Assembly: GCA_016187725.1 (NCBI GenBank) | Contig: JACPJE010000012.1 | Location: 1 to 64,000, forward strand | Direction of reading: 5' to 3' | DNA from: Candidatus Latescibacterota bacterium | Lineage (GTDB): Bacteria > Latescibacterota > UBA2968 > UBA8231 | Length of the DNA: 64,000 nucleotides | Made by a program: the position numbers and the translations under genes | Part shown: in pieces, positions 1 through 64,000 of the stretch | How positions within the stretch are numbered: the stretch's first letter is position 1 | Layout: the number at the start of each line of letters is the position of its first letter | The notes under the pieces: model-generated | Told to the model about the DNA's origin: nothing | Seen by the model: only the letters and a program-made list of their open reading frames with translations | Database searches by the model: none

Positions 1-393
1 ACCCTCTTCGCCGTCCACCTGGGCGCGGTGCTCTCCCAGGCCCGCTGGCCGGCCATCCCCTGCACCAACATCTATTCCCACCCGTTGATCAAGGACTTCA
101 AGGTGGAGGGCGGGCACATCCGCGTACCCCAGTCCCCCGGGCTGGGGGTGGAACTGGATTGGGACGCCGTGGAGAAATTCCGCGTCGCCCCCGACTACAA
201 GAAACCCACCCACCGCCAGCTCCACACCATCCACTGGCCCGAGGGCCGCCAGACCCACTACCCCGACGGCCGGTACCGGGGCGATTTCCTGGCCGGCAAG
301 CTCACCGGCTTCCTGACCGGCATCTCCCTCGACTGCAGATTGGACGACGGCTCGGGGGAATTCGACCGGGAATACCGGGCGCTTTTCGGGTAG
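1..393 (+). CDS. Mandelate racemase/enolase-superfamily protein, C-terminal fragment
   Basis: The reading frame is open from base 1 and stops at 393, so the gene begins upstream of the window. The visible part of about 130 residues matches the C-terminal end of the enolase-superfamily protein at 7451-8710: both have a (V)P-(x)-SPGLGV- or GPGLGV-type segment followed by DW(D/E). That loop lies at the end of the barrel in mandelate-racemase-like enzymes, which abstract a proton alpha to a carboxylate, usually on sugar acids. The catalytic and metal-binding residues lie outside the window, so the substrate cannot be inferred. The ORF-track start at 28 is an internal GTG and is not the true start. 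Confidence 0.75.
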   Translation, partial: TLFAVHLGAVLSQARWPAIPCTNIYSHPLIKDFKVEGGHIRVPQSPGLGVELDWDAVEKFRVAPDYKKPTHRQLHTIHWPEGRQTHYPDGRYRGDFLAGKLTGFLTGISLDCRLDDGSGEFDREYRALFG

Positions 394-409
394 TCGCGGA
401 TCAGGTGTT

Positions 410-439
410 TTGGTACAGGGCCGGATCGCGAGGTATATT
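410..439 (+). promoter_or_regulatory. Candidate sigma70-type promoter for the 480 gene
   Basis: TTGGTA and TATATT are separated by 18 bp, and the -10 ends 40 bp before the ATG at 480. The preceding gene stops at 393, so the site lies in a true intergenic gap. The same GTATATT hexamer context recurs before 34780 and 43115. Confidence 0.45.
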
Positions 440-479
440 GGGGGCTAGAACGCAGCCCTCGACCACGGAGCGTCCGAGT

Positions 480-2546
480 ATGCGGGGAATGCCTGCCAGA
501 TCCCTCCAGGAAAGGTTCTCGCCGGCCCTTTGGACAGCCCTGAGCAGCCTGTTGCTGACCCTGCCCTCTGCAGCCCAGGTGAATGTCTGGAAGTTGGGCG
601 GCAGTGGCCTGGCGTGGGACCAGAGCGATACAGCGCAGGTGCTGATCGAATTCCATACTGGGGCTAACGCCATCCAGCCCATTTATCTCACCCCGGACCG
701 CAGTATCCTCTCCTTCCTGTCGGATTGGTCTGACCTCAAGGTCCCGCGCGAACTGGGCTATGTGGACGGCCACCGCCCGCGTATCTGGGCCGGACAAGGG
801 TTGAACAGATCCGCCGCCTGGAGCGGTCTGAATCTAGTCGATGGCGACCGGAGCACCTATAATGCCACAAACTCCTGGGGGGCAGGATCTTGGCTTACTA
901 TCGACCTGGGGGTGCCGGTGCCGGGCATGCGTTTCGGCTTCCTGCCGCCTTCTGCCGGCTTCCGATCCGATGGCCGGCCCCTGAGTCAGGACTTTGTGCC
1001 CGCCTACGAGGTCTCCCTCTCCGCAGAGGTTGATCCGGTCCTGCAGGAAGAAGACTACCGCCCTCTCTCCACCTTGGTCGCTGCTGTCCAGGACAACTTC
1101 GACCCGCAGGTAGAGATCGAATTCTCCAGACAGTATGTGCGCTTCATCCGCTACCTGCGCAAATCCTCTATCCTGGATCAGGGCGGCAACTCCACCGGCA
1201 GTTGGGGCGGCCAGGCCATACAAGGGACGATCGCTGAGTTCACCCTCTATGGAGAAGGGGCTCCCAGGCGGGTATTCTATGCGGGCAAGATCGCTGATCT
1301 GGGCCAGGAGGTGAATTTCGGCCGCCTGTTCTGGGCAACCACCCCCATGAGGAGAGTGGAAGAGAGCGCCGTGGAGGCGCCAGAGGCGACGGCAGTGGCA
1401 GTGGAGTTGCGCTGCGGCCTGGATGAAGATCCTGAAGTGTACCACGAGTTCACAGACGCGGGCGCTGAGCGGGTGGTCTCGCGGGAGCGGTATGAAAGGC
1501 TAGAGGGTCTAGAATATGGCTGGGACAATCCAGACGGCGCCTGGCACCTGGTGCTTGAGGAAGGCAAGCCTGGCCGGCGCGCCTCGGTGGGCTACGACAC
1601 CGAGAACTGGACCTTCTGGTCGCCCTCCCAGACCCAATCCGGGATGCAGGCCCCGCTCCAGCGCGGCCGTTACCTGCAGGTCCACCTCACCCTGGAGAGC
1701 CAGGACCCCGAGGAACTCGTCCGGCTCGACTCGCTGTGGCTCGAATACACCCCCCTCCTGGCCCGCCGCATCACCGGAGAGCTGGCCCGCCTGGACGATC
1801 TTGTTCCTGATCGGGGAGTAGTGCGGAACAGGCTCGGGGAGTTGACGGATTTTGTATATGATGTACAGGCCCACTTCGATGCTCCAGACCAGCCGGGATT
1901 CGATGCCCTGCGCCTGGATACCCCTGCCCCGGCCCGCTTCCAGCGCCTGCTGATCGGAGAGCCGCTGATAGAGGTCGCACCTTCAAAGGTCCGCGTGGAG
2001 GCCGACGACCTGCTGGTAGTGCTGCCTGAGAGGATAACCCCAGCACACAACCCGCCCATCCGCCTAGTCTTCAGCGCGCGGATATTCACCCTCGCCTACA
2101 CCTTCACCGGCAGAGCTGTGGACCTAGAGGGCCGCGCCTTTCCCCAGGCCCTAGAGGCCGGGGATGTTTCGCAGGCGCTGGGGACCAATACCCTGCAGGT
2201 GATGGGAGAGGGTGAGGTAGAGACAGGGTTCATCCAGGACCTCGTATTTTCCTCTCCTGCCTTCACTCCTAATGGGGACGGGATCAACGATGGGCTGGCC
2301 ATCCGCTATACCCTGTTCCGCCTCCCTCAGGAGGTGCCTGTGGAGTTGAGCATCTATACCCTGAGCGGGCAAGGGGTGGCCCACTTCGAGCTGGGCTACC
2401 AGGCTGCCGGCCCGCAGGAGGTGTTCTGGGATGGACAGGGCGAAGCAGGCGAGCCGGTAACGCCAGGTCTCTACCTGGTGGAAGTACGTCTCAGGGCCGA
2501 GACCGGAAACTTTCGCCAGATCCGCCCCGTGGGGGTGGTCAGGTAG
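480..2546 (+). CDS. Secreted discoidin-like protein with C-terminal FlgD/CHU_C-type module
   Basis: 688 residues. I chose the ATG at 480, not the track start at 159, because it is followed by a signal peptide (a short charged segment, a Leu/Ala-rich core and a PSAAQ-type cleavage region). Residues about 70-290 look like one or two galactose-binding/discoidin folds: WLTIDLG is typical, as are several Trp/Tyr-rich strands. The C-terminal 100 residues carry FTPNGDGIND, the hallmark of gliding-motility-type C-terminal/FlgD-Ig modules, and end in a beta-rich tail. The protein is a paralog of 34780-37101, with the same order of domains and a shared LEYT...R.I.GE segment. The sequence implies export and an adhesive or carbohydrate-binding surface role; no enzymatic motif is visible. 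The downstream gene starts 7 bp after the stop, suggesting co-transcription. Confidence 0.8.
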   Translation: MRGMPARSLQERFSPALWTALSSLLLTLPSAAQVNVWKLGGSGLAWDQSDTAQVLIEFHTGANAIQPIYLTPDRSILSFLSDWSDLKVPRELGYVDGHRPRIWAGQGLNRSAAWSGLNLVDGDRSTYNATNSWGAGSWLTIDLGVPVPGMRFGFLPPSAGFRSDGRPLSQDFVPAYEVSLSAEVDPVLQEEDYRPLSTLVAAVQDNFDPQVEIEFSRQYVRFIRYLRKSSILDQGGNSTGSWGGQAIQGTIAEFTLYGEGAPRRVFYAGKIADLGQEVNFGRLFWATTPMRRVEESAVEAPEATAVAVELRCGLDEDPEVYHEFTDAGAERVVSRERYERLEGLEYGWDNPDGAWHLVLEEGKPGRRASVGYDTENWTFWSPSQTQSGMQAPLQRGRYLQVHLTLESQDPEELVRLDSLWLEYTPLLARRITGELARLDDLVPDRGVVRNRLGELTDFVYDVQAHFDAPDQPGFDALRLDTPAPARFQRLLIGEPLIEVAPSKVRVEADDLLVVLPERITPAHNPPIRLVFSARIFTLAYTFTGRAVDLEGRAFPQALEAGDVSQALGTNTLQVMGEGEVETGFIQDLVFSSPAFTPNGDGINDGLAIRYTLFRLPQEVPVELSIYTLSGQGVAHFELGYQAAGPQEVFWDGQGEAGEPVTPGLYLVEVRLRAETGNFRQIRPVGVVR

Positions 2547-2553
2547 ACAGGCT

Positions 2554-5032
2554 ATGAACGAGACTCCCGCAGAGACGGGCTCTGAGTTCCGCACGGATGC
2601 CATGAAATCCTATGCCCGGCTGGGCCTCTGGGCGCCGGCAGAACGGATGGCCGAATTCGAGGCCGCGTACGAGAAGAAGATCGCGCCTCTCTTGGAAAAG
2701 CACGGGCTGGTGGAATCCACCGAGCGTGGGCGCAAGATCGTGGCAGGGGTATTCAGCCGGCTCTTCGAGCTGGAGAGGCCGGCTGCGGTGGTGGCCAGGG
2801 GGCAGGCCCTCCAGAAAGACCCGGCGTGGCAGAAGGTGTTGCGGGAATTGGGGACGGCATTCGGGGTAGAGGATGGTCTGCTGCGCTGGCATTGGGGGAC
2901 CTATGCGGCGCCGGCGGGTAGGGGTAAGGTGGTGGAAGCAGGTTCGGGGTCCCGGCAGGGGCTGTGGCAGAGTTTCAATGTCCACGATGGATTCCCAGCA
3001 TCGACCGTATCGGCGATCCTGCGGGATCGGCAGGGGCATTTGTGGTTTGCCTTGACTCGGGAAGAGGGGTGGGGGGTGTGCCGGTACGATGGGGCAGAGT
3101 TCATCACCTTCACCACTGCGGACGGTCTGGCGCACGATGCGGTGCGCTGCATGGTTGAAGACCGGCAGGGCAACCTGTGGTTCGGGACCATCGGGGGTGG
3201 GGTGAGTCGGTATGATGGGCAGAAATTTGTGACCTTCACGCGGGCCGATGGCCTGGCACACGACGCGGTGCAGTCCATGATCGAGGACCGGGCTGGCAAC
3301 CTGTGGTTCGGCACGGGCTCGGATTGGTTGAGAGGTGAGGGGGTGAGCCGGTACGACGGGGCAAAATTTACCACGTTCACTACCGCGGACGGTCTGCTAG
3401 GTAATAATGTCCTGTGCATAGTCGTAGACCGACAGGGCCACCTGTGGTTCGGGACCCCGGAGGGTGTGAACCGGTACGACGGGCAGAGGTTTGTGAGCTT
3501 CACGCGGACCGATGGCCTGGCACCCTGCGAGGTGCGTTCCGCGATCGAGAACCAGCAAGGGCACCTGTGGTTCGGCACGTACGGCGGGGGGGTGAGCCGG
3601 TACGACGGCAAGAGCTTCAAGAACTTCACCCCTGCCGATGGCCTGGCCTCTACCCTGGTGCTGTCCATCGCAGAGGACCAGACGGGCAACCTGTGGTTCG
3701 GGACGTTGGGTGGGGGGGTGAGCCGGTACGACCAGGCGCAGTTTGCCCACTTCACCCAACAGGACGGCCTGGGGAGCAGCGCGGTCATATCGATCGAGAA
3801 AGATCGCCAAGGCTGTCTGTGGTTCGGGACGGCCACCGGGGGCGCGAGTCGGTACGATGGACAGGACTTTACCACCTTTACCAACGCAGAGGGCCTGCCC
3901 GAACGGTTCGGATGGATATGGGCCATTGTGGAGGATCGCCAAGGGCACCTGTGGTTTGGCACTGAGGGAGGGGGGGTGAGCCGGTACGACGGGAAGGAGT
4001 TCACTACCTTCACTAAGGCGGAAGGGCTGGCAGGGCAGTACGTGCGGGCCATTCTGGAGAGCAGAGATGGCCATCTGTGGTTTGGCACCTGGAGCAGGGG
4101 CGTGAGTCGCTACGACGGGCGGGAGTTCACCACCTTCACCACTGCAGAGGGCCTGGCCGGACAGTTTGTATGGACCATTGTGGAGGATCGCCAAGGGCAC
4201 CTGTGGTTCGGGACTAATAGCGGTGTGAGTCGCTACGACGGGCATGAGTTCACCACCTTCACCACCGCCGATGGCCTAGCGCACAATGACGTGCCCTCTA
4301 TCTTGGAGGACCGGGAAGGTCATCTGTGGTTTGGCACGAATGGCGGGGGGGTGAGCTGGTATGACGGGAAAGGGTTCACCACCTTCACCACCGCAGAGGG
4401 CCTGGGGGAGAATGTGGTGCTGTCCATCGCAGAGGACCGGGAAGGGCGGTTGTGGTTCGGCACCTTTGGTGGGGGGGCGAGTGTGTACGATGGGCGGATC
4501 TTCCAGAGCCTGTCCAGAAAGGACGGCCTGATCAACGACACGGTCCAGCAGGTCTTCCTGGACGAACAAGGCGATCTCTGGTTCGCCACTAATGGCGGGG
4601 TCACGCGCTATCGACCGCTTCAGGAACCACCGCGTATCCGCCTCACCGATGTGGTCGCCGACCGCCACCACGGTCCAGTCCAGGAGGTCCGTCTGGCCAG
4701 TGCCCCAGATCACTCCTGCGGCGCTGGTGCAATTGCAGAGCTACTCCTGGCCGGGGAATGTGCGGGAGCTGGAGCATCTGATGCAGCGGGCTGTGCTGCT
4801 GTGCAGGAACAACCGTATCGAGGCGGGAGATGTAGCCCTGCAGGTAGAGGTCCGGTCAGAGGAAGGTCTGCTCACCCTGGCTGAGCAGGAGAAGCGGCTG
4901 ATCGAGCGGGCCCTGGAAGCCACGGGCGGAGTGATCTTCGGCGAGCAGGGGGCAGCACGGCTCTTGGGCATCAATCCCCAGACCCTCAGATACCGCATCA
5001 AAAAGCACGGCATCCATAAGCCCCAGTCCTGA
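2554..5032 (+). pseudogene. Broken propeller-sensor / sigma54-activator fusion
   Basis: The 5' part (frame of 2554) has an N-terminal domain of about 145 residues and then 13 two-component-regulator propeller repeats of about 42 residues, each with LWFGT and (V)SRYDG. It reaches the start of the usual post-propeller (Y_Y_Y-type) domain near LTDVVADRHHGPVQ. Near 4700-4712 the frame jumps by one. The new frame encodes the extreme C-terminus of an NtrC-type activator: SWPGNVRELEHLMQRAVLL followed by a Fis-type helix-turn-helix ending at 5032. The rest of the post-propeller domain and nearly all of the AAA+ ATPase (Walker A, GAFTGA) are missing. An intact relative would sense a ligand through the propeller and activate sigma54-RNA polymerase. 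As written, the product is a propeller with a nonsense tail. It is either a true deletion or an assembly error. Confidence 0.8.
3000..4617 (+). repeat. Tandem repeats of about 126 bp encoding propeller blades
   Basis: Thirteen direct copies of a unit of about 126 bp. Each carries a CACCTGTGGTTCGG-like core (LWFG) and a GTGAGCCGGTACGACGG-like core (VSRYDG). They are coding repeats, not an array of spacers, because the reading frame is preserved throughout. Confidence 0.85.
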
Positions 5033-5069
5033 TTGTCAATAGCCACATTCGCTGTGAATATTGACAATC
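5031..5069. promoter_or_regulatory. 11-bp dyad, possible activator site (UAS) or terminator stem
   Basis: GATTGTCAATA and TATTGACAATC are perfect 11-bp inverted arms around a 17-bp centre, which itself contains CACA...TGTG. The dyad overlaps the stop codon of the broken activator and lies about 195 bp upstream of the -24/-12 promoter at 5263. That distance is normal for an enhancer-binding protein of the NtrC family. No T-run follows the second arm, so a rho-independent terminator is less likely. The rest of the 5033-5366 gap holds the weak terminator, the sigma54 promoter and the palindrome listed below. Confidence 0.5.
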
Positions 5070-5223
5070 CTGTCTATCTATCAGTAAATCCTGCACGTTG
5101 AATCTCTCAAGGCCAATTCCTCATCAGGGGGACTATAAAAAGCAGTGACCGATCCTCTCCACATCCCCGATGGATAAAGACTCCCCTCCCAATTTTATAA
5201 TTCCTTTCCACTCAACCCCTTGA

Positions 5224-5247
5224 GCCCCGGCCCAGGGGGATTTTTTT
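5224..5247 (+). terminator. Weak candidate rho-independent terminator
   Basis: A short GC stem (CCCC...GGGG around GGCCCA) is followed by seven T residues. The stem is only about 4-5 bp, so it may be fortuitous. It lies just upstream of the sigma54-type promoter and could block read-through into the metalloprotease gene. Confidence 0.25.
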
Positions 5248-5262
5248 GCGCCTGCACCAGAG

Positions 5263-5278
5263 CGGCACACCCCTTGCA
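5263..5278 (+). promoter_or_regulatory. Sigma54-type -24/-12 promoter of the metalloprotease gene
   Basis: CGGCACACCCCTTGCA matches the TGGCAC-N5-TTGCA consensus at most positions, with the invariant GG (5264-5265) and GC (5276-5277) exactly 10 bp apart. The expected transcript start is near 5289, leaving a leader of about 78 nt before the ATG at 5367. Confidence 0.7.
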
Positions 5279-5319
5279 ATAAGGAGGTAGAGCGCGATGT
5301 AACCCTGGCCACCACGCGC

Positions 5320-5335
5320 TTCGCGGCGCCGCGAA
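5320..5335. repeat. Perfect 16-bp GC palindrome in the 5' leader
   Basis: TTCGCGGCGCCGCGAA reads the same on both strands. It falls within the leader predicted from the sigma54 promoter, about 30 bp before the start codon. It could be a protein-binding site or a short RNA hairpin. Confidence 0.4.
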
Positions 5336-5366
5336 AAGGTCACCACCTCACGCAGGGAGTCTACCC

Positions 5367-7448
5367 ATGCGTACGGCTGGCTTTTTCGCAGGCGCTCTGT
5401 GCGTCTTTTCAACGGCTCTCCACGCCGAAATCTTCTCCTGTGCCGGCCATGCAGTGGTCCCCTCTGGAGCAGCCCCCCTCGCCACTCAAGCCGAGCTGAT
5501 GCCCACCAAAGGCCAGGTGCATGCCCTGGTCATCTTCGCCCAGTTCGCTGACGAAACGCCGAGCCCGGTCCCCGACTTCGCAGACCGCCTGTTCGACCCG
5601 GATCTCCCCGGCAGCTTTGCCCACTTCTACCACACCATGTCCTTTGACCAGCTCCAGATCACCGGCACCGTGCTGCCCAGGCGTTACACCTCGGACCAGT
5701 CCTCCTCCGCCTACCTGAGCCAGGCCCCTGGTGAGCAAGACCGCTATGGGACCTTCGCCCTGAAGATCCTCAAGCAGGTGGATGCAGACATCGACTTCGG
5801 TCTGTTCGACAACGACGGGCCGGATGGGGTCCCCAATTCCGGCGACGACGACGGGGTTGCAGACTATGTTTTCATCAATGTGTCCTATGCCCCGGATGGT
5901 TTCGTCCTGGGCGGGGCCACTGGCATCGCCGGCCTGGGGTTTGAGGCAGAGTACCTCTCCGCAGACACCTCGCTCAGCGGACAGCCCATCCGTCTCAGCG
6001 GCGCCATCGGCCATGGCGCCTTTCTGCAGGAGGGCACCTTTTCCCAGACCGTGGGCAGCATGGCCCATGAGTTCGGCCACAGCCTGGGCCTGCCCGATCT
6101 GTACGACCTGGTTTACACAGGGCCAGAGGACGACAGCGCCGGCATCGGCAACTGGGGCCTGATGGGTTGGGGTGCCCACGGCTGGCACGGCGACGATGGC
6201 CCCAATCCCCTGTGCGCCTGGAGCCGCGAGATGCTGGGCTGGATCGGCCCTGACAACGAGCAACTGGTGGAGGTCCAGGGGGATGCGGCAGGGTTGGAGA
6301 TCCTGGACCTGCACCAGCAGGGCTTCGTCTACAAAGTCCCCCTGTCTGTCCGCTCAGACGCGCAGCAGGTCTACGTGCAGGACTACCTGCTCCTGGAACA
6401 CCGGACCCGCCACAGCCATTACTACAACCGGCACCTGCCTGCCGAGGGTCTGCTCGTCTGGCACATCCACCCCACCCGCGAGAACAACAATGGCGAAGGG
6501 CACAAGCTGGTGGACCTGATCTGCGCCGACGCTAGTGCCTCTGGCGAGGGCCGCGACGGGCTGGATCTCTGGGCGCACGACGAAAAGGACGCCCGCGCCG
6601 GCAATAAGGGGGATGCCACCGATCCCTTCGACAGCGTGCGCTTCACGGACCTGGCACTGGAGGCGAATCCTGCTGCTGCAACCACCGGGTTGGCTATCCG
6701 CCAGATCCGGCGGCAGGGAGATGCCCTGCGCCTGGACATCCTCCAACCCCGCTGGGCCGGCACCCTGCGCGGGGAGATCTTCTGGACCGGCGAGGTGATT
6801 GTGGAGGGAGACCTGACCATTGCCCGAGAAGGCCTGCTGATCATCTATCCCAATACCCGGGTGCGCATTGCGGGTGTGGATCGCCTGAAAAGCGGCCTGG
6901 ACCCGACCCGCTGCGAACTGCGCATCCAGGGAGAGATGCGGGGCTATTCCGGTGCTAGCTATCCGTATCAGTCCCACTACAGCAGGTGCTCTCTGAGGGA
7001 CATGGAGACCAATCCAGCGGTCTTTGAAGCACAGGTGCCGGGAGAGGAGTGGTACGGCTTTCGCCTGGAAGGATCGGGTCAGATCAGCGCACCCGAAGGG
7101 AGCTTCGTGCTCCGGGATATGGATTTCGCACTGCCCCAGGCAGCGCCGGCAGAGGATAAGCCCCGGCCTGCGGGGTTTCAACTCCTGCCCAACTTCCCTA
7201 ACCCCTTCAACAGCGAGACCATCATCCGCTTCTCCCTGCCGGCTGCCGCTGTTGTCGAGCTGGCCATCTACAACTCAGCCGGCCAAAGGGTGGCCACCCT
7301 GGTCTCAGGTCTGCAGCGGGCCCGTCTCCACACTGCGCGCTGGGATGGCCGCGACGACCAGGGGCAGCTCCTGGCCAGCGGACTCTATCTGTGTTCCCTG
7401 CGCACCGGCCAGCAGGTCGAGACGCGCAAGCTGCTGCTGGTGCGCTGA
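5367..7448 (+). CDS. Secreted M6-family metalloprotease with FlgD-like C-terminal module
   Basis: 693 residues with a signal peptide ending near TALHA. The catalytic zinc motif HEFGHSLGLPDLYD lies at about residues 232-245, as in M6 (immune-inhibitor-A-like) peptidases, followed by GLMGWGAHG, the Met-turn region. The N-terminal part also has Asp-rich, Ca-binding-looking segments (DNDGPDGVPNSGDDDG). The last 90 residues hold PNFPNPFN and a beta-sandwich ending in KLLLVR, the FlgD-Ig/T9SS-type C-terminal module seen in other secreted proteins here. The start is supported by GGGAG 8 bp upstream and by the signal peptide. The gene is monocistronic: it has its own sigma54-type promoter and converges on the next gene with a 2-bp gap. 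It is probably a secreted or surface endopeptidase. Confidence 0.88.
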   Translation: MRTAGFFAGALCVFSTALHAEIFSCAGHAVVPSGAAPLATQAELMPTKGQVHALVIFAQFADETPSPVPDFADRLFDPDLPGSFAHFYHTMSFDQLQITGTVLPRRYTSDQSSSAYLSQAPGEQDRYGTFALKILKQVDADIDFGLFDNDGPDGVPNSGDDDGVADYVFINVSYAPDGFVLGGATGIAGLGFEAEYLSADTSLSGQPIRLSGAIGHGAFLQEGTFSQTVGSMAHEFGHSLGLPDLYDLVYTGPEDDSAGIGNWGLMGWGAHGWHGDDGPNPLCAWSREMLGWIGPDNEQLVEVQGDAAGLEILDLHQQGFVYKVPLSVRSDAQQVYVQDYLLLEHRTRHSHYYNRHLPAEGLLVWHIHPTRENNNGEGHKLVDLICADASASGEGRDGLDLWAHDEKDARAGNKGDATDPFDSVRFTDLALEANPAAATTGLAIRQIRRQGDALRLDILQPRWAGTLRGEIFWTGEVIVEGDLTIAREGLLIIYPNTRVRIAGVDRLKSGLDPTRCELRIQGEMRGYSGASYPYQSHYSRCSLRDMETNPAVFEAQVPGEEWYGFRLEGSGQISAPEGSFVLRDMDFALPQAAPAEDKPRPAGFQLLPNFPNPFNSETIIRFSLPAAAVVELAIYNSAGQRVATLVSGLQRARLHTARWDGRDDQGQLLASGLYLCSLRTGQQVETRKLLLVR

Positions 7449-7450
7449 GC

Positions 7451-8710
7451 TCACTCCCTGATCCACAACGGCCCCGCCTCGGTCTGCTGCCAGAGCCGGG
7501 CGAAATCCGGGGTGGTGCTCTCGTCGAGAAAATCAGTGGTGATGGGATTGGCGTACCCCGGCGCATACCCCGGGGCCCGGTGGTGGTGCAGCCGCGCCAG
7601 AAAGCGCAGGTCGTCGGTGTGCCCCGGCCGATTGGGGTCGTGGCGGGTGTAGATGGTCAGCCCTTCGGCGTAGCGCAGTCGCACCAGGAAACGTCCCGCA
7701 TCTCCCGGCGCTCCCGCCTTGTACCGTTCCAGCTTCTCCCAATCCAAGGACACCCCCAGCCCCGGCCCCTCGGGCACCGCCACACTTCCGCCCACCACCT
7801 CCATGCGCTCCAAGGTCACGTCGTCCTGCCAGAGATGGCAGATATCGACGTGGTCGAGGGTGGCCTTGCGGACTACCGCCACCTCGTGGGCCAGAAAGGC
7901 CTGGTTGATCGTGCCCCCGCACTGCTGGTACATCACCGGCACGTTGGCTGCCTCGGCGATGGCTCCCACCTTCATCGCCATGCCCACCGGGGCGTGCCCG
8001 GCCATGTACCCGTCGCACAGACCCTTGAGCATCACCTCGGGCGGGCCGTGGTGGATGATCACCGGCAACTCGCACTTGGCGCGCAATTGGCGATACCCCT
8101 CCTCGTCGCCCACGGGCAGCAGGTCCTCGAAACGGCCGGCCACCGGGAACCGCTCCAGCTCCTTGAGCAGGGCCAGCATGGTGTACACATCGGTATTGGC
8201 GTTGAAGTCGTAGTGGATCTTGAAGCCCCGGGGCGCCGCCTGATGCATGGCCTCGGTCTGGTCCACGGTGTTCTGGACCTCGTCCACGTGGTACTTGAGC
8301 CAGTGGTACCCCTGGCGGGCGGCCTGGCGCACCTCCTCGGCCATGCCCTCGGGGGCCTGCGACACGGCCCAGGCCGCCACCGGCACCCAGGCCCGCACCT
8401 TGGGCCCCATCAGCTTCCAGGCCGGCATTCCCAGATGTTTGCCCATCAGGTCGTACAGGGCCATGTTCATGGGCAGGTCGGCCTCGGCGTTGAGCCAGTC
8501 GAAGGGGTCGGTGCCCAGGTACTTGTCGCGCAGCGGGCCGGCCTCCAATCCTCCCCAGGATTCCCCGTACCCCTCCAGGCCGCTGTCGGTGCGCACCACC
8601 AGGATGGTCCGCCCCTGGATGGCCCGCCCGTGATAGCGGGTCAGCACCCGGGCGTTGAATTCCTGGTACGGGATGAAAATCGGATGGGTTTCGATATCGA
8701 TTATGCGCAT
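7451..8710 (-). CDS. Mandelate racemase/muconate-lactonizing-like enzyme
   Basis: 419 residues. I start at MRIIDIETHP (8710) because the longer track ORF runs back into a palindromic repeat. The capping domain is followed by a barrel with WLKYHVDE (the first base region, here K-x-H), IHYDFNAN (first metal ligand Asp) and RFEDLL (second ligand Glu). The third ligand position, 26 residues after that Glu, falls in PVIIHHG and appears to be His, not the usual Glu or Asp. Members of this superfamily dehydrate or epimerise sugar acids. The altered third ligand makes the exact reaction uncertain and inactivity possible. The gene is convergent with the metalloprotease gene. Confidence 0.82.
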   Translation of the reverse strand: MRIIDIETHPIFIPYQEFNARVLTRYHGRAIQGRTILVVRTDSGLEGYGESWGGLEAGPLRDKYLGTDPFDWLNAEADLPMNMALYDLMGKHLGMPAWKLMGPKVRAWVPVAAWAVSQAPEGMAEEVRQAARQGYHWLKYHVDEVQNTVDQTEAMHQAAPRGFKIHYDFNANTDVYTMLALLKELERFPVAGRFEDLLPVGDEEGYRQLRAKCELPVIIHHGPPEVMLKGLCDGYMAGHAPVGMAMKVGAIAEAANVPVMYQQCGGTINQAFLAHEVAVVRKATLDHVDICHLWQDDVTLERMEVVGGSVAVPEGPGLGVSLDWEKLERYKAGAPGDAGRFLVRLRYAEGLTIYTRHDPNRPGHTDDLRFLARLHHHRAPGYAPGYANPITTDFLDESTTPDFARLWQQTEAGPLWIRE

Positions 8711-8714
8711 GGCT

Positions 8715-8882
8715 GAGCCCCTAACAGAATGGAATTCGTCGGCCAAAGCGCGAGCGAGGGACGCAAGGGCAAGGCATCCGAAGAAGGTGTATCTGTGGAG
8801 CAAGATACACCGACTGAGGATAACGCCGTCCATTGCGGCTCGCAGCCGCGCGACGCCAGAAGGTCATTTTGTTAGCGGCTCC
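8715..8882. repeat. 168-bp imperfect palindromic element (REP/MITE-like)
   Basis: The ends GAGCCCCTAACAGAATG and, inverted, GAGCCGCTAACAAAATG match at 15 of 17 positions. Weaker inverted similarity continues to the exact centre, which is a perfect 9-bp stem (GGTGTATCT / AGATACACC) with an 8-nt loop. The element fills the gap between the racemase-like gene and glnD and creates the spurious 5' extension of the racemase ORF. No transposase gene is nearby, so it is probably a non-autonomous element. Confidence 0.6.
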
Positions 8883-11485
8883 TAGGTATCCAGCCGCTCC
8901 AGGAGCTGCTGGCGTATCCTCTCCATCACTTCGTAGTTGACGATCTTCTGGCCGCGCCCATCCACCACGTAGAAGGCGTCGGTGGCCCGGTCGGCCACGG
9001 TGTTGATCAACGCGGTGTGGATGTCGAGTTCCTGCTCGCTGAGCACCTGGGTGATCTTGTAGAGCAGGCCCACCCGGTCCTGGGCGTCCACCTCGACCAC
9101 GGTATAGCGATCCGAAACCTGGTTCTCGAACTTCAGCTCGGGCGGGCGCAGGTGGTCCTCGCCCTTGCGGGCGCGCCAGTTCCAATTGGCGCTGTACTGC
9201 CCGAAGAGCTGATCCTCCTCTATCGCCCCGCCGATGACCTGGGCCAGTTGCTCCCCCACCCGCTGCTGCTTGCGCTGGGGCAGGACCGGGCCGCCGTCCA
9301 CGTCGGTCACCTGGAAGGTGTCCAGCACCACGGCGTCGGCGCGGGTATTGACCTGGGCGCGCAGGATGTCGATGTCGTTGACCGCCAGCACCGCGCAGAT
9401 CTTGGCCAGCAGGTGGCGCTGGTCCCGGGTGCAGATGGCCAGCTCGGTATAGGCCGGCCTCTCGGCGAACTCCAGCGCCAGCGGCTGCCCCTCCAAGTCC
9501 TCGATCAGGCCCAGGTGGGCCTCGATCTGGTCGCGGTTATAGGCCATCAGGTAACGGGAAGGCAGCTGCTGCACGTGGGCCTGGAAGGCGGCCACCTTGT
9601 GGGCCGGCCAGGTGCCGGTGATGAAGCGCAGGTGCATCTCGAGCAACTGGCGGACGTGGTGCTGCTCCTCCAGGGTCTTCAGCCCGGACTCGATCTGCTC
9701 CCGGGTCTTGTGATACAGGTCCCAGAGCAGGGCCCCCTGCCAGTCGGTCCAGGCGTCGCGGGCCACAGCGGACAGGTCGGCATAGGAGATCAGGTACAGG
9801 GCCTCCAGCCAACTGATATTGGCGAAGAGCCCGGCGAACTCGGCGATCATCCGGTAGTCGTCCAGATCGCGGCGCTGGGAGATGATCACCATGTCCTGGT
9901 GGTGCTCCACCAGAAAGAGCACGAAGCGCCGATCCTCGCGGGGCAGCTCAATCCGCTCCAGCAGCTGGCCGGCCATCTCCAGCCCGCAGACAATGTGGTC
10001 CTCCCGCCTGGACTTGCCGATGTCGTGCAGCAGCACGCCCAGGTAGAGCAGCTCGCGGCGCGGGAAGGCAGAGAAGAGGTGGTTGAGGGGCCGCTGCTCG
10101 GCCTCGCGGCCCAGAGATTCCAGATTATCCAGGGCCACCAGCACGTGTTCGTCCACGGTGTAGAGGTGGTAGATATCGTACTGCACCAGGCAGGTGAGCG
10201 CCCCGAACTCGGGCAGGTACGCCCCCAGCACCCCCAGCTGGTGCATGGCCCGCAGGGTGCGGGAGGCGCACTGCCGGCGCTTGAGGATGGCCATGAAGAG
10301 GTCGCGGGCTTCGGGCGAGCGCCGCACCTGGTCGTCGATCAGATGCAGGGAGGCGCGGATGGCGCGCTGGGCCTGTTCGCTGAGGCGCAGCCTGCGGGTC
10401 TGCAGGAGGGAGAAAAGGCGCAGCAGGCGCAGGGGCTCGGCGGCGAAATAGGCCTCGCCCTCCCGCAATTCGATCTTCTCATTCACCACCTCCACCCCTT
10501 CTTCCAGCAGCAGCCGCCGGCCTTCGCGCTCCCGGCTGGTCAGTTGCTCAAAGGCGCGCTCCACCAGGTTGTACACCGCCCGCGCGTGGAGGTAGTACTG
10601 TTGCATGAACTGCTCCACCGCCAGTTCCCTGCCCCGGTCCTCGTACCCGAAGCGGCGGGCGATCTGGGGCTTGAGGGCGTGCTCCAGCACGTCGTGACGC
10701 CGGCCCACTTCGAAGTGCAATTCGTGGCGCACCCGCCAGAGGAACTCGCGGCCTCGGGCCAGGGCGGCGCTTTCTTCGGCGTCCAGCAGACGCTGCCGCC
10801 ACGACTCCACCTCGGGCCCGCCGGCTTTGGCCTTGAGCGCCCATTCGAGCACCTGGAGATCGCGCAGCCCGCCGGGGCTCTCCTTGAGATTGGGTTCGAG
10901 CAGTTGCACCGAACCGCCGGCCTGGCTGCGGGCCTGATGCCACTGGCGCAGCCCGGCCACCGTCTGGCGGGGGAGCTTGGCGTAGAGCCGCTGCTGGAAC
11001 TGGGCGAAGAGGTCGGGATCGCCGGCCAGCAGACGGCCATCCATCATCGCGGTGCGGGCGTCCAGCTCCTGGTGGGACATCTCCACCACCTCGGCCAGGG
11101 TGCGGCTGCTGTGGCCCACCTCGAAACCCAGATCCCACAGCGGCCGCAGCGCCCCGGAGATGAAGCCGGCCTGTTTGTCTCTGGCCTTGGGAAAGAGGAA
11201 GAGCAGGTCCACGTCCGAGTACGGACTCATCTCCTGGCGCCCGTACCCCCCCAGGGCCACCAGGGCATGGGAGCCCTGGGGAGCCGGGGCTCCGGCGCAG
11301 ATTTCGAGCACCAGGGCATCCATGCCCTCGGCCAGGGCGCGGGCCGTCTCCAGGCCGCCGGCCCCCTGCTGGTGGGCCTGTCTGAGGTGCTCCAGCTGCC
11401 CCTTCCAGAAAGCCTGCCTTATTTTGGCTAGCGACCTGCCTCCCTCTGCAGCCAGCGCGGCGCGCAGCTCTTCCCTGGCCTTCAT
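8882..11485 (-). CDS. glnD: [Protein-PII] uridylyltransferase/uridylyl-removing enzyme
   Basis: 867 residues, close to the usual GlnD length. The nucleotidyltransferase signature GGYGRQEMSPYSDVDLLFLF lies at about residues 75-95, the HD hydrolase motif HDIGKSRRED near 487, and two C-terminal ACT domains that bind glutamine lie at about 690-760 and 795-867. The enzyme uridylylates PII proteins when glutamine is low and removes UMP when it is high, linking nitrogen status to ammonium assimilation. Its ATG overlaps the lon stop codon by 4 bp, so it is translated from the lon transcript. No amtB, glnK or glnA is present in the window. Confidence 0.95.
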   Translation of the reverse strand: MKAREELRAALAAEGGRSLAKIRQAFWKGQLEHLRQAHQQGAGGLETARALAEGMDALVLEICAGAPAPQGSHALVALGGYGRQEMSPYSDVDLLFLFPKARDKQAGFISGALRPLWDLGFEVGHSSRTLAEVVEMSHQELDARTAMMDGRLLAGDPDLFAQFQQRLYAKLPRQTVAGLRQWHQARSQAGGSVQLLEPNLKESPGGLRDLQVLEWALKAKAGGPEVESWRQRLLDAEESAALARGREFLWRVRHELHFEVGRRHDVLEHALKPQIARRFGYEDRGRELAVEQFMQQYYLHARAVYNLVERAFEQLTSREREGRRLLLEEGVEVVNEKIELREGEAYFAAEPLRLLRLFSLLQTRRLRLSEQAQRAIRASLHLIDDQVRRSPEARDLFMAILKRRQCASRTLRAMHQLGVLGAYLPEFGALTCLVQYDIYHLYTVDEHVLVALDNLESLGREAEQRPLNHLFSAFPRRELLYLGVLLHDIGKSRREDHIVCGLEMAGQLLERIELPREDRRFVLFLVEHHQDMVIISQRRDLDDYRMIAEFAGLFANISWLEALYLISYADLSAVARDAWTDWQGALLWDLYHKTREQIESGLKTLEEQHHVRQLLEMHLRFITGTWPAHKVAAFQAHVQQLPSRYLMAYNRDQIEAHLGLIEDLEGQPLALEFAERPAYTELAICTRDQRHLLAKICAVLAVNDIDILRAQVNTRADAVVLDTFQVTDVDGGPVLPQRKQQRVGEQLAQVIGGAIEEDQLFGQYSANWNWRARKGEDHLRPPELKFENQVSDRYTVVEVDAQDRVGLLYKITQVLSEQELDIHTALINTVADRATDAFYVVDGRGQKIVNYEVMERIRQQLLERLDT

Positions 11486-13935
11486 CGGCTCCGGGTCCTG
11501 AGTTTGGCCCTGGGCTTGGCTTTGGCCTTGCCCGCTGCTTTTTTTCGCGGGGCGAGCTGGACCTCCGCGGGGCGCTTTCCCCCCAGCAGCGCCAGCTTCA
11601 GCACCTGGTCGAAGCGCTCCACCAGTTCAAAGCGCATCTGGGCCCGGATCGGCGCGGGGATCTCCTCCAGATCGTTGGCGTTCCTGGCCGGCAGGATCAC
11701 CCGTCGGATGCCGGCCCGCTGGGCGGCCAGCACCTTGTCGCGGATGCCCCCCACCGGCAGCACTCGGCCGCGCAGGGTGATCTCGCCGGTCATGGCCAGG
11801 TCGCTGCGCACCGCCCGGCCGGTGAAGAGGGAGACCAGGGCCACGGCCAGGGCGATGCCCGCCGAAGGCCCCTCCTTGGGCGTGGCCCCGGCAGGCACGT
11901 GGATGTGGACGTCGGCCTCGCTCAGATCCTTGGCCTTCACCCCCCAGTCGTCGGCCCGGGTCCGCAGATAGCTGAGGGCGGTCCGGGCCGATTCCCGCAT
12001 CACCTCCCCCAACTGGCCGGTCAGGATCAGCTGCTCCTTGCCCTGCATGCGGGTGGCCTCGATGAAGAGGATCTCCCCGCCCACCGCGGTGGCAGCCAGG
12101 CCGGTGACCACCCCCACCTCGCCCTTGCCGGCGGCGACCTCGGCGAAGAAATGGGCCGGTCCCAGGTACTCCTCCAGCTCGCCGGCCTTGAGCTTGAAAC
12201 GCCGCCGCTTGCCCTCGATGATGCGCCGGGCCGCCTTGCGGCACAGGGCGCCCAATTGCCGCTCCAGCTGGCGCAGACCGGCCTCGCGGGTGTACTCGCC
12301 GATCAGCCGCGCCAGGGCCTCGTCGGCCAGCTGCAACTGGCCCGGGCGCAGGCCGTGCCCCTCCACCTGCTTGGGCAGCAGGTGCCGGCGGGCGATCTGC
12401 AGCTTTTCGTCGGGGGTGTACCCGGGAATGGGGATCTCCTCCATGCGGTCGCGCAGCGCCGGCGGCACCGGCCCTAGGAGGTTGGCGGTGGCGATGAAGA
12501 GCACCTTGGACAGGTCGAAGGGCACGTCGAGGTAGTGATCCACAAAGGTGTTGTTCTGCTCCGGGTCCAGCACCTCGAGCAGGGCCGAGCCCGGATCGCC
12601 GCGGAAATCGGCCCCCAGCTTGTCGATCTCGTCGAGCATGAAAACCGGATTGTTCGCCCCGGCCTTGCGCAGCCCCTGGATGATGCGGCCGGGCAGCGAG
12701 CCGATATAGGTGCGGCGGTGGCCGCGGATCTCGGCTTCGTCGTGGACCCCCCCCAGCGAGATGCGCAGGAACTTGCGGCCCATGGCCCGGGCGATGGAGC
12801 GGCCCAGGGAAGTCTTGCCCACCCCCGGCGGTCCCACGAAGCAGAGGATGGGCCCCTTGGTCTCCTGGCGCAGCCGGCGCACGGCCAGGAATTCTAGAAT
12901 GCGATCCTTCACCTTCTCCAGGCCGTAGTGGTCCTCGGCCAGCACCCGCGCGGCGGCGCTCAGGTCCAGGTCGTCCTGGGTGGACACTGCCCAGGGCAGG
13001 GCCAGCAGCCAGTCGAGATAGGTGCGCGCCATCGAGTATTCCGGCGAAGAGCTGTTCATCTGCTCCAGCCGGCGCAATTCGCGCTCGGCGGCCTCCCTGC
13101 CCTCGGGGGAGAGTTGGACCGCCTCCACCCTGGCGCGCAACTCCTCGCCCTCGGCCAGTTGCGGGTCGTCGCCGGACAGCTCCTTCTGGATGTGCTTGAG
13201 CTGCTCGCGCAGATAGTACTCGCGCTGCGACTTGCCCAGCTTCTCCTGGACCTGGGCCTGGATCTTCATGCCCACCTCGAGGATCTCCTGCTCGCGGGCC
13301 AGCAGTCCGGTCAGGTACTCGAGCCGCTGGCCGATGTCCAGCAGTTCGAGGAGTTTCTGTTTTTCCTCCAGGGCCAGGTCGAGGTTGGAGACCACAAAGT
13401 CGGCCAGCCTCCCCGGGTGGTCGATGTTCATGGCGATGATCTGCAATTCGCGGGCCATGTTGGGGGTCATCTCGACGATGGCCTTGAACTGCCGGTGCAC
13501 GGTGCGGCACAGGGCCTGCACCTGGGTGGACTCCGGGTCGCCCTCGTCTTCCAGCCTGAGGATCCGGCCCTTGAGGAAGGGGGTCTCCTGCACCAGTTCG
13601 CCCAGGCCGCAACGGGCCAATCCCTGGATGATCAGCCGCACGGTGCCGTCTGGCATCCGCCACAGCTTGTGGATCTTGGTCGCCGTGCCCATCCGGTACA
13701 GGTCGGCGGCTCCCGCCTCCTCGGCATCGAGGTTCTGCTGGGCGAAGATGGCCAGCAGGCCGTTGCTTTCGGCCGCCGCCTCCAGGGTGCGCAGGGCCCG
13801 CGTCCCCCCGGCGGTGAGCTGGTGGGGCATGTAGGGATAGACCACGGTATGGCGCACCGGCAGGATGGGCATTTCGGCAGGCAGGCCGCCGGGCGGGGCC
13901 TCGACCACCGCGATGGGAAACTGGGATTCGGACAC
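11482..13935 (-). CDS. lon: ATP-dependent Lon protease
   Basis: 817 residues, typical of bacterial Lon. It has an N-terminal substrate-binding domain (LPVRHTVVYPYM), a coiled middle, and an AAA+ module with Walker A GPPGVGKT and Walker B FMLDEIDK. The serine-lysine protease domain carries GPSAGIAL (catalytic Ser near 690) and GGIRDKVLAA (catalytic Lys near 733). The C-terminal tail is Lys/Arg/Ala-rich. Lon degrades misfolded and regulatory proteins in the cytoplasm. It is transcribed divergently from hflX, another stress-related gene, and upstream of glnD. Confidence 0.96.
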   Translation of the reverse strand: MSESQFPIAVVEAPPGGLPAEMPILPVRHTVVYPYMPHQLTAGGTRALRTLEAAAESNGLLAIFAQQNLDAEEAGAADLYRMGTATKIHKLWRMPDGTVRLIIQGLARCGLGELVQETPFLKGRILRLEDEGDPESTQVQALCRTVHRQFKAIVEMTPNMARELQIIAMNIDHPGRLADFVVSNLDLALEEKQKLLELLDIGQRLEYLTGLLAREQEILEVGMKIQAQVQEKLGKSQREYYLREQLKHIQKELSGDDPQLAEGEELRARVEAVQLSPEGREAAERELRRLEQMNSSSPEYSMARTYLDWLLALPWAVSTQDDLDLSAAARVLAEDHYGLEKVKDRILEFLAVRRLRQETKGPILCFVGPPGVGKTSLGRSIARAMGRKFLRISLGGVHDEAEIRGHRRTYIGSLPGRIIQGLRKAGANNPVFMLDEIDKLGADFRGDPGSALLEVLDPEQNNTFVDHYLDVPFDLSKVLFIATANLLGPVPPALRDRMEEIPIPGYTPDEKLQIARRHLLPKQVEGHGLRPGQLQLADEALARLIGEYTREAGLRQLERQLGALCRKAARRIIEGKRRRFKLKAGELEEYLGPAHFFAEVAAGKGEVGVVTGLAATAVGGEILFIEATRMQGKEQLILTGQLGEVMRESARTALSYLRTRADDWGVKAKDLSEADVHIHVPAGATPKEGPSAGIALAVALVSLFTGRAVRSDLAMTGEITLRGRVLPVGGIRDKVLAAQRAGIRRVILPARNANDLEEIPAPIRAQMRFELVERFDQVLKLALLGGKRPAEVQLAPRKKAAGKAKAKPRAKLRTRSR

Positions 13936-13984
13936 GTTCTCGCTCCCTCGCTAGTTCCGGTTATTCGCCTAGGGTATGCCTTCG

Positions 13985-14014
13985 CTTGACAGGTGTCAAG
14001 GAGACCGTCATATT
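13985..14014 (+). promoter_or_regulatory. hflX promoter with palindromic -35 facing lon
   Basis: TTGACA (13986-13991) and CATATT (14009-14014) are 17 bp apart, upstream of hflX. The -35 is half of a perfect 16-bp palindrome, CTTGACAGGTGTCAAG (13985-14000). Its other half gives a TTGACA facing lon, though the matching -10 (TACCCT) is weak. Confidence 0.6.
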
Positions 14015-14055
14015 GATCCTTAGACTTCTGTTGACCCCGGAGGTGTTCCCCCCTA

Positions 14056-15357
14056 TTGAGTGACCCCGTCGCCCCTCCTAGCCCCCAGCCCGTGCTGCTG
14101 GTCGGCGTGTCCCTGCCCCATATCCCGGTCTGGGAAGCCGAGGACTCGCTGGACGAACTCAGCCGCCTGGCTCACACCGCCACCCTCCGCGAAGGGGCGC
14201 GCCTGCTCCAGCACCGGGAGCGCATAGACCCGACCTACTATATCGGCAAAGGCAAGGCCGACGAACTCAAACCCCTGGCCCAAGGCTGCGGCGCCGACTT
14301 GGTCGTCTTCGACAACGACCTCTCGCCGGCCCAGATGCGCAACCTCGAAAAACTGACCGGCCTGCGCATCCTCGACCGCAGCGGCCTGATCCTCGACATC
14401 TTCGCCCTCCACGCCCGCACCCACACCGCCCAGCTCCAGGTGGAACTGGCCCAGCTCAACTACCTGCTGCCCCGCCTCACCCGCCAGTGGTCCCACCTCT
14501 CGCGCCAGGCCGGCGGGGGCGCCATCCGCGGCATGGGCGCGGTGGGCGTGCGCGGCCCGGGCGAAACCCAGCTGGAAATAGACCGCCGCCTGATCCGCCG
14601 GCGCATCAGCGAACTCAACCTCAAGCTGGAGCGCATCAGCGGGCAGCTGGCCACCAGCCGCAAGAAGCGCCGGGAGGAATTCAAGGTGGCTCTGGTGGGC
14701 TACACCAACGCCGGCAAATCCACCCTGATGCGCGCCCTTTCCGGGGCCCAGGTGCTGGTGGCCGACCAGCTCTTCGCCACCCTCGATTCCACCACCCGGG
14801 CCGTGCAGCTGGGCCAGCGGCGCAAGATCCTGCTCACCGACACGGTGGGTTTCATCCGCCGGCTGCCCCACCACCTCTTCGCCTCCTTCCACGCCACCCT
14901 CGAAGAGGCCCTGCAGGCCGACCTGCTCCTCCACGTAGTGGACATGAGCCACCCTCAGTACGAGCAGCAGAAAACCACCGTCGATGCGGTGTTGAGGGAA
15001 TTGGGGCTGGAGGACAAGCCGACCCTGCTGGTCTACAACAAGATCGACCGCGTCGATCCGGCCGAGGAGGAGCGGCTGGCCCGCCACTACGCCCGGCAGG
15101 CCGGCGCGGTGGCGGTCTCGGCCCTCAGCGGCGTGGGCCTGAAAATCCTGCGGGAAAAGATCCTTTTCTACAGCCAGGAGGAGGAGGTGACCGTGGATCT
15201 CCACATCCCCCAGCAGGAGGGCCGCTTGCTCTCCCAGCTCCACCACCAGGGAGAAGTCCTCGCCCAGGACTTTGCCGAGGACCAGGTGCGTTTGCGGGTC
15301 CGCCTGGATCGCTTCTGGGTCCGGCGCTGGCGGCTGGAGCGTTTCGCCCCCGCCTAG
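14056..15357 (+). CDS. hflX: Ribosome-associated GTPase HflX
   Basis: 433 residues. The N-terminal HflX domain (YIGKGKADEL, VVFDNDLSP) is followed by a helical linker with GPGETQLE(I)DRR and a G domain with G1 GYTNAGKST, G3 DTVGFIRRLP and G4 NKID. HflX splits or rescues stalled ribosomes, notably after heat stress. The start codon is TTG at 14056, supported by GGAGGT 11 bp upstream and by the absence of a better start. The position next to lon suggests a shared stress-response context. Confidence 0.95.
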   Translation: MSDPVAPPSPQPVLLVGVSLPHIPVWEAEDSLDELSRLAHTATLREGARLLQHRERIDPTYYIGKGKADELKPLAQGCGADLVVFDNDLSPAQMRNLEKLTGLRILDRSGLILDIFALHARTHTAQLQVELAQLNYLLPRLTRQWSHLSRQAGGGAIRGMGAVGVRGPGETQLEIDRRLIRRRISELNLKLERISGQLATSRKKRREEFKVALVGYTNAGKSTLMRALSGAQVLVADQLFATLDSTTRAVQLGQRRKILLTDTVGFIRRLPHHLFASFHATLEEALQADLLLHVVDMSHPQYEQQKTTVDAVLRELGLEDKPTLLVYNKIDRVDPAEEERLARHYARQAGAVAVSALSGVGLKILREKILFYSQEEEVTVDLHIPQQEGRLLSQLHHQGEVLAQDFAEDQVRLRVRLDRFWVRRWRLERFAPA

Positions 15358-15376
15358 GGGCACCTGGTCGTACACA

Positions 15377-15583
15377 ATGGACGAAGAAGACCTCCGCGAA
15401 TGGTGCGCCCTTTCTCCGGCAGAGCGCTTTGTCGAATCCCAGAAGCTCTGGGAGGTGTTCCTGCTCCTGGGAGGAACCTATGACCCAGAACCCGATACCC
15501 AGAGCCCTTTCCATTCTCTTTACTTCCCAGACCAGGGCCCTGCTGATGGGAGGTCAGGCCTGCATCCTCTACGGGGCCGCTGA
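15377..15583 (+). CDS. Small protein overlapping a nucleotidyltransferase gene
   Basis: A 68-residue ORF, acidic at the N-terminus (MDEEDL), with SPAERFVESQKLWEVFLLLGG and DPEPDTQSPF. The ORF begins 19 bp after hflX and overlaps the next gene by 104 bp in another frame. The first 50 residues look like a real protein; the last 18, inside the overlap, do not obviously. It may be the partner (antitoxin-like or chaperone-like) of the nucleotidyltransferase, or its leader peptide. I cannot assign a family. Confidence 0.5.
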   Translation: MDEEDLREWCALSPAERFVESQKLWEVFLLLGGTYDPEPDTQSPFHSLYFPDQGPADGRSGLHPLRGR

Positions 15584-16214
15584 GTTCAGCCGCGACATCG
15601 ACCTGGCGATCCTGGTCTCGCCAGAGAACCTGGATCACCTGCGCGCCGCCCTGAAGGCGCTTCAAGCTGAACCCATCTACTTCCCCCGCCTCACTGAGGA
15701 AGTCCTCCGCCGAGGCCATGCCTGTCATTTCCGCTGCCGTGCGGCCGAAGGTCTGCGTATCGACGTGATGGGCAGGTGGAGAGGAATGGGGGAATTTTCG
15801 GAGTTGTGGGAGCGGCGGATAGAAATCGACCTGCCTGAGGTGGGGCAGGTAGCCGTAATGGCAGTGGAAGACCTGGTCAAGAGCAAGAAAACCCAGCGAG
15901 ACAAGGACTGGCCGATGATCCGGCGACTGCTGGAAGTGGATTTCTACCGGCACGGCCTGGACGCTTCCACAGCTAGGGTGCGCTTCTGGCTGGCCGAGGG
16001 CCGGACCCCGGAAATTCTCCAGGTCCTTGCTGAAAAATATCCAGAATTTACTCGGGAGGCGGCCCGGCGACGCCCTCTACTCAGCGAAGCGCTTGCTGGG
16101 GACGCAGCCTCACTAGCGCGTATGTTGCGGGAAGAAGAGGATCAGGAGCGAGCACTGGACCGCCAGTACTGGGCGCCGCTCAAGGAAGAGCTGGAGCGCT
16201 GGCGCCGCCAGTGA
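15480..16214 (+). CDS. Nucleotidyltransferase-fold protein (possible toxin-antitoxin component)
   Basis: 244 residues starting at the ATG at 15480, preceded by GGGAGGAA. The segment MGGQACILYGAAEFSRDIDLAI fits the minimal nucleotidyltransferase pattern: a GG turn, then an Asp-x-Asp pair that binds metal, with a third acidic residue probably in RIDVMG. Proteins of this type (DUF6036/AbiEii-like) are often encoded beside a small partner and act as NMP-transferring toxins or uncharacterised modifiers. The C-terminal half is helical and charged. The pair with 15377-15583 fits a toxin-antitoxin-like module, but the specific family is not settled. Confidence 0.65.
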   Translation: MTQNPIPRALSILFTSQTRALLMGGQACILYGAAEFSRDIDLAILVSPENLDHLRAALKALQAEPIYFPRLTEEVLRRGHACHFRCRAAEGLRIDVMGRWRGMGEFSELWERRIEIDLPEVGQVAVMAVEDLVKSKKTQRDKDWPMIRRLLEVDFYRHGLDASTARVRFWLAEGRTPEILQVLAEKYPEFTREAARRRPLLSEALAGDAASLARMLREEEDQERALDRQYWAPLKEELERWRRQ

Positions 16215-16221
16215 ATTGTCT

Positions 16222-19200
16222 TCACTTCACCAGGGCCATCTTGCGCACCTGCACCTGCTCCCCCACCCGCACCCGGCAGAAGTACACCCCGCTGCCCAGG
16301 AACTGGCCGGCGCTGTCCAGCCCGTCCCACACCGCCCGGTAGTAGCCCGGCTTCATCGGCTCCTCCAACAGGGTCTGCACCCGCTGGCCCAGCAGGTCGT
16401 AGATCTCCACCGCCACCAGCGCCGATCCCCTGACCCCCAGGGGCACGGTGAAGGGGATGGTAGTGCTGGGGTTGAAGGGGTTGGGGTAGTTCGGCCCCAG
16501 GGAGAAGTTCTTGGGCAGGGCAAGTTCAGTCGGATCGTTGAGCAAGCGGATGGCAGTACTCTGATAAGATGAAGCGAGGAATTTGCCCTCTCTCAGCCGC
16601 AGCGACTCCGGGTAACCGTCCCGATGGAGTTTCACCTTCACCCGCAACAGCTCGCCCTCACCCGAGGCGGACCAGCCCTTGCCCCGGCGGGCTGCGGCCA
16701 CTCCCAGCCGGCCTTCCTCCGGTGCCACCCGCCTGGTGTACCCCTGCGGGTTGTCGCGGAAGATCCCCGCTGCCTCCAGGCCTTCCTCCTCTACCTCCAT
16801 CTCCCCTGGATCGTAGACCAGCTCGAGATCGTATCCCGCCAGGTCTCCCAGCCCCTTTGCCCGGTAGACCAGTTCGATCACCAAGCCTTGGCACCACTCG
16901 CCGGCGAACTGCGGCGCCGAGACCTCTACCCCGGCCTGCCCGTTGTCGCGCAGGTAGGCCGGCTTGAAGACCGGGGGCGCTCCCAAGCCGGTGGTGTTGC
17001 TGATATTCGAGCTGGTCACGACTAGATCCTCGATACTCACCCGGAGGTCGTTGTTCAGGTCGGCTGATTTGAAGTAGGCCGCACTGGTATTGGTGCCCCA
17101 GGCCGCGTCGATGGCGTTGATGTCGTCCTCGTCGATCTCGTTGTCCTCGGTCACATCCCCGGCCTTCAGTTGGTGGCCGTCCTGCCCGAGGAGGAAGGAG
17201 GCGTCGCCGCGCACGTCCGAGGCGAAGAAGCCGTGGCTGCTGCCGAGGATCAGCACCTCGCCGTTGCGCACGGCGATGGTATCGGTCCGCCCGCTCAGAT
17301 GGCTGGTGTCCTTGACGGTCAGCACATAGCGGCCTGCCGGCACGCTGTACAGGCTCAGGGCGCCCGAGGAACTGGTCTGCACCTCCACGGTGTCGGTGGT
17401 GCTGGCCAGGTCGTCGTTGGCCGAGCGGAACCTGCTTTCTACCACATCGGCCGTGCTGCCGGGCAGGCGCAGGTGGACGTCGAGCAGGGTGGAGTGGTTG
17501 CCATTGCCGATGGGCGACGAGCGGCCTTCGAGCAGCACGGTGGCTTCGATACGTCCCCTGCCCACCACCTGCACCTGGGCGTTCTGGACGGACATGCCGG
17601 TACTGCTCTTCAGGGACACCGAATTCCCCGCCAGGTTGAGGGCTGCATCGTCGTCGAACTTGATGGCACTGGTCCCACTGATACTGTTGCCGACCACCAC
17701 CCGGAAACTGGCCAGCCGGGCCGGATTGGCAGCGGTGCCCACCAGCTCGCCGCCGGGCTTGGTCTTGGTGAACCTCACCTTGGTGCCCGAGGTGGTGTTC
17801 TCCACCACGCTGCCCCCACTGAACACCACCCCCAGATCGGTGAAGGGGCTGGAGGAGTTGACCACCGAAAAGACCGAGGATTGGAGGTCGACCACCGCGC
17901 TGATCGCCTCAGCGGCCATCCCTCCGGACTGGACCAGCACCTCGAAGGTGAGGGTATCGCCTGCCCCCACGGTGACCTTGTTGGGGCTGAGCGACAGGTG
18001 CGGGCTGAGCCCGGAACCGGTCTTGACCACCAGCCGGTTCGAGGCTTCGCTCACCTGCCCGGTGGTGTTGTCGGAGAAGGTGGGGTCGGCGCTGATGCCG
18101 GCGTAGATGGCATAGGAGCCCTCGGCCAGGGCAAAGGTGCTGGTCTTGGTGTCCCAGTTGAAGGCATTGCCCTCGCTCTCTCGGATGGCGGTGATGGTGC
18201 CCGAGGTGGTGCCGGTGCTACTGTTGAGGATCACCGGGTTGGCAGCCTCCAGCGCCTGCAGGCTGCTCAGTCCCGAACTGGTCGAGGCGTAGAGGCGGAT
18301 ATAGGCGTCGTCGGTGCTGGCGCCGTCGTCCACCAGGTAGTCGTCCCATTCCAGGCGGATGAGGTCTCCCTGGCTGATCTCGGGCATGCGGGTCTTGAGC
18401 AGGATGCTGGGAGCGTGGGTGACCACCAAGGAGCCCCCCTTGGCCACCTGCACGTTGCCGTTGCCGTCGTCGATCACCGCGTAGAGCCATACCCGGGTGC
18501 CGCTGACCGGCACGCTGTTGGGCGGACTGCGCAGGTTCCACGCGTACATGTCGCTGGGGCCGTCCCCGTTTTCGGACAGGCCGCTGACGATGAGCCGGGT
18601 GTCCGCGTCGCTGGTCAGCGAGGTGGACGAAGCCCCCGCCTCGGTGGAGTGATCCGTCGCTGCCGGATCGTCGGTGGTGAAGTACAGGGAGATGCTGGCG
18701 TTGTTGTCCAGGTCCTGATCCCCCGGCCCCTTCTGCCACTGGATGGTGTAGACCGGCTGGGAGCGGCTGAAGACCTGCCGCTGGGTGTCCTTGGCCGGCT
18801 CGTAGAAGACAAAGGAGGGCGAATGGCGCAGCACCAGCGCCGCACTGCTGTTGCCCACCGTGGCGCTGAACGAGTCGCTGGCCACCGCGTAGAGGTAGTA
18901 GAGCCCCTGGGCGATCTGCGGCGAGGTGACGTCCCACGAGTACTGGTGGTCGTGGCTGGTCAGCGAGGTGGTGGAGGTGATGGCCGTGCCCCGGGTCCCG
19001 GAGACGCTCTTGCCCAGCACGAAATTCTGGTTGGGATAGACGCCCTTGGCCGAGAGCGAGGTGATGCCGGTGGCCGAGGCGTAGAAGAGCTGCACCCGGG
19101 CCTGGCTGTCGTAATCCACCACACTGAAATCCAGGTCGTAGGGATTGGCCCTCAGGCCGCTGCGCACCCCGGTGTCCACCGTGTCGGCCCCGCTGGGGTC

Positions 19201-21864
19201 GATCTGCTGGACCACCGGGCTGTGCCGGATGGTGAGCGGCCCCGGGCTGACGGCGAAGACCGGCGGGTTCTTCTGGTCGTCAGCCACCAGATAGATGTAA
19301 TAATCGCCGCTGGGCACCTTGAGGATGGAGGCGAAGAGGCTGTCCTGCAGCGCTGCAGGGGGCTCGTCCCAGGTGTAGGTCTGGGAGGTGCCCTCCAGGA
19401 AGTCGTTGGTGCCGCTGGCAGAGACGGTGCTGACGTCATTCTCGTCGGCCACCAGGGTGCCGAAGATGCGGACATCCTGCACGGTCCGCAACCTGTTGCT
19501 CGGGTACGCGTAGAAGGCCGCCTTCAGGCCGCTGCTGCTGAGGTTGTCGTCCGCGTCGTTGAGGTTATAGATGATGCCAAAAGAAGTGTTGGCGCTGTCG
19601 TTCACCCCGTCGGGCTGGGAGATGGAGACCGTGGGCTTGTTGCTGGAGGGGAGGATGTCGATGTCGGCCCCCAGCTGGAAATAGGTGTCGGCCAGGAACC
19701 CCACTATCGGAGAAGACCCCACCCGCACGGTGCGCGCCCCCTTGCCGGTGCCCTCGGCGCTGGCGGTGCTGTTGGTCACCACTTGCAGGTTGGTCGCCGA
19801 GTCGCTGCCCAGCACGTTGAGCTTGACCAGCAGGCCGATCTTGTCGTCGTCGTCCCCCCACTCGTTGGTGGTGGTGGAATCGTCGTTCACCAGCCCTTCG
19901 AAGTACTTGTCGTCGTCGGCCAGGGTGCTGCCCACCGTCTCCCACTCGCCGGACAGAAAGCCGTCGCTGCTGCTGCCGCTGGCCCCCAGACCGGATCCGT
20001 CGGTGGGGTTGGCCACGTGCACGTACACGGGATTGTGGGTCAGCTCGCTGGTGACGCTCTGGGGGTTCACCGGCTTGTAGGTGAGGGTGTACTGGTACCC
20101 GCCCACCGGCACGGACTCGTCCTCCCAGGTGATGGCGCGGCCCAGCACCTTGAAGTAAGGGTGGTGGTTGACATTGGTCACATTGCCCAGGCCGAAGCCC
20201 TCGCCGGTGCCGCCGGCAAAGGCCAGGAAGAGGTTGTCGTTCTCGGGATGCTGGGCCAGGGCCGGGCTGAGCAGGAACACGTCGGTGCTGGCGATGCCGT
20301 CCTCGGTGCTGCCATCCGAGTCGTCGTCGGCCACCTTTTCGGGCAGGGTCCAGCTCACCCCGTTGTAGGTGGCGTAGTAGATGTCGTGCTCATGGCTAAT
20401 GCCGCTGGTGTTGCTGTACCCGGCCGAAAAGGCGATGTGCAGGTCCCCCTGGTTTTCGAGGCGGTCGTCCACTAACGCGCTGACCCGCTCGGTGAGTTCC
20501 CAGTCCAACTCGATGTTGTACTTCTGGTTGTCGTCGCTGAACAGGGCGGTGTTCCAGACCGCGGTGGCCGTGCCCCAGCTGGCGCTGCTGCCCACAGCTC
20601 CCACATCGTTGTAGCTGTTGAAGTAGATCCCCTCCGCCGGGGTGTTGGTTCCGTACTTGAAGACGGCGTAGACCCGGTCGGGCAGGCGCAGCCGGTCGAT
20701 TGCCAGGGTGGGAAAGTAGTAGACCGCGTTGGTCTCCAGTGCCGCGTTGTTGGCCGACTCGTTATCGAACGTGGCCACCAAGGCCCCTCTGGCGGTCTGG
20801 TCCCATCCCGAGGAACCGACATTCACCCAGCTGGTGTCGCTGCGCAGGCGCTTGTGCTCGATGCGGTCGCCGGTGATATCGGTAGTGTCGTGGAAATAGA
20901 TCACATGCAGGGCGTCCCCGTCCCCCACCTTGATGTCAGGCCCGGTGTTGCGGTCCGTGTTGTTCGGAGTGAGCCTCACCCCGCCGCTGCCGCTGAGGCC
21001 ATCCTCACCCGTGGGTTCCATGGAAAATGGATCGGTGTAGCGGTTGACCTTGGCCAGCATGATGTCGTCGCTGCCCGTCCCCCGGCTGGTGCCCCGCACG
21101 TAGGCGATGAAGATATTGTCGCGGTCGTCGATGGCCAGGCGCGGAAAGGCGCAGCTGCGCCCCTCGGCGGTGGCGGTGTTGTTCACCTTGATCGGGGTCT
21201 GCCAGGTGAGCCCGTTGTCCTGCGAGTAGGAGAAAAACACGTTTTTGTCGCGGGCATGGGAGGCGGTGGAGACAAAGGCATAGGCTACCCGGGGCTGGCC
21301 GCCGCTGCTGACCTCCAGATCCAGGGTCGAGAAGGAAGTCCCGTTGCCATTGGTGGTCAGAGGGTGGTAGGTGAGGGAGCCAGAGACGCTCACCGCCGAG
21401 GTAAAGGTGGCCCCCCCATCGGTGCTGCGGGCGTACATCACCTTGTAGATGGGGGTGATCCCGCCATTGTACACACTGCCGTTGGAGAGGCCGGCCTGCT
21501 CGATCCAGGCCACGTGTACGGTCGGGAAGAGGGTGGCGCTGGTCACACCCGGAGCCAACTGATCGGCGCCCAGGCCAAAGGGCGCCACGTCCACCATGGC
21601 CACGTCCACCTGCATGCCGTCGGTGTCGGTGCTGCTGAGCTGGTCGCTCTTTTCCACGGCGTGGAAGTTGGCGATCACCGGGTAGGTGGGGGTGGCGGCC
21701 TGGTTGAGGTCCACCCGCACGCTGAGGGTATCGCCGACGATGAAGTCAGCAGTGGTGGTGCTGTCCTGCGGGGCAAAACCCACCGGGGTGCGGTTCTCGA
21801 AGACGGGCATGGCGCCCAGGGCCGGACCGGCCCACAGCAGGAGGAAAGGCAGGGCGCGGCGCAT
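16222..21864 (-). CDS. Giant secreted protein with cohesin-like, dockerin-like and FlgD-like modules (paralog 2)
   Basis: 1880 residues with a signal peptide (MRRALPFLLLWAGPALGA). Residues about 120-560 contain sialidase/BNR-like Asp-box motifs (STDGGATF, SQDNGLTW), suggesting a beta-propeller. Residues about 740-1290 hold about four Ig-like repeats with W...G.Y.(I/L)YAV and HSP ends. Residues 1291-1430 look like a cohesin fold, 1431-1560 like a carboxypeptidase-regulatory/SpaA-type domain, and 1566-1625 like a type-I dockerin with two Ca loops (DVTEDNEIDEDD, DLNNDLRVSIED). A second cohesin-like domain spans 1641-1770, and the C-terminus has NYPNPFNPST. The gene starts 2 bp after the stop of its paralog, so both are expected on one mRNA. 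The role is inferred as a surface or matrix scaffold; no enzymatic motif is certain. Confidence 0.78.
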   Translation of the reverse strand: MRRALPFLLLWAGPALGAMPVFENRTPVGFAPQDSTTTADFIVGDTLSVRVDLNQAATPTYPVIANFHAVEKSDQLSSTDTDGMQVDVAMVDVAPFGLGADQLAPGVTSATLFPTVHVAWIEQAGLSNGSVYNGGITPIYKVMYARSTDGGATFTSAVSVSGSLTYHPLTTNGNGTSFSTLDLEVSSGGQPRVAYAFVSTASHARDKNVFFSYSQDNGLTWQTPIKVNNTATAEGRSCAFPRLAIDDRDNIFIAYVRGTSRGTGSDDIMLAKVNRYTDPFSMEPTGEDGLSGSGGVRLTPNNTDRNTGPDIKVGDGDALHVIYFHDTTDITGDRIEHKRLRSDTSWVNVGSSGWDQTARGALVATFDNESANNAALETNAVYYFPTLAIDRLRLPDRVYAVFKYGTNTPAEGIYFNSYNDVGAVGSSASWGTATAVWNTALFSDDNQKYNIELDWELTERVSALVDDRLENQGDLHIAFSAGYSNTSGISHEHDIYYATYNGVSWTLPEKVADDDSDGSTEDGIASTDVFLLSPALAQHPENDNLFLAFAGGTGEGFGLGNVTNVNHHPYFKVLGRAITWEDESVPVGGYQYTLTYKPVNPQSVTSELTHNPVYVHVANPTDGSGLGASGSSSDGFLSGEWETVGSTLADDDKYFEGLVNDDSTTTNEWGDDDDKIGLLVKLNVLGSDSATNLQVVTNSTASAEGTGKGARTVRVGSSPIVGFLADTYFQLGADIDILPSSNKPTVSISQPDGVNDSANTSFGIIYNLNDADDNLSSSGLKAAFYAYPSNRLRTVQDVRIFGTLVADENDVSTVSASGTNDFLEGTSQTYTWDEPPAALQDSLFASILKVPSGDYYIYLVADDQKNPPVFAVSPGPLTIRHSPVVQQIDPSGADTVDTGVRSGLRANPYDLDFSVVDYDSQARVQLFYASATGITSLSAKGVYPNQNFVLGKSVSGTRGTAITSTTSLTSHDHQYSWDVTSPQIAQGLYYLYAVASDSFSATVGNSSAALVLRHSPSFVFYEPAKDTQRQVFSRSQPVYTIQWQKGPGDQDLDNNASISLYFTTDDPAATDHSTEAGASSTSLTSDADTRLIVSGLSENGDGPSDMYAWNLRSPPNSVPVSGTRVWLYAVIDDGNGNVQVAKGGSLVVTHAPSILLKTRMPEISQGDLIRLEWDDYLVDDGASTDDAYIRLYASTSSGLSSLQALEAANPVILNSSTGTTSGTITAIRESEGNAFNWDTKTSTFALAEGSYAIYAGISADPTFSDNTTGQVSEASNRLVVKTGSGLSPHLSLSPNKVTVGAGDTLTFEVLVQSGGMAAEAISAVVDLQSSVFSVVNSSSPFTDLGVVFSGGSVVENTTSGTKVRFTKTKPGGELVGTAANPARLASFRVVVGNSISGTSAIKFDDDAALNLAGNSVSLKSSTGMSVQNAQVQVVGRGRIEATVLLEGRSSPIGNGNHSTLLDVHLRLPGSTADVVESRFRSANDDLASTTDTVEVQTSSSGALSLYSVPAGRYVLTVKDTSHLSGRTDTIAVRNGEVLILGSSHGFFASDVRGDASFLLGQDGHQLKAGDVTEDNEIDEDDINAIDAAWGTNTSAAYFKSADLNNDLRVSIEDLVVTSSNISNTTGLGAPPVFKPAYLRDNGQAGVEVSAPQFAGEWCQGLVIELVYRAKGLGDLAGYDLELVYDPGEMEVEEEGLEAAGIFRDNPQGYTRRVAPEEGRLGVAAARRGKGWSASGEGELLRVKVKLHRDGYPESLRLREGKFLASSYQSTAIRLLNDPTELALPKNFSLGPNYPNPFNPSTTIPFTVPLGVRGSALVAVEIYDLLGQRVQTLLEEPMKPGYYRAVWDGLDSAGQFLGSGVYFCRVRVGEQVQVRKMALVK
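19802..19867. repeat. 66-bp identical block shared by the two giant paralogs
   Basis: Bases 19802-19867 are identical to 25525-25590, inside a longer strongly similar stretch of about 230 bp, although the proteins differ much more elsewhere. The block encodes the Asp-rich WGDDDDKIGLLVKLNVLGSD region, just before the Ig-like repeats. It suggests gene conversion or very strong constraint. Confidence 0.75.
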
Positions 21865-21866
21865 GG

Positions 21867-24800
21867 TTATTTGACCAGCACCATCTTGCGGGTCTGGCGG
21901 AAGGACCCCAGCTCCAGCTGGTAGAAGTAGAGCCCGGCCGCCACCTGATGGGCCAGGTCATCCCTCCCATCCCACACCAGGGTGTGGAAACCGGGAGCCA
22001 GCGGTCCCGAAACCAGGGTGCGCACCCGCTGGCCCAGCACGTCGTAGATGGCCAGCCGCACCTCCTGGCGCTGCGGCACCGAGAAGGGAATGACGGTGCT
22101 AGGGTTGAATGGATTGGGGTAATTCTGGTCCAGGGCCGGCTGGGTGGGCAGCAGCCAGTCGGCCAGGTTCTTGCCCTGGCGCACCGGGCTGCGCTCGTAA
22201 TCGGGGGCCAGCAACATCCCCCCGTCTAGGCGGACGGTGTTCTCGGCGCCCTCCTTGAGCACCTCGAAGCGCAGGTGCGCCAGGCTGCCCGCCCCGTGCG
22301 CCTCCCAGCGCTTGCCGATGCGCGCCCCCATCAGCCGCACCCTGCCCTCCTCGGGGCGGGCCTCGAAGACTGCTCCGCGCGGATTGGCGGCGAAGATCGC
22401 TCCGGCCTTCACCTCGCCGGGCACCAGGCGCAGGTACCTGGGGTCGTAGTCCAGGTTCAGTTCGTACCCGGCCAAGCCATCCAGTCTCTCGGCGCTCAGT
22501 TCTACCTCCACTTCCTGCCCCGGCACCAGGGGCCTGAGTTGCTGCGGCCTCACCTCCACCACCGCCTCGCTGTTGGCCGGGCGACCGGCCACCGGTTTGT
22601 ACACCGGCGGGGCGCCAAAGCCTTCGCTGTTGCCGAAGTTGGAGGTGGTCACCGTCAGGTCCGGGGCCCCGACGCTGTTGTCGTTGTTGATGTCGGCCTG
22701 CTTGAAGTTGGCCACCGTGGTGGTGGTACCCCAGGCGGCGATGATCAGGTTGACGTCGTCCTCGTTGATCTCGTTGTCCTCGCTCACGTCGCCGGCGATG
22801 AGTTGACGGCCGCTGGAGGCCAGCATCCCGGCCGGGTCTCCTCTCAGATCTGAGGCGAAGAAGCCGTTGTTGTTGCCAGAGCTGATGGTCACCGTCTCCC
22901 CGTTGCGCACCACGATGGTGTCGGTGCGCCCGCTGACGTGGCTGGTATCCTTGACGGTCAGCACGTAGCGGCCGGCCGGCACGCTGTACAGGTTCAGGGC
23001 GCCCGAGGAGTTGGTCTGCACCTCTACCGTGTCGGTGGTGCTGGGCAGACCGTCGTTGGCCTGACGGAAGTTCAAATCGCTGATGTCGATGGCGCTGCCT
23101 GGCAGGCGCAGATGCACATCCAGGAGGGTGGAGTGGTTGCCCGTGCCCAGCGGCGCAGTGTGTCCCTCCAACTCCACGGTGGCGTCGATTCTCCCCCGCC
23201 GGACCCGCTTGAAGTTGGGATTGGGAATGCTCAGAAGATCCCCGTCTTTGTCCACCGGGTCGCTCTTGCCCACCTGGCCCAGCACCGTGCCAGTCTCTCC
23301 CTTGGAGAACACCACTGAGGGGGGGTCCTGCAGGTTGCTGGTGGCCACCAGTTGAAAGCGGGCCAGGGCCGCCGGCTGGGTCTTGGTCCCCACCGTCTCC
23401 CCACCAAAGGTGGACTTGGAGAAGCGCAGCTGGCTGGCCGAAGACTTGTAGGTGTTCTCGATGGGGCTGGTGCCGGCAAAAACCCTGCCCAGGTCGATGA
23501 AGGGCTGGGTGCCGGAGGCAGCGCTCTGATCCACGATCGAGAAGCTATTGTCCCCCAACTTGAGTACCACCTGCACAAAGTTGATCGGCTTGTCGTACTG
23601 GACCATCACGTCCAGGGTCAGGGTGTCCCCGATCGCCACCGGCCGGTCCGAGGGAGCTAGACTGAAATTCGCTGTGTCGGGCAGCGCCATGCCGATGGTC
23701 AGAGGCATCGAACTCTTGCTGAGGGTGGTGGCCGAGTTGTTGTTGAAGGTGGGGTCCTTGCTGATGGCTGCGTACACGTCATAACTCGCCGCTGACCCGA
23801 AGAGCCTGGTGTTCCAGTCGAGGAAATTGGCGCTGTCCTCCCGCACGCTGGCGATGGTGCCGGTCAGGGCCCCATTCGAGCTGTTGAGCAGGAATACCGT
23901 GCTCCCGTTTACATCCGTGTCCAGGAGGGACAGGGTGGTGTAGGCCGAAGGGTTGGTGACGGCGTAGAGCCGGATGTAGGCATTGTCCGTGCTCAGCCCG
24001 TCGTCCACCAGATAATCGTCCCACTCCAGGCGCAGCACGTGATGCAGCAAGAAAGAAGGGGTGTAGTCGCTCAGCCTGGAGGTCAGCAGGGTGATGCGCG
24101 GGTCGTGGGTCAGGGTCAGGGCCCCGCCCAGGGCCACGCTGCTGTTGTTGTGGCTGTCGCTGATGCGGGCATAGAGCCACACCTTGGCCCCCTCCTGGGG
24201 CACGTCGTCAGTTGGGTTGCGGAAACTCCACACGTACATGTCGCTGGCCCCGCCGGCGTTTTCCTTGAGTCCCTTGACGATGGTGCGGGTGTCGGCGTCC
24301 CTGAGCAGCGAATCCGGGTAACTCTCGTAGTTGATGGTCGCCGGGCTGTCGGTGGTGAAATACAGGTCGATGGTGGCGTTGTCGTCGAAGTCCTGGTCCC
24401 CCGCCCCCTTCTGCCACTGGACGGTGTACATGGGTTGAGAACCGGTATTGAGCTGCCGGTGGGTGTCGCGCGGGGGCTCGTAGAAGACAAAGGAGGGCGA
24501 GTGTTTGACGGCCAGTTGGGCAATGCTCTGCCCCACGGTGGTGTAGACCGAATCGCAGGCCACCGCGTAAATGAAATAACTGCCCTCCTTGACCGTGCTG
24601 GCCACCCCGTTGTCCACCACCGCCGCGGTCACGTCCCACGAATATTCGGTATGGGCACTGGTCAGCGTGTCCGACCCAGGGATGGCGATGGCCCGCTTGC
24701 CGGTATGGCTCTTGCCCAGGGCAAAACTCAGGTTGGGATACCGGCCGATGGCCGACACCGAGACCAGCCCACTCACCGACGAGTAGAAGAGCTGCACCTC

Positions 24801-27578
24801 GGTGGCCCCCTGGCGGTCGAAGTCCCGGACCCGGAAATCCAGGTCGTAGGGGTTGGCCTTCAGGCCAGTGCGCACCCCGGTGTCTACCGTGTCGGCGCTG
24901 CTGGGGTCCACCTGGTCGACGATGGGCTTGTGGCGCACGGCCAGCGGCCCCTTGCTGCGGGTATAGACCGGGAGGTTCTTCTGATCGTCGGCCACCAGGT
25001 AGATGTAGTAGTTGCCAGTGGGCACCTTGAGGATGGAGGCGAAGAGGCTGTCCCGCAGCGCTGTAGGGGGCTCGTCCCAGGTGTAGACCTGGGAGGTTCC
25101 CTCCAGAAAGTCGTCAGTGCCGCTGGCAGAGACACTGGTGGCGTCGTTCTCGTCGGCGATCAGGGTGCCAAAGATGCGGATGTCCTGCACCGAGGACAGG
25201 GTGCTGTCGGGCGAGAAGTAGAGCGCTGCCCGCAGGGCGGTGGACCCCAGGTTGTCATCCGGATCGCTCAGGTCGTAGCTGATGGGGTACGAGGTGTTAG
25301 CCGAATCAGCCACCCCGTCTGGCTGGGTGATGCGCACCGTGGGCGCGGTGTTGGAGTCGATGATGTCGATGTTGGCGCCCAGTTCAAAAAAGGTGCCGAT
25401 GCCAGCTACCAGGGAGAACGAGCCCGTCAGGGGGCTGGTCCCCACCCGCACGGTGCGCGCCCCCTTGCCGGTGCCCGCGGAACTGGCCGTGCTGTTGGTC
25501 ACCACTTGTAGATTGGTCGCCGAATCGCTGCCCAGCACGTTGAGCTTGACCAGCAGGCCGATCTTGTCGTCGTCGTCCCCCCACTCGTTGTCGGTGGAAG
25601 TATCCTCATTGAGCCGGCCCTCAAAGTTCTTGTCGTCGTCGGCCAGGGTGCTGCCCACCGTCTCCCACTCCCCGGCCAGGAAGCCGTCGGTGCTCCGCTT
25701 GCCCGTGGCTCCCAGCCCGGCGCCGGTGAGGTTGTCGGCCACGTGCACGTACACCGCCTGGTCGGCGACCTCGCTGCTGGTCTGGTGCGGATTGACAGGG
25801 GTGTAATCCAGGTCGTACTGGTACCCGCCCACGGGCACGGACTTGTCCTCCGAGGTCACTGCCCGCCCCAGCACCTTGAAGTAGGCGTGGTGATTGGTGT
25901 TGGTGACGTTATCCACCCCCAGCCCCTCGGCGGTCCCGCCCACGAAGCTCAGGTACACGTTGGGATCGCCGGTGCGCTTGGCGATCATCGGCGCCGCGAG
26001 GAAGACATCGGTGTTGGCGATGCCGTCCTCGGTGAGGCTGCCGTCCGAATCGTCGTCGGCCACCTTCTCGGGCAGGGTCCAGCTGGCGTCGTTGTAAAAT
26101 CCGTAGTACACGTCCTGCTCATGGCTGGTGCCGGTGGTGTTGCTGTACCCGGCGGTGAAGACGATGTGCAGCTCCCCCCGGTCGGGCCGGCGGTCGTCCA
26201 CCACCGCGGCCACCGGCTCGGTCACCTTCCAATTTAGTTCTACATTGTACCTCAGATCGCCGTCCTTGAAGACTGCCGTGTTGGCCGTGCTCCACACCGG
26301 GGAGGCCTGGGCCGCGCTCCAGCCGGCGCTGCCGCCCACCGCGTTGTCGTAGGTGTATTTGTTGAAGAAGATGGTCTCGTAGGTGGCGTCGCCGTACTTG
26401 TACAGGGCAAAAATGCGGTTGGGCGAGCTGACGCGGTCCACTACCACGGTGGGGAAATAGAAGATCGCGTTGACTTCCAGGGCGGAGGTGGGCGCGGCGG
26501 CGTAGTCAAAACCATCGACCTTGGCCCCGATGTTGTCCTGGTCCCACCCGGTGGGGCTCACATTGCTCCACGAATCGGCCAGCAGGGTCTTGTGCTCGAT
26601 CATTTTGCCCGTCCAGTTGTAGTAGATCACGTGCAGCACGTCGCCGCTGCCCCGATCTATGGAGGGCCCGGTCTGCCGGTCGCCGAAGAGGGTGATGCGC
26701 ACCCCCCCGGTGCTGCCCACGGTCCCCAAGGACCCCACCCGCTCCATGGTGAAGGGGCTGGTCTGGCGATTGACCTTGGCCAGCATGATGTCATCGGTAC
26801 CGGTGCCCGGACTGGAACCGCGCACATAGGTGATGAAGATGTTGTCGCGCTGGTCGATGACCATGCGCGGGAAGGCCGCATCCCGCCCCTTGGTGTTGCC
26901 TTTGGTGGTGGTGTCGTTGACCACCACCGCGCTGTTGCCCGGCAGCCAGGTGGCCCCCCCGTCCTCGGAGTGGTTGAAGTACACGTTGTTGGGAGTGGTG
27001 GAAAAATCCGCGGTATTGCCGTCGGGGGAGGAGTTGAAGGCGTAGGCGATGCGCGGGTTGCCGCGGCTGTCCACTTCGAGATCGAGGGTGGAAAAGGAGG
27101 TGCCGGCCCCGTTGAGGGTCAGGAGGTCGAAGCGCAGGCTGCCCGAGACGCTCACCGGATCGGAGAAGGTGGCGCCGTTGTTGTTGCTGCGGGCATAGCG
27201 CACGAAGTACACCGGCGTGGACACCGGCGAAACCACCTCCTGGGAGATCCAGGCCATATGCACGGTGCTGGTGCCCGAAACCGCCACATCCGCCCTCATC
27301 CCGTCCACATCGGTGGTCTCGACGGCTTTGCTGCGTTCGAGGTTGTAGAAGTCGCCGATCACCGGGTAGGTGGGGGTGGCCGCCTGGTTCAGGTCGGCGC
27401 GCACCGTCACCTGCTGGCCCTCGATGAAATCCTGGCGGGCCGTGCTGTCGCGGGTGGAGAAACCCGCTGGGGTGCGGTTTTCAAAGGTGGGAATAGCCCC
27501 GTACCCGGCCCGGCACAAAAACAGGCCGGCGGCCAGTGACCAGGCGATCAGGGGGCAATGGGGCAGCGCGATTTTCAC
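21867..27578 (-). CDS. Giant secreted protein with cohesin-like, dockerin-like and FlgD-like modules (paralog 1)
   Basis: 1903 residues with an N-terminal signal peptide ending near CRAGYGA. The layout matches the downstream paralog: a BNR-like N-terminal half, about four Ig-like repeats, a cohesin-like domain at about 1303-1440, a regulatory-like beta domain at about 1456-1590, and a dockerin-like pair of Ca loops at about 1592-1650 (DVSEDNEINEDD, DINNDNSVGAPD). A second cohesin-like domain follows at about 1666-1800 (GYELNLDYDPRYLRLV), then NYPNPFNPSTVIPF and a FlgD-type tail. It is the first gene of a two-gene operon behind a sigma54-type promoter. Having both cohesin-like and dockerin-like modules in one chain is compatible with self-assembly. 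Secretion is well supported; assembly is inference. Confidence 0.78.
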   Translation of the reverse strand: MKIALPHCPLIAWSLAAGLFLCRAGYGAIPTFENRTPAGFSTRDSTARQDFIEGQQVTVRADLNQAATPTYPVIGDFYNLERSKAVETTDVDGMRADVAVSGTSTVHMAWISQEVVSPVSTPVYFVRYARSNNNGATFSDPVSVSGSLRFDLLTLNGAGTSFSTLDLEVDSRGNPRIAYAFNSSPDGNTADFSTTPNNVYFNHSEDGGATWLPGNSAVVVNDTTTKGNTKGRDAAFPRMVIDQRDNIFITYVRGSSPGTGTDDIMLAKVNRQTSPFTMERVGSLGTVGSTGGVRITLFGDRQTGPSIDRGSGDVLHVIYYNWTGKMIEHKTLLADSWSNVSPTGWDQDNIGAKVDGFDYAAAPTSALEVNAIFYFPTVVVDRVSSPNRIFALYKYGDATYETIFFNKYTYDNAVGGSAGWSAAQASPVWSTANTAVFKDGDLRYNVELNWKVTEPVAAVVDDRRPDRGELHIVFTAGYSNTTGTSHEQDVYYGFYNDASWTLPEKVADDDSDGSLTEDGIANTDVFLAAPMIAKRTGDPNVYLSFVGGTAEGLGVDNVTNTNHHAYFKVLGRAVTSEDKSVPVGGYQYDLDYTPVNPHQTSSEVADQAVYVHVADNLTGAGLGATGKRSTDGFLAGEWETVGSTLADDDKNFEGRLNEDTSTDNEWGDDDDKIGLLVKLNVLGSDSATNLQVVTNSTASSAGTGKGARTVRVGTSPLTGSFSLVAGIGTFFELGANIDIIDSNTAPTVRITQPDGVADSANTSYPISYDLSDPDDNLGSTALRAALYFSPDSTLSSVQDIRIFGTLIADENDATSVSASGTDDFLEGTSQVYTWDEPPTALRDSLFASILKVPTGNYYIYLVADDQKNLPVYTRSKGPLAVRHKPIVDQVDPSSADTVDTGVRTGLKANPYDLDFRVRDFDRQGATEVQLFYSSVSGLVSVSAIGRYPNLSFALGKSHTGKRAIAIPGSDTLTSAHTEYSWDVTAAVVDNGVASTVKEGSYFIYAVACDSVYTTVGQSIAQLAVKHSPSFVFYEPPRDTHRQLNTGSQPMYTVQWQKGAGDQDFDDNATIDLYFTTDSPATINYESYPDSLLRDADTRTIVKGLKENAGGASDMYVWSFRNPTDDVPQEGAKVWLYARISDSHNNSSVALGGALTLTHDPRITLLTSRLSDYTPSFLLHHVLRLEWDDYLVDDGLSTDNAYIRLYAVTNPSAYTTLSLLDTDVNGSTVFLLNSSNGALTGTIASVREDSANFLDWNTRLFGSAASYDVYAAISKDPTFNNNSATTLSKSSMPLTIGMALPDTANFSLAPSDRPVAIGDTLTLDVMVQYDKPINFVQVVLKLGDNSFSIVDQSAASGTQPFIDLGRVFAGTSPIENTYKSSASQLRFSKSTFGGETVGTKTQPAALARFQLVATSNLQDPPSVVFSKGETGTVLGQVGKSDPVDKDGDLLSIPNPNFKRVRRGRIDATVELEGHTAPLGTGNHSTLLDVHLRLPGSAIDISDLNFRQANDGLPSTTDTVEVQTNSSGALNLYSVPAGRYVLTVKDTSHVSGRTDTIVVRNGETVTISSGNNNGFFASDLRGDPAGMLASSGRQLIAGDVSEDNEINEDDVNLIIAAWGTTTTVANFKQADINNDNSVGAPDLTVTTSNFGNSEGFGAPPVYKPVAGRPANSEAVVEVRPQQLRPLVPGQEVEVELSAERLDGLAGYELNLDYDPRYLRLVPGEVKAGAIFAANPRGAVFEARPEEGRVRLMGARIGKRWEAHGAGSLAHLRFEVLKEGAENTVRLDGGMLLAPDYERSPVRQGKNLADWLLPTQPALDQNYPNPFNPSTVIPFSVPQRQEVRLAIYDVLGQRVRTLVSGPLAPGFHTLVWDGRDDLAHQVAAGLYFYQLELGSFRQTRKMVLVK

Positions 27579-27640
27579 TTCTCCATTCCTTCGGCAGCGC
27601 TGGACCGCCGCTTCGTGCGGCAGCAGGGCAACTGCCTTTG

Positions 27641-27656
27641 AGCAACTTCAATGCCA
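27641..27656 (-). promoter_or_regulatory. Sigma54-type -24/-12 promoter of the giant-protein operon
   Basis: On the minus strand the sequence reads TGGCATTGAAGTTGCT. GG and GC are exactly 10 bp apart, and both the TGGCA and TTGC halves match the consensus. Transcription would start near 27630, leaving a leader of about 50 nt before the ATG at 27578. Confidence 0.75.
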
Positions 27657-27694
27657 CCCCCCCTTTGCCGCCTTGCAACTCCTTGGAAATGCTC

Positions 27695-27715
27695 TGCCTA
27701 TTCCCCCTTTAGGCA
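27695..27715. promoter_or_regulatory. Dyad between the divergent sigma54 promoters
   Basis: TGCCTA and TAGGCA are perfect 6-bp arms around 9 bp. The dyad lies about 45 bp upstream of one -24/-12 promoter and 155 bp from the other. It is a candidate activator site serving both directions of the 343-bp gap 27579-27921. Apart from the two promoters I see nothing else definite in this gap. Confidence 0.35.
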
Positions 27716-27869
27716 CCCTGTTCAACCCCGCACTCATCCAAAGGCGAGAAATAATTTCCCCCATCCTGGAGCATCTTTCCGCCCCTGCCCTCGTTTCCTC
27801 ACTAGAAGGGACCTCCGGAAACTCTTGCCGCAGAGAGAAGAAGGGCACAGATGTCTGCTCGGAGCCCTT

Positions 27870-27885
27870 TGGCATAGGATTTGCC
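27870..27885 (+). promoter_or_regulatory. Sigma54-type -24/-12 promoter of the multi-Ig protein gene
   Basis: TGGCATAGGATTTGCC has the invariant GG (27871-27872) and GC (27883-27884) exactly 10 bp apart, with TGGCA and TTGC intact. The predicted transcript start is near 27896, about 26 nt before the ATG at 27922. Confidence 0.72.
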
Positions 27886-27921
27886 CTCTCTGGCAAGGTC
27901 TTTTTCCAGGGAGGGCTGCTC

Positions 27922-30804
27922 ATGGCACGAAGCTCAGGATGGCTGGGATTACTGGGGCTGATGTTTTTCATCTACATGGTGCCCGAAGCACTGCTGGCTG
28001 CCAAGCTGGAATTGCGCCAGGCCGGCACCGGCGACACCGATATTTCCGTGGAGGTGGGGGACGAGTTCGAGGTGGAACTGTGGGTGGATGCCGAGAACCG
28101 GTCCATCTCTGGGGCCGCCATCTTCCTCAGCTTCGACGACCAGGTCCTGGAACTGGTCGACCACGACCGTCCTGGCTACCTGCCTTTCAGGCCCGGGGCC
28201 TTCCTCCGCAACGGCGAGATCTACCGCAACACCCTGCTGGCTGCCGACGACCCGGCCGCTGCCGCTGCCGGCACCCAGGTGGACTACAGCGTGGTGCGCG
28301 CCAGCGACCAGGGGGCCGGCAGCGCCGCCACCTTCAGGCTGCGGACCAAGGCCCCCTCTCCCCGCACAACCATCCGCATCGACGAGAGCGGCGGCCGGGA
28401 AACCCGCTTCTTCACGCCCGACGGGGCCCACCAGCCCTTCCAGTTCATCGCCCCCCTGCAGATCCAGGTCAAAGGCATCGAACTGGCCGGCATCCCCCAG
28501 CGCCTGGTGCTGGCCAGGGGCCAGGCCGACACTACCTCCCTGCAACTGGACCATTTCCTCTTCGACCCGCTCTACGGTCCCCAGGACATCCAGTGGTTCG
28601 TCTCCCCCAGCCCCGCCCTCTCCCTCGAATTCGATGCCCAGACCCGCCTGGTGCGCCTGCAGGCGCCTGCGGGGGCCTCGCTGTGGGAGCAGCTGCGGCT
28701 CACCGCCACCAACCCGGACGGGCAGTCCGCTTCCGCCATTGTGGAAGTCTACGTCGACGCCCCGCCCCAGCTGGCCGACGACCTGGGGCCGGTGGCCTTT
28801 GCCGAGGACCAGCCCTTCGAGTGGCCCCTGGAAAACCTGGTCAGTGATCCCGACTCCGGCCCCGACCGGCTGCAGTGGCAGTTCGAGGCGCCCCAGGAAC
28901 TGGGCGCCTCGCTGGGGGTTTCTCCCCGCACCCTGCGCTTCTCCCCCCTCCCGGACTGGAACGGCGAGGGCGCGCTCACCCTGATGGTGGCCGACGAATT
29001 CGGTTTTGCCGACACCGCCCGGGTCTCCTTTGCGGTCGCTCCGGTGGCGGATGCGCCCCGGTTCCGCATGGCGCCCAATATCCGCCTGATCCGCGGCCGG
29101 CAGGACAGCAGCCTGACCCGTCAGGCCCTGCTCAGCGACGCGGAGGAATCCCCTGATCAACTCGAACTCTCCTGGGAAGGCGCCGAGCACGTCGCCGTGC
29201 AGGAACGCGAAGGCCGGCTGGTGCTGGGGGCCTCCCTGGACTGGACCGGCACCGAGGAGATCCGCCTGCGGGTGAGCGATGGGAGTGGCCTGAGCGCCCA
29301 GACCCCGCTGACCGTCAGCGTGGTGCCCTCCCTGCCCCCCGCCCTGCAGGAGGTGCCCCGCCGCAGAGGCATCGCCCCGGGCACGTATTTCGTCCTGGTC
29401 CTCGACTCCCTGGTGGTGGACCCCGACGACGAGGCCGGCAATCTGCGCTGGCAGGTGAGCGGCCAGCAGCAATTGAGCGCTGATCTGAGCGGCAACCGGG
29501 CCGTGCGCATCGAGGCCTCCGACTCCTTTGCCGGCACCGAATTGCTCCACTTTGCCGTGGTCGATCCCAGCGGCGAAAGCGCCGGCTTCGACCTGCTGGT
29601 CTTTGCCGCCTCGGCCGACGGGGCGCCCACCATCGCCCCCCTGCCCGAACTCTCGGTGCCCCTAGGCGGGGTGGACACCTCCCTGGATCTGGACGAATAC
29701 CTCTTTGACCTGGACCAGGAGCCCTCGCAGATGGAGTGGTCTGCAGAGGCCATGGAGGGCGTGGAGCTGCGCATCGACCCCGACACCCACATGCTGGTGG
29801 TAAACCCTGCCATCGATACCCAATCCGGACTGCGCCAGGCCCAGCTGCGAGCGCGCGATCCGGACGGCCACGAAGCCCTGCAGACCCCCCTCCCTCACCT
29901 GATCGGGACCAGCGGCCCTGGCGACCCCGGTCCGGACAGCTCGCCGGCCCCCACAGTGCCGGTCCTGGCCTCCCTGCCCTCCCTCTCCATCCGGGCCGGC
30001 CAGTTCGACCAGAGCCTGGACCTGGACGATTTTGTCAGCCAGGCTGACCCTGCCACCCTCACCTGGGAGGTGCAGGCCCCCGAGCATCTGAGCGGATTGG
30101 TGGATGCCCAGAGCCACCGGCTGCTGGTATTGGCGGAAGCGGGATGGGAAGGCGAGGCTTTGCTGATCCTCAGGGCCAGGGATGCCCTGGGCAAGAGCGT
30201 GGAAGCAGTCCTGCGGGTCCTGGTGGTGCCGGCGGAACCGGCGCTGATCCTGCGGGAAACCCTGCAGGTGGACCTGCTGGAGGGCGATACCGAGATCCGC
30301 CTGCCCCTGAGCGATCTCTTCGAGGGACGGGAAATCCCAGAGGGCCTCATTTGGGAGGCCAGCGGCAGCCAGCCCATCCAGATCAGCCAGGATGCCGGCG
30401 TGCTGATTCTCAAGAGCGGGCAGCCCTGGCAAGGGAACGAAACCATCACCCTGCAGGCGCGCGATACCCAGAACCACCTGGCCAGCGGCCAGCTGACCCT
30501 GCAGGTCTATCCCGCCGACGGCAGCGCCGGCCAGGAGGTGTCCGAATTCCGCCTGGCCCTGCTGCCCAATCCCCTCCAGCCCGAATACCTGGATCTCTTC
30601 GTGCTCAGCGACCGCCCTCTCTCCCAGACCCCGCGACTGCGCCTGCAGTCCGGATCAAACCTGGAGGTGATCCAGGTGGCTCCGGGCATCTGGCAGGGCA
30701 GCCATGTGCTGCAGCCGGGCGAAGCTGAAACCCTGGGCTTTTTGGCCCTGGCCCTGGATCAGGACCGGCAACTGCTCAAGAGCAGCCTGTCCTTCAGCAA
30801 GTAG
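27922..30804 (+). CDS. Secreted cohesin-like/multi-Ig-repeat protein
   Basis: 960 residues. The ATG at 27922 is preferred over the long track ORF because it precedes a clear signal sequence (GWLGLLGLMFFIYMVPEAL) and follows the promoter. Residues about 25-185 resemble a cohesin-like domain (VEVGDEFEVELWVDA, LSFDDQVLELVD). The rest is built of about seven repeats of 85-100 residues with the pattern SLDLDxYLFD...W...V.....L......W.G...L.(L)RA.D, as in cadherin-like or bacterial Ig domains. No PNPFN motif is present; the end is beta-rich (LLPNPLQPEYLDLF). It is likely an extracellular adhesin or scaffold partner of the divergent giant proteins. It overlaps glpD tail-to-tail by 11 bp. Confidence 0.75.
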   Translation: MARSSGWLGLLGLMFFIYMVPEALLAAKLELRQAGTGDTDISVEVGDEFEVELWVDAENRSISGAAIFLSFDDQVLELVDHDRPGYLPFRPGAFLRNGEIYRNTLLAADDPAAAAAGTQVDYSVVRASDQGAGSAATFRLRTKAPSPRTTIRIDESGGRETRFFTPDGAHQPFQFIAPLQIQVKGIELAGIPQRLVLARGQADTTSLQLDHFLFDPLYGPQDIQWFVSPSPALSLEFDAQTRLVRLQAPAGASLWEQLRLTATNPDGQSASAIVEVYVDAPPQLADDLGPVAFAEDQPFEWPLENLVSDPDSGPDRLQWQFEAPQELGASLGVSPRTLRFSPLPDWNGEGALTLMVADEFGFADTARVSFAVAPVADAPRFRMAPNIRLIRGRQDSSLTRQALLSDAEESPDQLELSWEGAEHVAVQEREGRLVLGASLDWTGTEEIRLRVSDGSGLSAQTPLTVSVVPSLPPALQEVPRRRGIAPGTYFVLVLDSLVVDPDDEAGNLRWQVSGQQQLSADLSGNRAVRIEASDSFAGTELLHFAVVDPSGESAGFDLLVFAASADGAPTIAPLPELSVPLGGVDTSLDLDEYLFDLDQEPSQMEWSAEAMEGVELRIDPDTHMLVVNPAIDTQSGLRQAQLRARDPDGHEALQTPLPHLIGTSGPGDPGPDSSPAPTVPVLASLPSLSIRAGQFDQSLDLDDFVSQADPATLTWEVQAPEHLSGLVDAQSHRLLVLAEAGWEGEALLILRARDALGKSVEAVLRVLVVPAEPALILRETLQVDLLEGDTEIRLPLSDLFEGREIPEGLIWEASGSQPIQISQDAGVLILKSGQPWQGNETITLQARDTQNHLASGQLTLQVYPADGSAGQEVSEFRLALLPNPLQPEYLDLFVLSDRPLSQTPRLRLQSGSNLEVIQVAPGIWQGSHVLQPGEAETLGFLALALDQDRQLLKSSLSFSK

Positions 30805-32371
30805 GGGGTAGGTACCCCGAAGCCAGGCGCGTGTACTCCTCCACCTGACCCTTCTCCCAGGCTTCGTCCCGCCCCAACTCACTCGCCAGCACCTGCGCCA
30901 CTGCAGGCGCCGCCTCCACCGAGGCGCGCGCGTCCAGCAACAGACTGCGGGTGCGCCGGGCCAGCACGTCCTCCAGGGTGCGCGCCATCTCCGCCCGCGC
31001 CGCCCACACCACCTGCCCCATGAGGTAAGGCAAGCGCGGATGCAGCGGCTGGGCCCACACCGAGTCTGCAGCAATCAATTCCTCCACCCTCCCCCTTTCC
31101 GCCCCGTACGGATGCAGCGGGTCCTCCCATCCCGAACCCAACTCTTCCCTGGGCATCCAGCCCTGCAGGCGCAGTTCCTCGGTGGCGCAGGCACACACCG
31201 GTAACCCCCCCACCAAGGCCGCTGCATCCACCGTGTCCTGGGCCATCCGCCGGTAGGTGGTCCACTTGCCCCCGATGACGCTGACCAACCCGGCTGGCGA
31301 AACCAGCACCAGGTGCTCGCGGCCCACCGCCTTGGAGGCCCGCCCCGCCCGCTTGCCCTGCACCAGGGGCCGTTGTCCGGCGAAACAGCTGAGGATATCG
31401 GCGCGGCCCGGATCGCGCCGCAGATAACGGGCCGCGTTGCGCAGGATGAAGTCCACCTCCTCGGCCAGGGGCTTGGGCTCCAGCTCGGGCCAGGGCATGG
31501 CCGTGTCCGTGGTCCCCACCAGCACCCGCTGGTGCCAGGGGATCACAAAGAGCACCCGGCCGTCGTCGGTGTGGGGCACCATGATGGCTGCCTCGCCGGG
31601 CTGGAAGGCCGCGTCAAGCACCAGGTGTACGCCCTGGCTGGGCGCCAGCAGGGGTTTGCTGGAGGGCTCGTCCAGATGGCGCAGCTGGTCGGCGAAGACC
31701 CCGGTGGCATTGACCACCACCCGACCCTTCAACTCGTGGACCTGTCCCTTTTCCTCGTCCACCCCCCGCACCCCCTCCACCATCCCTTTGCCCTTGAGCA
31801 GCCCCTCCACCCGCAGGTAGTTCAGCAACACTGCCCCGTGGTCAGCGGCAGTGCGGGCCAGGGCCAGGGCCAGGCGCGCGTCGTCGAACTGGGCGTCGTG
31901 GTACACCACCCCGCCCAGCAGACGGTGGGTCTCCACGTTGGGGATCTGTTCCAGGGTCTGGCGCGGGTCCAGGAGCCGGGAGGGGGCCAGCTTCAACTCC
32001 CCGGCCAACCGGTCGTAGAGCTTGAGCCCAACTCCGTAGAAGGGCCCTTCCCACCACCGGTACCGGGGCACCACAAAGGCCAGGTCGCGCACCAGGTGGG
32101 GCGCGTTGCGGAAGATCAGCCCCCGTTCCCGCAGGGCCTCCACCACCAGCGAGACATTGCCTTGCTTGAGGTAGCGCACCCCCCCATGCACCAGCTTGGT
32201 GCTGCGGCTCGAAGTCCCCTGGGCAAAATCCCGCTGTTCAAGGAGTAGGGTCCGGTACCCGCGCGTCTGGGCATCCACCGCTACCCCTAATCCCGTGGCC
32301 CCCCCGCCCACCACGATCAGGTCCCAGACCTCGTCCCCCAGCCTGCCCAGCATTTGCTCCCGGTCCATCAT
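30794..32371 (-). CDS. glpD: Glycerol-3-phosphate dehydrogenase (FAD-dependent)
   Basis: 525 residues. The N-terminal FAD-binding motif is [19 protein letters not shown] (near residue 15), followed by [26 protein letters not shown], the GlpD signature. The track ORF starting at 33601 is an upstream extension over glpK; the true ATG at 32371 overlaps the glpK stop (ATGA). The enzyme oxidises sn-glycerol 3-phosphate to dihydroxyacetone phosphate, passing electrons to quinone. With glpK it completes glycerol use. No glpF transporter is adjacent. Confidence 0.95.
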
Positions 32372-33858
32372 TGCCCTCCCCAGCCCAGGCTGCGCTCCAA
32401 TGCCCGGTGCCAGCGCTCCTTGAGTGCCTCCCGAGCCCCAGCCGCCATGCCCGGCTCGAAGCGCCGTTCCAATCTCCACTGACCCGCCAGTGCCGCCACC
32501 TCCGGCCACAGCCCCACCCCCAGACCCGCCAGGTACGCCGCCCCCAGAGCCGTGGTCTCGGTCAGCGCTGGCCGCTCCACCGGGATGCCCAGCACGTCGG
32601 CCTGCATTTGCATCAGCAGATCGCTGGCCGACGCGCCGCCGTCTACCCGCAGGGCGCTCAACCCCACCCCGGCATCCGCCTCCATGGCCTCCAGCAGATC
32701 GGCCACCTGCAGGGCAATGCCCTCCAGGGTGGCCCGGGCCAGGTGGGCGGCGGTGGTCCCCCGAGTCAACCCGAAGATAGTCCCCCGCGCCTCCGGGTCC
32801 CAGTGCGGAGCGCCCAGGCCGGCAAAGGCCGGCACCACCACCACCCCACCGCTGTTTGGCACGCTGGCCGCCAGCTCGTTTACCTGGGGTGCCGAATCGA
32901 TGATCCCCAATCCGTCGCGCAGCCACTGGATGGCGGCTCCCCCCACAAAGACGCTCCCCTCCAGGGCGTATTCGGGGGGCTGGCCTTCCAGTTGCCAGGC
33001 TGCGGTGCTCAGCAGGCGGTGGTGGCTGATGATTGGCTCGGTGCCGGTGTGGCGCAGGAGGAAGCAGCCCGTGCCATAAGTATTCTTGGCCAGGCCGGGC
33101 CGGGTGCACTGCTGCCCAAAGAGGGCGGCCTGCTGATCCCCGGCCATCCCGGCGATGGGGATGGATGCCCCCAGAAGTGCGGGCAGGGTCCGGGCCACCA
33201 CCCCGCTGCTGGGCGCGATGCGGGGCAGCAACTCGGGGGGGATGCCGAAGAGGTCCAGCAACTCCTGGTCCCAGGTGCCCCGGCGCAGGTCCAGCAGCAG
33301 GGTGCGGCTGGCGTTGGTAATATCGGTCAGATGCTCGCCGCCGCTCAGCTTCCAGACCAGCCACGAATCGACGGTGCCGGCGGCCAGTTCCCCTTTTTCG
33401 GCACGTCCCCGGGCGCCGGGCACGTGGTCCAGCAGCCAGGCGATCTTGGTGGCCGAGAAATAGGGATCCAGGAGCAGGCCGGTCTTCTCCCTGACCAGGT
33501 CCTCGCAGCCCTCTTCCCTCAGGCGGGCGCAGTGCCCTGCAGTGCGGCGGTCCTGCCAGACCAGGGCCCGGTGCAGGGGCGCCCCGCTGGCCCGCTCCCA
33601 CAGCAGGGCGGTCTCCCGCTGGTTGGCGATGCCGATGGCCGCCACCTCCGCCGGGCCCACACCCGCCCTGGCCAGGACCTGCCTGGCCATATCCAACTGG
33701 GTCTGCCAGATCTCCTCGGGATCGTGCTCCACCCAGCCGGGCCGGGGATAGTGCTGGGTGAGGGGCTCCTGGGCCTGGGCCACCATCTCGCCGGTCTCGT
33801 CGAAAAGCAGGGCCCGCGAACTGCTGGTCCCCTGGTCCAGGGCCAGGATATGGGGCAT
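32368..33858 (-). CDS. glpK: Glycerol kinase
   Basis: 496 residues, the usual GlpK length. It shows the N-terminal phosphate-binding [22 protein letters not shown]-like [10 protein letters not shown] and the C-terminal [13 protein letters not shown], all typical of FGGY glycerol kinases. It phosphorylates glycerol to glycerol 3-phosphate with ATP. It is first in a glpK-glpD pair with a 4-bp overlap. An AAGGAGGGA ribosome-binding site sits just upstream of the ATG on the minus strand. Confidence 0.96.
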
Positions 33859-33868
33859 GAATCCCTCC

Positions 33869-33922
33869 TTTGGCGCGTTCCTGTTCCTGCCTATATTACT
33901 GCGTCGCCCACCCCCCTGCCAA
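33869..33922. promoter_or_regulatory. Overlapping divergent promoters of glpK and the PhyH-like gene
   Basis: Towards the PhyH-like gene: TTGGCG (33870-33875) and TATATT (33892-33897) with 16 bp between. Towards glpK (minus strand): TTGGCA (33917-33922) and TAATAT (33893-33898) with 18 bp between. The two -10 hexamers overlap almost completely, so polymerases would compete for this 54-bp block. Confidence 0.5.
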
Positions 33923-33946
33923 CCGGCCAGCCGAGGAGCCAGCCAG

Positions 33947-34672
33947 ATGACCGAAACCGAGATCTACGAATTCGACCTGAACGGATACATCATCTTCCGC
34001 GACCTGATTCCCCCCGACCTGGTGCGCCGCATGAACGAGCGCATCGACGCCGACCAGGCCGGTGAGTTCCCCCACAGCTTCCAGTTCCTCCACCTCGACC
34101 CCTGCTTCATGGAATTGATGGCCCACCCGCGCACCCTGCATATCATGCGCACCATCATCGGCGACTGGCTGCGCTTGGACCACACCTACGGCCTGCAGAT
34201 GAACAAGGAGACCGAGGTGCGCGAGAACCTGCACGGCGGCCTGCGCGCCGACCAGGGCGAGCACCAGTACCAGTGGGCTTACAACCGGATGTGGAACGGC
34301 CTGATCGTGGTGATGTACGCCCTCGAAGACGTCCCCCCCGGGGCCGGCGGTCTGATCGTGGTCCCCGGCAGCCACAAGGCGGCCCTCAACAGCTACAAAC
34401 CCGAGGTCTACTCGCACCTGGTGGTCAATCCTTCGTTCAAGGCCGGCGACCTGCTCATCTTCACCGAGGCCCTGGTCCACGGGACCCGCAAATGGATCGC
34501 CCCCGGGCGCCGGCGGGCCCTGCTCTACAAATACTCCCCCGGGTACTCCACCTGGGGCGACGCCGCCAATCTCAAGAAGTACGAGGCCATGGCCACCACC
34601 CAGCTGCAGCGCGACCTCTTGCGACCGCCCTACGTGGGCAAACGCACCCCGCTCGACTTTCCAGAGGTCTGA
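33947..34672 (+). CDS. Phytanoyl-CoA dioxygenase (PhyH)-like Fe(II)/2-oxoglutarate oxygenase
   Basis: 241 residues with the PhyH start pattern [18 protein letters not shown]. The double-stranded beta-helix region has [18 protein letters not shown] and, later, [12 protein letters not shown], whose His would be the distal iron ligand. The first H-x-D ligand pair is not obvious: the region before [12 protein letters not shown] reads [12 protein letters not shown]. Family members hydroxylate diverse small molecules, often unknown substrates in environmental bacteria. GAGGAG lies about 9 bp before the ATG. It is monocistronic and diverges from glpK. Confidence 0.78.
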
Positions 34673-34779
34673 GGCCATGCTCAAGCAAGGCGCCTGGGCC
34701 TGAAGCCCCCGGCGCACCGGGAACTGCCCCTTCGAGTATATTCTGAAGTACCAGTCCTCCTCGCCCCCAGAGGTGTCCC

Positions 34780-37101
34780 ATGCCCACCTCAGTTCTCCTC
34801 CTCCTCGCCCTGCCCACCCTCCTGGGCGCCGATGAATTGCGCTTCGACACCCCGCAGGAATGGCAGACCTGGAAGTTGCCCCTGGGCGCAGTGGAATTCA
34901 CCTCGACCGGCGACCTCAAGCCCGTCCAGATCCGCAAGAACACCAATGCTTCCCTGGACGCCCTGCACTACGGGGGCGGCATCCGCAGCGCGGGGGGAGC
35001 TGATCAGCGCGCTGCCCTCTCGGTACTGGATGGCGATCTCAATACGGGCTGGTCCCCCGACCCGGAGGCGCCCCTGGAAGACCGCTTCATCGAAATCGAC
35101 CTGGGCCGGGGGGTCTCGGCCTACCGGGTGACCCTGCTCTTCGCCGAGGACGCCCCGCCCTTCGAACTCTTCGACCTGCTGCTCTCCACCGGGGAGCAGC
35201 AGCTCGACCAGATCGCCAATCCCATCCCCAACACCCTGGTCTACCGCATCAGCGAGCGCTTCAAGGAGAACACCAGACACCGGCTGGTCTACCAGCTGGA
35301 CCGGCCGGAGCACACCCCCATCCAGTACCTGCGCATCGCGGTCCTCAAAAGCCCGCCAGGCGCCCGGCTGGCCGAGGTGGAGGTGGAGGGCATCGGCGAC
35401 AACCTGCTGCTCGATCTGGGCCAGAAGGGCGGCGACATCCAGATCATCGTCGACACCAGCAAACCGGACGAAGCCGTGCAGACGGGCAATGCCCAGGCCC
35501 TCACCGACGGCGACCTGAACACCCGCTGGCAGCAGCGCAACGAGCCGCGCGCCCCCTACGACATCTGGGGCAATATCACCCTCGACCTGGGCGCCGTGTA
35601 CTGGGTGGACTGGTTCCGCCTCATCGGCGGGGTGGTGGTGCGTTCCGGCTCGGGGGGCGGCATCACCACCGCCCACTACGTCTCCCGGCGCAGCTTCATC
35701 TACAAGTACTACGAAGTGCTCACCTCCGACGGCTCCCTGGCACCAGACGGCAGCCGGGTGTGGACCAAGCACTACGCCGACTATCCCACCCAGGAATCCT
35801 TCACCATGGGCATGGCCGACCACAAGTTCGACCCCCTCCCCACCCGCTACGTCCGGTTCGTCTGGCGGGTATGGGACGCCGCCTGCGCCGTGGCCGTGGG
35901 CGGCACCCAGGGCAGGACCTCCCAGTTCTGCCTGGTGACCGGTGCCACCGAGGAACTACAAGTTTTCGGCGAGGGTTATCCGCAGTCCCTGGAGTTCTCC
36001 TCTCCCACCATCGACCTGAGTGCCGGCAAGAATCTGCAGCGCATCTCGTGGCAGGCCAACACCCCCCCAGGCACCCGCCTCGAGATCCGCAGCCGCACCG
36101 GCAACGAGGTGGTCCAGCAGCTGACCTTCCGCGACAAGGACGGCAAGGAGGTCACCCAGAAGAAATACGAGAAACTCATCCCCTCCTTCCGCGGCCCCGT
36201 CGACACCCTGCTGGTGGCCGGCGGCGACTGGAGCCCCTGGAGCAAGATCTACGGCGCCTCCGGCGAGGCCTTCCACTCCCCCTCGCCCCGGCGCTACCTG
36301 GAACTCAACGCCCGCCTGACCAGCGACAACCCCGATCAGGGGGCCAGCCTGGACTGGCTGGCTCTCGAATACACCTCTCCCCTGGCCAGCCGGGCCATCG
36401 GCGAGATCTCCCCCCCGGAGGTGCGCCCTGGCGAACCCACCGAATTCTCCTACTTCCTGCGACCCGAGGGCGCCGCCCCCGGCCTGGACCAGCTGGCCAT
36501 CGAAGCCACCGTGCCCCTGCGCTTCACCGCCGCCTATGTGGACCAGCAGCCGGTGGAGGCCGAGGCGGATTCCACTCCCGCCGGCTTCCAGGTCAAGTTC
36601 CCCCGCCCGCTGCGCTCCGATCAGCTGGTGGAGCTGCGCTTCTCCTCGGCGGTCTTCCTCCAGTCCACCCGCTTCGACCTGTTTCTGGAGGACAGCCGCT
36701 CCAAGGTGCGCCAGCCCGCCGAGCCGGGCGACGCCACCCAACTGGCCGAGAGCAACTCCAACGTCGTGCGCCTGCCGGTAGCCGACCATCTGCTGGCCAA
36801 CCTCTCCCTGGCCGCGGTCTTCACCCCCAACGGGGACGGGATCAACGACCAGTTGCAGGTCTCCCTGGACCTGGTCAATGTGCTGGCCCCCCGGCCTCTG
36901 CGCCTGCGCCTCTACGACCTGGCCGGCAGGCTGGTCTACGCCGCAGAAAAGCAGGCCATGGCCGGCCGCCAGGAGTTTTCCTGGAACGGCCGGGGAGCCG
37001 GCGGCCAGCTGCTGCCTCCCGGCCTCTACCTGCTCGAACTGACCATCGAGGGCGATGCCCGCCAGGAAAACACCCGGCGCGTGGTGCAGGTGGTGTACTG
37101 A
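34780..37101 (+). CDS. Secreted discoidin-like protein with C-terminal CHU_C/FlgD-type module
   Basis: 773 residues starting with a signal peptide (MPTSVLLLLALPTLLGADE). Two discoidin/F5-8C-like domains are visible at about residues 60-205 and 215-390, each with a D(G/x)DL(N)TRW or GWSPD segment and an (I/L)DLG strand. The middle is beta-rich with LEYTSPLASRAIGEI. The C-terminus has FTPNGDGINDQL and a FlgD-type Ig tail ending in VVQVVY. It is a paralog of 480-2546. A TATATT element lies at 34737-34742 but no good -35. The gene sits directly upstream of a sugar ABC transporter, consistent with binding extracellular glycans; this link is inference. Confidence 0.8.
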   Translation: MPTSVLLLLALPTLLGADELRFDTPQEWQTWKLPLGAVEFTSTGDLKPVQIRKNTNASLDALHYGGGIRSAGGADQRAALSVLDGDLNTGWSPDPEAPLEDRFIEIDLGRGVSAYRVTLLFAEDAPPFELFDLLLSTGEQQLDQIANPIPNTLVYRISERFKENTRHRLVYQLDRPEHTPIQYLRIAVLKSPPGARLAEVEVEGIGDNLLLDLGQKGGDIQIIVDTSKPDEAVQTGNAQALTDGDLNTRWQQRNEPRAPYDIWGNITLDLGAVYWVDWFRLIGGVVVRSGSGGGITTAHYVSRRSFIYKYYEVLTSDGSLAPDGSRVWTKHYADYPTQESFTMGMADHKFDPLPTRYVRFVWRVWDAACAVAVGGTQGRTSQFCLVTGATEELQVFGEGYPQSLEFSSPTIDLSAGKNLQRISWQANTPPGTRLEIRSRTGNEVVQQLTFRDKDGKEVTQKKYEKLIPSFRGPVDTLLVAGGDWSPWSKIYGASGEAFHSPSPRRYLELNARLTSDNPDQGASLDWLALEYTSPLASRAIGEISPPEVRPGEPTEFSYFLRPEGAAPGLDQLAIEATVPLRFTAAYVDQQPVEAEADSTPAGFQVKFPRPLRSDQLVELRFSSAVFLQSTRFDLFLEDSRSKVRQPAEPGDATQLAESNSNVVRLPVADHLLANLSLAAVFTPNGDGINDQLQVSLDLVNVLAPRPLRLRLYDLAGRLVYAAEKQAMAGRQEFSWNGRGAGGQLLPPGLYLLELTIEGDARQENTRRVVQVVY

Positions 37102-37104
37102 CCT

Positions 37105-37133
37105 TTGACAGGTCCCCTTCGCCCGGTTACATT
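37105..37133 (+). promoter_or_regulatory. Sigma70-type promoter of the sugar ABC transporter operon
   Basis: TTGACA (37105-37110) and TACATT (37128-37133) are exactly 17 bp apart, beginning 4 bp after the preceding stop codon and ending 30 bp before the ATG at 37163. Confidence 0.7.
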
Positions 37134-37162
37134 CCTGCACCTTCTCTTTCTGCTGGCTGCCT

Positions 37163-38515
37163 ATGCGCTCCCAAATCGTCTTCGCCGCCCTGCTCCTGCT
37201 CTACGGCCTCTCCTTTTTCCTGCGGGGCGAAGACCCCAGGGCCGCGCTGGGAGACCGCGTCATGGAAGGAGTCTTCTTCCAGGGGGGATACGGCCTGCAG
37301 TGGGTCTACGACGCCGGCGAGGAATTCGAGCGGGCCCACCCCGACATCACCGCCCATGTGTGGGGCAACCCCCGGGCCTGGGACCAGACCCGCCCCCGCT
37401 TCCTGGCCGGCAATCCGCCCGACGCCTTCTGGTGCATCCACAACATCAATTTCTGGGTCAATCTCCAGGACGGCCTGGTCGCCGATCTGGACTCGCTGAT
37501 GGAGTCCCCCGCCTACGGCCAGGAGAATGTCAGGTTCAAGGATACCTTCCTGCCCGGCACCCTGGAGCAGGGCCAGTACCAGGGCAAGCAGTACTTCCTT
37601 CCCCTCACCTACGCCGTCATCGGCCTGTGGTACAACAAGAAGATGTTCGACGAACACGGCTGGGCCCTGCCTTCCACCTGGGACGAGTTTATGGCCCTCT
37701 GCGAAACGATCAAGACCACCACCTCCATCGCCCCCCTCACCCATCAGGGCAAGTACCCCTCTTATTTCGGGATGATCTACCGCGCCCTGCTCTACAAGCT
37801 GGGGGGCGAGGATCTCTTCGTCGCCATCGACAACCTGGAACCAGGGGCCTGGCAGCGCCCTGAGGTGATCCAGGCGGCCCAGCTGGCGCGCCAGGTAGTG
37901 GATAAGGGCTATATCCTCGAAGGCTCCTCCTCCTTCTCCCACACCGAAGGGCAGATGATCTGGCTGCAGGGCAAGGCCGCCATGATCCCCTGCGGCACCT
38001 GGCTCGAATCCGAGATGAAGAACGCCCTACCCCCCGGCTTCGAGATGCGCCTCATGCCCGTGCCCGGCTTTCCCGAGGGCCGAGGAGGGCTCAGGGCCGT
38101 GGAGGCGGACGCCGGCCCGGCTTTCTGGGTGCCCCGCCAGGCCGCCCACCCGGACTGGGGCATGGAGTACTTCCGCATCCTGCTCTCCAGGAAGATGGCC
38201 GCCCATTTCCTGGCCACTATCGGCTCGGTCGTGCCCATTGCGGGCAGCACCGAGGGAGTGGCCATCCCCCCGGCCATGCAGAGCGCCCTGGACGCGGTCC
38301 AGGTAGCCGGCGGCGAGACCTTCAATCTGCGCTTCGCCTCCTGGTACCCCGAACTGCGCATCGAGTTCGAGAACGCCCTGGGCGGCCTGCTCAACGGGTA
38401 CCTCTCTCCCGACCAGTTCGCCGCCCGGGTCGAGGAAAAAGCCCAAGGTCTGCGCCAGGACCCCGACCTGGTGCGCATGCGGCGCTCTCCCTCCAGGCCC
38501 CTGGCCAGCAACTGA
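37163..38515 (+). CDS. ABC transporter sugar-binding protein (CUT1 family)
   Basis: 450 residues with an N-terminal hydrophobic segment that could serve as a signal or anchor. The fold motifs of family-1 solute-binding proteins are present: a FEEFERAHPDI-like AGEEFERAHPDI segment, PDAFW, YFLPLTYAVIGLWYNKKMFDEHG, TWDEFMALCE and GKAAMIPCGTWLESEM. These capture oligosaccharides or N-acetyl sugars outside the cell and deliver them to the two permeases encoded next. No ATPase gene is in the cluster, so a shared MsmX-type ATPase is probably used. The substrate is not determinable. Confidence 0.9.
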   Translation: MRSQIVFAALLLLYGLSFFLRGEDPRAALGDRVMEGVFFQGGYGLQWVYDAGEEFERAHPDITAHVWGNPRAWDQTRPRFLAGNPPDAFWCIHNINFWVNLQDGLVADLDSLMESPAYGQENVRFKDTFLPGTLEQGQYQGKQYFLPLTYAVIGLWYNKKMFDEHGWALPSTWDEFMALCETIKTTTSIAPLTHQGKYPSYFGMIYRALLYKLGGEDLFVAIDNLEPGAWQRPEVIQAAQLARQVVDKGYILEGSSSFSHTEGQMIWLQGKAAMIPCGTWLESEMKNALPPGFEMRLMPVPGFPEGRGGLRAVEADAGPAFWVPRQAAHPDWGMEYFRILLSRKMAAHFLATIGSVVPIAGSTEGVAIPPAMQSALDAVQVAGGETFNLRFASWYPELRIEFENALGGLLNGYLSPDQFAARVEEKAQGLRQDPDLVRMRRSPSRPLASN

Positions 38516-38520
38516 GCCCC

Positions 38521-39396
38521 ATGCAGAAGAACTGGAAAGCCGGCCTGCTCTTCGTCCTGCCCGCCCTGGTCCTGTACCTGCTCTTCATGATCGTCCCCTA
38601 TATGCTGGCCTTTGGGGTGAGCTTTGCCAAGTGGCGGGGAGTCTCCATGCAGCTCCACTTCAACGGGCTGGACAACTTCCACCAGATGTTCGGGGATCCC
38701 TATTTCTGGAAGGCCCTGCGCAATACGGTGTTTTTCACCGTCTTCACCGGAGCCCTAGTGCCGGCCCTGGCCCTGCACTTTGCCGTGGCCATCTCGCGCC
38801 GGCTGGTGCGGGGGCCGCGTTTCTTCCGGGTGGCCTTCTTCTTCCCCAACCTCATCTCCCAGGTGGCCATCGCCGTGCTGTGGTGGTTCGCCCTCAACCC
38901 CGAGTTCGGCATCCTCAGCAATTTTTTGCGCCTCTTCGGCCTGGCTGACCTGCCCTCCTGGCTGGGCGACCCGGCCTGGGCTCCCTGGTGCGTGGTGGCG
39001 GTCAAGGTCTGGGCCGCCACCGGCTTCTACATGATCCTGTACCTGTCGGCCATCGAGGGCATCCCCACCGATTACTACGACGCCTGCCGCATCGACGGGG
39101 CCGGCGAATGGCAGTCCTTCTGGCACGTAACGCTGCCCCTGCTCTCCGAGATGATGAAGGTCAGCGTGGTCTTCCTGCTTTTGAATGGGTTCGGCACCTT
39201 CGACGTGGTGCGGATCATGACCGATGGCGGGCCGGACCGGGCCACCGAGACCCTGGCCACCTATATCTATGAGAACGCCTTCGAACTGGGCAAATTCGGC
39301 TACGCCACCACCCTGGCCATGACCCTCTTCCTCATCACCTTTGCCCTGGCGCTCTTCTCCCTGTGGCTGCAGCGCCGCGAGGTGGTCGAATACTGA
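38521..39396 (+). CDS. Sugar ABC transporter permease (first subunit)
   Basis: 291 residues with about six membrane helices, beginning MQKNWKAGLLFVLPALVLYLLF as in MalF/UgpA-type permeases. The ATPase-contact EAA loop is visible as YYDACRIDGAGEWQSFWHVTLP. It starts 5 bp after the binding-protein gene, and its stop shares a base with the next start (TGATG), indicating translational coupling. Confidence 0.93.
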   Translation: MQKNWKAGLLFVLPALVLYLLFMIVPYMLAFGVSFAKWRGVSMQLHFNGLDNFHQMFGDPYFWKALRNTVFFTVFTGALVPALALHFAVAISRRLVRGPRFFRVAFFFPNLISQVAIAVLWWFALNPEFGILSNFLRLFGLADLPSWLGDPAWAPWCVVAVKVWAATGFYMILYLSAIEGIPTDYYDACRIDGAGEWQSFWHVTLPLLSEMMKVSVVFLLLNGFGTFDVVRIMTDGGPDRATETLATYIYENAFELGKFGYATTLAMTLFLITFALALFSLWLQRREVVEY

Positions 39397-40223
39397 TGAT
39401 CCTGCTGCGCAAGATCCTGGTCCAGACCACCTTTCTGCTCTACTCCCTGGTGGTGCTCTTCCCCATGGTCTGGCTGCTCTACACCGCCTTCAAGTCCACC
39501 GACGAACTCTTCGCCAGCGCCTGGTCCCTGCCCAGCGTCTGGGGGTTGGACAATTTCGTCAAGGCCTGGAACGAGGCCCAGCTGGGAGAGTACTTCTGGA
39601 ACAGCATCTTCGTCACCAGCACCACCCTCGTCCTCCAACTCCTGGTGGGGGCCATGGCCAGTTATTCCCTGGCCAAGTACCAGTTCCGCGGGAATTCCCT
39701 GCTCTACTACGCCTTCCTGGCCGGCCTGATGTTCCCCATCTTCCTGGGCCTGGTCCCCCTCTTCTTCCTACTCAAGGGCCTGCACCTGATCGACACCCAC
39801 CTCGGCCTGATCCTGGTCTACGCCGCCTCGGGCATCCCCTTCACGGTCTTCGTGCTCACCGCCTTCTTCCGCACCATCCCCACCACCATCATGGAGGCCG
39901 GCATCATGGACGGCTGCTCCCACTTCACCCTCTTCTGGCGGGTGATGCTGCCCCTGGCCAAACCCGGCCTGACCACCGTGGGGATCTTCACCTTCATCGC
40001 CATCTGGAACGAATACATCCTGGCCCTGGTGCTGCTCTCCTCCTCCCATTTGCGCACCCTGCCCCTGGGCCTGGCGGTGCTGCAGTTCGTGCAATACTAC
40101 AAGGTGGACTTCGGCGCCCTCTTCGCCGGATTGGTGATCGTCATGCTGCCCACCATCGCCTGCTACATCATCCTCCAGGAACAGATCACCAAGGGCATCA
40201 CCGTCGGTGCGGTAAAGGGTTAG
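39396..40223 (+). CDS. Sugar ABC transporter permease (second subunit)
   Basis: 275 residues of the MalG/UgpE type with six predicted helices and an EAA-type loop, [23 protein letters not shown]. The start at 39396 ([10 protein letters not shown]) is chosen over the track start at 39363 because it sits at a TGATG overlap with the preceding stop. It completes the membrane channel with the preceding permease. Confidence 0.93.
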
Positions 40224-40251
40224 TACCCCAGCTCTCACGGACAGGCCATTC

Positions 40252-42213
40252 ATGGGAATCGCCGCCGACATCGCCATCGTCGTGGTCGCCGCCTTGTTGG
40301 GCGGCCTGGTCGCCCAGCGGCTCGGGCAGCCGCTGATCCTGGGCTACATCCTGGCCGGGGTGCTGGTGGGCCCCCACACTGGGGGCATCACCGTCTCGGA
40401 CGCCCACGGTATCGAGCTACTGGCCGAGATCGGCGTGGCCCTGCTGCTCTTCGCCATTGGCCTGGAGTTCTCCTTCAAGGAACTGCGGCCCGTGCGCCGC
40501 ATCGCCCTGCTGGGCACCCCCATCCAGCTGGTCCTCACCATCGCCTACGGCTATGCCATCGGGCGCTGGTGGGGCTGGCCCTGGCTGCCCTCGGTGTGGC
40601 TGGGCGCCCTCATCTCCCTGTCTAGCACCATGGTCCTGCTCAAGACCCTCATGGGCCAGGGCCGGCTGGGCAGCCTGTCCAGCCGGGTGATGATCGGCAT
40701 GCTCATCGTCCAGGACCTGGCAGTGGTGCCGCTGATGATCGTCCTGCCCCAACTGAACCAGCCGGTATTCGATCTCTCCCGTCTGGCCTGGGCCACGGTG
40801 AAGGCGGCCTGCTTCCTGGCGCTGATGGTGCTGGCCGGCACCCGGCTCATCCCTCACCTGATGGCGCGTATCGCCGACTGGAACTCGCGGGAACTCTTCC
40901 TGCTGGCCGTCACTGCCATCGGCTTGGGCGTAGGGTACGCCACCTATCTCTTCGGCCTCTCCTTTGCCTTTGGCGCCTTTGTGGCCGGCATGGTCCTGGG
41001 CGAATCTGACTACAGCCACCAGGCCCTCAGCGACGTGATCCCCCTGCGCGATCTCTTCGGCCTGCTCTTCTTTGTCTCGGTGGGCATGTTGCTCGACCCC
41101 GCCTTTTTGCTGGCCAACTGGCCCGCGGTGCTGCTGCTGGTGGTGCTGGTCAGCCTGGGCAAAGGCCTGATCCTGGGCGGGCTGACCCGACTTTTCGGCT
41201 ATGGAAACGTCGCCCCCCTGGCCGTGGGATTGGGGCTCTTTCAGATCGGCGAGTTCTCCTTCGTGCTGGCCCGGGTGGGCCTGAGCACCCAGTCCATCAC
41301 CCCGGAAGCTTTTTCGCTGGTGCTCTGCGCCACCATCGCCACCATGCTCCTGACCCCCCTGGTCAGCGGCCTCACCGCCCCCCTGTACGTGCTGTTCCGG
41401 CGCTGGTCTCCCCGCGAGCCCATGCAGACCATCCAACTGCCCCGCACCGGCCTGCGCGACCACGTGATCATCGCCGGCAGCGGCCGGGTCGGCCGCCACG
41501 TGGCCCTGGTGCTCCAGCGCCTGGGGCAGGGCTTTGTGGTGGTGGAGCTGGACCCCAGGCGGGTCGAGCAGGCCAAGGCCGCCGGCTTTCCAGTGCTCTA
41601 CGGGGACGCCTCCCAGGAGGTGGTGCTGCGCGCCGCCGGCCTGGAGCACGCCCGGCTGCTGCTGATCACCGCTCCGGTGGTCGCCAGCGCCCGGCTCATC
41701 GTGTACCAGGCGCGCCGGCTCAATCCCGCCCTGCCCATCGTCGCCCGCGCCGAGGGCCTGGAGCAGATGCGCTGGCTGCGGGACCACGGGGTGGACGAGG
41801 TGGTGCAGCCCGAGTTCGAGGCCGGCCTGGAGATCACCCGCCAGGCCCTGATCCGCCTGCGCGTCCCCCTGGCCCAGATCCAGCGCTTCACCGATGCGGT
41901 CCGCCAGGAACTCTATGCCCCCCTCTACCAGACCCCAGGCGAGTACCATACCCTGGCGCAGTTGCAGCACGCTGCCAGCCAACTGGAACTGACCTGGCTC
42001 GAGATTCCACCCCCCAGCCCCTGCGCCGGCAGGAGCATCCAGGAACTGGCCATCCGCACCCGCACCGGCGCCTCGGTGGTGGGCCTGATCCGCAGCGGCG
42101 TCCTCTACCCCAACCCCACCGCCGACCACCGCCTGGCCGCCGGCGATCTGGTGGGGGTACTGGGCACCGCTGAGCAACTGGTCGCCTTCCAGTCCTTGGC
42201 GCAAATCCCCTGA
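40252..42213 (+). CDS. KefB/KefC-type cation:proton antiporter with TrkA domains
   Basis: 653 residues. The CPA2-type membrane domain (about 12 helices, residues 1-390) has [27 protein letters not shown] and [12 protein letters not shown]-like segments. A TrkA-N nucleotide-binding domain follows with [15 protein letters not shown] near residue 403, then a C-terminal TrkA-C domain ([19 protein letters not shown], about 595-650). It exports K+ or other cations in exchange for protons under control of a bound nucleotide. It begins 28 bp after the sugar permease gene and may be on the same mRNA. Confidence 0.92.
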
Positions 42214-42224
42214 GAAAGACCCCC

Positions 42225-42917
42225 ATGCTCATACCCCTCGCCGAAAATCTCTGGGAAGTGTCCCGCCCCCTCAAAGCCCCCGGCCTGCGCATCGACCACC
42301 GCATGAGTGTGGTCCGGCTCTCCACCGGGGAGTTGCTGGTCCACTCCCCCGTCGAACTGGACGGCCAGCTCGACGGCGCCCTGGCATCCCTCGGCCCAGT
42401 GCGCCACCTCGTCGCCCCCAGCACCTTCCACGACCTGTACTGGCTGGCCTGGTTCGCCCGGTACCCACAGGCGACCTTCTGGGGCGTGCCCGGCCTGCGC
42501 GAGGCCCATCCGGAACTGCCCTTCCACCAGTTGCTCAACCCGGACCAGCCCACCCCCTGGGAGGCAGAACTGCCCAAGCTCCTCATCGCCGGCATGCCCA
42601 AACTCAACGAATACGTCTTCTTTCATTCCGCCACCCGCAGCCTGATCGTCGCCGACCTGGTCTTCAACTTCAGCACCGACCAGAATCTGTTGGGCAAACT
42701 CTTCCTCAAGGCCAATGCCTGCTACGGCAAGGTGGCCTGCTCGCGCCTCTTCCGGGCCTTCATCAAGGACCGGAACGCGTTCAGGCAGTCAGTGGAGAAA
42801 CTGATGGAATGGGATTTCGAGAGAATTGTCGTGGGGCACGGCAAGATCGTGCCCACCGGGGGCAAGGAGGTGCTGGCTGAGGTCTTGCTAGCCAGCAGGC
42901 GAGTGGATAACCGCTGA
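42225..42917 (+). CDS. DUF4336-family metallo-beta-lactamase-like protein
   Basis: 230 residues. Motifs VVRLSTGELLVHSPVEL, HLVAPSTFHDLYWLAWFARYP, LIVADLVFNF and VVGHGKIV match the DUF4336 pattern, a degenerate metallo-beta-lactamase fold of unknown activity. The usual HxHxDH metal motif is not present. It begins 11 bp after the antiporter gene, so it is probably in that operon. Confidence 0.75.
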   Translation: MLIPLAENLWEVSRPLKAPGLRIDHRMSVVRLSTGELLVHSPVELDGQLDGALASLGPVRHLVAPSTFHDLYWLAWFARYPQATFWGVPGLREAHPELPFHQLLNPDQPTPWEAELPKLLIAGMPKLNEYVFFHSATRSLIVADLVFNFSTDQNLLGKLFLKANACYGKVACSRLFRAFIKDRNAFRQSVEKLMEWDFERIVVGHGKIVPTGGKEVLAEVLLASRRVDNR

Positions 42918-42929
42918 CTTCCTTTGGGG

Positions 42930-42958
42930 TTGCTTGTGTTTGGAGAGCCGGGTATATT
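42930..42958 (+). promoter_or_regulatory. Sigma70-type promoter of the DUF433 gene
   Basis: TTGCTT (42930-42935) and TATATT (42953-42958) with a 17-bp spacer. The leader from here to the ATG at 43115 would be about 150 nt. I see no convincing ORF in that leader. Confidence 0.5.
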
Positions 42959-43114
42959 GAAGGTAAACCGCATCCGTAAGACCTGGACCAGGCTGCTCTT
43001 GCGTAAGCAGGTGATACTCCGTCCTCGAACGGTGAGAATCGGCCCCCAGGGTGGAGCGGTTTTCTTTTTGGCTCCTACAGGATTATCTCGCGCACCTTCT
43101 CCAGGAGGGGGGTT

Positions 43115-43336
43115 ATGGTCGAGTTCGGAAGGATCACCTTCGACAAGGAGATCATGGGTGGAAGGGCCTGTATCCGTGGCATGAGGATACCGGTGTCGGT
43201 GGTAGTGAGCCAGATCGCCCACGGAGCGACTATTGAGGAGGTACTCGCAGAGTACCCAGACCTGGAAGAAGCGGATATCAGGGAAGCATTGGCCTATGCC
43301 GGCTGGTTGGCGCAAGAGCAGTTGGCAGTTTCATAG
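43115..43336 (+). CDS. DUF433-family antitoxin
   Basis: 73 residues with the family pattern RITFDKEIMGGRACIRGMRIPV, a helix-turn-helix-like segment and YPDLEEADIREALAYA. DUF433 proteins are antitoxins usually followed by a DUF5615 PIN-like RNase toxin. GAGGGGG lies 6-12 bp before the ATG. The expected toxin start does follow, 9 bp after the stop, but is truncated, leaving an orphan antitoxin. Confidence 0.88.
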   Translation: MVEFGRITFDKEIMGGRACIRGMRIPVSVVVSQIAHGATIEEVLAEYPDLEEADIREALAYAGWLAQEQLAVS

Positions 43337-43344
43337 AGGATGCC

Positions 43345-43395
43345 ATGCGGTTTCTGGCCGACATGGGGGTTTCTCGCAGGGAATTACCCCGGTAA
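43345..43395 (+). pseudogene. Truncated DUF5615 PIN-like toxin fragment
   Basis: Sixteen codons, starting MRFLADMGVS, match the conserved N-terminus of DUF5615 toxins (M-x-F-L-A-D with the first metal Asp). The frame then departs (RRELPR) and stops at 43395. The rest of the PIN-like fold is absent, and the next bases belong to the 3' end of the ADP-ribosylglycohydrolase remnant. The placement directly behind a DUF433 antitoxin supports this reading despite its shortness. Confidence 0.65.
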
Positions 43396-44155
43396 GAATC
43401 GCCTCTCGTAGAGTTCCTCTGCCAGCCGCAGTATCAGCTCGGCCTGTGCCAGGCACTCGCGCCATGCCAATGGAATACCATCGACACCATAATAGGCTCC
43501 TGCCAGTTGCCCGTAGACCGCCCCGGTGGTGTCAGCATCATCCCCCAGATTCACCGCCAGCAAACAGCCCTCCTGAAACGACGGTGATCTGGCAAAGGCC
43601 CACAGCACTGCTTCGAGCGATTGCACGACATAGCCAGTGCCGGCAATTTCAGGAGGGTTTCTCCGTTTGAAGGAACCGCAGGCAATCTCGTCGATCTCGG
43701 GGCATAGGGGCGTGCGCTCCCAAAAGTGTTCAATGGGAGCATAGCGCCGAGAGAGCAATTCCTCCTTTGAAATCCCCTGCACTGCGCCGACCAGCAGTCC
43801 TCCAAAGTAGCGACAGGCATCCAAACAGGTGCGCGCCCCGTGGGTCGTTTTTGAACTCTCTGCGCTCAGGCGGATGGCCTTTTCCGGGTCAGCGGCAAAA
43901 AAGAGAGGGACTGGCGCCAGGCGCATCAAGCTGCCATTGCCGGCGGCCCGGGGATCGGGAGAGCCGGCAAGAGGTTCACCAGTGCGGGCGAAGCGGTCCA
44001 GAGCAGCGGCTACGGTATTGCCGATGTCAAAACAGCGACCCGTGCTGCTGAGGTACCCTTCCCGCCACCAATTTGAACTCCACCGTCGTCCCCAAGGCAT
44101 CCCCCGCAGCCAGTCCCAACAAGTACCCCTTGTAGCGCGACTGGATGGCTATCAC
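43384..44155 (-). pseudogene. ADP-ribosylglycohydrolase with out-of-frame internal deletion
   Basis: The N-terminal frame (GTG at 44155) encodes [23 protein letters not shown], the first metal-binding region of DraG-type hydrolases. The next frame begins [18 protein letters not shown] and runs on through [13 protein letters not shown] and [21 protein letters not shown] to the stop at 43384. Between them about 45-55 residues are missing, including the conserved TDDT metal site, and the frame is shifted. An intact enzyme would remove ADP-ribose from proteins or small molecules. As written it cannot be functional. Confidence 0.82.
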
Positions 44156-44278
44156 CCTGTCCCTTTCGTGGCGCCTACTCTTGTACCTCTCCCCTCCCCT
44201 ATTCTGAGTGCTTCGCCAACGGTACAGTTGGAAAGCCACAAATCTCGCCTATGTGCTCCTCATAGGCACCCACACCCC

Positions 44279-45145
44279 TCACCACCGATAGAACTTGTAC
44301 CCCTTCCCCCGCTCCAACCCCTCGACCCACAGCCTACACCACTCCTGGTGATCCGTGAGCACACTCTGCGGATTGGCGCGGCTGCGGCTGACAAAGGAAG
44401 GATAGACCTCCCGGCCCGAAGGCGTGCCCGTCGGCTGGTAGCGCAGGTCCATGCTCCAGCGTATCGAATCGCTGAGATTGGGGGTGGAACTGTGGGGGGT
44501 CTCCTTGTGCATCAGCAGCACGTCGCCCTTCTGCATCGGCAGCGGCACCACCGGTTCGGCGGGCAGTTCCCCTTCTTCCATGACCGCGCTCTTGGTGTGC
44601 AGCATCCCCCTGCCCACCACGCGCGGGATCACCTGCATGCAGCCGTTCTCCACCGTGGCCTCGGTCATCGGAATCCACACCGTCAGCACAAAGTGGGGGT
44701 CAGCCTCCTCCCGCATCACTGCCGCGTCCTGGTGCCAGCCGGCCACGTGGGTGTTGGGGGTCTTGGCGGTCCTGGCGGGCATCTTGGGGCGCAGGTGCTG
44801 GATGGGATTGCAGCTGATCTCCGGCCCCACCAGCCCCTCCACCAGGTCCATCAGATGCTCGTTGCGCAGAAAATCAAAAAGCGCCCGGCCCCGGAAGTGC
44901 ATGATGTCGAGTTCGTTGTAGATGGTCCCGTCCTCTTCGCAGATCCGCGTCAGCCGCCGCCCGAAGGGCTCGTGCTCGTGCAACTGGCTGATCTTGCCCT
45001 CGGCCTTCAGCTCCCGCGCCCTTTGGTCGATGTACTCTTCATACTCGCCGATCACCGGGTCCAGGTCGCTGTCTTGTAATCCGCCCCGGACGACCACGTA
45101 CCCTTCGCGCTTGAAATGTTCCAGATACTCGTTGTTCAGTTGCAT
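44279..45145 (-). CDS. Phytanoyl-CoA dioxygenase-like protein (tandem copy B)
   Basis: 288 residues. The Fe(II)/2-oxoglutarate site is visible: AGWHQDAAVM supplies the H-x-D pair, HKETPHSS the distal His, and IRWSMDLRYQ the Arg that would bind 2-oxoglutarate. It aligns end to end with the upstream neighbour 45156-46043 (VVRGGL.D.DLDPVI.EYE at the N-terminus). The two are separated by 10 bp, so they are one operon formed by tandem duplication. Substrate unknown. It ends in KGYKFYRW. Confidence 0.88.
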   Translation of the reverse strand: MQLNNEYLEHFKREGYVVVRGGLQDSDLDPVIGEYEEYIDQRARELKAEGKISQLHEHEPFGRRLTRICEEDGTIYNELDIMHFRGRALFDFLRNEHLMDLVEGLVGPEISCNPIQHLRPKMPARTAKTPNTHVAGWHQDAAVMREEADPHFVLTVWIPMTEATVENGCMQVIPRVVGRGMLHTKSAVMEEGELPAEPVVPLPMQKGDVLLMHKETPHSSTPNLSDSIRWSMDLRYQPTGTPSGREVYPSFVSRSRANPQSVLTDHQEWCRLWVEGLERGKGYKFYRW

Positions 45146-45155
45146 CTCTTTTCTC

Positions 45156-46043
45156 CTAGTTCCAGCGGTGGCCGCGCATGCCCCTGCCGCGCTCTAGGGC
45201 CTCGGCCCAGCGGCGCGACCATTCGGCGTGATCGGTGAGCACCCTCTGCGGATCGACGCGGCTGCGCACGGCGAATTCGGGGTGAAAGGGCCGGCCCGTG
45301 GGGGTGCCGGTCTGCTGGTAGCGCAGGTCCATGCTCCAGCGGATCTTGTCCGTGGTGTTGGCGGTGGAGCGGTGGGGGATCTCCTTGTGCATCAGCAACA
45401 GGTCCCCCTTGCTCATCGGCAGGGTGAGCGCCGCGCTCTGGGGCATCTCCTCGTCCATGATCACCGTGCCTACCCCTGGTTTGGTGTGGTGCTGCATCAG
45501 CCCCTTGCCGTGGGTGCGGGGGATGATCTGCAGGCAGCCGTTCTCCACCGTGGCCTCGCTCATCGGGATCCAGACCGTCAGGATGAAATAGGGATCAGCG
45601 TCCGCCCAGGTGACCCCGGCGTCCTGGTGCCAGGGCGCCACGTGGGGGTCGCCCCCCTCGGGGGTCAGGCCGGCGGGCAGTTTGGGGCGTATATGCTGGA
45701 TTGGACTGCAGGTGATCTCCGGGCCGACAATGCCCTCGACAATGTCTAACAGATTCTCATTGCCCAGGAATTCAAAGGACGCCTTGCCGCGCAGGTGCAT
45801 GATGTCCAACTCCCGGTACAGGGCATTGTGCTCGCGGCAGATACAGGCCAGCCGGCGCTCGAAGGGTTCGCCCTCGTACAACTGGGCGATCTTGCCCTCG
45901 GCCTTCAGCTCCCGCGCCCGGCGGTCGATGTAGGCCTCGTATTCGCGGATCACCGGGTCCAGGTCTCCATCTTCCAGACCGCCTCTGACCACCAGGAACC
46001 CTTCGTCCTTGAACTGCTCGATTTGTGCGGCATTCAGTGTCAT
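45156..46043 (-). CDS. Phytanoyl-CoA dioxygenase-like protein (tandem copy A)
   Basis: 295 residues starting at MTLNAAQIEQF (46043), chosen because AGGAGAG lies about 8 bp upstream; the longer track start lacks support. Catalytic residues appear as APWHQDAGVTW (H-x-D), HKEIPHRST (distal His) and IRWSMDLRYQQTG (2-oxoglutarate Arg). It is the first gene of a two-gene operon with a promoter at 46076-46104. Divergent to it is an FGGY kinase, which may hint at a polyol or sugar-related substrate, but this is speculative. Confidence 0.88.
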   Translation of the reverse strand: MTLNAAQIEQFKDEGFLVVRGGLEDGDLDPVIREYEAYIDRRARELKAEGKIAQLYEGEPFERRLACICREHNALYRELDIMHLRGKASFEFLGNENLLDIVEGIVGPEITCSPIQHIRPKLPAGLTPEGGDPHVAPWHQDAGVTWADADPYFILTVWIPMSEATVENGCLQIIPRTHGKGLMQHHTKPGVGTVIMDEEMPQSAALTLPMSKGDLLLMHKEIPHRSTANTTDKIRWSMDLRYQQTGTPTGRPFHPEFAVRSRVDPQRVLTDHAEWSRRWAEALERGRGMRGHRWN

Positions 46044-46075
46044 GGGCGCTCTCCTGTGAGGGTCTGACGCTGGCA

Positions 46076-46104
46076 AATATAAACAGCCCCCCGGCATCGG
46101 CCAA
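46076..46104 (-). promoter_or_regulatory. Sigma70-type promoter of the PhyH pair
   Basis: On the minus strand TTGGCC and TATATT are 17 bp apart, and the -10 ends 32 bp before the ATG at 46043. On the opposite strand a weak TTGCGG-N17-TAAGTT would place the FGGY kinase ATG only about 7 nt after its -10. Confidence 0.5.
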
Positions 46105-46140
46105 CTTGCGGTCAGCAGGGCCTGGTCCTAAGTTGAGCGC

Positions 46141-47529
46141 ATGACCCCGTACCTGCTCGTCGACTTCGGCACCACCAGCACCAAATCCACCCTGGTGGAC
46201 CTGGACACCGGCACCTTTGCGCACCAGCAGCGCTATCCGGCCATCCCCAGCGTGCCGGGCCCTCACGGACACTGCGAAATACCCCTGGAGGCCCTGCAGC
46301 GCCGCTTCCTGCAGATCTGCGCCGATGGCTATGCACACGCCCCCCTGCGCGGCATCTTGTTGTGCAGCGAGATGCACGGTTTTGCCCTGCTCGACCACGC
46401 CGGCCAGCCCCTGAGCAACTACCTCAGCTGGAAGGACGAGCGCTCCCTGGAAAAGGTGCAGGGCCAGGATACCTTCTCCCTGGTCGCCGGCCAGCTGGGC
46501 CCCGCCTTCAAACAGATCACCGGCATGCGCCCTCGCCCCGGCTTTCCGCTGATGAACCTGGCCCACCTGGGCCGTACCACCGCGCTGCCTGCCCAGGCCC
46601 GGCTCGTCTCCCTGCCCTGCTGGCTGGCCCGCTGCAGCGGCGAGGCCGAGGAAATGCTCCACCCCACCGTGCTGGCCGGCCTGGCTCTTTTCGACCTGTG
46701 CCAGGGCGCCGTGTCCGCCGAACTCCTCTCCCTGCTGCGCGAAGTCACCGGCTGCGCCTTTGCCCTGGGCGAGCCCGCCCCGGCGCACCAGGTGGCTGGG
46801 TACTGGCGCCAGGACGGGGCGCGGGTCCCCATCTACGCAGGGGTGGGCGATCACCAGTGCGCAGTCCTGGGAGCCGGCAATCTCCCCCGCCAGAGCCTCT
46901 CCCTCAACCTGGGCACCGGCTCCCAGGCCTCGGTCATCGGCGGCGACAGCCCCTGCGAGGAATTGGAGACCCGTCCTTATTTCGATGCACACCTGCTGCA
47001 GACCATCACCCACATCCCGGCCGGCCGGGCCCTGGCCGCCCACCTCGATTTCCTGGCCCAGGTCCGGGGCGCGCCCAGCAGCCAGGAGTTCTGGTCTATG
47101 CTGGCTGCCCTCGACGAGACCCAGTTGGAACAGGCCACCATGCACTTTGGGCTGAGCGTGTTCAAGAGCGCCCGGGGCTATAGGGATGGGGGCAGCATCA
47201 GCCGCATCGAGGAGGGGGATTACACCCTGCCCAATTACCTCGCCTCGCTGCTCGGCTCCTTCCTCGGCCAATACCTCGAAGTCCGGGAACTCCTCGACCC
47301 CGGGCACTGCTTGACCCAGGCCATCCTCAGCGGCGGCCTGGCCCGCAACCTGCCCAGGTGGCACCAGCTCTTCGCCCGGCGCGCCGGCTGCCCGGCCTTG
47401 CCGGCCACCTCGCTCGACGAAACCCTGCTGGGCCTGCGCACCCTGGCCCTGGTCGCCGAGGGCCGGGCCCAGACTTGTCTGGAGGCACAGCGGATCTTCG
47501 GCAGGGAGTGCCAGGCTATCGGGGATTGA
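46141..47529 (+). CDS. FGGY-family carbohydrate kinase
   Basis: 462 residues. The N-terminal phosphate loop is LLVDFGTTSTKSTLVD; GVGDHQCAVLGAG and LSLNLGTGSQASVI form the second phosphate-binding region; AILSGGLARNLPRWHQLF is the C-terminal adenosine motif. The length and motifs fit sedoheptulokinase/xylulokinase-like kinases more than glycerol kinase (compare the true glpK at 32368). It phosphorylates a ketose or polyol of unknown identity. No Shine-Dalgarno sequence is evident upstream, so the mRNA may be nearly leaderless. Confidence 0.85.
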   Translation: MTPYLLVDFGTTSTKSTLVDLDTGTFAHQQRYPAIPSVPGPHGHCEIPLEALQRRFLQICADGYAHAPLRGILLCSEMHGFALLDHAGQPLSNYLSWKDERSLEKVQGQDTFSLVAGQLGPAFKQITGMRPRPGFPLMNLAHLGRTTALPAQARLVSLPCWLARCSGEAEEMLHPTVLAGLALFDLCQGAVSAELLSLLREVTGCAFALGEPAPAHQVAGYWRQDGARVPIYAGVGDHQCAVLGAGNLPRQSLSLNLGTGSQASVIGGDSPCEELETRPYFDAHLLQTITHIPAGRALAAHLDFLAQVRGAPSSQEFWSMLAALDETQLEQATMHFGLSVFKSARGYRDGGSISRIEEGDYTLPNYLASLLGSFLGQYLEVRELLDPGHCLTQAILSGGLARNLPRWHQLFARRAGCPALPATSLDETLLGLRTLALVAEGRAQTCLEAQRIFGRECQAIGD

Positions 47530-47583
47530 CGCCAAGAGCCCAAAAGGGTATGTAGCTCTTAAGGAGACACTGAGGAGGGCCCC

Positions 47584-48921
47584 ATGATCACCCGCGAGCA
47601 GCTCGAAGAGGAAAGAGGAGACCCCGCCGGCCTGGAGCGGCTCTACCGCCAGGCCGTGGCCACCGCCGAGGAGCCGGCTTTCAGGGAGGCGATCGCCCGC
47701 GGCGCAGCAGCCCATCCCGAGGACGCCCTGCTGGCGGCCTGGGCCTACCGCCTGGACCTGCGCCCCCTTCCCGCCGCATCCACCCACCCGGCGCGCATCA
47801 CCCAGAACTGGACCACCGCCATCGCCGGCAGTGTGCTCATGGGGCTGTTGGCCTTCCTCTGCGCCGGCAACCGGCCGCCGGTTCCCAACCCGCAGATCGC
47901 CAGTCCGCTTTTCTGGATCGCCTGGGGACCTTTGACCGGGCTCGGCCTGCTGGGTTTTCTGGCCCTGCGGGGCAGCGCCGGCCGCCCGGACCAGCGCCTG
48001 GGCTCTTGCGGCCTGCCGGCGCTGGTCATGGTGCTGATCGCCGGGTACGCGGCCCTTGCCTTCTGGGGCCGCACCGACCAGCTGGCCCAGCTCATCGCCC
48101 TGCACCTGCCCTTTGTGGCCTGGGCGGCTCTGGGGGCCGGCCTGTCCCTAGGGCATCCAGACGCTCCAGAACAAGGCCATGCCTTCATGGTCAAATCGGT
48201 AGAGATCGCGGTGACCGCCGGGCTCTACTTCGGCGCCTGGATGGTTTTTGTGGGCCTCACCGCCGGCATCTTTGCGGTGCTGGGTTTCCGGCCCACCGGC
48301 GAAACCCTTCACAGAGCGGCTGCCTGGGGCACCGGGGCCGTGCCCCTGCTGGCCCTGGCCACGGTCACCGACCCGGCCAGGCCCCCCGCCGGTCAGCGCT
48401 GGGACACCGGCCTGGCCCGCATCCTCCGCATCCTGACCAGGATCTTCCTGCCCCTGGCCCTGGCGGTGCTGGCAGTCTACGTCTGCTGGTTCATCCCCGC
48501 TTACTTCTGGCGTCCCTTCCAGGAGCGGGAGGTGCTGGCGGTGTACAACGCCACCATCATGGCCATCCTGGTGCTGATGACCGCGGCCCTGGCGGACCCG
48601 GGTGAGCAACGATCACCCGCCCAGGACACCAGCCTGCGCTACCAGCTGCTGGCCCTGGGAACCGCCACCTTCTCGCTCAACCTCTATGCCCTGGCAGCCA
48701 TCCTCAGCCGCACCCTCAATTACGGCCTGACCCCCAACCGCTACGCGGTCCTGGGCTGGAACTCCGTCACCCTCTTCATGCTAGCCATGGCCTTGGCGGG
48801 CCAGTGGCGCGCCCCCAAAGAAAACTGGGACAGTGCCTTTCGCACTGCCCTGGCCCGCGGCGCGGTGCTGGCGGCCCTGTGGGCCCTGTGGGTGCTCGTC
48901 GGCCTGCCCTGGTCGTTTTAG
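47584..48921 (+). CDS. Polytopic membrane protein of unknown function
   Basis: 445 residues. A short charged cytoplasmic N-terminus (about 60 residues, helical, AAAHPEDALLAAWAYRLD) is followed by about ten hydrophobic helices ending in ALWVLVGLPWSF. No transport or enzyme motif is recognisable. It resembles the loosely defined DUF4153-type integral membrane proteins only in general form. A strong GAGGAGGG ribosome-binding site precedes the ATG. A weak AAGAGC...GCTCTT hairpin lies in the 54-bp gap after the kinase gene. Confidence 0.6.
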   Translation: MITREQLEEERGDPAGLERLYRQAVATAEEPAFREAIARGAAAHPEDALLAAWAYRLDLRPLPAASTHPARITQNWTTAIAGSVLMGLLAFLCAGNRPPVPNPQIASPLFWIAWGPLTGLGLLGFLALRGSAGRPDQRLGSCGLPALVMVLIAGYAALAFWGRTDQLAQLIALHLPFVAWAALGAGLSLGHPDAPEQGHAFMVKSVEIAVTAGLYFGAWMVFVGLTAGIFAVLGFRPTGETLHRAAAWGTGAVPLLALATVTDPARPPAGQRWDTGLARILRILTRIFLPLALAVLAVYVCWFIPAYFWRPFQEREVLAVYNATIMAILVLMTAALADPGEQRSPAQDTSLRYQLLALGTATFSLNLYALAAILSRTLNYGLTPNRYAVLGWNSVTLFMLAMALAGQWRAPKENWDSAFRTALARGAVLAALWALWVLVGLPWSF

Positions 48922-48924
48922 GTC

Positions 48925-49676
48925 TCAGCTCCCCGGCTTGACCGCCTGCACCCGCACGCTGACGAAGGCCCCTACTGCCTCCTTGATCTCCGCCTCGCTC
49001 AATCCCTGAGTCTCGGCCCTGGCCGTGGGATCGGCGACGATACAGTCGGCGGAAAAGGTGTTCTCCCCCATGATGCTGACCTCAGTGAAGCCCGCTGCGC
49101 GGATGGCAGCCAGGTATTCCTCCCGGCGCGACGCCCCGGAGATGCAGCCGGTGTACGCCTCCACCGAGTTCTTGATGGTCGCGGGCAATTCGCCGGTCAG
49201 CACGATATCCGAGACCAGCAGCCGGCCGCCCGGCTTGAGCACCCTGAAGGCCTCGCGGAAGGCCCGGCCTTTGTCAGGTACGAGATTTATGACGCAGTTG
49301 GACATGATCACGTCCACTTCGGCCTCCGCCACCGGCAGTCGTTCGATCTCGCCCAGGCGGAACTCCACGTTTTCGTACCCGCCCTTGCGGGCATTTTCGC
49401 GGGCCTTGGCCACCATCTGCGGGGTCATATCCACCCCGATCACCCGCCCCGCCGCGCCCACCTGTGCCGCCGCCAGAAAGCAGTCGAAACCCCCCCCCCC
49501 CCCCCACCCCCCCCCCGGCCCGCCCGCCCCCCTGAATACCCCAACTGACCGCTGATCCGCTCCGCAGTCCCCCCGGAACAACCACAACTGCCCTCCGTGG
49601 CGCAGCACGCCCCCTCCTTTTCGGCGATGGACCCATAGCGCGAGCGCACCGCCTGCTTTGCTTGTTCGGCGTTCAT
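48925..49676 (-). pseudogene. Arsenite methyltransferase (arsM-like), broken at a poly-G tract
   Basis: The N-terminal frame starts at 49676 ([25 protein letters not shown]) and reads to ISGQLGYS. The sequence then enters G-rich runs on this strand (49490-49516), where the frame is lost. The other frame resumes at [11 protein letters not shown] and continues through [30 protein letters not shown] and [10 protein letters not shown] to the stop at 48925. The ArsM segment EGANLGLGCGNP...VLDLGSG, including the SAM-binding motif I and a catalytic Cys, is missing. An intact enzyme methylates As(III) using SAM. The gap is very likely a sequencing or assembly fault in low-complexity G/C, but a true deletion is possible. 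Confidence 0.8.
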
Positions 49677-49957
49677 CACTGCTTTCCTCCTGTAGTGGGG
49701 TTGAAGATCTCCTCCATCATCGGGCCCAGCACCTGCCGCACCATGCCGGTGAGTTGCCCGGTCTTCACCAGCGACATGCAGCACACCTCCCCGTCCTGCT
49801 CCCAGACCACCACCGCCAGCTTGTCGCCGGCGCGGATGCCGGCCCGGTCCCGCAGTTCCTTGGGCAACACCATCTGCCCCCGTTCGTCGACGCTGACCAG
49901 CGCCTCCACCCTGCAACTGCAGGTGGCGGCGCAGCAGTTGTCCTTCTTCTTGGCCAT
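49676..49957 (-). CDS. Cysteine-rich AbrB-like regulator (HgcC-like)
   Basis: 93 residues. An N-terminal Cys cluster ([10 protein letters not shown]) precedes a swapped-hairpin AbrB DNA-binding motif, [29 protein letters not shown], then [10 protein letters not shown] and [10 protein letters not shown]. Small AbrB proteins with this Cys pattern are annotated as HgcAB-associated (HgcC) proteins and are also found before arsM-like genes. The Cys residues may sense As(III) or Hg(II). The stop codon overlaps the arsM start by 1 bp (TGATG), so the two are one operon. The upstream operator palindrome suggests autoregulation. No hgcA or hgcB is present in the window. Confidence 0.78.
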
Positions 49958-49969
49958 ATCTTCTCCTTT

Positions 49970-50010
49970 TCAGTTTAATCAGAATATACTGATTTTACTG
50001 ATACTGTCAA
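49970..50010 (-). promoter_or_regulatory. Promoter with 32-bp operator palindrome for the AbrB-like/arsM operon
   Basis: On the minus strand TTGACA (50005-50010) and TATATT (49983-49988) are 16 bp apart. The -10 is the exact centre of a 32-bp inverted repeat (49970-50001): 13-bp arms TCAGTAAAATCAG and CTGATTAAACTGA match at 11 of 13 positions. A repressor bound here would block RNA polymerase directly. Confidence 0.72.
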
Positions 50011-50042
50011 GGGGCGAGCAAAAAAAATTACGCGGTGAGGTT

Positions 50043-50213
50043 GCAGCGGGGAGATGACCCTGAAGACCTTTTCCGGGGAGCGGTCGGGTAGGGAAGTCCG
50101 CGTGGCCGGGGGTCGGGTAGCGGAGTTATGCGAGCGAGGGGAATGCAACGCCCCAACGTATGGGGCGTTGCCCAGCGCCTTGGAAAAGGTCGGAATGGGT
50201 CGCTCTCCGCTGC
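50043..50213. repeat. 171-bp imperfect inverted-repeat element (REP/MITE-like)
   Basis: The outer arms GCAGCGG/CCGCTGC and GACCTTTTCC/GGAAAAGGTC pair exactly, with partly matching sequence between them. Off-centre inside is a perfect 11-bp hairpin, GCAACGCCCCA/TGGGGCGTTGC, with a 5-nt loop (50145-50171). It fills the gap between the arsM operon promoter and the end of the transporter gene. The size is close to that of the 8715-8882 element, but the ends differ. Confidence 0.5.
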
Positions 50214-50222
50214 CCCAGTGAA

Positions 50223-53200
50223 CTAGGCCGCCATCTGCTCCCGCAGCCGGCGCGAGAGGATGCGCATCATGGTGAAGGCGATAGAGGAGTAACGCCGCAG
50301 GATGCGCTCCAGGTCACGGCGCTGCAGCGAGAGCAGATGCACCTCGGAGACCGCCACCACCGAAGCCGAGCGCGGCTCGTCGTCCAGCAGTGCCATGTCC
50401 CCGAACACCTGTTTTTCGGCCAGCACCGCGATGGGCGGGCCCTGGGGGCCGGCGGCGGCCTTGCGCACCTCCAGGCTGCCGCTTACCACGATGTACATCT
50501 TGTCCCCCCGGGTGCCCTCTTTGATCACCACTGCCCCCTGATGCACGCTCTCCTCCTGCATGGACAGGGCGATGTGGTAGAGTTCCTCCAGGGGCAGGGC
50601 CGCAAACAAGGAAGAGCCCTTGAGGAAGGCGATCTTGTCCATGGTGGTCAGGGGCTGATCTGCGCCGCTCATCGCACTTTCTCCTCTCTGCACAAACAAT
50701 TGTTCCACCAGTTCCCCGGCCTGGGGCGCCAGGGCCTTGCCCGATTCGTTCAACTGGTCCAGGAGCCGGCTCCGATCCAGGGAAGCCGCCGTCCACACCG
50801 CCGCCATCTGGGTCCACGGGTCCGGCGCCACCAGCAGTTCCGCCAGCACCTCCTCCAGCACCACCCCTCCTTCAGGCGGCTGGTACTCCTCCTGGTCGGC
50901 CTCGACCAGGGGCAGCAGCAGCTTGAGCAGTGCTGGGTCACCGATGTTCTCCAGCAGTTCGACGGCCTGGTCCCGGCCCTCCTGGTCGCTGCCGCCCAGC
51001 CGCTCCAGCAGGTCGCTGACTACCCCGGTGTCGCTGAGGACGCCCAGCAGGCGGATCACCCCGTTCTGCACCAGTTGAATCTGCAGCCGCAGCTGGTCGA
51101 CCATCAACCCCACCGCCGGCACCTCAGCCCGGGGCTGGAGCAGTTGGATGGCCGCCAACTGGCGATTGGCCTCCATCAGGCGCGCCCGGCACGAAGCCAT
51201 CAGCCCGGGCTCCAGCGCCGGGTCGTCCATGCTGATCAGGGCCGCCAGCAAGCCCTCCCAGGCCTTCAACTGCAGGCCGGGCAGCGCCGCCACCAACTCC
51301 TGGCGCTGGCGATCTCCGGCGATGCGCCCCAGAGCCTCGACCGCCGCCTCCACCACGTCCGGGTCCGGGTCGGCCAGCACCGCGATGAACTCCTCTGGGG
51401 TACCTCCCCGCTCCGCCAGGCTGCGGATGGCAGCCTCGCGCACGGCCGGATGCGGGTGGCGCAGGTGGGCCCGCACCTGGGGATAACTCTGTGGCATCTG
51501 CTGGGCCGCCCTGATCCCGGCGTCGATCTGGTTCACGTCCTCGCTGTCCAGCAGCTGCTGCACCAGCTGCCGCCGCCGCACTGCCGAGCCCTCGTCCTCC
51601 AGACCTTCCAGGACCACGCAGAGTTCGGCCTGCACCGCCGCGTTGTCGGCCTCCTGATCCAGGCGCGGCGAGACCGCACCGATCACCTCCTGCCGGCGCA
51701 GCACCAGGGCAGTGGTGCCCACGCGCAGGGCCAGGGCCCTGGCCGCGCTCTGCCGCACCTCGGCGTCCTCGTCCCCCAGCCGCGGCAGGATGCGATTCAG
51801 GCCCTCTTCCTCGGCGCCGCTGGGACCCAGGGCTTCCAGGGCGGCGCGGCGGATGCGGGGGTTCTCGTGGTCGATCAGGGGCAGACAGGCCGCCGCCGCC
51901 GCCGGCCCGGGACTTTTCTTTATGATTTCGATGCCCAGCTGGCGCACGTGGTCGTCGCGGTGCTGCAACAGGCTGCGGGCGAACTCCCCCGAGCCGGCGA
52001 TCAGCTGGCGCATGGACTCCAGGGCATTGGCGTCGTCCACGGCGATGTCCTGCTCGCGCACCGCCCGGATCAGCACCTCGGTGTAGCCGCGCTTGAGGTA
52101 CCAGCCCCCAACGACCATCGCCGCGCTCAGCGCCGCCAGGGCCAGGAACATCTGCTCCAGGGTGAGGATCTGCTGGGCGTGGAGGGCGCTCAGGCCGGCG
52201 CCCACCAGCCCGCCCACCAGCATGAACCCCCCTTCCATGATCATGCGCGCCCCGTCGCTGTGCCGCTGGGGCACCAACTTGATCAGCACTTGATAGGTGG
52301 GCGCCACCACGCTGTCCAGCAAGAGGAAATTGACCAGGTTGAAGGCGAAGATGGTCCACAGTTCAGGAAAGAGCCCCCGCCCCCCAAAGGTGGCGCTCAG
52401 CGCCAGGGCCACCAGCAAGTACCCCCCGCAGACCCAGGTATAGACGTTGCCGGCCCCCACCCAGCGCAACACCAGGCGCAAGAGGAAGGTGGTGACCACC
52501 AGGGTGCCGATGCCAGTGGCCCCGTAGAAGAGTCCGAAGAAACCGGTGGTCTGGGCTTCGGTGGGGTAATGGGCCGCGGCGGCCACATTGAAGGCGTAGT
52601 GGATGGCCGTGTACAGGGCCAGGATGGCGATGGACAGCACAAAGAGCGCCTTGAGGTACCTGGAGCGCCCGAAGTAGCGCAGGTTCTCCCCCAGGGTCGC
52701 CCCCTCCCCGCCCTCCTCCCCCTGGCGGGAGAACACGAAGTAGCGCCTGACCAAGGGGCCCATCAGGGCGACGATCACCCCCAGGTCCAGGGCCGCCAGC
52801 GCGTAGAGCTGCCACGACTGCAGGAGCGGCCCCAGCAGGCGGACCAGGAACCCGCCGCTGATATCGCCGATGGTGGCGCTGGCCGCAAAGAGGGGGAAGA
52901 ATACCTTGGCGCGGGAGGTGTAGCAGATGCCCCCGGCCATGACCCAGACCTGGAAGCCGGCCAGGCTGCGGACCAGTTCGGAGGAGATGAAGAGCCAGGG
53001 ATAGAAGGCTTCGCCCAACGGGCTCTGCCCCTGCTGGAACTCGCGCCAGAGCATCCAGACATTGAAGACCAGCACTGCCGCCAGGCCGGCCATCAAGCCG
53101 AAGAGCAGGCGCTGGCGGGAGACCCTGGCGCTCAGCACCGACAAGAGCACCATGTTCAGGGAGAAGAACAGGGCGATGGCGGTGTACATCAGCGGCAGCT

Positions 53201-53351
53201 GGTCCACCCCAGCGCGGCTGTTGAAGACCGCGGCGGCGACGCTCTTGACGATGCCGTCGGCGACGTTGGCCAGCAGGAAAACGGCCGCGGCGTGCAGCAG
53301 GCGCGGCACCTCGTGGCGCCGCAGGTTGAGCAGTTTGAGCAGGTGATTCAT
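50223..53351 (-). CDS. Nucleotide-transporter-like membrane protein fused to HEAT repeats and a cNMP-binding domain
   Basis: 1042 residues. Residues 1-440 form about 12 membrane helices resembling the ATP/ADP translocase-like Npt/TLC family (LANVADGIVKSVAAAVFNSRAG, FNLVNFLLLDSVVAPTYQVLIKLVPQRHS). Residues about 460-900 are HEAT-like helical repeats (RQLGIEIIKKSPG, NPRIRRAALEALG, DPDVVEAAVEALGRIA). Residues about 915-1040 are a cyclic-nucleotide-binding fold with HQGAVVIKEGTRGDKMYIVVSGSLEV and FGDMALLDDEPRSASVVA. It is last in a five-gene operon with HDOD and PAS genes. The architecture suggests a membrane transporter or sensor gated through a cytoplasmic scaffold; the ligand and the transported molecule are unknown. 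Confidence 0.82.
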   Translation of the reverse strand: MNHLLKLLNLRRHEVPRLLHAAAVFLLANVADGIVKSVAAAVFNSRAGVDQLPLMYTAIALFFSLNMVLLSVLSARVSRQRLLFGLMAGLAAVLVFNVWMLWREFQQGQSPLGEAFYPWLFISSELVRSLAGFQVWVMAGGICYTSRAKVFFPLFAASATIGDISGGFLVRLLGPLLQSWQLYALAALDLGVIVALMGPLVRRYFVFSRQGEEGGEGATLGENLRYFGRSRYLKALFVLSIAILALYTAIHYAFNVAAAAHYPTEAQTTGFFGLFYGATGIGTLVVTTFLLRLVLRWVGAGNVYTWVCGGYLLVALALSATFGGRGLFPELWTIFAFNLVNFLLLDSVVAPTYQVLIKLVPQRHSDGARMIMEGGFMLVGGLVGAGLSALHAQQILTLEQMFLALAALSAAMVVGGWYLKRGYTEVLIRAVREQDIAVDDANALESMRQLIAGSGEFARSLLQHRDDHVRQLGIEIIKKSPGPAAAAACLPLIDHENPRIRRAALEALGPSGAEEEGLNRILPRLGDEDAEVRQSAARALALRVGTTALVLRRQEVIGAVSPRLDQEADNAAVQAELCVVLEGLEDEGSAVRRRQLVQQLLDSEDVNQIDAGIRAAQQMPQSYPQVRAHLRHPHPAVREAAIRSLAERGGTPEEFIAVLADPDPDVVEAAVEALGRIAGDRQRQELVAALPGLQLKAWEGLLAALISMDDPALEPGLMASCRARLMEANRQLAAIQLLQPRAEVPAVGLMVDQLRLQIQLVQNGVIRLLGVLSDTGVVSDLLERLGGSDQEGRDQAVELLENIGDPALLKLLLPLVEADQEEYQPPEGGVVLEEVLAELLVAPDPWTQMAAVWTAASLDRSRLLDQLNESGKALAPQAGELVEQLFVQRGESAMSGADQPLTTMDKIAFLKGSSLFAALPLEELYHIALSMQEESVHQGAVVIKEGTRGDKMYIVVSGSLEVRKAAAGPQGPPIAVLAEKQVFGDMALLDDEPRSASVVAVSEVHLLSLQRRDLERILRRYSSIAFTMMRILSRRLREQMAA

Positions 53352-53385
53352 CGGCGCGGCGCGGATGGAATGCGGCCCTCTCCCC

Positions 53386-54423
53386 TCACTTGGCCTGCTG
53401 GTCCTGCCACACGTCGATCATCTTGGGCCCGTCGGCGATGTACTCCTCGGCCTTGAGTTCGGTCATGGTCCTCAGCCTTTCGGTCACCGCCGCGATCCGC
53501 TTGACCTGGGCTTCGATGGTGTGCAGCTTGGCGGCGATCTTCTCGTCGAATTCCGGATGGAGCAGGCGCAGGGACTGGGCGCTGTTGGCGATGATGCCCA
53601 GCGGATTGTTGATCTCGTGGTTCATCGCCACCACCATCTGCCCGACCACCGCCAGCCGCTCCATGCGCAGCAGTTCCTGTTCGAGCCGGGCCTGGACGGT
53701 CAGGTTCTCGCACACCAGAATGGCGCCCACCACCTCCCCCCGGTGGTCGCGCAGGGCCGTGGCCGATGCCCCCAGCACCAGCTCCCCGGCCTGGGTGGGG
53801 TAGTGCTGTCTGAGCTGGGCGTTGTCCTGCTCCTGGCGGACCACCGGCAGGCACAGGGACTGCCACTGGACCCCAGGTCCCGCAGGCAGCAGCGCTTCCA
53901 GGGTGGCGCCGATGGCCTCGGTCATGCCCAGGCGCACCCCCAGCTTTTCAAAATAGCCCAGCTGCTGGCGGTTGATGAAGGTGATCTTCAGGTCCTGGTT
54001 CAACACCGCCACGCCCAGAGAGATATTGGCCAGGATGTGTTCCAGGTAGTGGCGGGCGTCGAGCTGGATTTCCTCGGAGATGTGCTGGTGGGTCACGTCG
54101 GCAAAGAGCACCAGGAAGGCGCCCTCGGCAAAGGGCGCGCCCCAGACCCTCACCTCGTAACGGCGCTCGTCCCGCCGCCAGGAGAACATCTCCTCCGCCT
54201 CCGGACCGCCCAGGCGCGCCGTGGCCAGGGCCAGTTCGTCCCCCAGCTCCCGATCGGCGGCGAGGGCTTCGCTCAACCGCGCCTCCAGCCCGGCCCCCCG
54301 GGGCCGGCGTATATCGAAGAGGGCGGCGGCCCGCCGGCTGCAGGCCACCACCTCCAAGGCCCCGTCCACCATCATCAGCGGGCTGGGAAACTGGTGCAGC
54401 AGTTGCTGGATGGCCGTCTCCAT
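53386..54423 (-). CDS. PAS-PAS-DHp protein lacking a kinase ATPase domain
   Basis: 345 residues starting at METAIQQLLHQFPSP (54423); the long track ORF runs back through the HDOD gene in another frame. Two PAS-like domains (about 1-125 and 130-250) precede a histidine-kinase dimerisation/phosphoacceptor helix, RLAVVGQMVVAMNHEINNPLG, with His near residue 266. The chain ends 80 residues later at DVWQDQQAK, with no N, G1 or G2 boxes of an HATPase domain. No frameshift is apparent: the stop is 34 bp before the transporter start and no ATPase motifs follow. It may be a phosphorelay or dimerisation adaptor, or a kinase that lost its catalytic half. Confidence 0.82.
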   Translation of the reverse strand: METAIQQLLHQFPSPLMMVDGALEVVACSRRAAALFDIRRPRGAGLEARLSEALAADRELGDELALATARLGGPEAEEMFSWRRDERRYEVRVWGAPFAEGAFLVLFADVTHQHISEEIQLDARHYLEHILANISLGVAVLNQDLKITFINRQQLGYFEKLGVRLGMTEAIGATLEALLPAGPGVQWQSLCLPVVRQEQDNAQLRQHYPTQAGELVLGASATALRDHRGEVVGAILVCENLTVQARLEQELLRMERLAVVGQMVVAMNHEINNPLGIIANSAQSLRLLHPEFDEKIAAKLHTIEAQVKRIAAVTERLRTMTELKAEEYIADGPKMIDVWQDQQAK

Positions 54424-54431
54424 CGCCCTAC

Positions 54432-55268
54432 CTACATGCGGGGGATGTCGTCCAGTTCCGCATCCATCCGCTCCATGATCTTGCGTATATCCTCCATGCC
54501 CAGGTCCAGCAGCCTCACCGCCGAGGGCTGAAGCGGGGGGATCTTGCGGTCCCCGCCGCTGCCCAGGGCCTCGGCGCGGCACAGCACGTCGGCCAGGTGC
54601 ACCACCGCGGTCCATTCGGCGTGGCTGCGCTGCGGGCGGAAATCGTGGTGGTCGCTGACCGGGGCCACTAGTTTGGCCGGCAGGGCCCACCTCTCCAAAA
54701 GCCAGCCGCCCACCAGGCCGTGGTGCGCCCCCAGCACCTCCTCCTCCGCCTCGCAAAAGAGCAGGTCGCGGGTCTCGACCAGGGCCCGCACCTGGTGGAA
54801 TTCCTCCTCGAATCCCTGGAAGAGCACCACCTTGCCCAGGTCGTGCAGCAGGCCGGTCACGCTGAGTTCCTCGACCTCGCCTATCCCCAGTTGTTCGGCG
54901 ATGAACCCGCAGGTGCGGGCGCAGGCCAGCGAGTGCTCCCACAGCCCGGGCAGGGCCTCCTCCATGTCTTCGAGCGCCGAGCAGCTGAGCACCAGGCCCT
55001 TGACCGCGTCGAAACCCAGCATGGTCACCGCGTGGGTGATGGTGGAGATGGGCCGGGAGAACCCGTAGAATCCCGAATTGACCAGTTTGAGCACCCTGGC
55101 GGTGAGCACCTGGTCCTTGGCGATCTCGTCGCCCAGCTGGCGGCTGGAGGTCTGGGGGCTGTCCACCATGCCGATGACGCGCGCGATGACCACCGGCAGG
55201 GTGGGCAGGTTGTTGGCCCGCTCCAGGTGCTGGCGCACCCGCTCCTTTTTTTCCTCTAACCCGTCCAC
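54432..55268 (-). CDS. HDOD-domain signalling protein
   Basis: 278 residues. The HDOD pattern is clear: NNLPTLPVVIARVIGMV at the start, LTARVLKLVNSGFYGFSRPISTITHAVTMLG, and a degenerate HD core in TGLLHDLGKVVLFQ with AHHGLVGGWLLERW. HDOD proteins are non-enzymatic or weakly enzymatic output modules of bacterial signalling. Here the retained HD residues might still bind metal. It is separated from the PAS-DHp gene by 8 bp and from the small upstream gene by 6 bp. Confidence 0.9.
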   Translation of the reverse strand: MDGLEEKKERVRQHLERANNLPTLPVVIARVIGMVDSPQTSSRQLGDEIAKDQVLTARVLKLVNSGFYGFSRPISTITHAVTMLGFDAVKGLVLSCSALEDMEEALPGLWEHSLACARTCGFIAEQLGIGEVEELSVTGLLHDLGKVVLFQGFEEEFHQVRALVETRDLLFCEAEEEVLGAHHGLVGGWLLERWALPAKLVAPVSDHHDFRPQRSHAEWTAVVHLADVLCRAEALGSGGDRKIPPLQPSAVRLLDLGMEDIRKIMERMDAELDDIPRM

Positions 55269-55274
55269 GATCTC

Positions 55275-55571
55275 TCAGCGCCGGCGCAGATGTCGGCGGG
55301 CTATTTCCTCGATCTGCCTCATCAGGGGCTGGTCCTGCCAATCGGCAAAGCGGTGCTCCAGGTCGGCCAGCAACCGGGCGGTGCTTTTTTTTGAGGTCCA
55401 GGCTCCCTGCCCCTCGACGCTCAACTCGAAAACCCCCCAGCCCTGCAGGCGCGAGAGCACTGCCGGCGAGAGCCTGGCGCCCTTGGGCAGCAGGGTCCGG
55501 CCCTGCCGGTCAGTCACCGGGGCGGCCAGCAGATCGCCCACCTTGGCCTCCTGAACGCGGATGCGGCGCAT
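55275..55571 (-). CDS. Small conserved signalling-associated protein
   Basis: 98 residues starting MRRIRVQEAKVGDLLAAPVTD. The first 55 residues (DRQGRTLLPKGARLSPAVLSRLQGWGVFELSVEG) match the N-terminal extension often seen before HD-GYP and related signalling domains. It occurs here alone, followed by a helical, basic tail ending in RRHLRRR. It has no catalytic motif and is probably a partner of the adjacent HDOD protein. Confidence 0.7.
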   Translation of the reverse strand: MRRIRVQEAKVGDLLAAPVTDRQGRTLLPKGARLSPAVLSRLQGWGVFELSVEGQGAWTSKKSTARLLADLEHRFADWQDQPLMRQIEEIARRHLRRR

Positions 55572-55582
55572 CGGGGACTCCC

Positions 55583-56305
55583 TCAGACAGCGTCCATCAG
55601 CTCGGCTTTTTTCCAGTAGCCCTTGAAATGCTCGCGCATCCACTCCAGGGGCGCCGCGCAGAGGGCGTTGAACCCGCCCCAGGTCCAGTTGAGCGGCCAG
55701 TCCCGCCGGCCCGTGAGTTTGAACAGGAGTTCCCGCCTTTCCGGGTCGGCCAGTTCCAGGCCCCCGTGCAGCCGGCGCAGGGCCCGTTCGTAGAAGGTGG
55801 TGATCAGGTTGTAGATGTGCTGCTCCAGCTTTTCCGGCTGCATCACCCGCACCCGCGGGCAGAGCATGCCGCCCTCCCGCCGGGCAAAGCCCTTGAGCCA
55901 GGGCTCTGGCAACAGCTCTCGGTAGCGCTCCAGTGCCTGGGCGATGCGCTGGGGGTCCATCACCGCGTAGGTGCGGCAGATCAGCGGGCGCACCGGGTAG
56001 ATGGTGCAGCGGCGATCCTCGCCCAGGAAGGGGCAGCGGCGGGGCCGTTCCTCGGTGAAGCTGAAGAGTTCCTGCTGGCGCTGGGGCGAAAAATGGGTGC
56101 GCACATGCTCGGCGATGTGCAGGTACTCGGCGCTGTACAGGGGGAACATGGTGGCCCAACCCTGGTCGAACTCCGCATCGGTCAGGGCGCAGCACTCCCC
56201 CGAATTGGCGCAGCAGGTGGAGGGCACCTGGTCGTAGAGGATTTTCAGCTGGCTGGAGAGGTCTTCGGCGAGGAGCGGGCTGGCTTCCATGTCCAAAAGA
56301 TGCAC
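55583..56305 (-). CDS. YkgJ-family cysteine-cluster protein
   Basis: 240 residues. Two Cys clusters are typical of the UPF0153/YkgJ family and probably bind zinc or an Fe-S cluster: STCCANSGECCAL near residues 29-41, and RRCPFLGEDRRCTIYPVRPLICRTY near 88-112. The start could be 56305 or the internal ATG at 56290 (MEASPLL). It is the first gene of the five-gene operon. The family function is unknown. Confidence 0.85.
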   Translation of the reverse strand: MHLLDMEASPLLAEDLSSQLKILYDQVPSTCCANSGECCALTDAEFDQGWATMFPLYSAEYLHIAEHVRTHFSPQRQQELFSFTEERPRRCPFLGEDRRCTIYPVRPLICRTYAVMDPQRIAQALERYRELLPEPWLKGFARREGGMLCPRVRVMQPEKLEQHIYNLITTFYERALRRLHGGLELADPERRELLFKLTGRRDWPLNWTWGGFNALCAAPLEWMREHFKGYWKKAELMDAV

Positions 56306-56334
56306 AACCTCTTTGCCCGGCGCAACCGCCCTGC

Positions 56335-56364
56335 TTGACAGGTTGCAAAAGCCGCTTCTATAAT
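56335..56364 (+). promoter_or_regulatory. Strong sigma70-type promoter of the small zinc-ribbon gene
   Basis: TTGACA (56335-56340) and a perfect TATAAT (56359-56364) with an 18-bp spacer, 18 bp before the ATG at 56383. This is the best sigma70 consensus match in the window. Confidence 0.75.
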
Positions 56365-56382
56365 TCGGGAAAGAGGAAGACG

Positions 56383-56559
56383 ATGGAACAGAAGCGCAAA
56401 TTCCTCGGGGTGCACTTCCAGTGCTGCAACGTGTACGCCCGCATCTATGTCAACCCCGAAGGCACGGCGTACAAGGGGAGCTGTCCGCGCTGCGGCAAGC
56501 GGGTGGAAGTCAAGGTCGGCCCCGGCGGCACGGACAACCGCTTCTTCACCGCCCGCTAG
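56383..56559 (+). CDS. Small zinc-ribbon-like protein
   Basis: 58 residues starting MEQKRKFLGVHFQCCNVYARIY and containing GSCPRCGKRVEVK, so four cysteines (CC and CPRC) may bind a metal. The ATG at 56383 has AAGAGGAAGA just upstream; the track start at 56335 is inside the promoter. It overlaps the ceramidase-like gene tail-to-tail by 14 bp. A strong promoter and small basic product suggest an abundant protein, perhaps nucleic-acid or ribosome binding; function unknown. Confidence 0.78.
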   Translation: MEQKRKFLGVHFQCCNVYARIYVNPEGTAYKGSCPRCGKRVEVKVGPGGTDNRFFTAR

Positions 56560-57868
56560 CCAATTCCTCCAGCAACCTCGCCGCCGCTGCCTTGATCATC
56601 CCCTCGGATTCGGGCCCGATCATCTGCACGCTGGGATAGACCTTGTATGCCTCGTCCACCTCGTACCCGCCCCGCGGGTACTCCTCGGCAGTGGGCACGT
56701 ACCCGATGCAGCCGTTGGCATAGCCGCAGAGCAGGGCCGGCTGCAGGGGCGCCGCCGGCTCCAGATCCAGCTGGTAGCGGACAAAGATCTCCCCCTCCAT
56801 CCCCAGCAGCACCGCCCCGCCCAGCTGCAGCGCCTGGATCTCAAAAGGTTGGACCTGCCCGCTCACCCCCTGGCGGGCCAGGCCCCGCATGGCCTCGGCC
56901 CATTCGAGGCGGGCCCGCGGCACCCGCTGCGCCCACAGGTCTCCGCCGTCCTCGGCGATCCGGTGGATCTCCGCCTTCAGCTGCAAGCCCAGTTTCTCCA
57001 CCTCTGCCAAGAGGCGCGGGGGCGGGTCCATCAGCGGCAAGGGCACCCGTGCGCTGCGGCAGGCCAGCCTTCCCCCCTCCAGTTCCCGCGCTGAATCCAA
57101 CCCCTGCAGCACGGCCTCGGCCAGTTCTGCCCCTGCCTGGTCCACCTGATCGAAGCCGCCGTGGGCCAGGCGCGGATTGATATCGCCGCAGGCCCCATTG
57201 ACAAAGAGGGCCGGCCGGCCCGTGCGCGCTTCCAGCAGGCGGGTGGCGGCCCCGGGAAATTCGGCGCTGAGCTGGTGGTTGCCCTTGCCCAGGATCACCG
57301 GGTGGCAGGCATGGCTGAACAAGGTGGCCACCTGGCCGACCCGCAGCACATGGGCGTAGTCGGCCACCGGCCCCTCCGGATTGCTGCCGATCACCATCCG
57401 CCCTTCCCGCTTTTGCCTGCGGTTGATCCCCAGGTGAGCGGGCACCCGGCAGTAGGACAGCCGCGCCGGCTGCAACCGGTCGGTGGCGCGCACCGCCGCT
57501 CCCACCACCGCCTCCTGCACCCTGGCCAGGTAGGCGCTGTCCAGGTCTCCCATGCCGCGGAAAGGCAGGGTCAGGGGACCGGCATGGGTGTGGGAGCAGC
57601 AGACCATCACCCCGGCAGCCGGGATACCGACGCGCCCTTCCATGCCGGCTCTGAACTGCTGGACGGCTGCGGCCTCCAGCCCCACCAGGTCGAGGGCGGC
57701 CAGGGCCACCCGTTCTTCGCCCTGGGCAATGACCAGCACCTTGGCCATCAGGGGGTCGCGGATGCCTATTGCCCCGGATCTGCGGCCCCAGTACCCGCCC
57801 ATGTGGATCCCGGCGGGCGGGGTGATATCGGCGCTGGCGCAGCCGGCCCGCAATTGGTCTTCAGCCAT
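56546..57868 (-). CDS. Neutral/alkaline ceramidase-like hydrolase
   Basis: 440 residues. The N-terminus GCASADITPPAGIHMGGYWGR and CCSHTHAGP, ATLFSHACHPVIL and FVNGACGDINPR are the metal and substrate motifs of the neutral/alkaline non-lysosomal ceramidase-like family. It is shorter than true ceramidases (about 650-700 residues), as are many bacterial homologs of unknown substrate that often accompany carbohydrate catabolism. No signal peptide is visible, so it is probably cytoplasmic. The ATG overlaps the preceding gene by 8 bp. Confidence 0.85.
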   Translation of the reverse strand: MAEDQLRAGCASADITPPAGIHMGGYWGRRSGAIGIRDPLMAKVLVIAQGEERVALAALDLVGLEAAAVQQFRAGMEGRVGIPAAGVMVCCSHTHAGPLTLPFRGMGDLDSAYLARVQEAVVGAAVRATDRLQPARLSYCRVPAHLGINRRQKREGRMVIGSNPEGPVADYAHVLRVGQVATLFSHACHPVILGKGNHQLSAEFPGAATRLLEARTGRPALFVNGACGDINPRLAHGGFDQVDQAGAELAEAVLQGLDSARELEGGRLACRSARVPLPLMDPPPRLLAEVEKLGLQLKAEIHRIAEDGGDLWAQRVPRARLEWAEAMRGLARQGVSGQVQPFEIQALQLGGAVLLGMEGEIFVRYQLDLEPAAPLQPALLCGYANGCIGYVPTAEEYPRGGYEVDEAYKVYPSVQMIGPESEGMIKAAAARLLEELASGR

Positions 57869-58157
57869 CTTTTTCTTCGGCGGGTTTCTGCCTGGGCCGC
57901 TTGGCGGGCGCCTGCTGCTGTATTTTCTTGGCTTCCTGCTCGAGCTGGGTCAGTTCCTCCCGCAGGGGGGAAAGCTGGCCCCGCTGCTCGTCCAGGGCGC
58001 CCTTGGAATTGCGGATCTCGGACTGCAGCTTTTCCTTGGCCTGCTCGAGGCGCTGGAGCTTGGGTTCCAGTTCCTGCCGGCGCTTGAAGTAATCCGACAC
58101 CATGTGCAGGATGAAAACCAGGCACCCCAGGGCCAGAACCACGACTACCCATTCCAT
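57861..58157 (-). CDS. Small membrane-anchored coiled-coil protein
   Basis: 98 residues: one N-terminal membrane helix (MEWVVVVLALGCLVFILHMV), then a charged heptad-like coiled coil (residues about 28-80) and a Lys/Pro/Glu-rich tail. The form resembles PspB-like envelope proteins but no signature confirms it. It overlaps the ceramidase-like gene. Confidence 0.68.
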   Translation of the reverse strand: MEWVVVVLALGCLVFILHMVSDYFKRRQELEPKLQRLEQAKEKLQSEIRNSKGALDEQRGQLSPLREELTQLEQEAKKIQQQAPAKRPRQKPAEEKDG

Positions 58158-58185
58158 AGCTGTCCCCAGCTAGCCAGCTGCCCGT

Positions 58186-58392
58186 TCAATACCGCAGGTC
58201 CTCCTCTTCGGGATCTCCGTAGTCATCGTCTTCCTCGCCGGGCACCTCGTAGATCCAGCCGCAGGAGGAGCACAGGGGCTGGCCGGCCTCCCTGGGCGCG
58301 GTGCACTGCGGACAGCTTTCGCCCCTGGGCCACAGGTATTTGAGCGCCACCACCACCACCAGGAGACCGGCGAAGAGCAGGGGCCAGAGCAT
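58186..58392 (-). CDS. Small membrane protein with zinc ribbon
   Basis: 68 residues. An N-terminal transmembrane helix (LLFAGLLVVVVALKYLW) is followed by CPQC and CSSC, a zinc-ribbon pair 15 residues apart, and a very acidic tail (EEDDDYGDPEEEDLRY). Function unknown. It is in the same orientation as its neighbours, with gaps of 21-28 bp. Confidence 0.7.
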   Translation of the reverse strand: MLWPLLFAGLLVVVVALKYLWPRGESCPQCTAPREAGQPLCSSCGWIYEVPGEEDDDYGDPEEEDLRY

Positions 58393-58413
58393 CAGGCAGG
58401 GTCTGAGCGCCGC

Positions 58414-58826
58414 TCAAGAGGAAGAGGTGATGGAACTCAGCATCACGTTGGAATGGCGCAGACGCTGGGCCAGGACCTTGGCCAGGTTGCGCAGGACCGT
58501 CACCTGGGTGTCTTTGTGGCGGCCTGGACCGTGGCCGAGCGGGGTCCGTGGTCCACCAGCGACACTTCGCCGAAGAAGGTGCCCGGTACGTCGAGGGTGG
58601 CCAGGGCGACGGCGCGGCCCTTTTCCCCTTCGGCGCTGACCTGCAAGGCCCCTTCGCAGAGCAGGAAGAGCGAGTCGCCCACGCTGCCCTGGGCGACGAT
58701 GGTCTCCCCTGACCTGAAGCGCTGCAACTGGGACAAGTCGACGAGCCTGCGGACCTCCTTTTCCTCGAGGCCGGCAAAGAGCGGCGACTGCCTGAGCAGC
58801 ACAGCGACGTGATCCATCTTATCCAC
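58414..58826 (-). pseudogene. cNMP-binding protein with internal out-of-frame deletion
   Basis: The first frame (58826) encodes a cyclic-nucleotide-binding fold through FFGEVSLVDHGPRSATVQA and hits a stop just after TKTPR. The next frame picks up at TQVTVLRNLAKVLAQRLRHSN and stops at 58414. This matches the C-terminal helix of such proteins, as in the neighbour 58819-59304 (LQVTLILNIARSLSLRLREAD). About 15-20 residues between the two parts (the LLAFPKRKLAEIFARWP region of the neighbour) are missing. It overlaps the end of the neighbour by 8 bp. Confidence 0.75.
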
Positions 58827-59304
58827 CCTGTCCCTTGGCTCCGGTCCTGAGCATCCCGCTGAGTTCGACGATCCTGTCGTCGGCCTCCCGCAGGCGCAGC
58901 GAGAGGCTGCGGGCGATGTTGAGGATCAGGGTCACCTGCAGCCGCGGCCAGCGGGCGAAGATCTCCGCCAGCTTTCTCTTGGGAAAGGCCAGCAGGCGGA
59001 CTGGCCCCTCAGCGCGCACGTCGGCGGAGCGCGGCAGGATATCGATCAGCGACATCTCCCCGAAGAAATCCCCGGGTTCTCCCATGCTGGCGATCAGCAC
59101 CACCCCCACCGAACTGGCCTTCTCCACCCGCACCGCCCCTTCTTCGAGGATGAATAGACAATCGCTGGGCGTGCCCTCGACGACGATGCGGTCGGAGGCC
59201 GCATGGGTGCGTGTTTCAGCGACAGCCAGCAGATCCCCCAGTTCCTGCTCGGTCATCCCCATGCACAGCCCCGAAGCGCGCAAAGTCTCTATCCCGCTGC
59301 TCAT
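58819..59304 (-). CDS. Cyclic-nucleotide-binding domain protein
   Basis: 161 residues forming a single CAP-type effector domain: DRIVVEGTPSDCLFILEEGAVRV, GDFFGEMSLIDILPRSADVRAEG, then the C-terminal helix. No DNA-binding helix-turn-helix is present, so it is a stand-alone sensor. Its own promoter lies at 59352-59379. Confidence 0.88.
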   Translation of the reverse strand: MSSGIETLRASGLCMGMTEQELGDLLAVAETRTHAASDRIVVEGTPSDCLFILEEGAVRVEKASSVGVVLIASMGEPGDFFGEMSLIDILPRSADVRAEGPVRLLAFPKRKLAEIFARWPRLQVTLILNIARSLSLRLREADDRIVELSGMLRTGAKGQGG

Positions 59305-59351
59305 GTCTCACCTATCTCGATAAGAGAAAAGGAGATACGGCCCTACCGCCC

Positions 59352-59379
59352 AATATAAGCACCAAGGGGGGAGCGTCAA
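59352..59379 (-). promoter_or_regulatory. Sigma70-type promoter of the cNMP-binding gene cluster
   Basis: On the minus strand TTGACG and TATATT lie 16 bp apart, overlapping the 3' end of the ECF gene, about 48 bp before the ATG at 59304. Confidence 0.5.
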
Positions 59380-59894
59380 GCGGTTTTTGAGGGGGGAGCG
59401 CCAAGTGGTTTCAGGCGCCGCTGCAGGGCGGCGGCCAAGGGCAGGCCGCAGACCAGGCTCGCCGCCCCCTGCAAGGTATTGCCCCACAGGCTGAGCAGGG
59501 CTGGCCCTGGCCCATAGAGGTAGAACTCCACCACCAAATAGCCCAGCACCATCCAGACCATGCCCGCCGCGGCGATCCCCGCCCTGAGCACCCAGGCCCG
59601 GTCTGCACCCGGCCGGGTGCCCAGCCAGCCGATCAGCAGGCCCTCGCATCCCTTGATGACCAGGGTGAAGGGCGCCCAGTGGGTATACCCGCCGTACAGG
59701 TCGGCGAGGGCCGACCCCAGGCCGCCGGCCAATCCCCCCACGCGGCCTCCGCTCAACAGCGCGCCGGCGATGATCAGGGCGTCCCCCAGGTTGATGTACC
59801 CTTCGGTGGCGGGCATGGGGATACGCAGGGCCAGGGTGGCGGCGGCCACCAGCGCAATCAGCAGGGCGAGGCGGGCGAGCTTGCTGACCTTCAT
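59376..59894 (-). CDS. ECF transporter S component
   Basis: 172 residues with about five to six membrane helices and the S-component pattern INLGDALIIAGALLSGGRVGGLAGGLGSALADLYGGY. Such subunits bind a vitamin or cofactor precursor and use a shared energising module (EcfA/A'/T) encoded elsewhere. The substrate is not predictable. It starts 1 bp after the glycerophosphodiesterase gene, so it is translationally coupled. Confidence 0.88.
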   Translation of the reverse strand: MKVSKLARLALLIALVAAATLALRIPMPATEGYINLGDALIIAGALLSGGRVGGLAGGLGSALADLYGGYTHWAPFTLVIKGCEGLLIGWLGTRPGADRAWVLRAGIAAAGMVWMVLGYLVVEFYLYGPGPALLSLWGNTLQGAASLVCGLPLAAALQRRLKPLGAPPSKTA

Positions 59895-59895
59895 C

Positions 59896-60756
59896 TCAGG
59901 AATCGGACTCGGCGGCGCGGCGGCGCAGTTTCTTCAGCTGCCGCCGGCGGCCCCAGCGGCTCTGCGCCCGCCGGCGGCGCCTGCCCAGGGGGGTCTGGAT
60001 GCCGCCCTCCCCCTCCAGGTCCTGGAGCACCTGGTTGAGGCGGTCGGGGTAGTTGGTGATCAGGCCCTGCACCCCCATCAGCGCCAGGTCGCGCATGACG
60101 ATCTCGTCGTCCACGGTCCAGGCCCACACCCCGATGCTGCGCTGGCGCATCTCCTCCAGCAGGGCCGGGGTGAGGGCGGTGTGCCAGATGCCCACCGCAT
60201 TGGCTCCCGCCTCCAGCACTTCCTTGGCCAGCCGGCGGACCCGAATGCGCGCCGGGGTGGTGGGCAGGGAACTGACCAGCAGGGCAGCGGGCAAGGCCGG
60301 GGCCAGGAGCTTGAGCCGGCGCACCGTCTGCGGGGCAAAGGACTGGACCACCACCTGGTCCTCGGCCCCCATCTCCTCGACGACCTGGAGGACCCGCTCG
60401 GCGATGTGCCTGCCCTTGATCTCCACCAGGGTCAGCACCCGCCGCCTGGCCAGGTCGAACACCTCTTCCAGGAGCGGCACCCGCTCGCCGCGGAAGGAGG
60501 GGGAAAACCACGAACCGGCATCCCCCCTGCGGATCTCGGCCAGGGACTTCTCGGCTACCGGGCCGCTCAGGTCCGTGGTCCGGTCCAGGGTGGCGTCGTG
60601 GATCACCACCAACCGCCCGTCGCCGCTCTGCTGCACGTCCAGCTCGATGAGGTCCACCCCCAGCTGGATGGCCTGCTCAAAGGCCGCCAGGGTGTTCTCG
60701 GGCGCCAGGCCTGCCCCCGAAGCCCCGCGATGGGCGATGCGCACCGGGTGGATCAT
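59896..60756 (-). CDS. Glycerophosphodiester phosphodiesterase
   Basis: 286 residues. HRGASGAGLAPENTLAAFE, ELDVQQSGDGRLVVIHDATLDRTT and LVEIKG are the GDPD catalytic and metal motifs; VWAWTVDD and GLITNYPDRL close the barrel. The C-terminal 40 residues are unusually rich in Arg/Lys. There is no signal peptide, so it is probably cytoplasmic. It cleaves glycerophosphodiesters to glycerol 3-phosphate, which could feed the GlpD enzyme encoded at 30.8 kb. Confidence 0.93.
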   Translation of the reverse strand: MIHPVRIAHRGASGAGLAPENTLAAFEQAIQLGVDLIELDVQQSGDGRLVVIHDATLDRTTDLSGPVAEKSLAEIRRGDAGSWFSPSFRGERVPLLEEVFDLARRRVLTLVEIKGRHIAERVLQVVEEMGAEDQVVVQSFAPQTVRRLKLLAPALPAALLVSSLPTTPARIRVRRLAKEVLEAGANAVGIWHTALTPALLEEMRQRSIGVWAWTVDDEIVMRDLALMGVQGLITNYPDRLNQVLQDLEGEGGIQTPLGRRRRRAQSRWGRRRQLKKLRRRAAESDS

Positions 60757-60775
60757 CGCTGTTCCAGATAGCCGC

Positions 60776-61984
60776 TCATGCGCCGAACTTCTCCAGCCGG
60801 CGGGCGTGGGCCAGGGCCAGGGCCATCACCGCCGTGGAGGGCAGCATCCCCAGGCTGCCGGCGCGGCAGTGGCGCTCCGCAAAGCCGGGCAGACCATCGG
60901 CCATGGCCCAGGGGCTCTGCAGCACCAGGGGCACCGGATGCCAGCTGTGGCTGCGCATGACCGAGGGGGTGGAGTGGTCTCCGGTGAGGATGAACACCTC
61001 GGGCTTTAGCTCCAGGAAGCGGGGGACGAACTGGTCCACCTCCTCGAGCAATTCCACCTTTCTGGCAAAATCCCCGTCCTCGCCGGCGCTGTCGGTCTTC
61101 TTGACGTGCAGGTAGACAAAATCGTACTCGGCCCAGCGGGTCCGCAGCACGGCGAGTTCCTGATCCAGGTGCCAGTCGGTCTCCACCGTGTCCATGCCCA
61201 CCGCCGAGGCCACGCCCCGGTACATAGGGTACCCGGCGACGGCCAGGGCCTTGAGTCCGTAGATCTCGCCCATCTGCGGCAGCACCGGATAACGCCCGAA
61301 GCCGCGGATCAGCACCATGTTGGCGGGCTCTTCCCCGCGCAGCACCTGGCGGGCCTGGGTCAGAAAGGCGTCGGCCACCTCCACCGTGCGCGCAGATCCC
61401 TGGCGGCGCGCCTCCAGGGGATGGGGGGGCACTCCGGTCACCTGGGGGTCCGAGTCGCTCACCTCGTCCTCCAGGCCTTCGCCCCTGAAGACTACCGCGG
61501 CCCGGTACTCCATCTCCGGGGCGATGGACACCTCGATGCCGGGGATGCGGATGGCGGCCAGCTTTTCGCACAGCTGCCGGCCTTTCTCGGTGGGGATGCG
61601 GCCGGCGCGGCGGTCCCTCACCCGGCCCTGGTCGTCCACGGTGCAGAAATTGAGCCGGGCCGCCACGTCGCCGGCCCGGAAATCCAGGCCCAGGCCCATG
61701 GCGGAGAGGGCGCCCCGGCCGATCTGGTGTTTCCACGGATCGTACCCGAAGAGAGCCAGATGGGCCGGCCCGCTGCCCGGGGTGAAGCCCGGACCCAGGG
61801 GCCAGATCAGGCCGCAGCTGCCCGAGGCGGCCAGGGCGTCCAGATTGGGCAGACGGGCGGTGTCCAACTCCGATTTGCCGCTGCGCGGATCGGGCAGGCC
61901 GCCCAGGCCGTCGACGACCACTAATAAGATTTTGGTGTCCCGGCCTTCAGCCAGCAGTTCTCGGGTGTACTCTGAGCTTATCAT
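60776..61984 (-). CDS. apgM: Cofactor-independent phosphoglycerate mutase, archaeal type
   Basis: 402 residues, typical of the ApgM branch of the alkaline-phosphatase superfamily. It starts with KILLVVVDGLGGLPDP (metal Asp), then SGPAHLALFGYDP, where the Ser would be the phosphoacceptor, and late TGDHSTPSVMRSHSWHPVP. It interconverts 3- and 2-phosphoglycerate in glycolysis. The gene lies 15 bp after recJ and 19 bp before the glycerophosphodiesterase gene. Confidence 0.93.
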   Translation of the reverse strand: MISSEYTRELLAEGRDTKILLVVVDGLGGLPDPRSGKSELDTARLPNLDALAASGSCGLIWPLGPGFTPGSGPAHLALFGYDPWKHQIGRGALSAMGLGLDFRAGDVAARLNFCTVDDQGRVRDRRAGRIPTEKGRQLCEKLAAIRIPGIEVSIAPEMEYRAAVVFRGEGLEDEVSDSDPQVTGVPPHPLEARRQGSARTVEVADAFLTQARQVLRGEEPANMVLIRGFGRYPVLPQMGEIYGLKALAVAGYPMYRGVASAVGMDTVETDWHLDQELAVLRTRWAEYDFVYLHVKKTDSAGEDGDFARKVELLEEVDQFVPRFLELKPEVFILTGDHSTPSVMRSHSWHPVPLVLQSPWAMADGLPGFAERHCRAGSLGMLPSTAVMALALAHARRLEKFGA

Positions 61985-61999
61985 CTAGGCGCTCGGTGT

Positions 62000-63676
62000 T
62001 CAGATGGGTGATGGGGACAGATCCTTGAGCACCAACTGCACGCCGCCCCTGCCCGCGTAGGTGTCCTCCTCCAGCTCGAAGGCCGCAGCCAGGGGTTGTC
62101 CCACGCCCAGTTGCGCGGCCACCTCTCCCTGGTTCCACCACACCGCGGTGCAGGACTGGCCCCCGACTTCGAGTCCCAGCTTGAGGTGGGCCCCTTCCTT
62201 GCCGATGCGGTCGCAGCGCTTGAGCCGGCAGTCGCGCAGGGCGAAGACCGGGGCCTGGTTGCCGTTGCCGAAGGGTTCGAGCCGGCTCAGCGCCTCCAAA
62301 GTCTGCAGCCCCAGGTCGCGGGGCTGGATGACCAGGTCCACCTGCAGGCGGGCCTGCAGATCCTCGGCGGAGAGGTGGGCCTGGGCGTGGTCGATGAGGG
62401 CGGCCCTGAAGGACTCGAAGGCCGCCGGCGCCAGGGAGAAGCCCGCGGCCCCGCTGTGGCCCCCGTAGGTGGTCAGGTGGGTGGCGCAGGCGCTGACAGC
62501 CGCGCCGATATCGTAGCCGGGAATGCTACGCGCCGAGCCCACATACAGCCCCTGCTCGCCCGCCTCGGTGCAGACCACGGCCGGCCGGGCGAAACGCTCG
62601 GCCAGCTTGCCGGCGATCAGCCCGATGACCCCCAACTCCCAGGTCTCGCCCAGCACCACCAAGATGCGCTCGGCGTCCAGCTCCTCGGGACTGACCAGCC
62701 CCTCGGCCTCGCGGAAAGCCGCCCGCTGCAACTGCTGGCGCCGGCTGTTGAGGCTGTTGAGTTCTCCAGCCAGCACCATGGCCTCGCTGTCGCTTTTGGC
62801 CCGCAGGAGGCGCAACGCCAGTTCCGGAGAAGCTAGGCGGCCGGCCACGTTCAGGCGCGGGGCCAGCTGAAAACCCACCACCGAGGTGGTCAGAGGCCGG
62901 TCGCCACAGCCGGCGGCGACCTTGAGCTGGCGCAGCCCGGGCCTGGTAGTCTGGGCCATGGCCTTGAGGCCACGGTGGATGAGCACCCGGTTCTCCCCCA
63001 GCACCGGCATCACGTCGGCCACCGTGCCCAGGGCCACCAGATCCAGCAGCCCGTTGAGGTAGCGCCGCCGCTGGTCCCCCTCCATGAAGCCCTGGCTGAG
63101 AGCCTGCACCACCTTGAAGGTGACCCCCACCCCGGCCAGCCCTTTGAAGGGATAGGCGCAGTCGCGGCGGTTGGGGTTGATCAGGCTGTGAGCCGGGGGC
63201 AATTGCTCCTGGGGCTGGTGGTGGTCGATGACCACCACGTCGATGCCCAGGCTGCGGGCCAGTTCCAGGGCCTCGAAAGCCGAAACCCCGTTGTCCACGG
63301 TGGCGATCACTCCGGCTCCCTGGGCGGCCACCTGCTGGACCGCCGCGGGCCTGATCCCGTACCCGTCGCGATGCCGGTCGGGCAGCAGATAGCTGCAATC
63401 CGCCCCGGCCTGCTCCAGAAAATCCAGCAGCAGGGCGGTGCTGGTGATCCCGTCGGCGTCGTAGTCGCCGAAGACCGCGATCCGCTCGCCTTTGCGGATG
63501 GCCGCTTCGAGGCGGGCCACCCCCCGCTCCAGGTCGGTCAGCAATTCGGGCGGATGCAGGTTCTCCGGATCGATGGCCAGGTCGGCCCAACTCAGACCGC
63601 GGCTGGCCAGCAGGGCCTCCAGCAGCGAGTCGTAGGGCTGGGAGTGACGGATGTCCCACACTGGATAGCGGCGCAT
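62000..63676 (-). CDS. recJ: Single-stranded-DNA-specific exonuclease RecJ
   Basis: 558 residues starting at MRRYPVWDIRH (63676), which lies just downstream of its promoter; the track start at 63784 is too far upstream. DHH-family motifs are present: VFGDYDADGITSTALL, ATVDNGVSAFE, VVVIDHHQPQ, and the C-terminal GGHSGAAGFSL of DHHA1. It degrades single-stranded DNA 5' to 3' in recombination and repair. Confidence 0.95.
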   Translation of the reverse strand: MRRYPVWDIRHSQPYDSLLEALLASRGLSWADLAIDPENLHPPELLTDLERGVARLEAAIRKGERIAVFGDYDADGITSTALLLDFLEQAGADCSYLLPDRHRDGYGIRPAAVQQVAAQGAGVIATVDNGVSAFEALELARSLGIDVVVIDHHQPQEQLPPAHSLINPNRRDCAYPFKGLAGVGVTFKVVQALSQGFMEGDQRRRYLNGLLDLVALGTVADVMPVLGENRVLIHRGLKAMAQTTRPGLRQLKVAAGCGDRPLTTSVVGFQLAPRLNVAGRLASPELALRLLRAKSDSEAMVLAGELNSLNSRRQQLQRAAFREAEGLVSPEELDAERILVVLGETWELGVIGLIAGKLAERFARPAVVCTEAGEQGLYVGSARSIPGYDIGAAVSACATHLTTYGGHSGAAGFSLAPAAFESFRAALIDHAQAHLSAEDLQARLQVDLVIQPRDLGLQTLEALSRLEPFGNGNQAPVFALRDCRLKRCDRIGKEGAHLKLGLEVGGQSCTAVWWNQGEVAAQLGVGQPLAAAFELEEDTYAGRGGVQLVLKDLSPSPI

Positions 63677-63731
63677 GGACGGGTGCTCTGCAGATCGGCA
63701 GGTACAGGACAGGGGAGGGGATGGTTGCACA

Positions 63732-63760
63732 AGTATAGGCCCCCCCTCCGGACCCGTCAA
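63732..63760 (-). promoter_or_regulatory. Sigma70-type promoter of the recJ operon
   Basis: On the minus strand TTGACG and TATACT are 17 bp apart, about 55 bp before the recJ ATG. The spacer is almost all G/C. Confidence 0.65.
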
Positions 63761-63773
63761 GACAGCCCCGCCC

Positions 63774-63803
63774 TTGCTCGGCACCCGCTGAGGGCCCTAC
63801 ATT
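63774..63803 (+). promoter_or_regulatory. Candidate rsmB promoter
   Basis: TTGCTC and TACATT with an 18-bp spacer, about 26 bp before the ATG at 63830. Only a moderate match. Confidence 0.4.
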
Positions 63804-63829
63804 ATGGCCCAGCCCTCATCCTCCTGTCT

Positions 63830-64000
63830 ATGAAATTCAGCGATCCCGCCCGGGCCCTGGCCCTGCGCCTGCTCTGCGACTTCGAAGCCACCGGCGCCCC
63901 CCTCGACCAATTTCTCGAAGGCCTCGAAGAGCGGCTGCCCATCGCGCGCGACCGCCGCTTTGCGCGCCACCTGGTGCTGGGGGTGACGCGCTGGCAGGCG
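63830..64000 (+). CDS. rsmB: 16S rRNA methyltransferase RsmB, N-terminal fragment
   Basis: 57 codons are visible before the window ends; the ORF track missed it. MKFSDPARALALRLLCDFEATGAPLDQFLEG... with RDRRFARHLVLGVTRWQA is the NusB-like N-terminal domain found in RsmB (Sun), which methylates C967 of 16S rRNA. The catalytic domain lies beyond the window, so NusB itself or another NusB-domain protein remains possible. It diverges from recJ. Confidence 0.72.
   Translation, partial: MKFSDPARALALRLLCDFEATGAPLDQFLEGLEERLPIARDRRFARHLVLGVTRWQA

Follow-up and report, generated by a model that had tools for sequence, protein, structure and literature searches.

A probable pseudogene of a propeller/Y_Y_Y sigma54 activator family in a Latescibacterota genome

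The regulator locus

The window analysed here, a stretch of 64,000 nucleotides of Candidatus Latescibacterota DNA, is part of contig C286 of a draft MAG (5.56 Mb, 292 contigs, 89% complete, 5.4% contamination). It contains a damaged regulator gene, a candidate enhancer and sigma54 promoter, and a gene for a peptidase (Table 1). The first reading frame of the regulator has 13 LWF[GA] blade motifs by motif scan, the number of propeller blades given in an earlier note on this DNA. A second ORF, 4592–5032, overlaps the first in another frame and has Pfam matches to AAA_lid_14 (1.3e-14) and HTH_8 (7.3e-13) – the end of an AAA+ domain and the Fis helix-turn-helix that the same note had described. 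The Fis-type DNA-binding domain is present, out of frame with the sensor, and the AAA+ core (Walker A, Walker B, GAFTGA) is absent from the window copy, both by Pfam and by alignment to its closest paralogue, on contig C115. With these predicted domains the window copy cannot work as a sigma54 activator. The true start of the regulator is likely 2602 and not 2554, because the paralogues begin there.

Table 1. Coordinates of features at the regulator locus of the window
Feature	Position	Strand	Basis and remarks
Damaged regulator ORF	2554..4884	+	776 aa; Reg_prop E=1.7e-81; last ~63 codons after 4695 out of frame
N-terminal domain, predicted NIPSNAP-like alpha/beta fold	2602..2919	+	alignment with 9 paralogues; structure model
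13 Reg_prop beta-propeller blade repeats	2960..4625	+	profile and motif matches
Deletion junction, out of frame	4694..4695	+	~880 bp missing relative to C115
3' remnant, different frame	4695..5032	+	AAA+ lid end ~4697-4855; Fis helix-turn-helix ~4874-5008
Candidate enhancer (UAS), dyad TTGTCAATA-N17-TATTGACAA	5033..5067	+	9-bp dyad; 196 bp upstream of -24 element
Candidate sigma54 -24/-12 promoter CGGCACACCCCTTGCA	5263..5278	+	site scoring
Presumed target: M6 (immune inhibitor A-type) peptidase, FlgD_ig C-terminal domain	5367..7448	+	693 aa; Pfam; paralogue in same position on C115

Two other genes of the window lie near this locus. A secreted-type protein with a FlgD_ig/CHU_C C-terminus is encoded at 501–2546 (+); the gene stops 7 bp short of the regulator ORF, and the two possibly form one operon. 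A GlnD-type PII uridylyltransferase with HD and ACT domains is encoded at 8882–11485 (-).

The earlier note had attributed the change of frame to a single base near 4700–4712. The break is instead at 4694/4695, and the alignment shows that a stretch of ca. 880 bp (3n+1) in C115 (L099), 1065–1944, has no counterpart in the window. Y_Y_Y is encoded in the missing stretch, as is almost the whole AAA+ domain with its Walker A and Walker B motifs and GAFTGA loop, so the same note was right that the ATPase is gone. Past the junction, the window and C115 share 95% identity in the 110 residues/codons of the tail. The exact left breakpoint had to be inferred, because C115 is damaged in its own propeller and is close to the window in its 3' part only. 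The absence of ca. 880 bp rules out a one-base frameshift, and a programmed frameshift is ruled out because the re-joined product would still be without the whole ATPase.

Intact members of the family

Direct fusion of a propeller to an NtrC-type activator, which the earlier note had suggested would make a one-component sigma54 system, exists as intact genes both in this genome and in its class. The search for full-length copies (propeller, Y_Y_Y, AAA+, Fis) that the note had proposed found at least seven intact single-ORF copies in the window genome. Reg_prop repeats, Y_Y_Y, Sigma54_activat, AAA_lid_14 and HTH_8 were matched by Pfam within single ORFs of C56, C105, C216, C22 and C82 (two). 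C144 has all of the family domains except a listed HTH_8 match, C158 runs into a contig end, and others are also cut by contig ends. The HTH_8 match is weak (~1e-4) or under the reporting limit in some copies, e.g. C144 and L127. The intact single-ORF proteins are ca. 1050–1195 aa long.

The Walker A motif of intact members is GETGTGKG. Among 47 sequences, the sigma54-contact loop was GAFTGA in 20, GAFTSA in 18 and GSFTGA in three, and the loop threonine was missing (GAFASA, GAFANA, or loop lost) in 5 of 44 tested relatives. With Sigma54_activat, Walker A, a GAFTGA-type loop and a C-terminal Fis-type HTH, the intact paralogues have the features of sigma54 enhancer-binding proteins. Input and output are in one chain with no kinase or receiver found by Pfam, which makes each a one-component system.

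To count the fusion across genomes, a profile (A1) spanning the boundary between Y_Y_Y and AAA+ was used at E 1e-40. Of 47 genomes analysed for the class, 26 have the fusion, that of the window being one of them; the 17 genomes analysed from the phylum's other classes have none. Named matches in Cloacimonadota (L129), Acanthopleuribacter (L204) and Bryobacteraceae (L192) were rejected as members – these are propeller histidine kinases, not sigma54 fusions. In the open-licence PMC literature, no paper was found that describes the propeller/Y_Y_Y-sigma54 architecture, in this phylum or elsewhere.

Age of the probable deletion and other broken copies

Over the 110 codons after the junction, the window and C115 differ with a dN of 0.027 and a dS of 0.53 (dN/dS 0.05). 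The downstream peptidase pair has a dS of 0.55 and a dN/dS of 0.32. These rates argue that the regulator-peptidase pair was duplicated long ago and then held under selection, and that the deletion would be recent, or else an assembly error.

If it were an assembly error, the gene would be intact in the organism, and the contig would either join two paralogues or skip ca. 880 bp. In favour of this, the assembly is a draft, the copies on C115, C263, C245 and C20 are likewise broken at sharp joins, and the tail still shows strong purifying selection. However, the two 100-bp flanks of the junction share no word of 6 bp or more, and therefore offer no graph-merging reason for a chimera; the tail and the downstream gene are continuous, with the type of synteny found on C115; and in G029, a closed genome, one copy has likewise suffered an internal deletion that puts its halves out of frame. 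An error of this kind is unlikely. The broken copy in G029 has lost residues 545–721, and its halves (4088222–4089868 and 4089865–4090896) are in different frames. The same genome has nine intact copies and small remnants with stops.

The two frames could also be functional apart, as a 776-aa propeller-only protein and a separately started Fis-type peptide that would be a decoy or repressor at the dyad. Each is stop-free in its own frame, and the low dN/dS of the tail and the retention of the adjoining dyad would fit such a role, but the low ratio is accounted for just as well if the deletion is recent. The tail ORF begins inside the blades, in the other frame, with neither a start of its own nor a domain boundary, and its sole close homologue in the genome, on C115, belongs to a longer AAA+ ORF. 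Nor are these two separate intact genes, an outcome that the earlier note had allowed for, as both halves align to one continuous paralogue protein. We consider it very improbable that the halves work separately. The best joint explanation, and in our judgment a likely one, is that the gene in the window belongs to a family of one-protein sigma54 activators and became a pseudogene recently.

Other broken copies in the window genome are found on C30 (in frame, with Walker A lost), C245, C263, C20 and C115 (two). The C115 copy related to that of the window has a nearly identical HTH and an intact AAA+ domain, with a frameshift in the propeller. A 472-bp block occurs twice on this 7.6-kb contig, at 737–1208 and 6573–7044, in two broken propeller genes. 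The copies of the block are 96% identical, have sharp edges, and extend from the last blades to mid Y_Y_Y; the second continues into an unrelated secreted-protein tail (FlgD_ig-like).

Candidate sigma54 promoters, dyads and presumed target genes

The dyad, the promoter and the peptidase gene of the window all have counterparts in C115, where the dyad is kept and has an extra half-site. Taken by itself, the window dyad has a p of ~0.05 relative to shuffles. Only two sites of the quality of that at 5263–5278, itself included, occur on both strands of the 64 kb. Sites like CGGCACACCCCTTGCA are found in C115 and at three loci of same-genus genomes. There is one rpoN match in the window genome.

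Promoters were scanned next to 44 eligible regulators from seven genomes and the named record L127, with random segment pairs from the same loci as controls. Sites had to score at least 16.2 of 17.7, using weights devised for this analysis from the published consensus, and to lie no more than 420 bp downstream in the same direction or divergently upstream. A near-consensus -24/-12 site was found within 420 bp of 24 of the 44 regulators, compared to 36 of 2219 control pairs (1.6%). The usual position is 160–320 bp past the regulator stop codon, and sites are 29-fold denser in the 100–400 bp flanks of regulators. The bulk of the signal comes from genera other than that of the window: an adjacent site is present for 8/9 regulators in G029, 5/6 in G036 and 4/6 in G033, and for 3/16 in the window's genus (G000 3/10, G002 0/3, G004 0/3). 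None of the five copies without the loop threonine had an adjacent site, versus 24 of the 39 others (p=0.014, for copies that are not independent). In most cases, the dyad in the interval between regulator and promoter exceeds shuffled sequence, as expected for an enhancer. The domain order, the loss in the window copy, the promoter neighbourhood and the dyads can be read directly from the DNA, and the promoter neighbourhood suggests that intact paralogues may activate the -24/-12 promoter in an ATP-dependent manner.

The adjacent promoters may instead obey other activators, while the propeller protein governs distant genes. Consistent with this, one dyad (GAGCCAATC...GATTGGCTC) is common to several G029 promoters, suggesting a common activator, and adjacent promoters are a minority in the window's own genus. 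However, promoters are strongly enriched beside the regulators, the five copies without the loop threonine have none, and apart from the shared G029 motif the dyads differ from locus to locus. Control by other activators is a rather doubtful alternative to local control by the neighbouring regulator.

The shared dyad, GAGCCAATC(C)GACTAT-N12-16-ATAGTCAGATTGGCTC, is found ca. 55–60 bp upstream of the -24 element at several sigma54 promoters in G029, G018 and G033 (L230, L232-L234, L238, L252). Its recurrence at these promoters suggests a common activator. Tandem regulator pairs are found at L244 and L250. The loop of the upstream copy is GAFASA/GAFANA, without the threonine, and no sigma54 site adjoins this copy; its downstream partner combines a normal-type loop with a perfect site.

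In the window, 5264–5399 contains the promoter and a leader, AAGGAGG-N9-ATGTAA, with the palindrome TTCGCGGCGCCGCGAA. This arrangement recurs in L208, L209 and L212, from same-genus genomes, before similar signal peptides (MRTxGFFAGxL), and the promoter and leader are possibly a shared sigma54 leader element. Across the genus, the strict leader pattern turned up in the window, on C115 and at a single G004 site, and nowhere else. The leader hairpin recurs within the genus; the AUG-UAA is not kept in L209. A conserved 5' leader hairpin with an AUG-UAA behind a Shine-Dalgarno sequence was rejected for this reason and because the fold was no better than shuffles (z 0.01).

The genes behind the family promoters encode LRR, fn3, cadherin, Calx-beta, FlgD_ig, multicopper oxidase, FGE-sulfatase and peptidase proteins, most of which have an N-terminal signal-like sequence and are predicted to be secreted. 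In or near the window's genus, the genes behind these promoters also include those of small STAS proteins. Small proteins of 88–96 aa are encoded behind sigma54 sites near intact regulators in L226 (4834–5097), L127 (9703–9969) and L220 (5804–6091); those of L226 and L127 match STAS, and the one in L220 is similar-looking with no Pfam match.

Location and structure of the sensor

The earlier note had described the sensor as extracellular-type, which the family does not bear out. None of 49 regulator ORFs has a predicted transmembrane segment in a Kyte-Doolittle scan, the sole method used. Y_Y_Y and AAA+ are separated by only ca. 20–30 residues, and the propeller kinase on C116 has a transmembrane segment at that place. 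Because the intact members have no predicted membrane segment, their propeller is probably cytoplasmic.

The N-terminal domain of the window protein, modelled with a pLDDT of 85, also speaks against the extracellular description. NIPSNAP or NIPSNAP-like proteins make up its 15 best PDB matches (best E 3.8e-5, TM score about 0.62), and no Pfam profile, NIPSNAP included, matches its sequence. A TPR identity, the only match by sequence to solved structures, was rejected as spurious. The model of a relative, L127, has a mean pLDDT of 65, with propellers mostly at 80–90 and a poor AAA+ part. The best PDB match of its propeller part is the BT4663 periplasmic sensor (4a2m/4a2l), with an E of 5e-41.

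Relation to known systems and proposed mechanism

Sensors made of a propeller and Y_Y_Y are known chiefly from the periplasm, where they sense glycans and work through a kinase. In the Bacteroides hybrid two-component systems (BT4663-type; PDB 4a2m, 4a2l), the Reg_prop and Y_Y_Y sensor unit is the same as in the family described here. Unlike those systems, the family has no predicted transmembrane segment and no histidine kinase (HisKA/HATPase), receiver or AraC domain; its sensor is probably cytoplasmic, and its output is a sigma54 AAA+ domain.

Activators of the one-component sigma54 type that have a PAS or GAF input domain are already known, for example in Desulfovibrio vulgaris, in which the regulator gene is beside its own sigma54 promoter in 10 of 13 cases (PMC4641369). 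The family resembles these activators in having the input, a GAFTGA-type AAA+ domain and a Fis HTH in one chain, with the gene beside the promoter, but its input is a beta-propeller array and Y_Y_Y of ca. 700 residues. As the one-component sigma54 class is already known, the new part is a propeller/Y_Y_Y input without a predicted membrane segment. Transmembrane transcription regulators are also one-component, and Y_Y_Y is common in them (7.7%, PMC10269533); the family differs in having no predicted transmembrane segment and in having a sigma54 AAA+ domain.

The window genome also encodes pairs, side by side, of a propeller histidine kinase and a receiver-sigma54 regulator (C238, C116). The fused family has the same type of sensor and the same type of output as these pairs, but omits the kinase and receiver, between which a phosphorelay connects the two proteins. 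The presence of the two-protein version in the same genome suggests how the fusion could have arisen.

The proposed signal for intact members is a ligand or partner protein in the cytoplasm that would bind the propeller; Y_Y_Y would pass the change straight to the AAA+ ring, with no kinase and no phosphorelay. The Fis domains would keep the ring on a dyad enhancer roughly 50–200 bp upstream, and ATP hydrolysis would open the sigma54 holoenzyme at the neighbouring promoter. Each regulator would activate a single gene of its own, in most cases one for a predicted secreted protein. In the window, this role would fall to the M6-type peptidase gene; its promoter and dyad survive, and the adjacent activator appears to be dead.

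We lean, by a modest degree, toward the view that cytoplasmic propeller/Y_Y_Y sigma54 activators form a class-wide family, of which some members have a NIPSNAP-like N-terminal domain. Each of its many members would be a one-component switch dedicated to a neighbouring gene for a secreted protein and connected to that gene through a separate dyad and -24/-12 promoter. Such a family would be a kinase-free, intracellular reuse of the polysaccharide-sensor fold, with regulator-target pairs gained and lost fast.

If it is fused, in intact and soluble proteins, to a sigma54 AAA+ motor, the same sensor would be able to drive transcription directly from the cytoplasm. Since the regulator, enhancer, promoter and target are neighbours on the DNA, the system lends itself to direct tests in a laboratory host. 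Working and broken copies of the family also make up a natural series for comparing what becomes of the target promoter when the motor or the sigma54-contact residue is lost.
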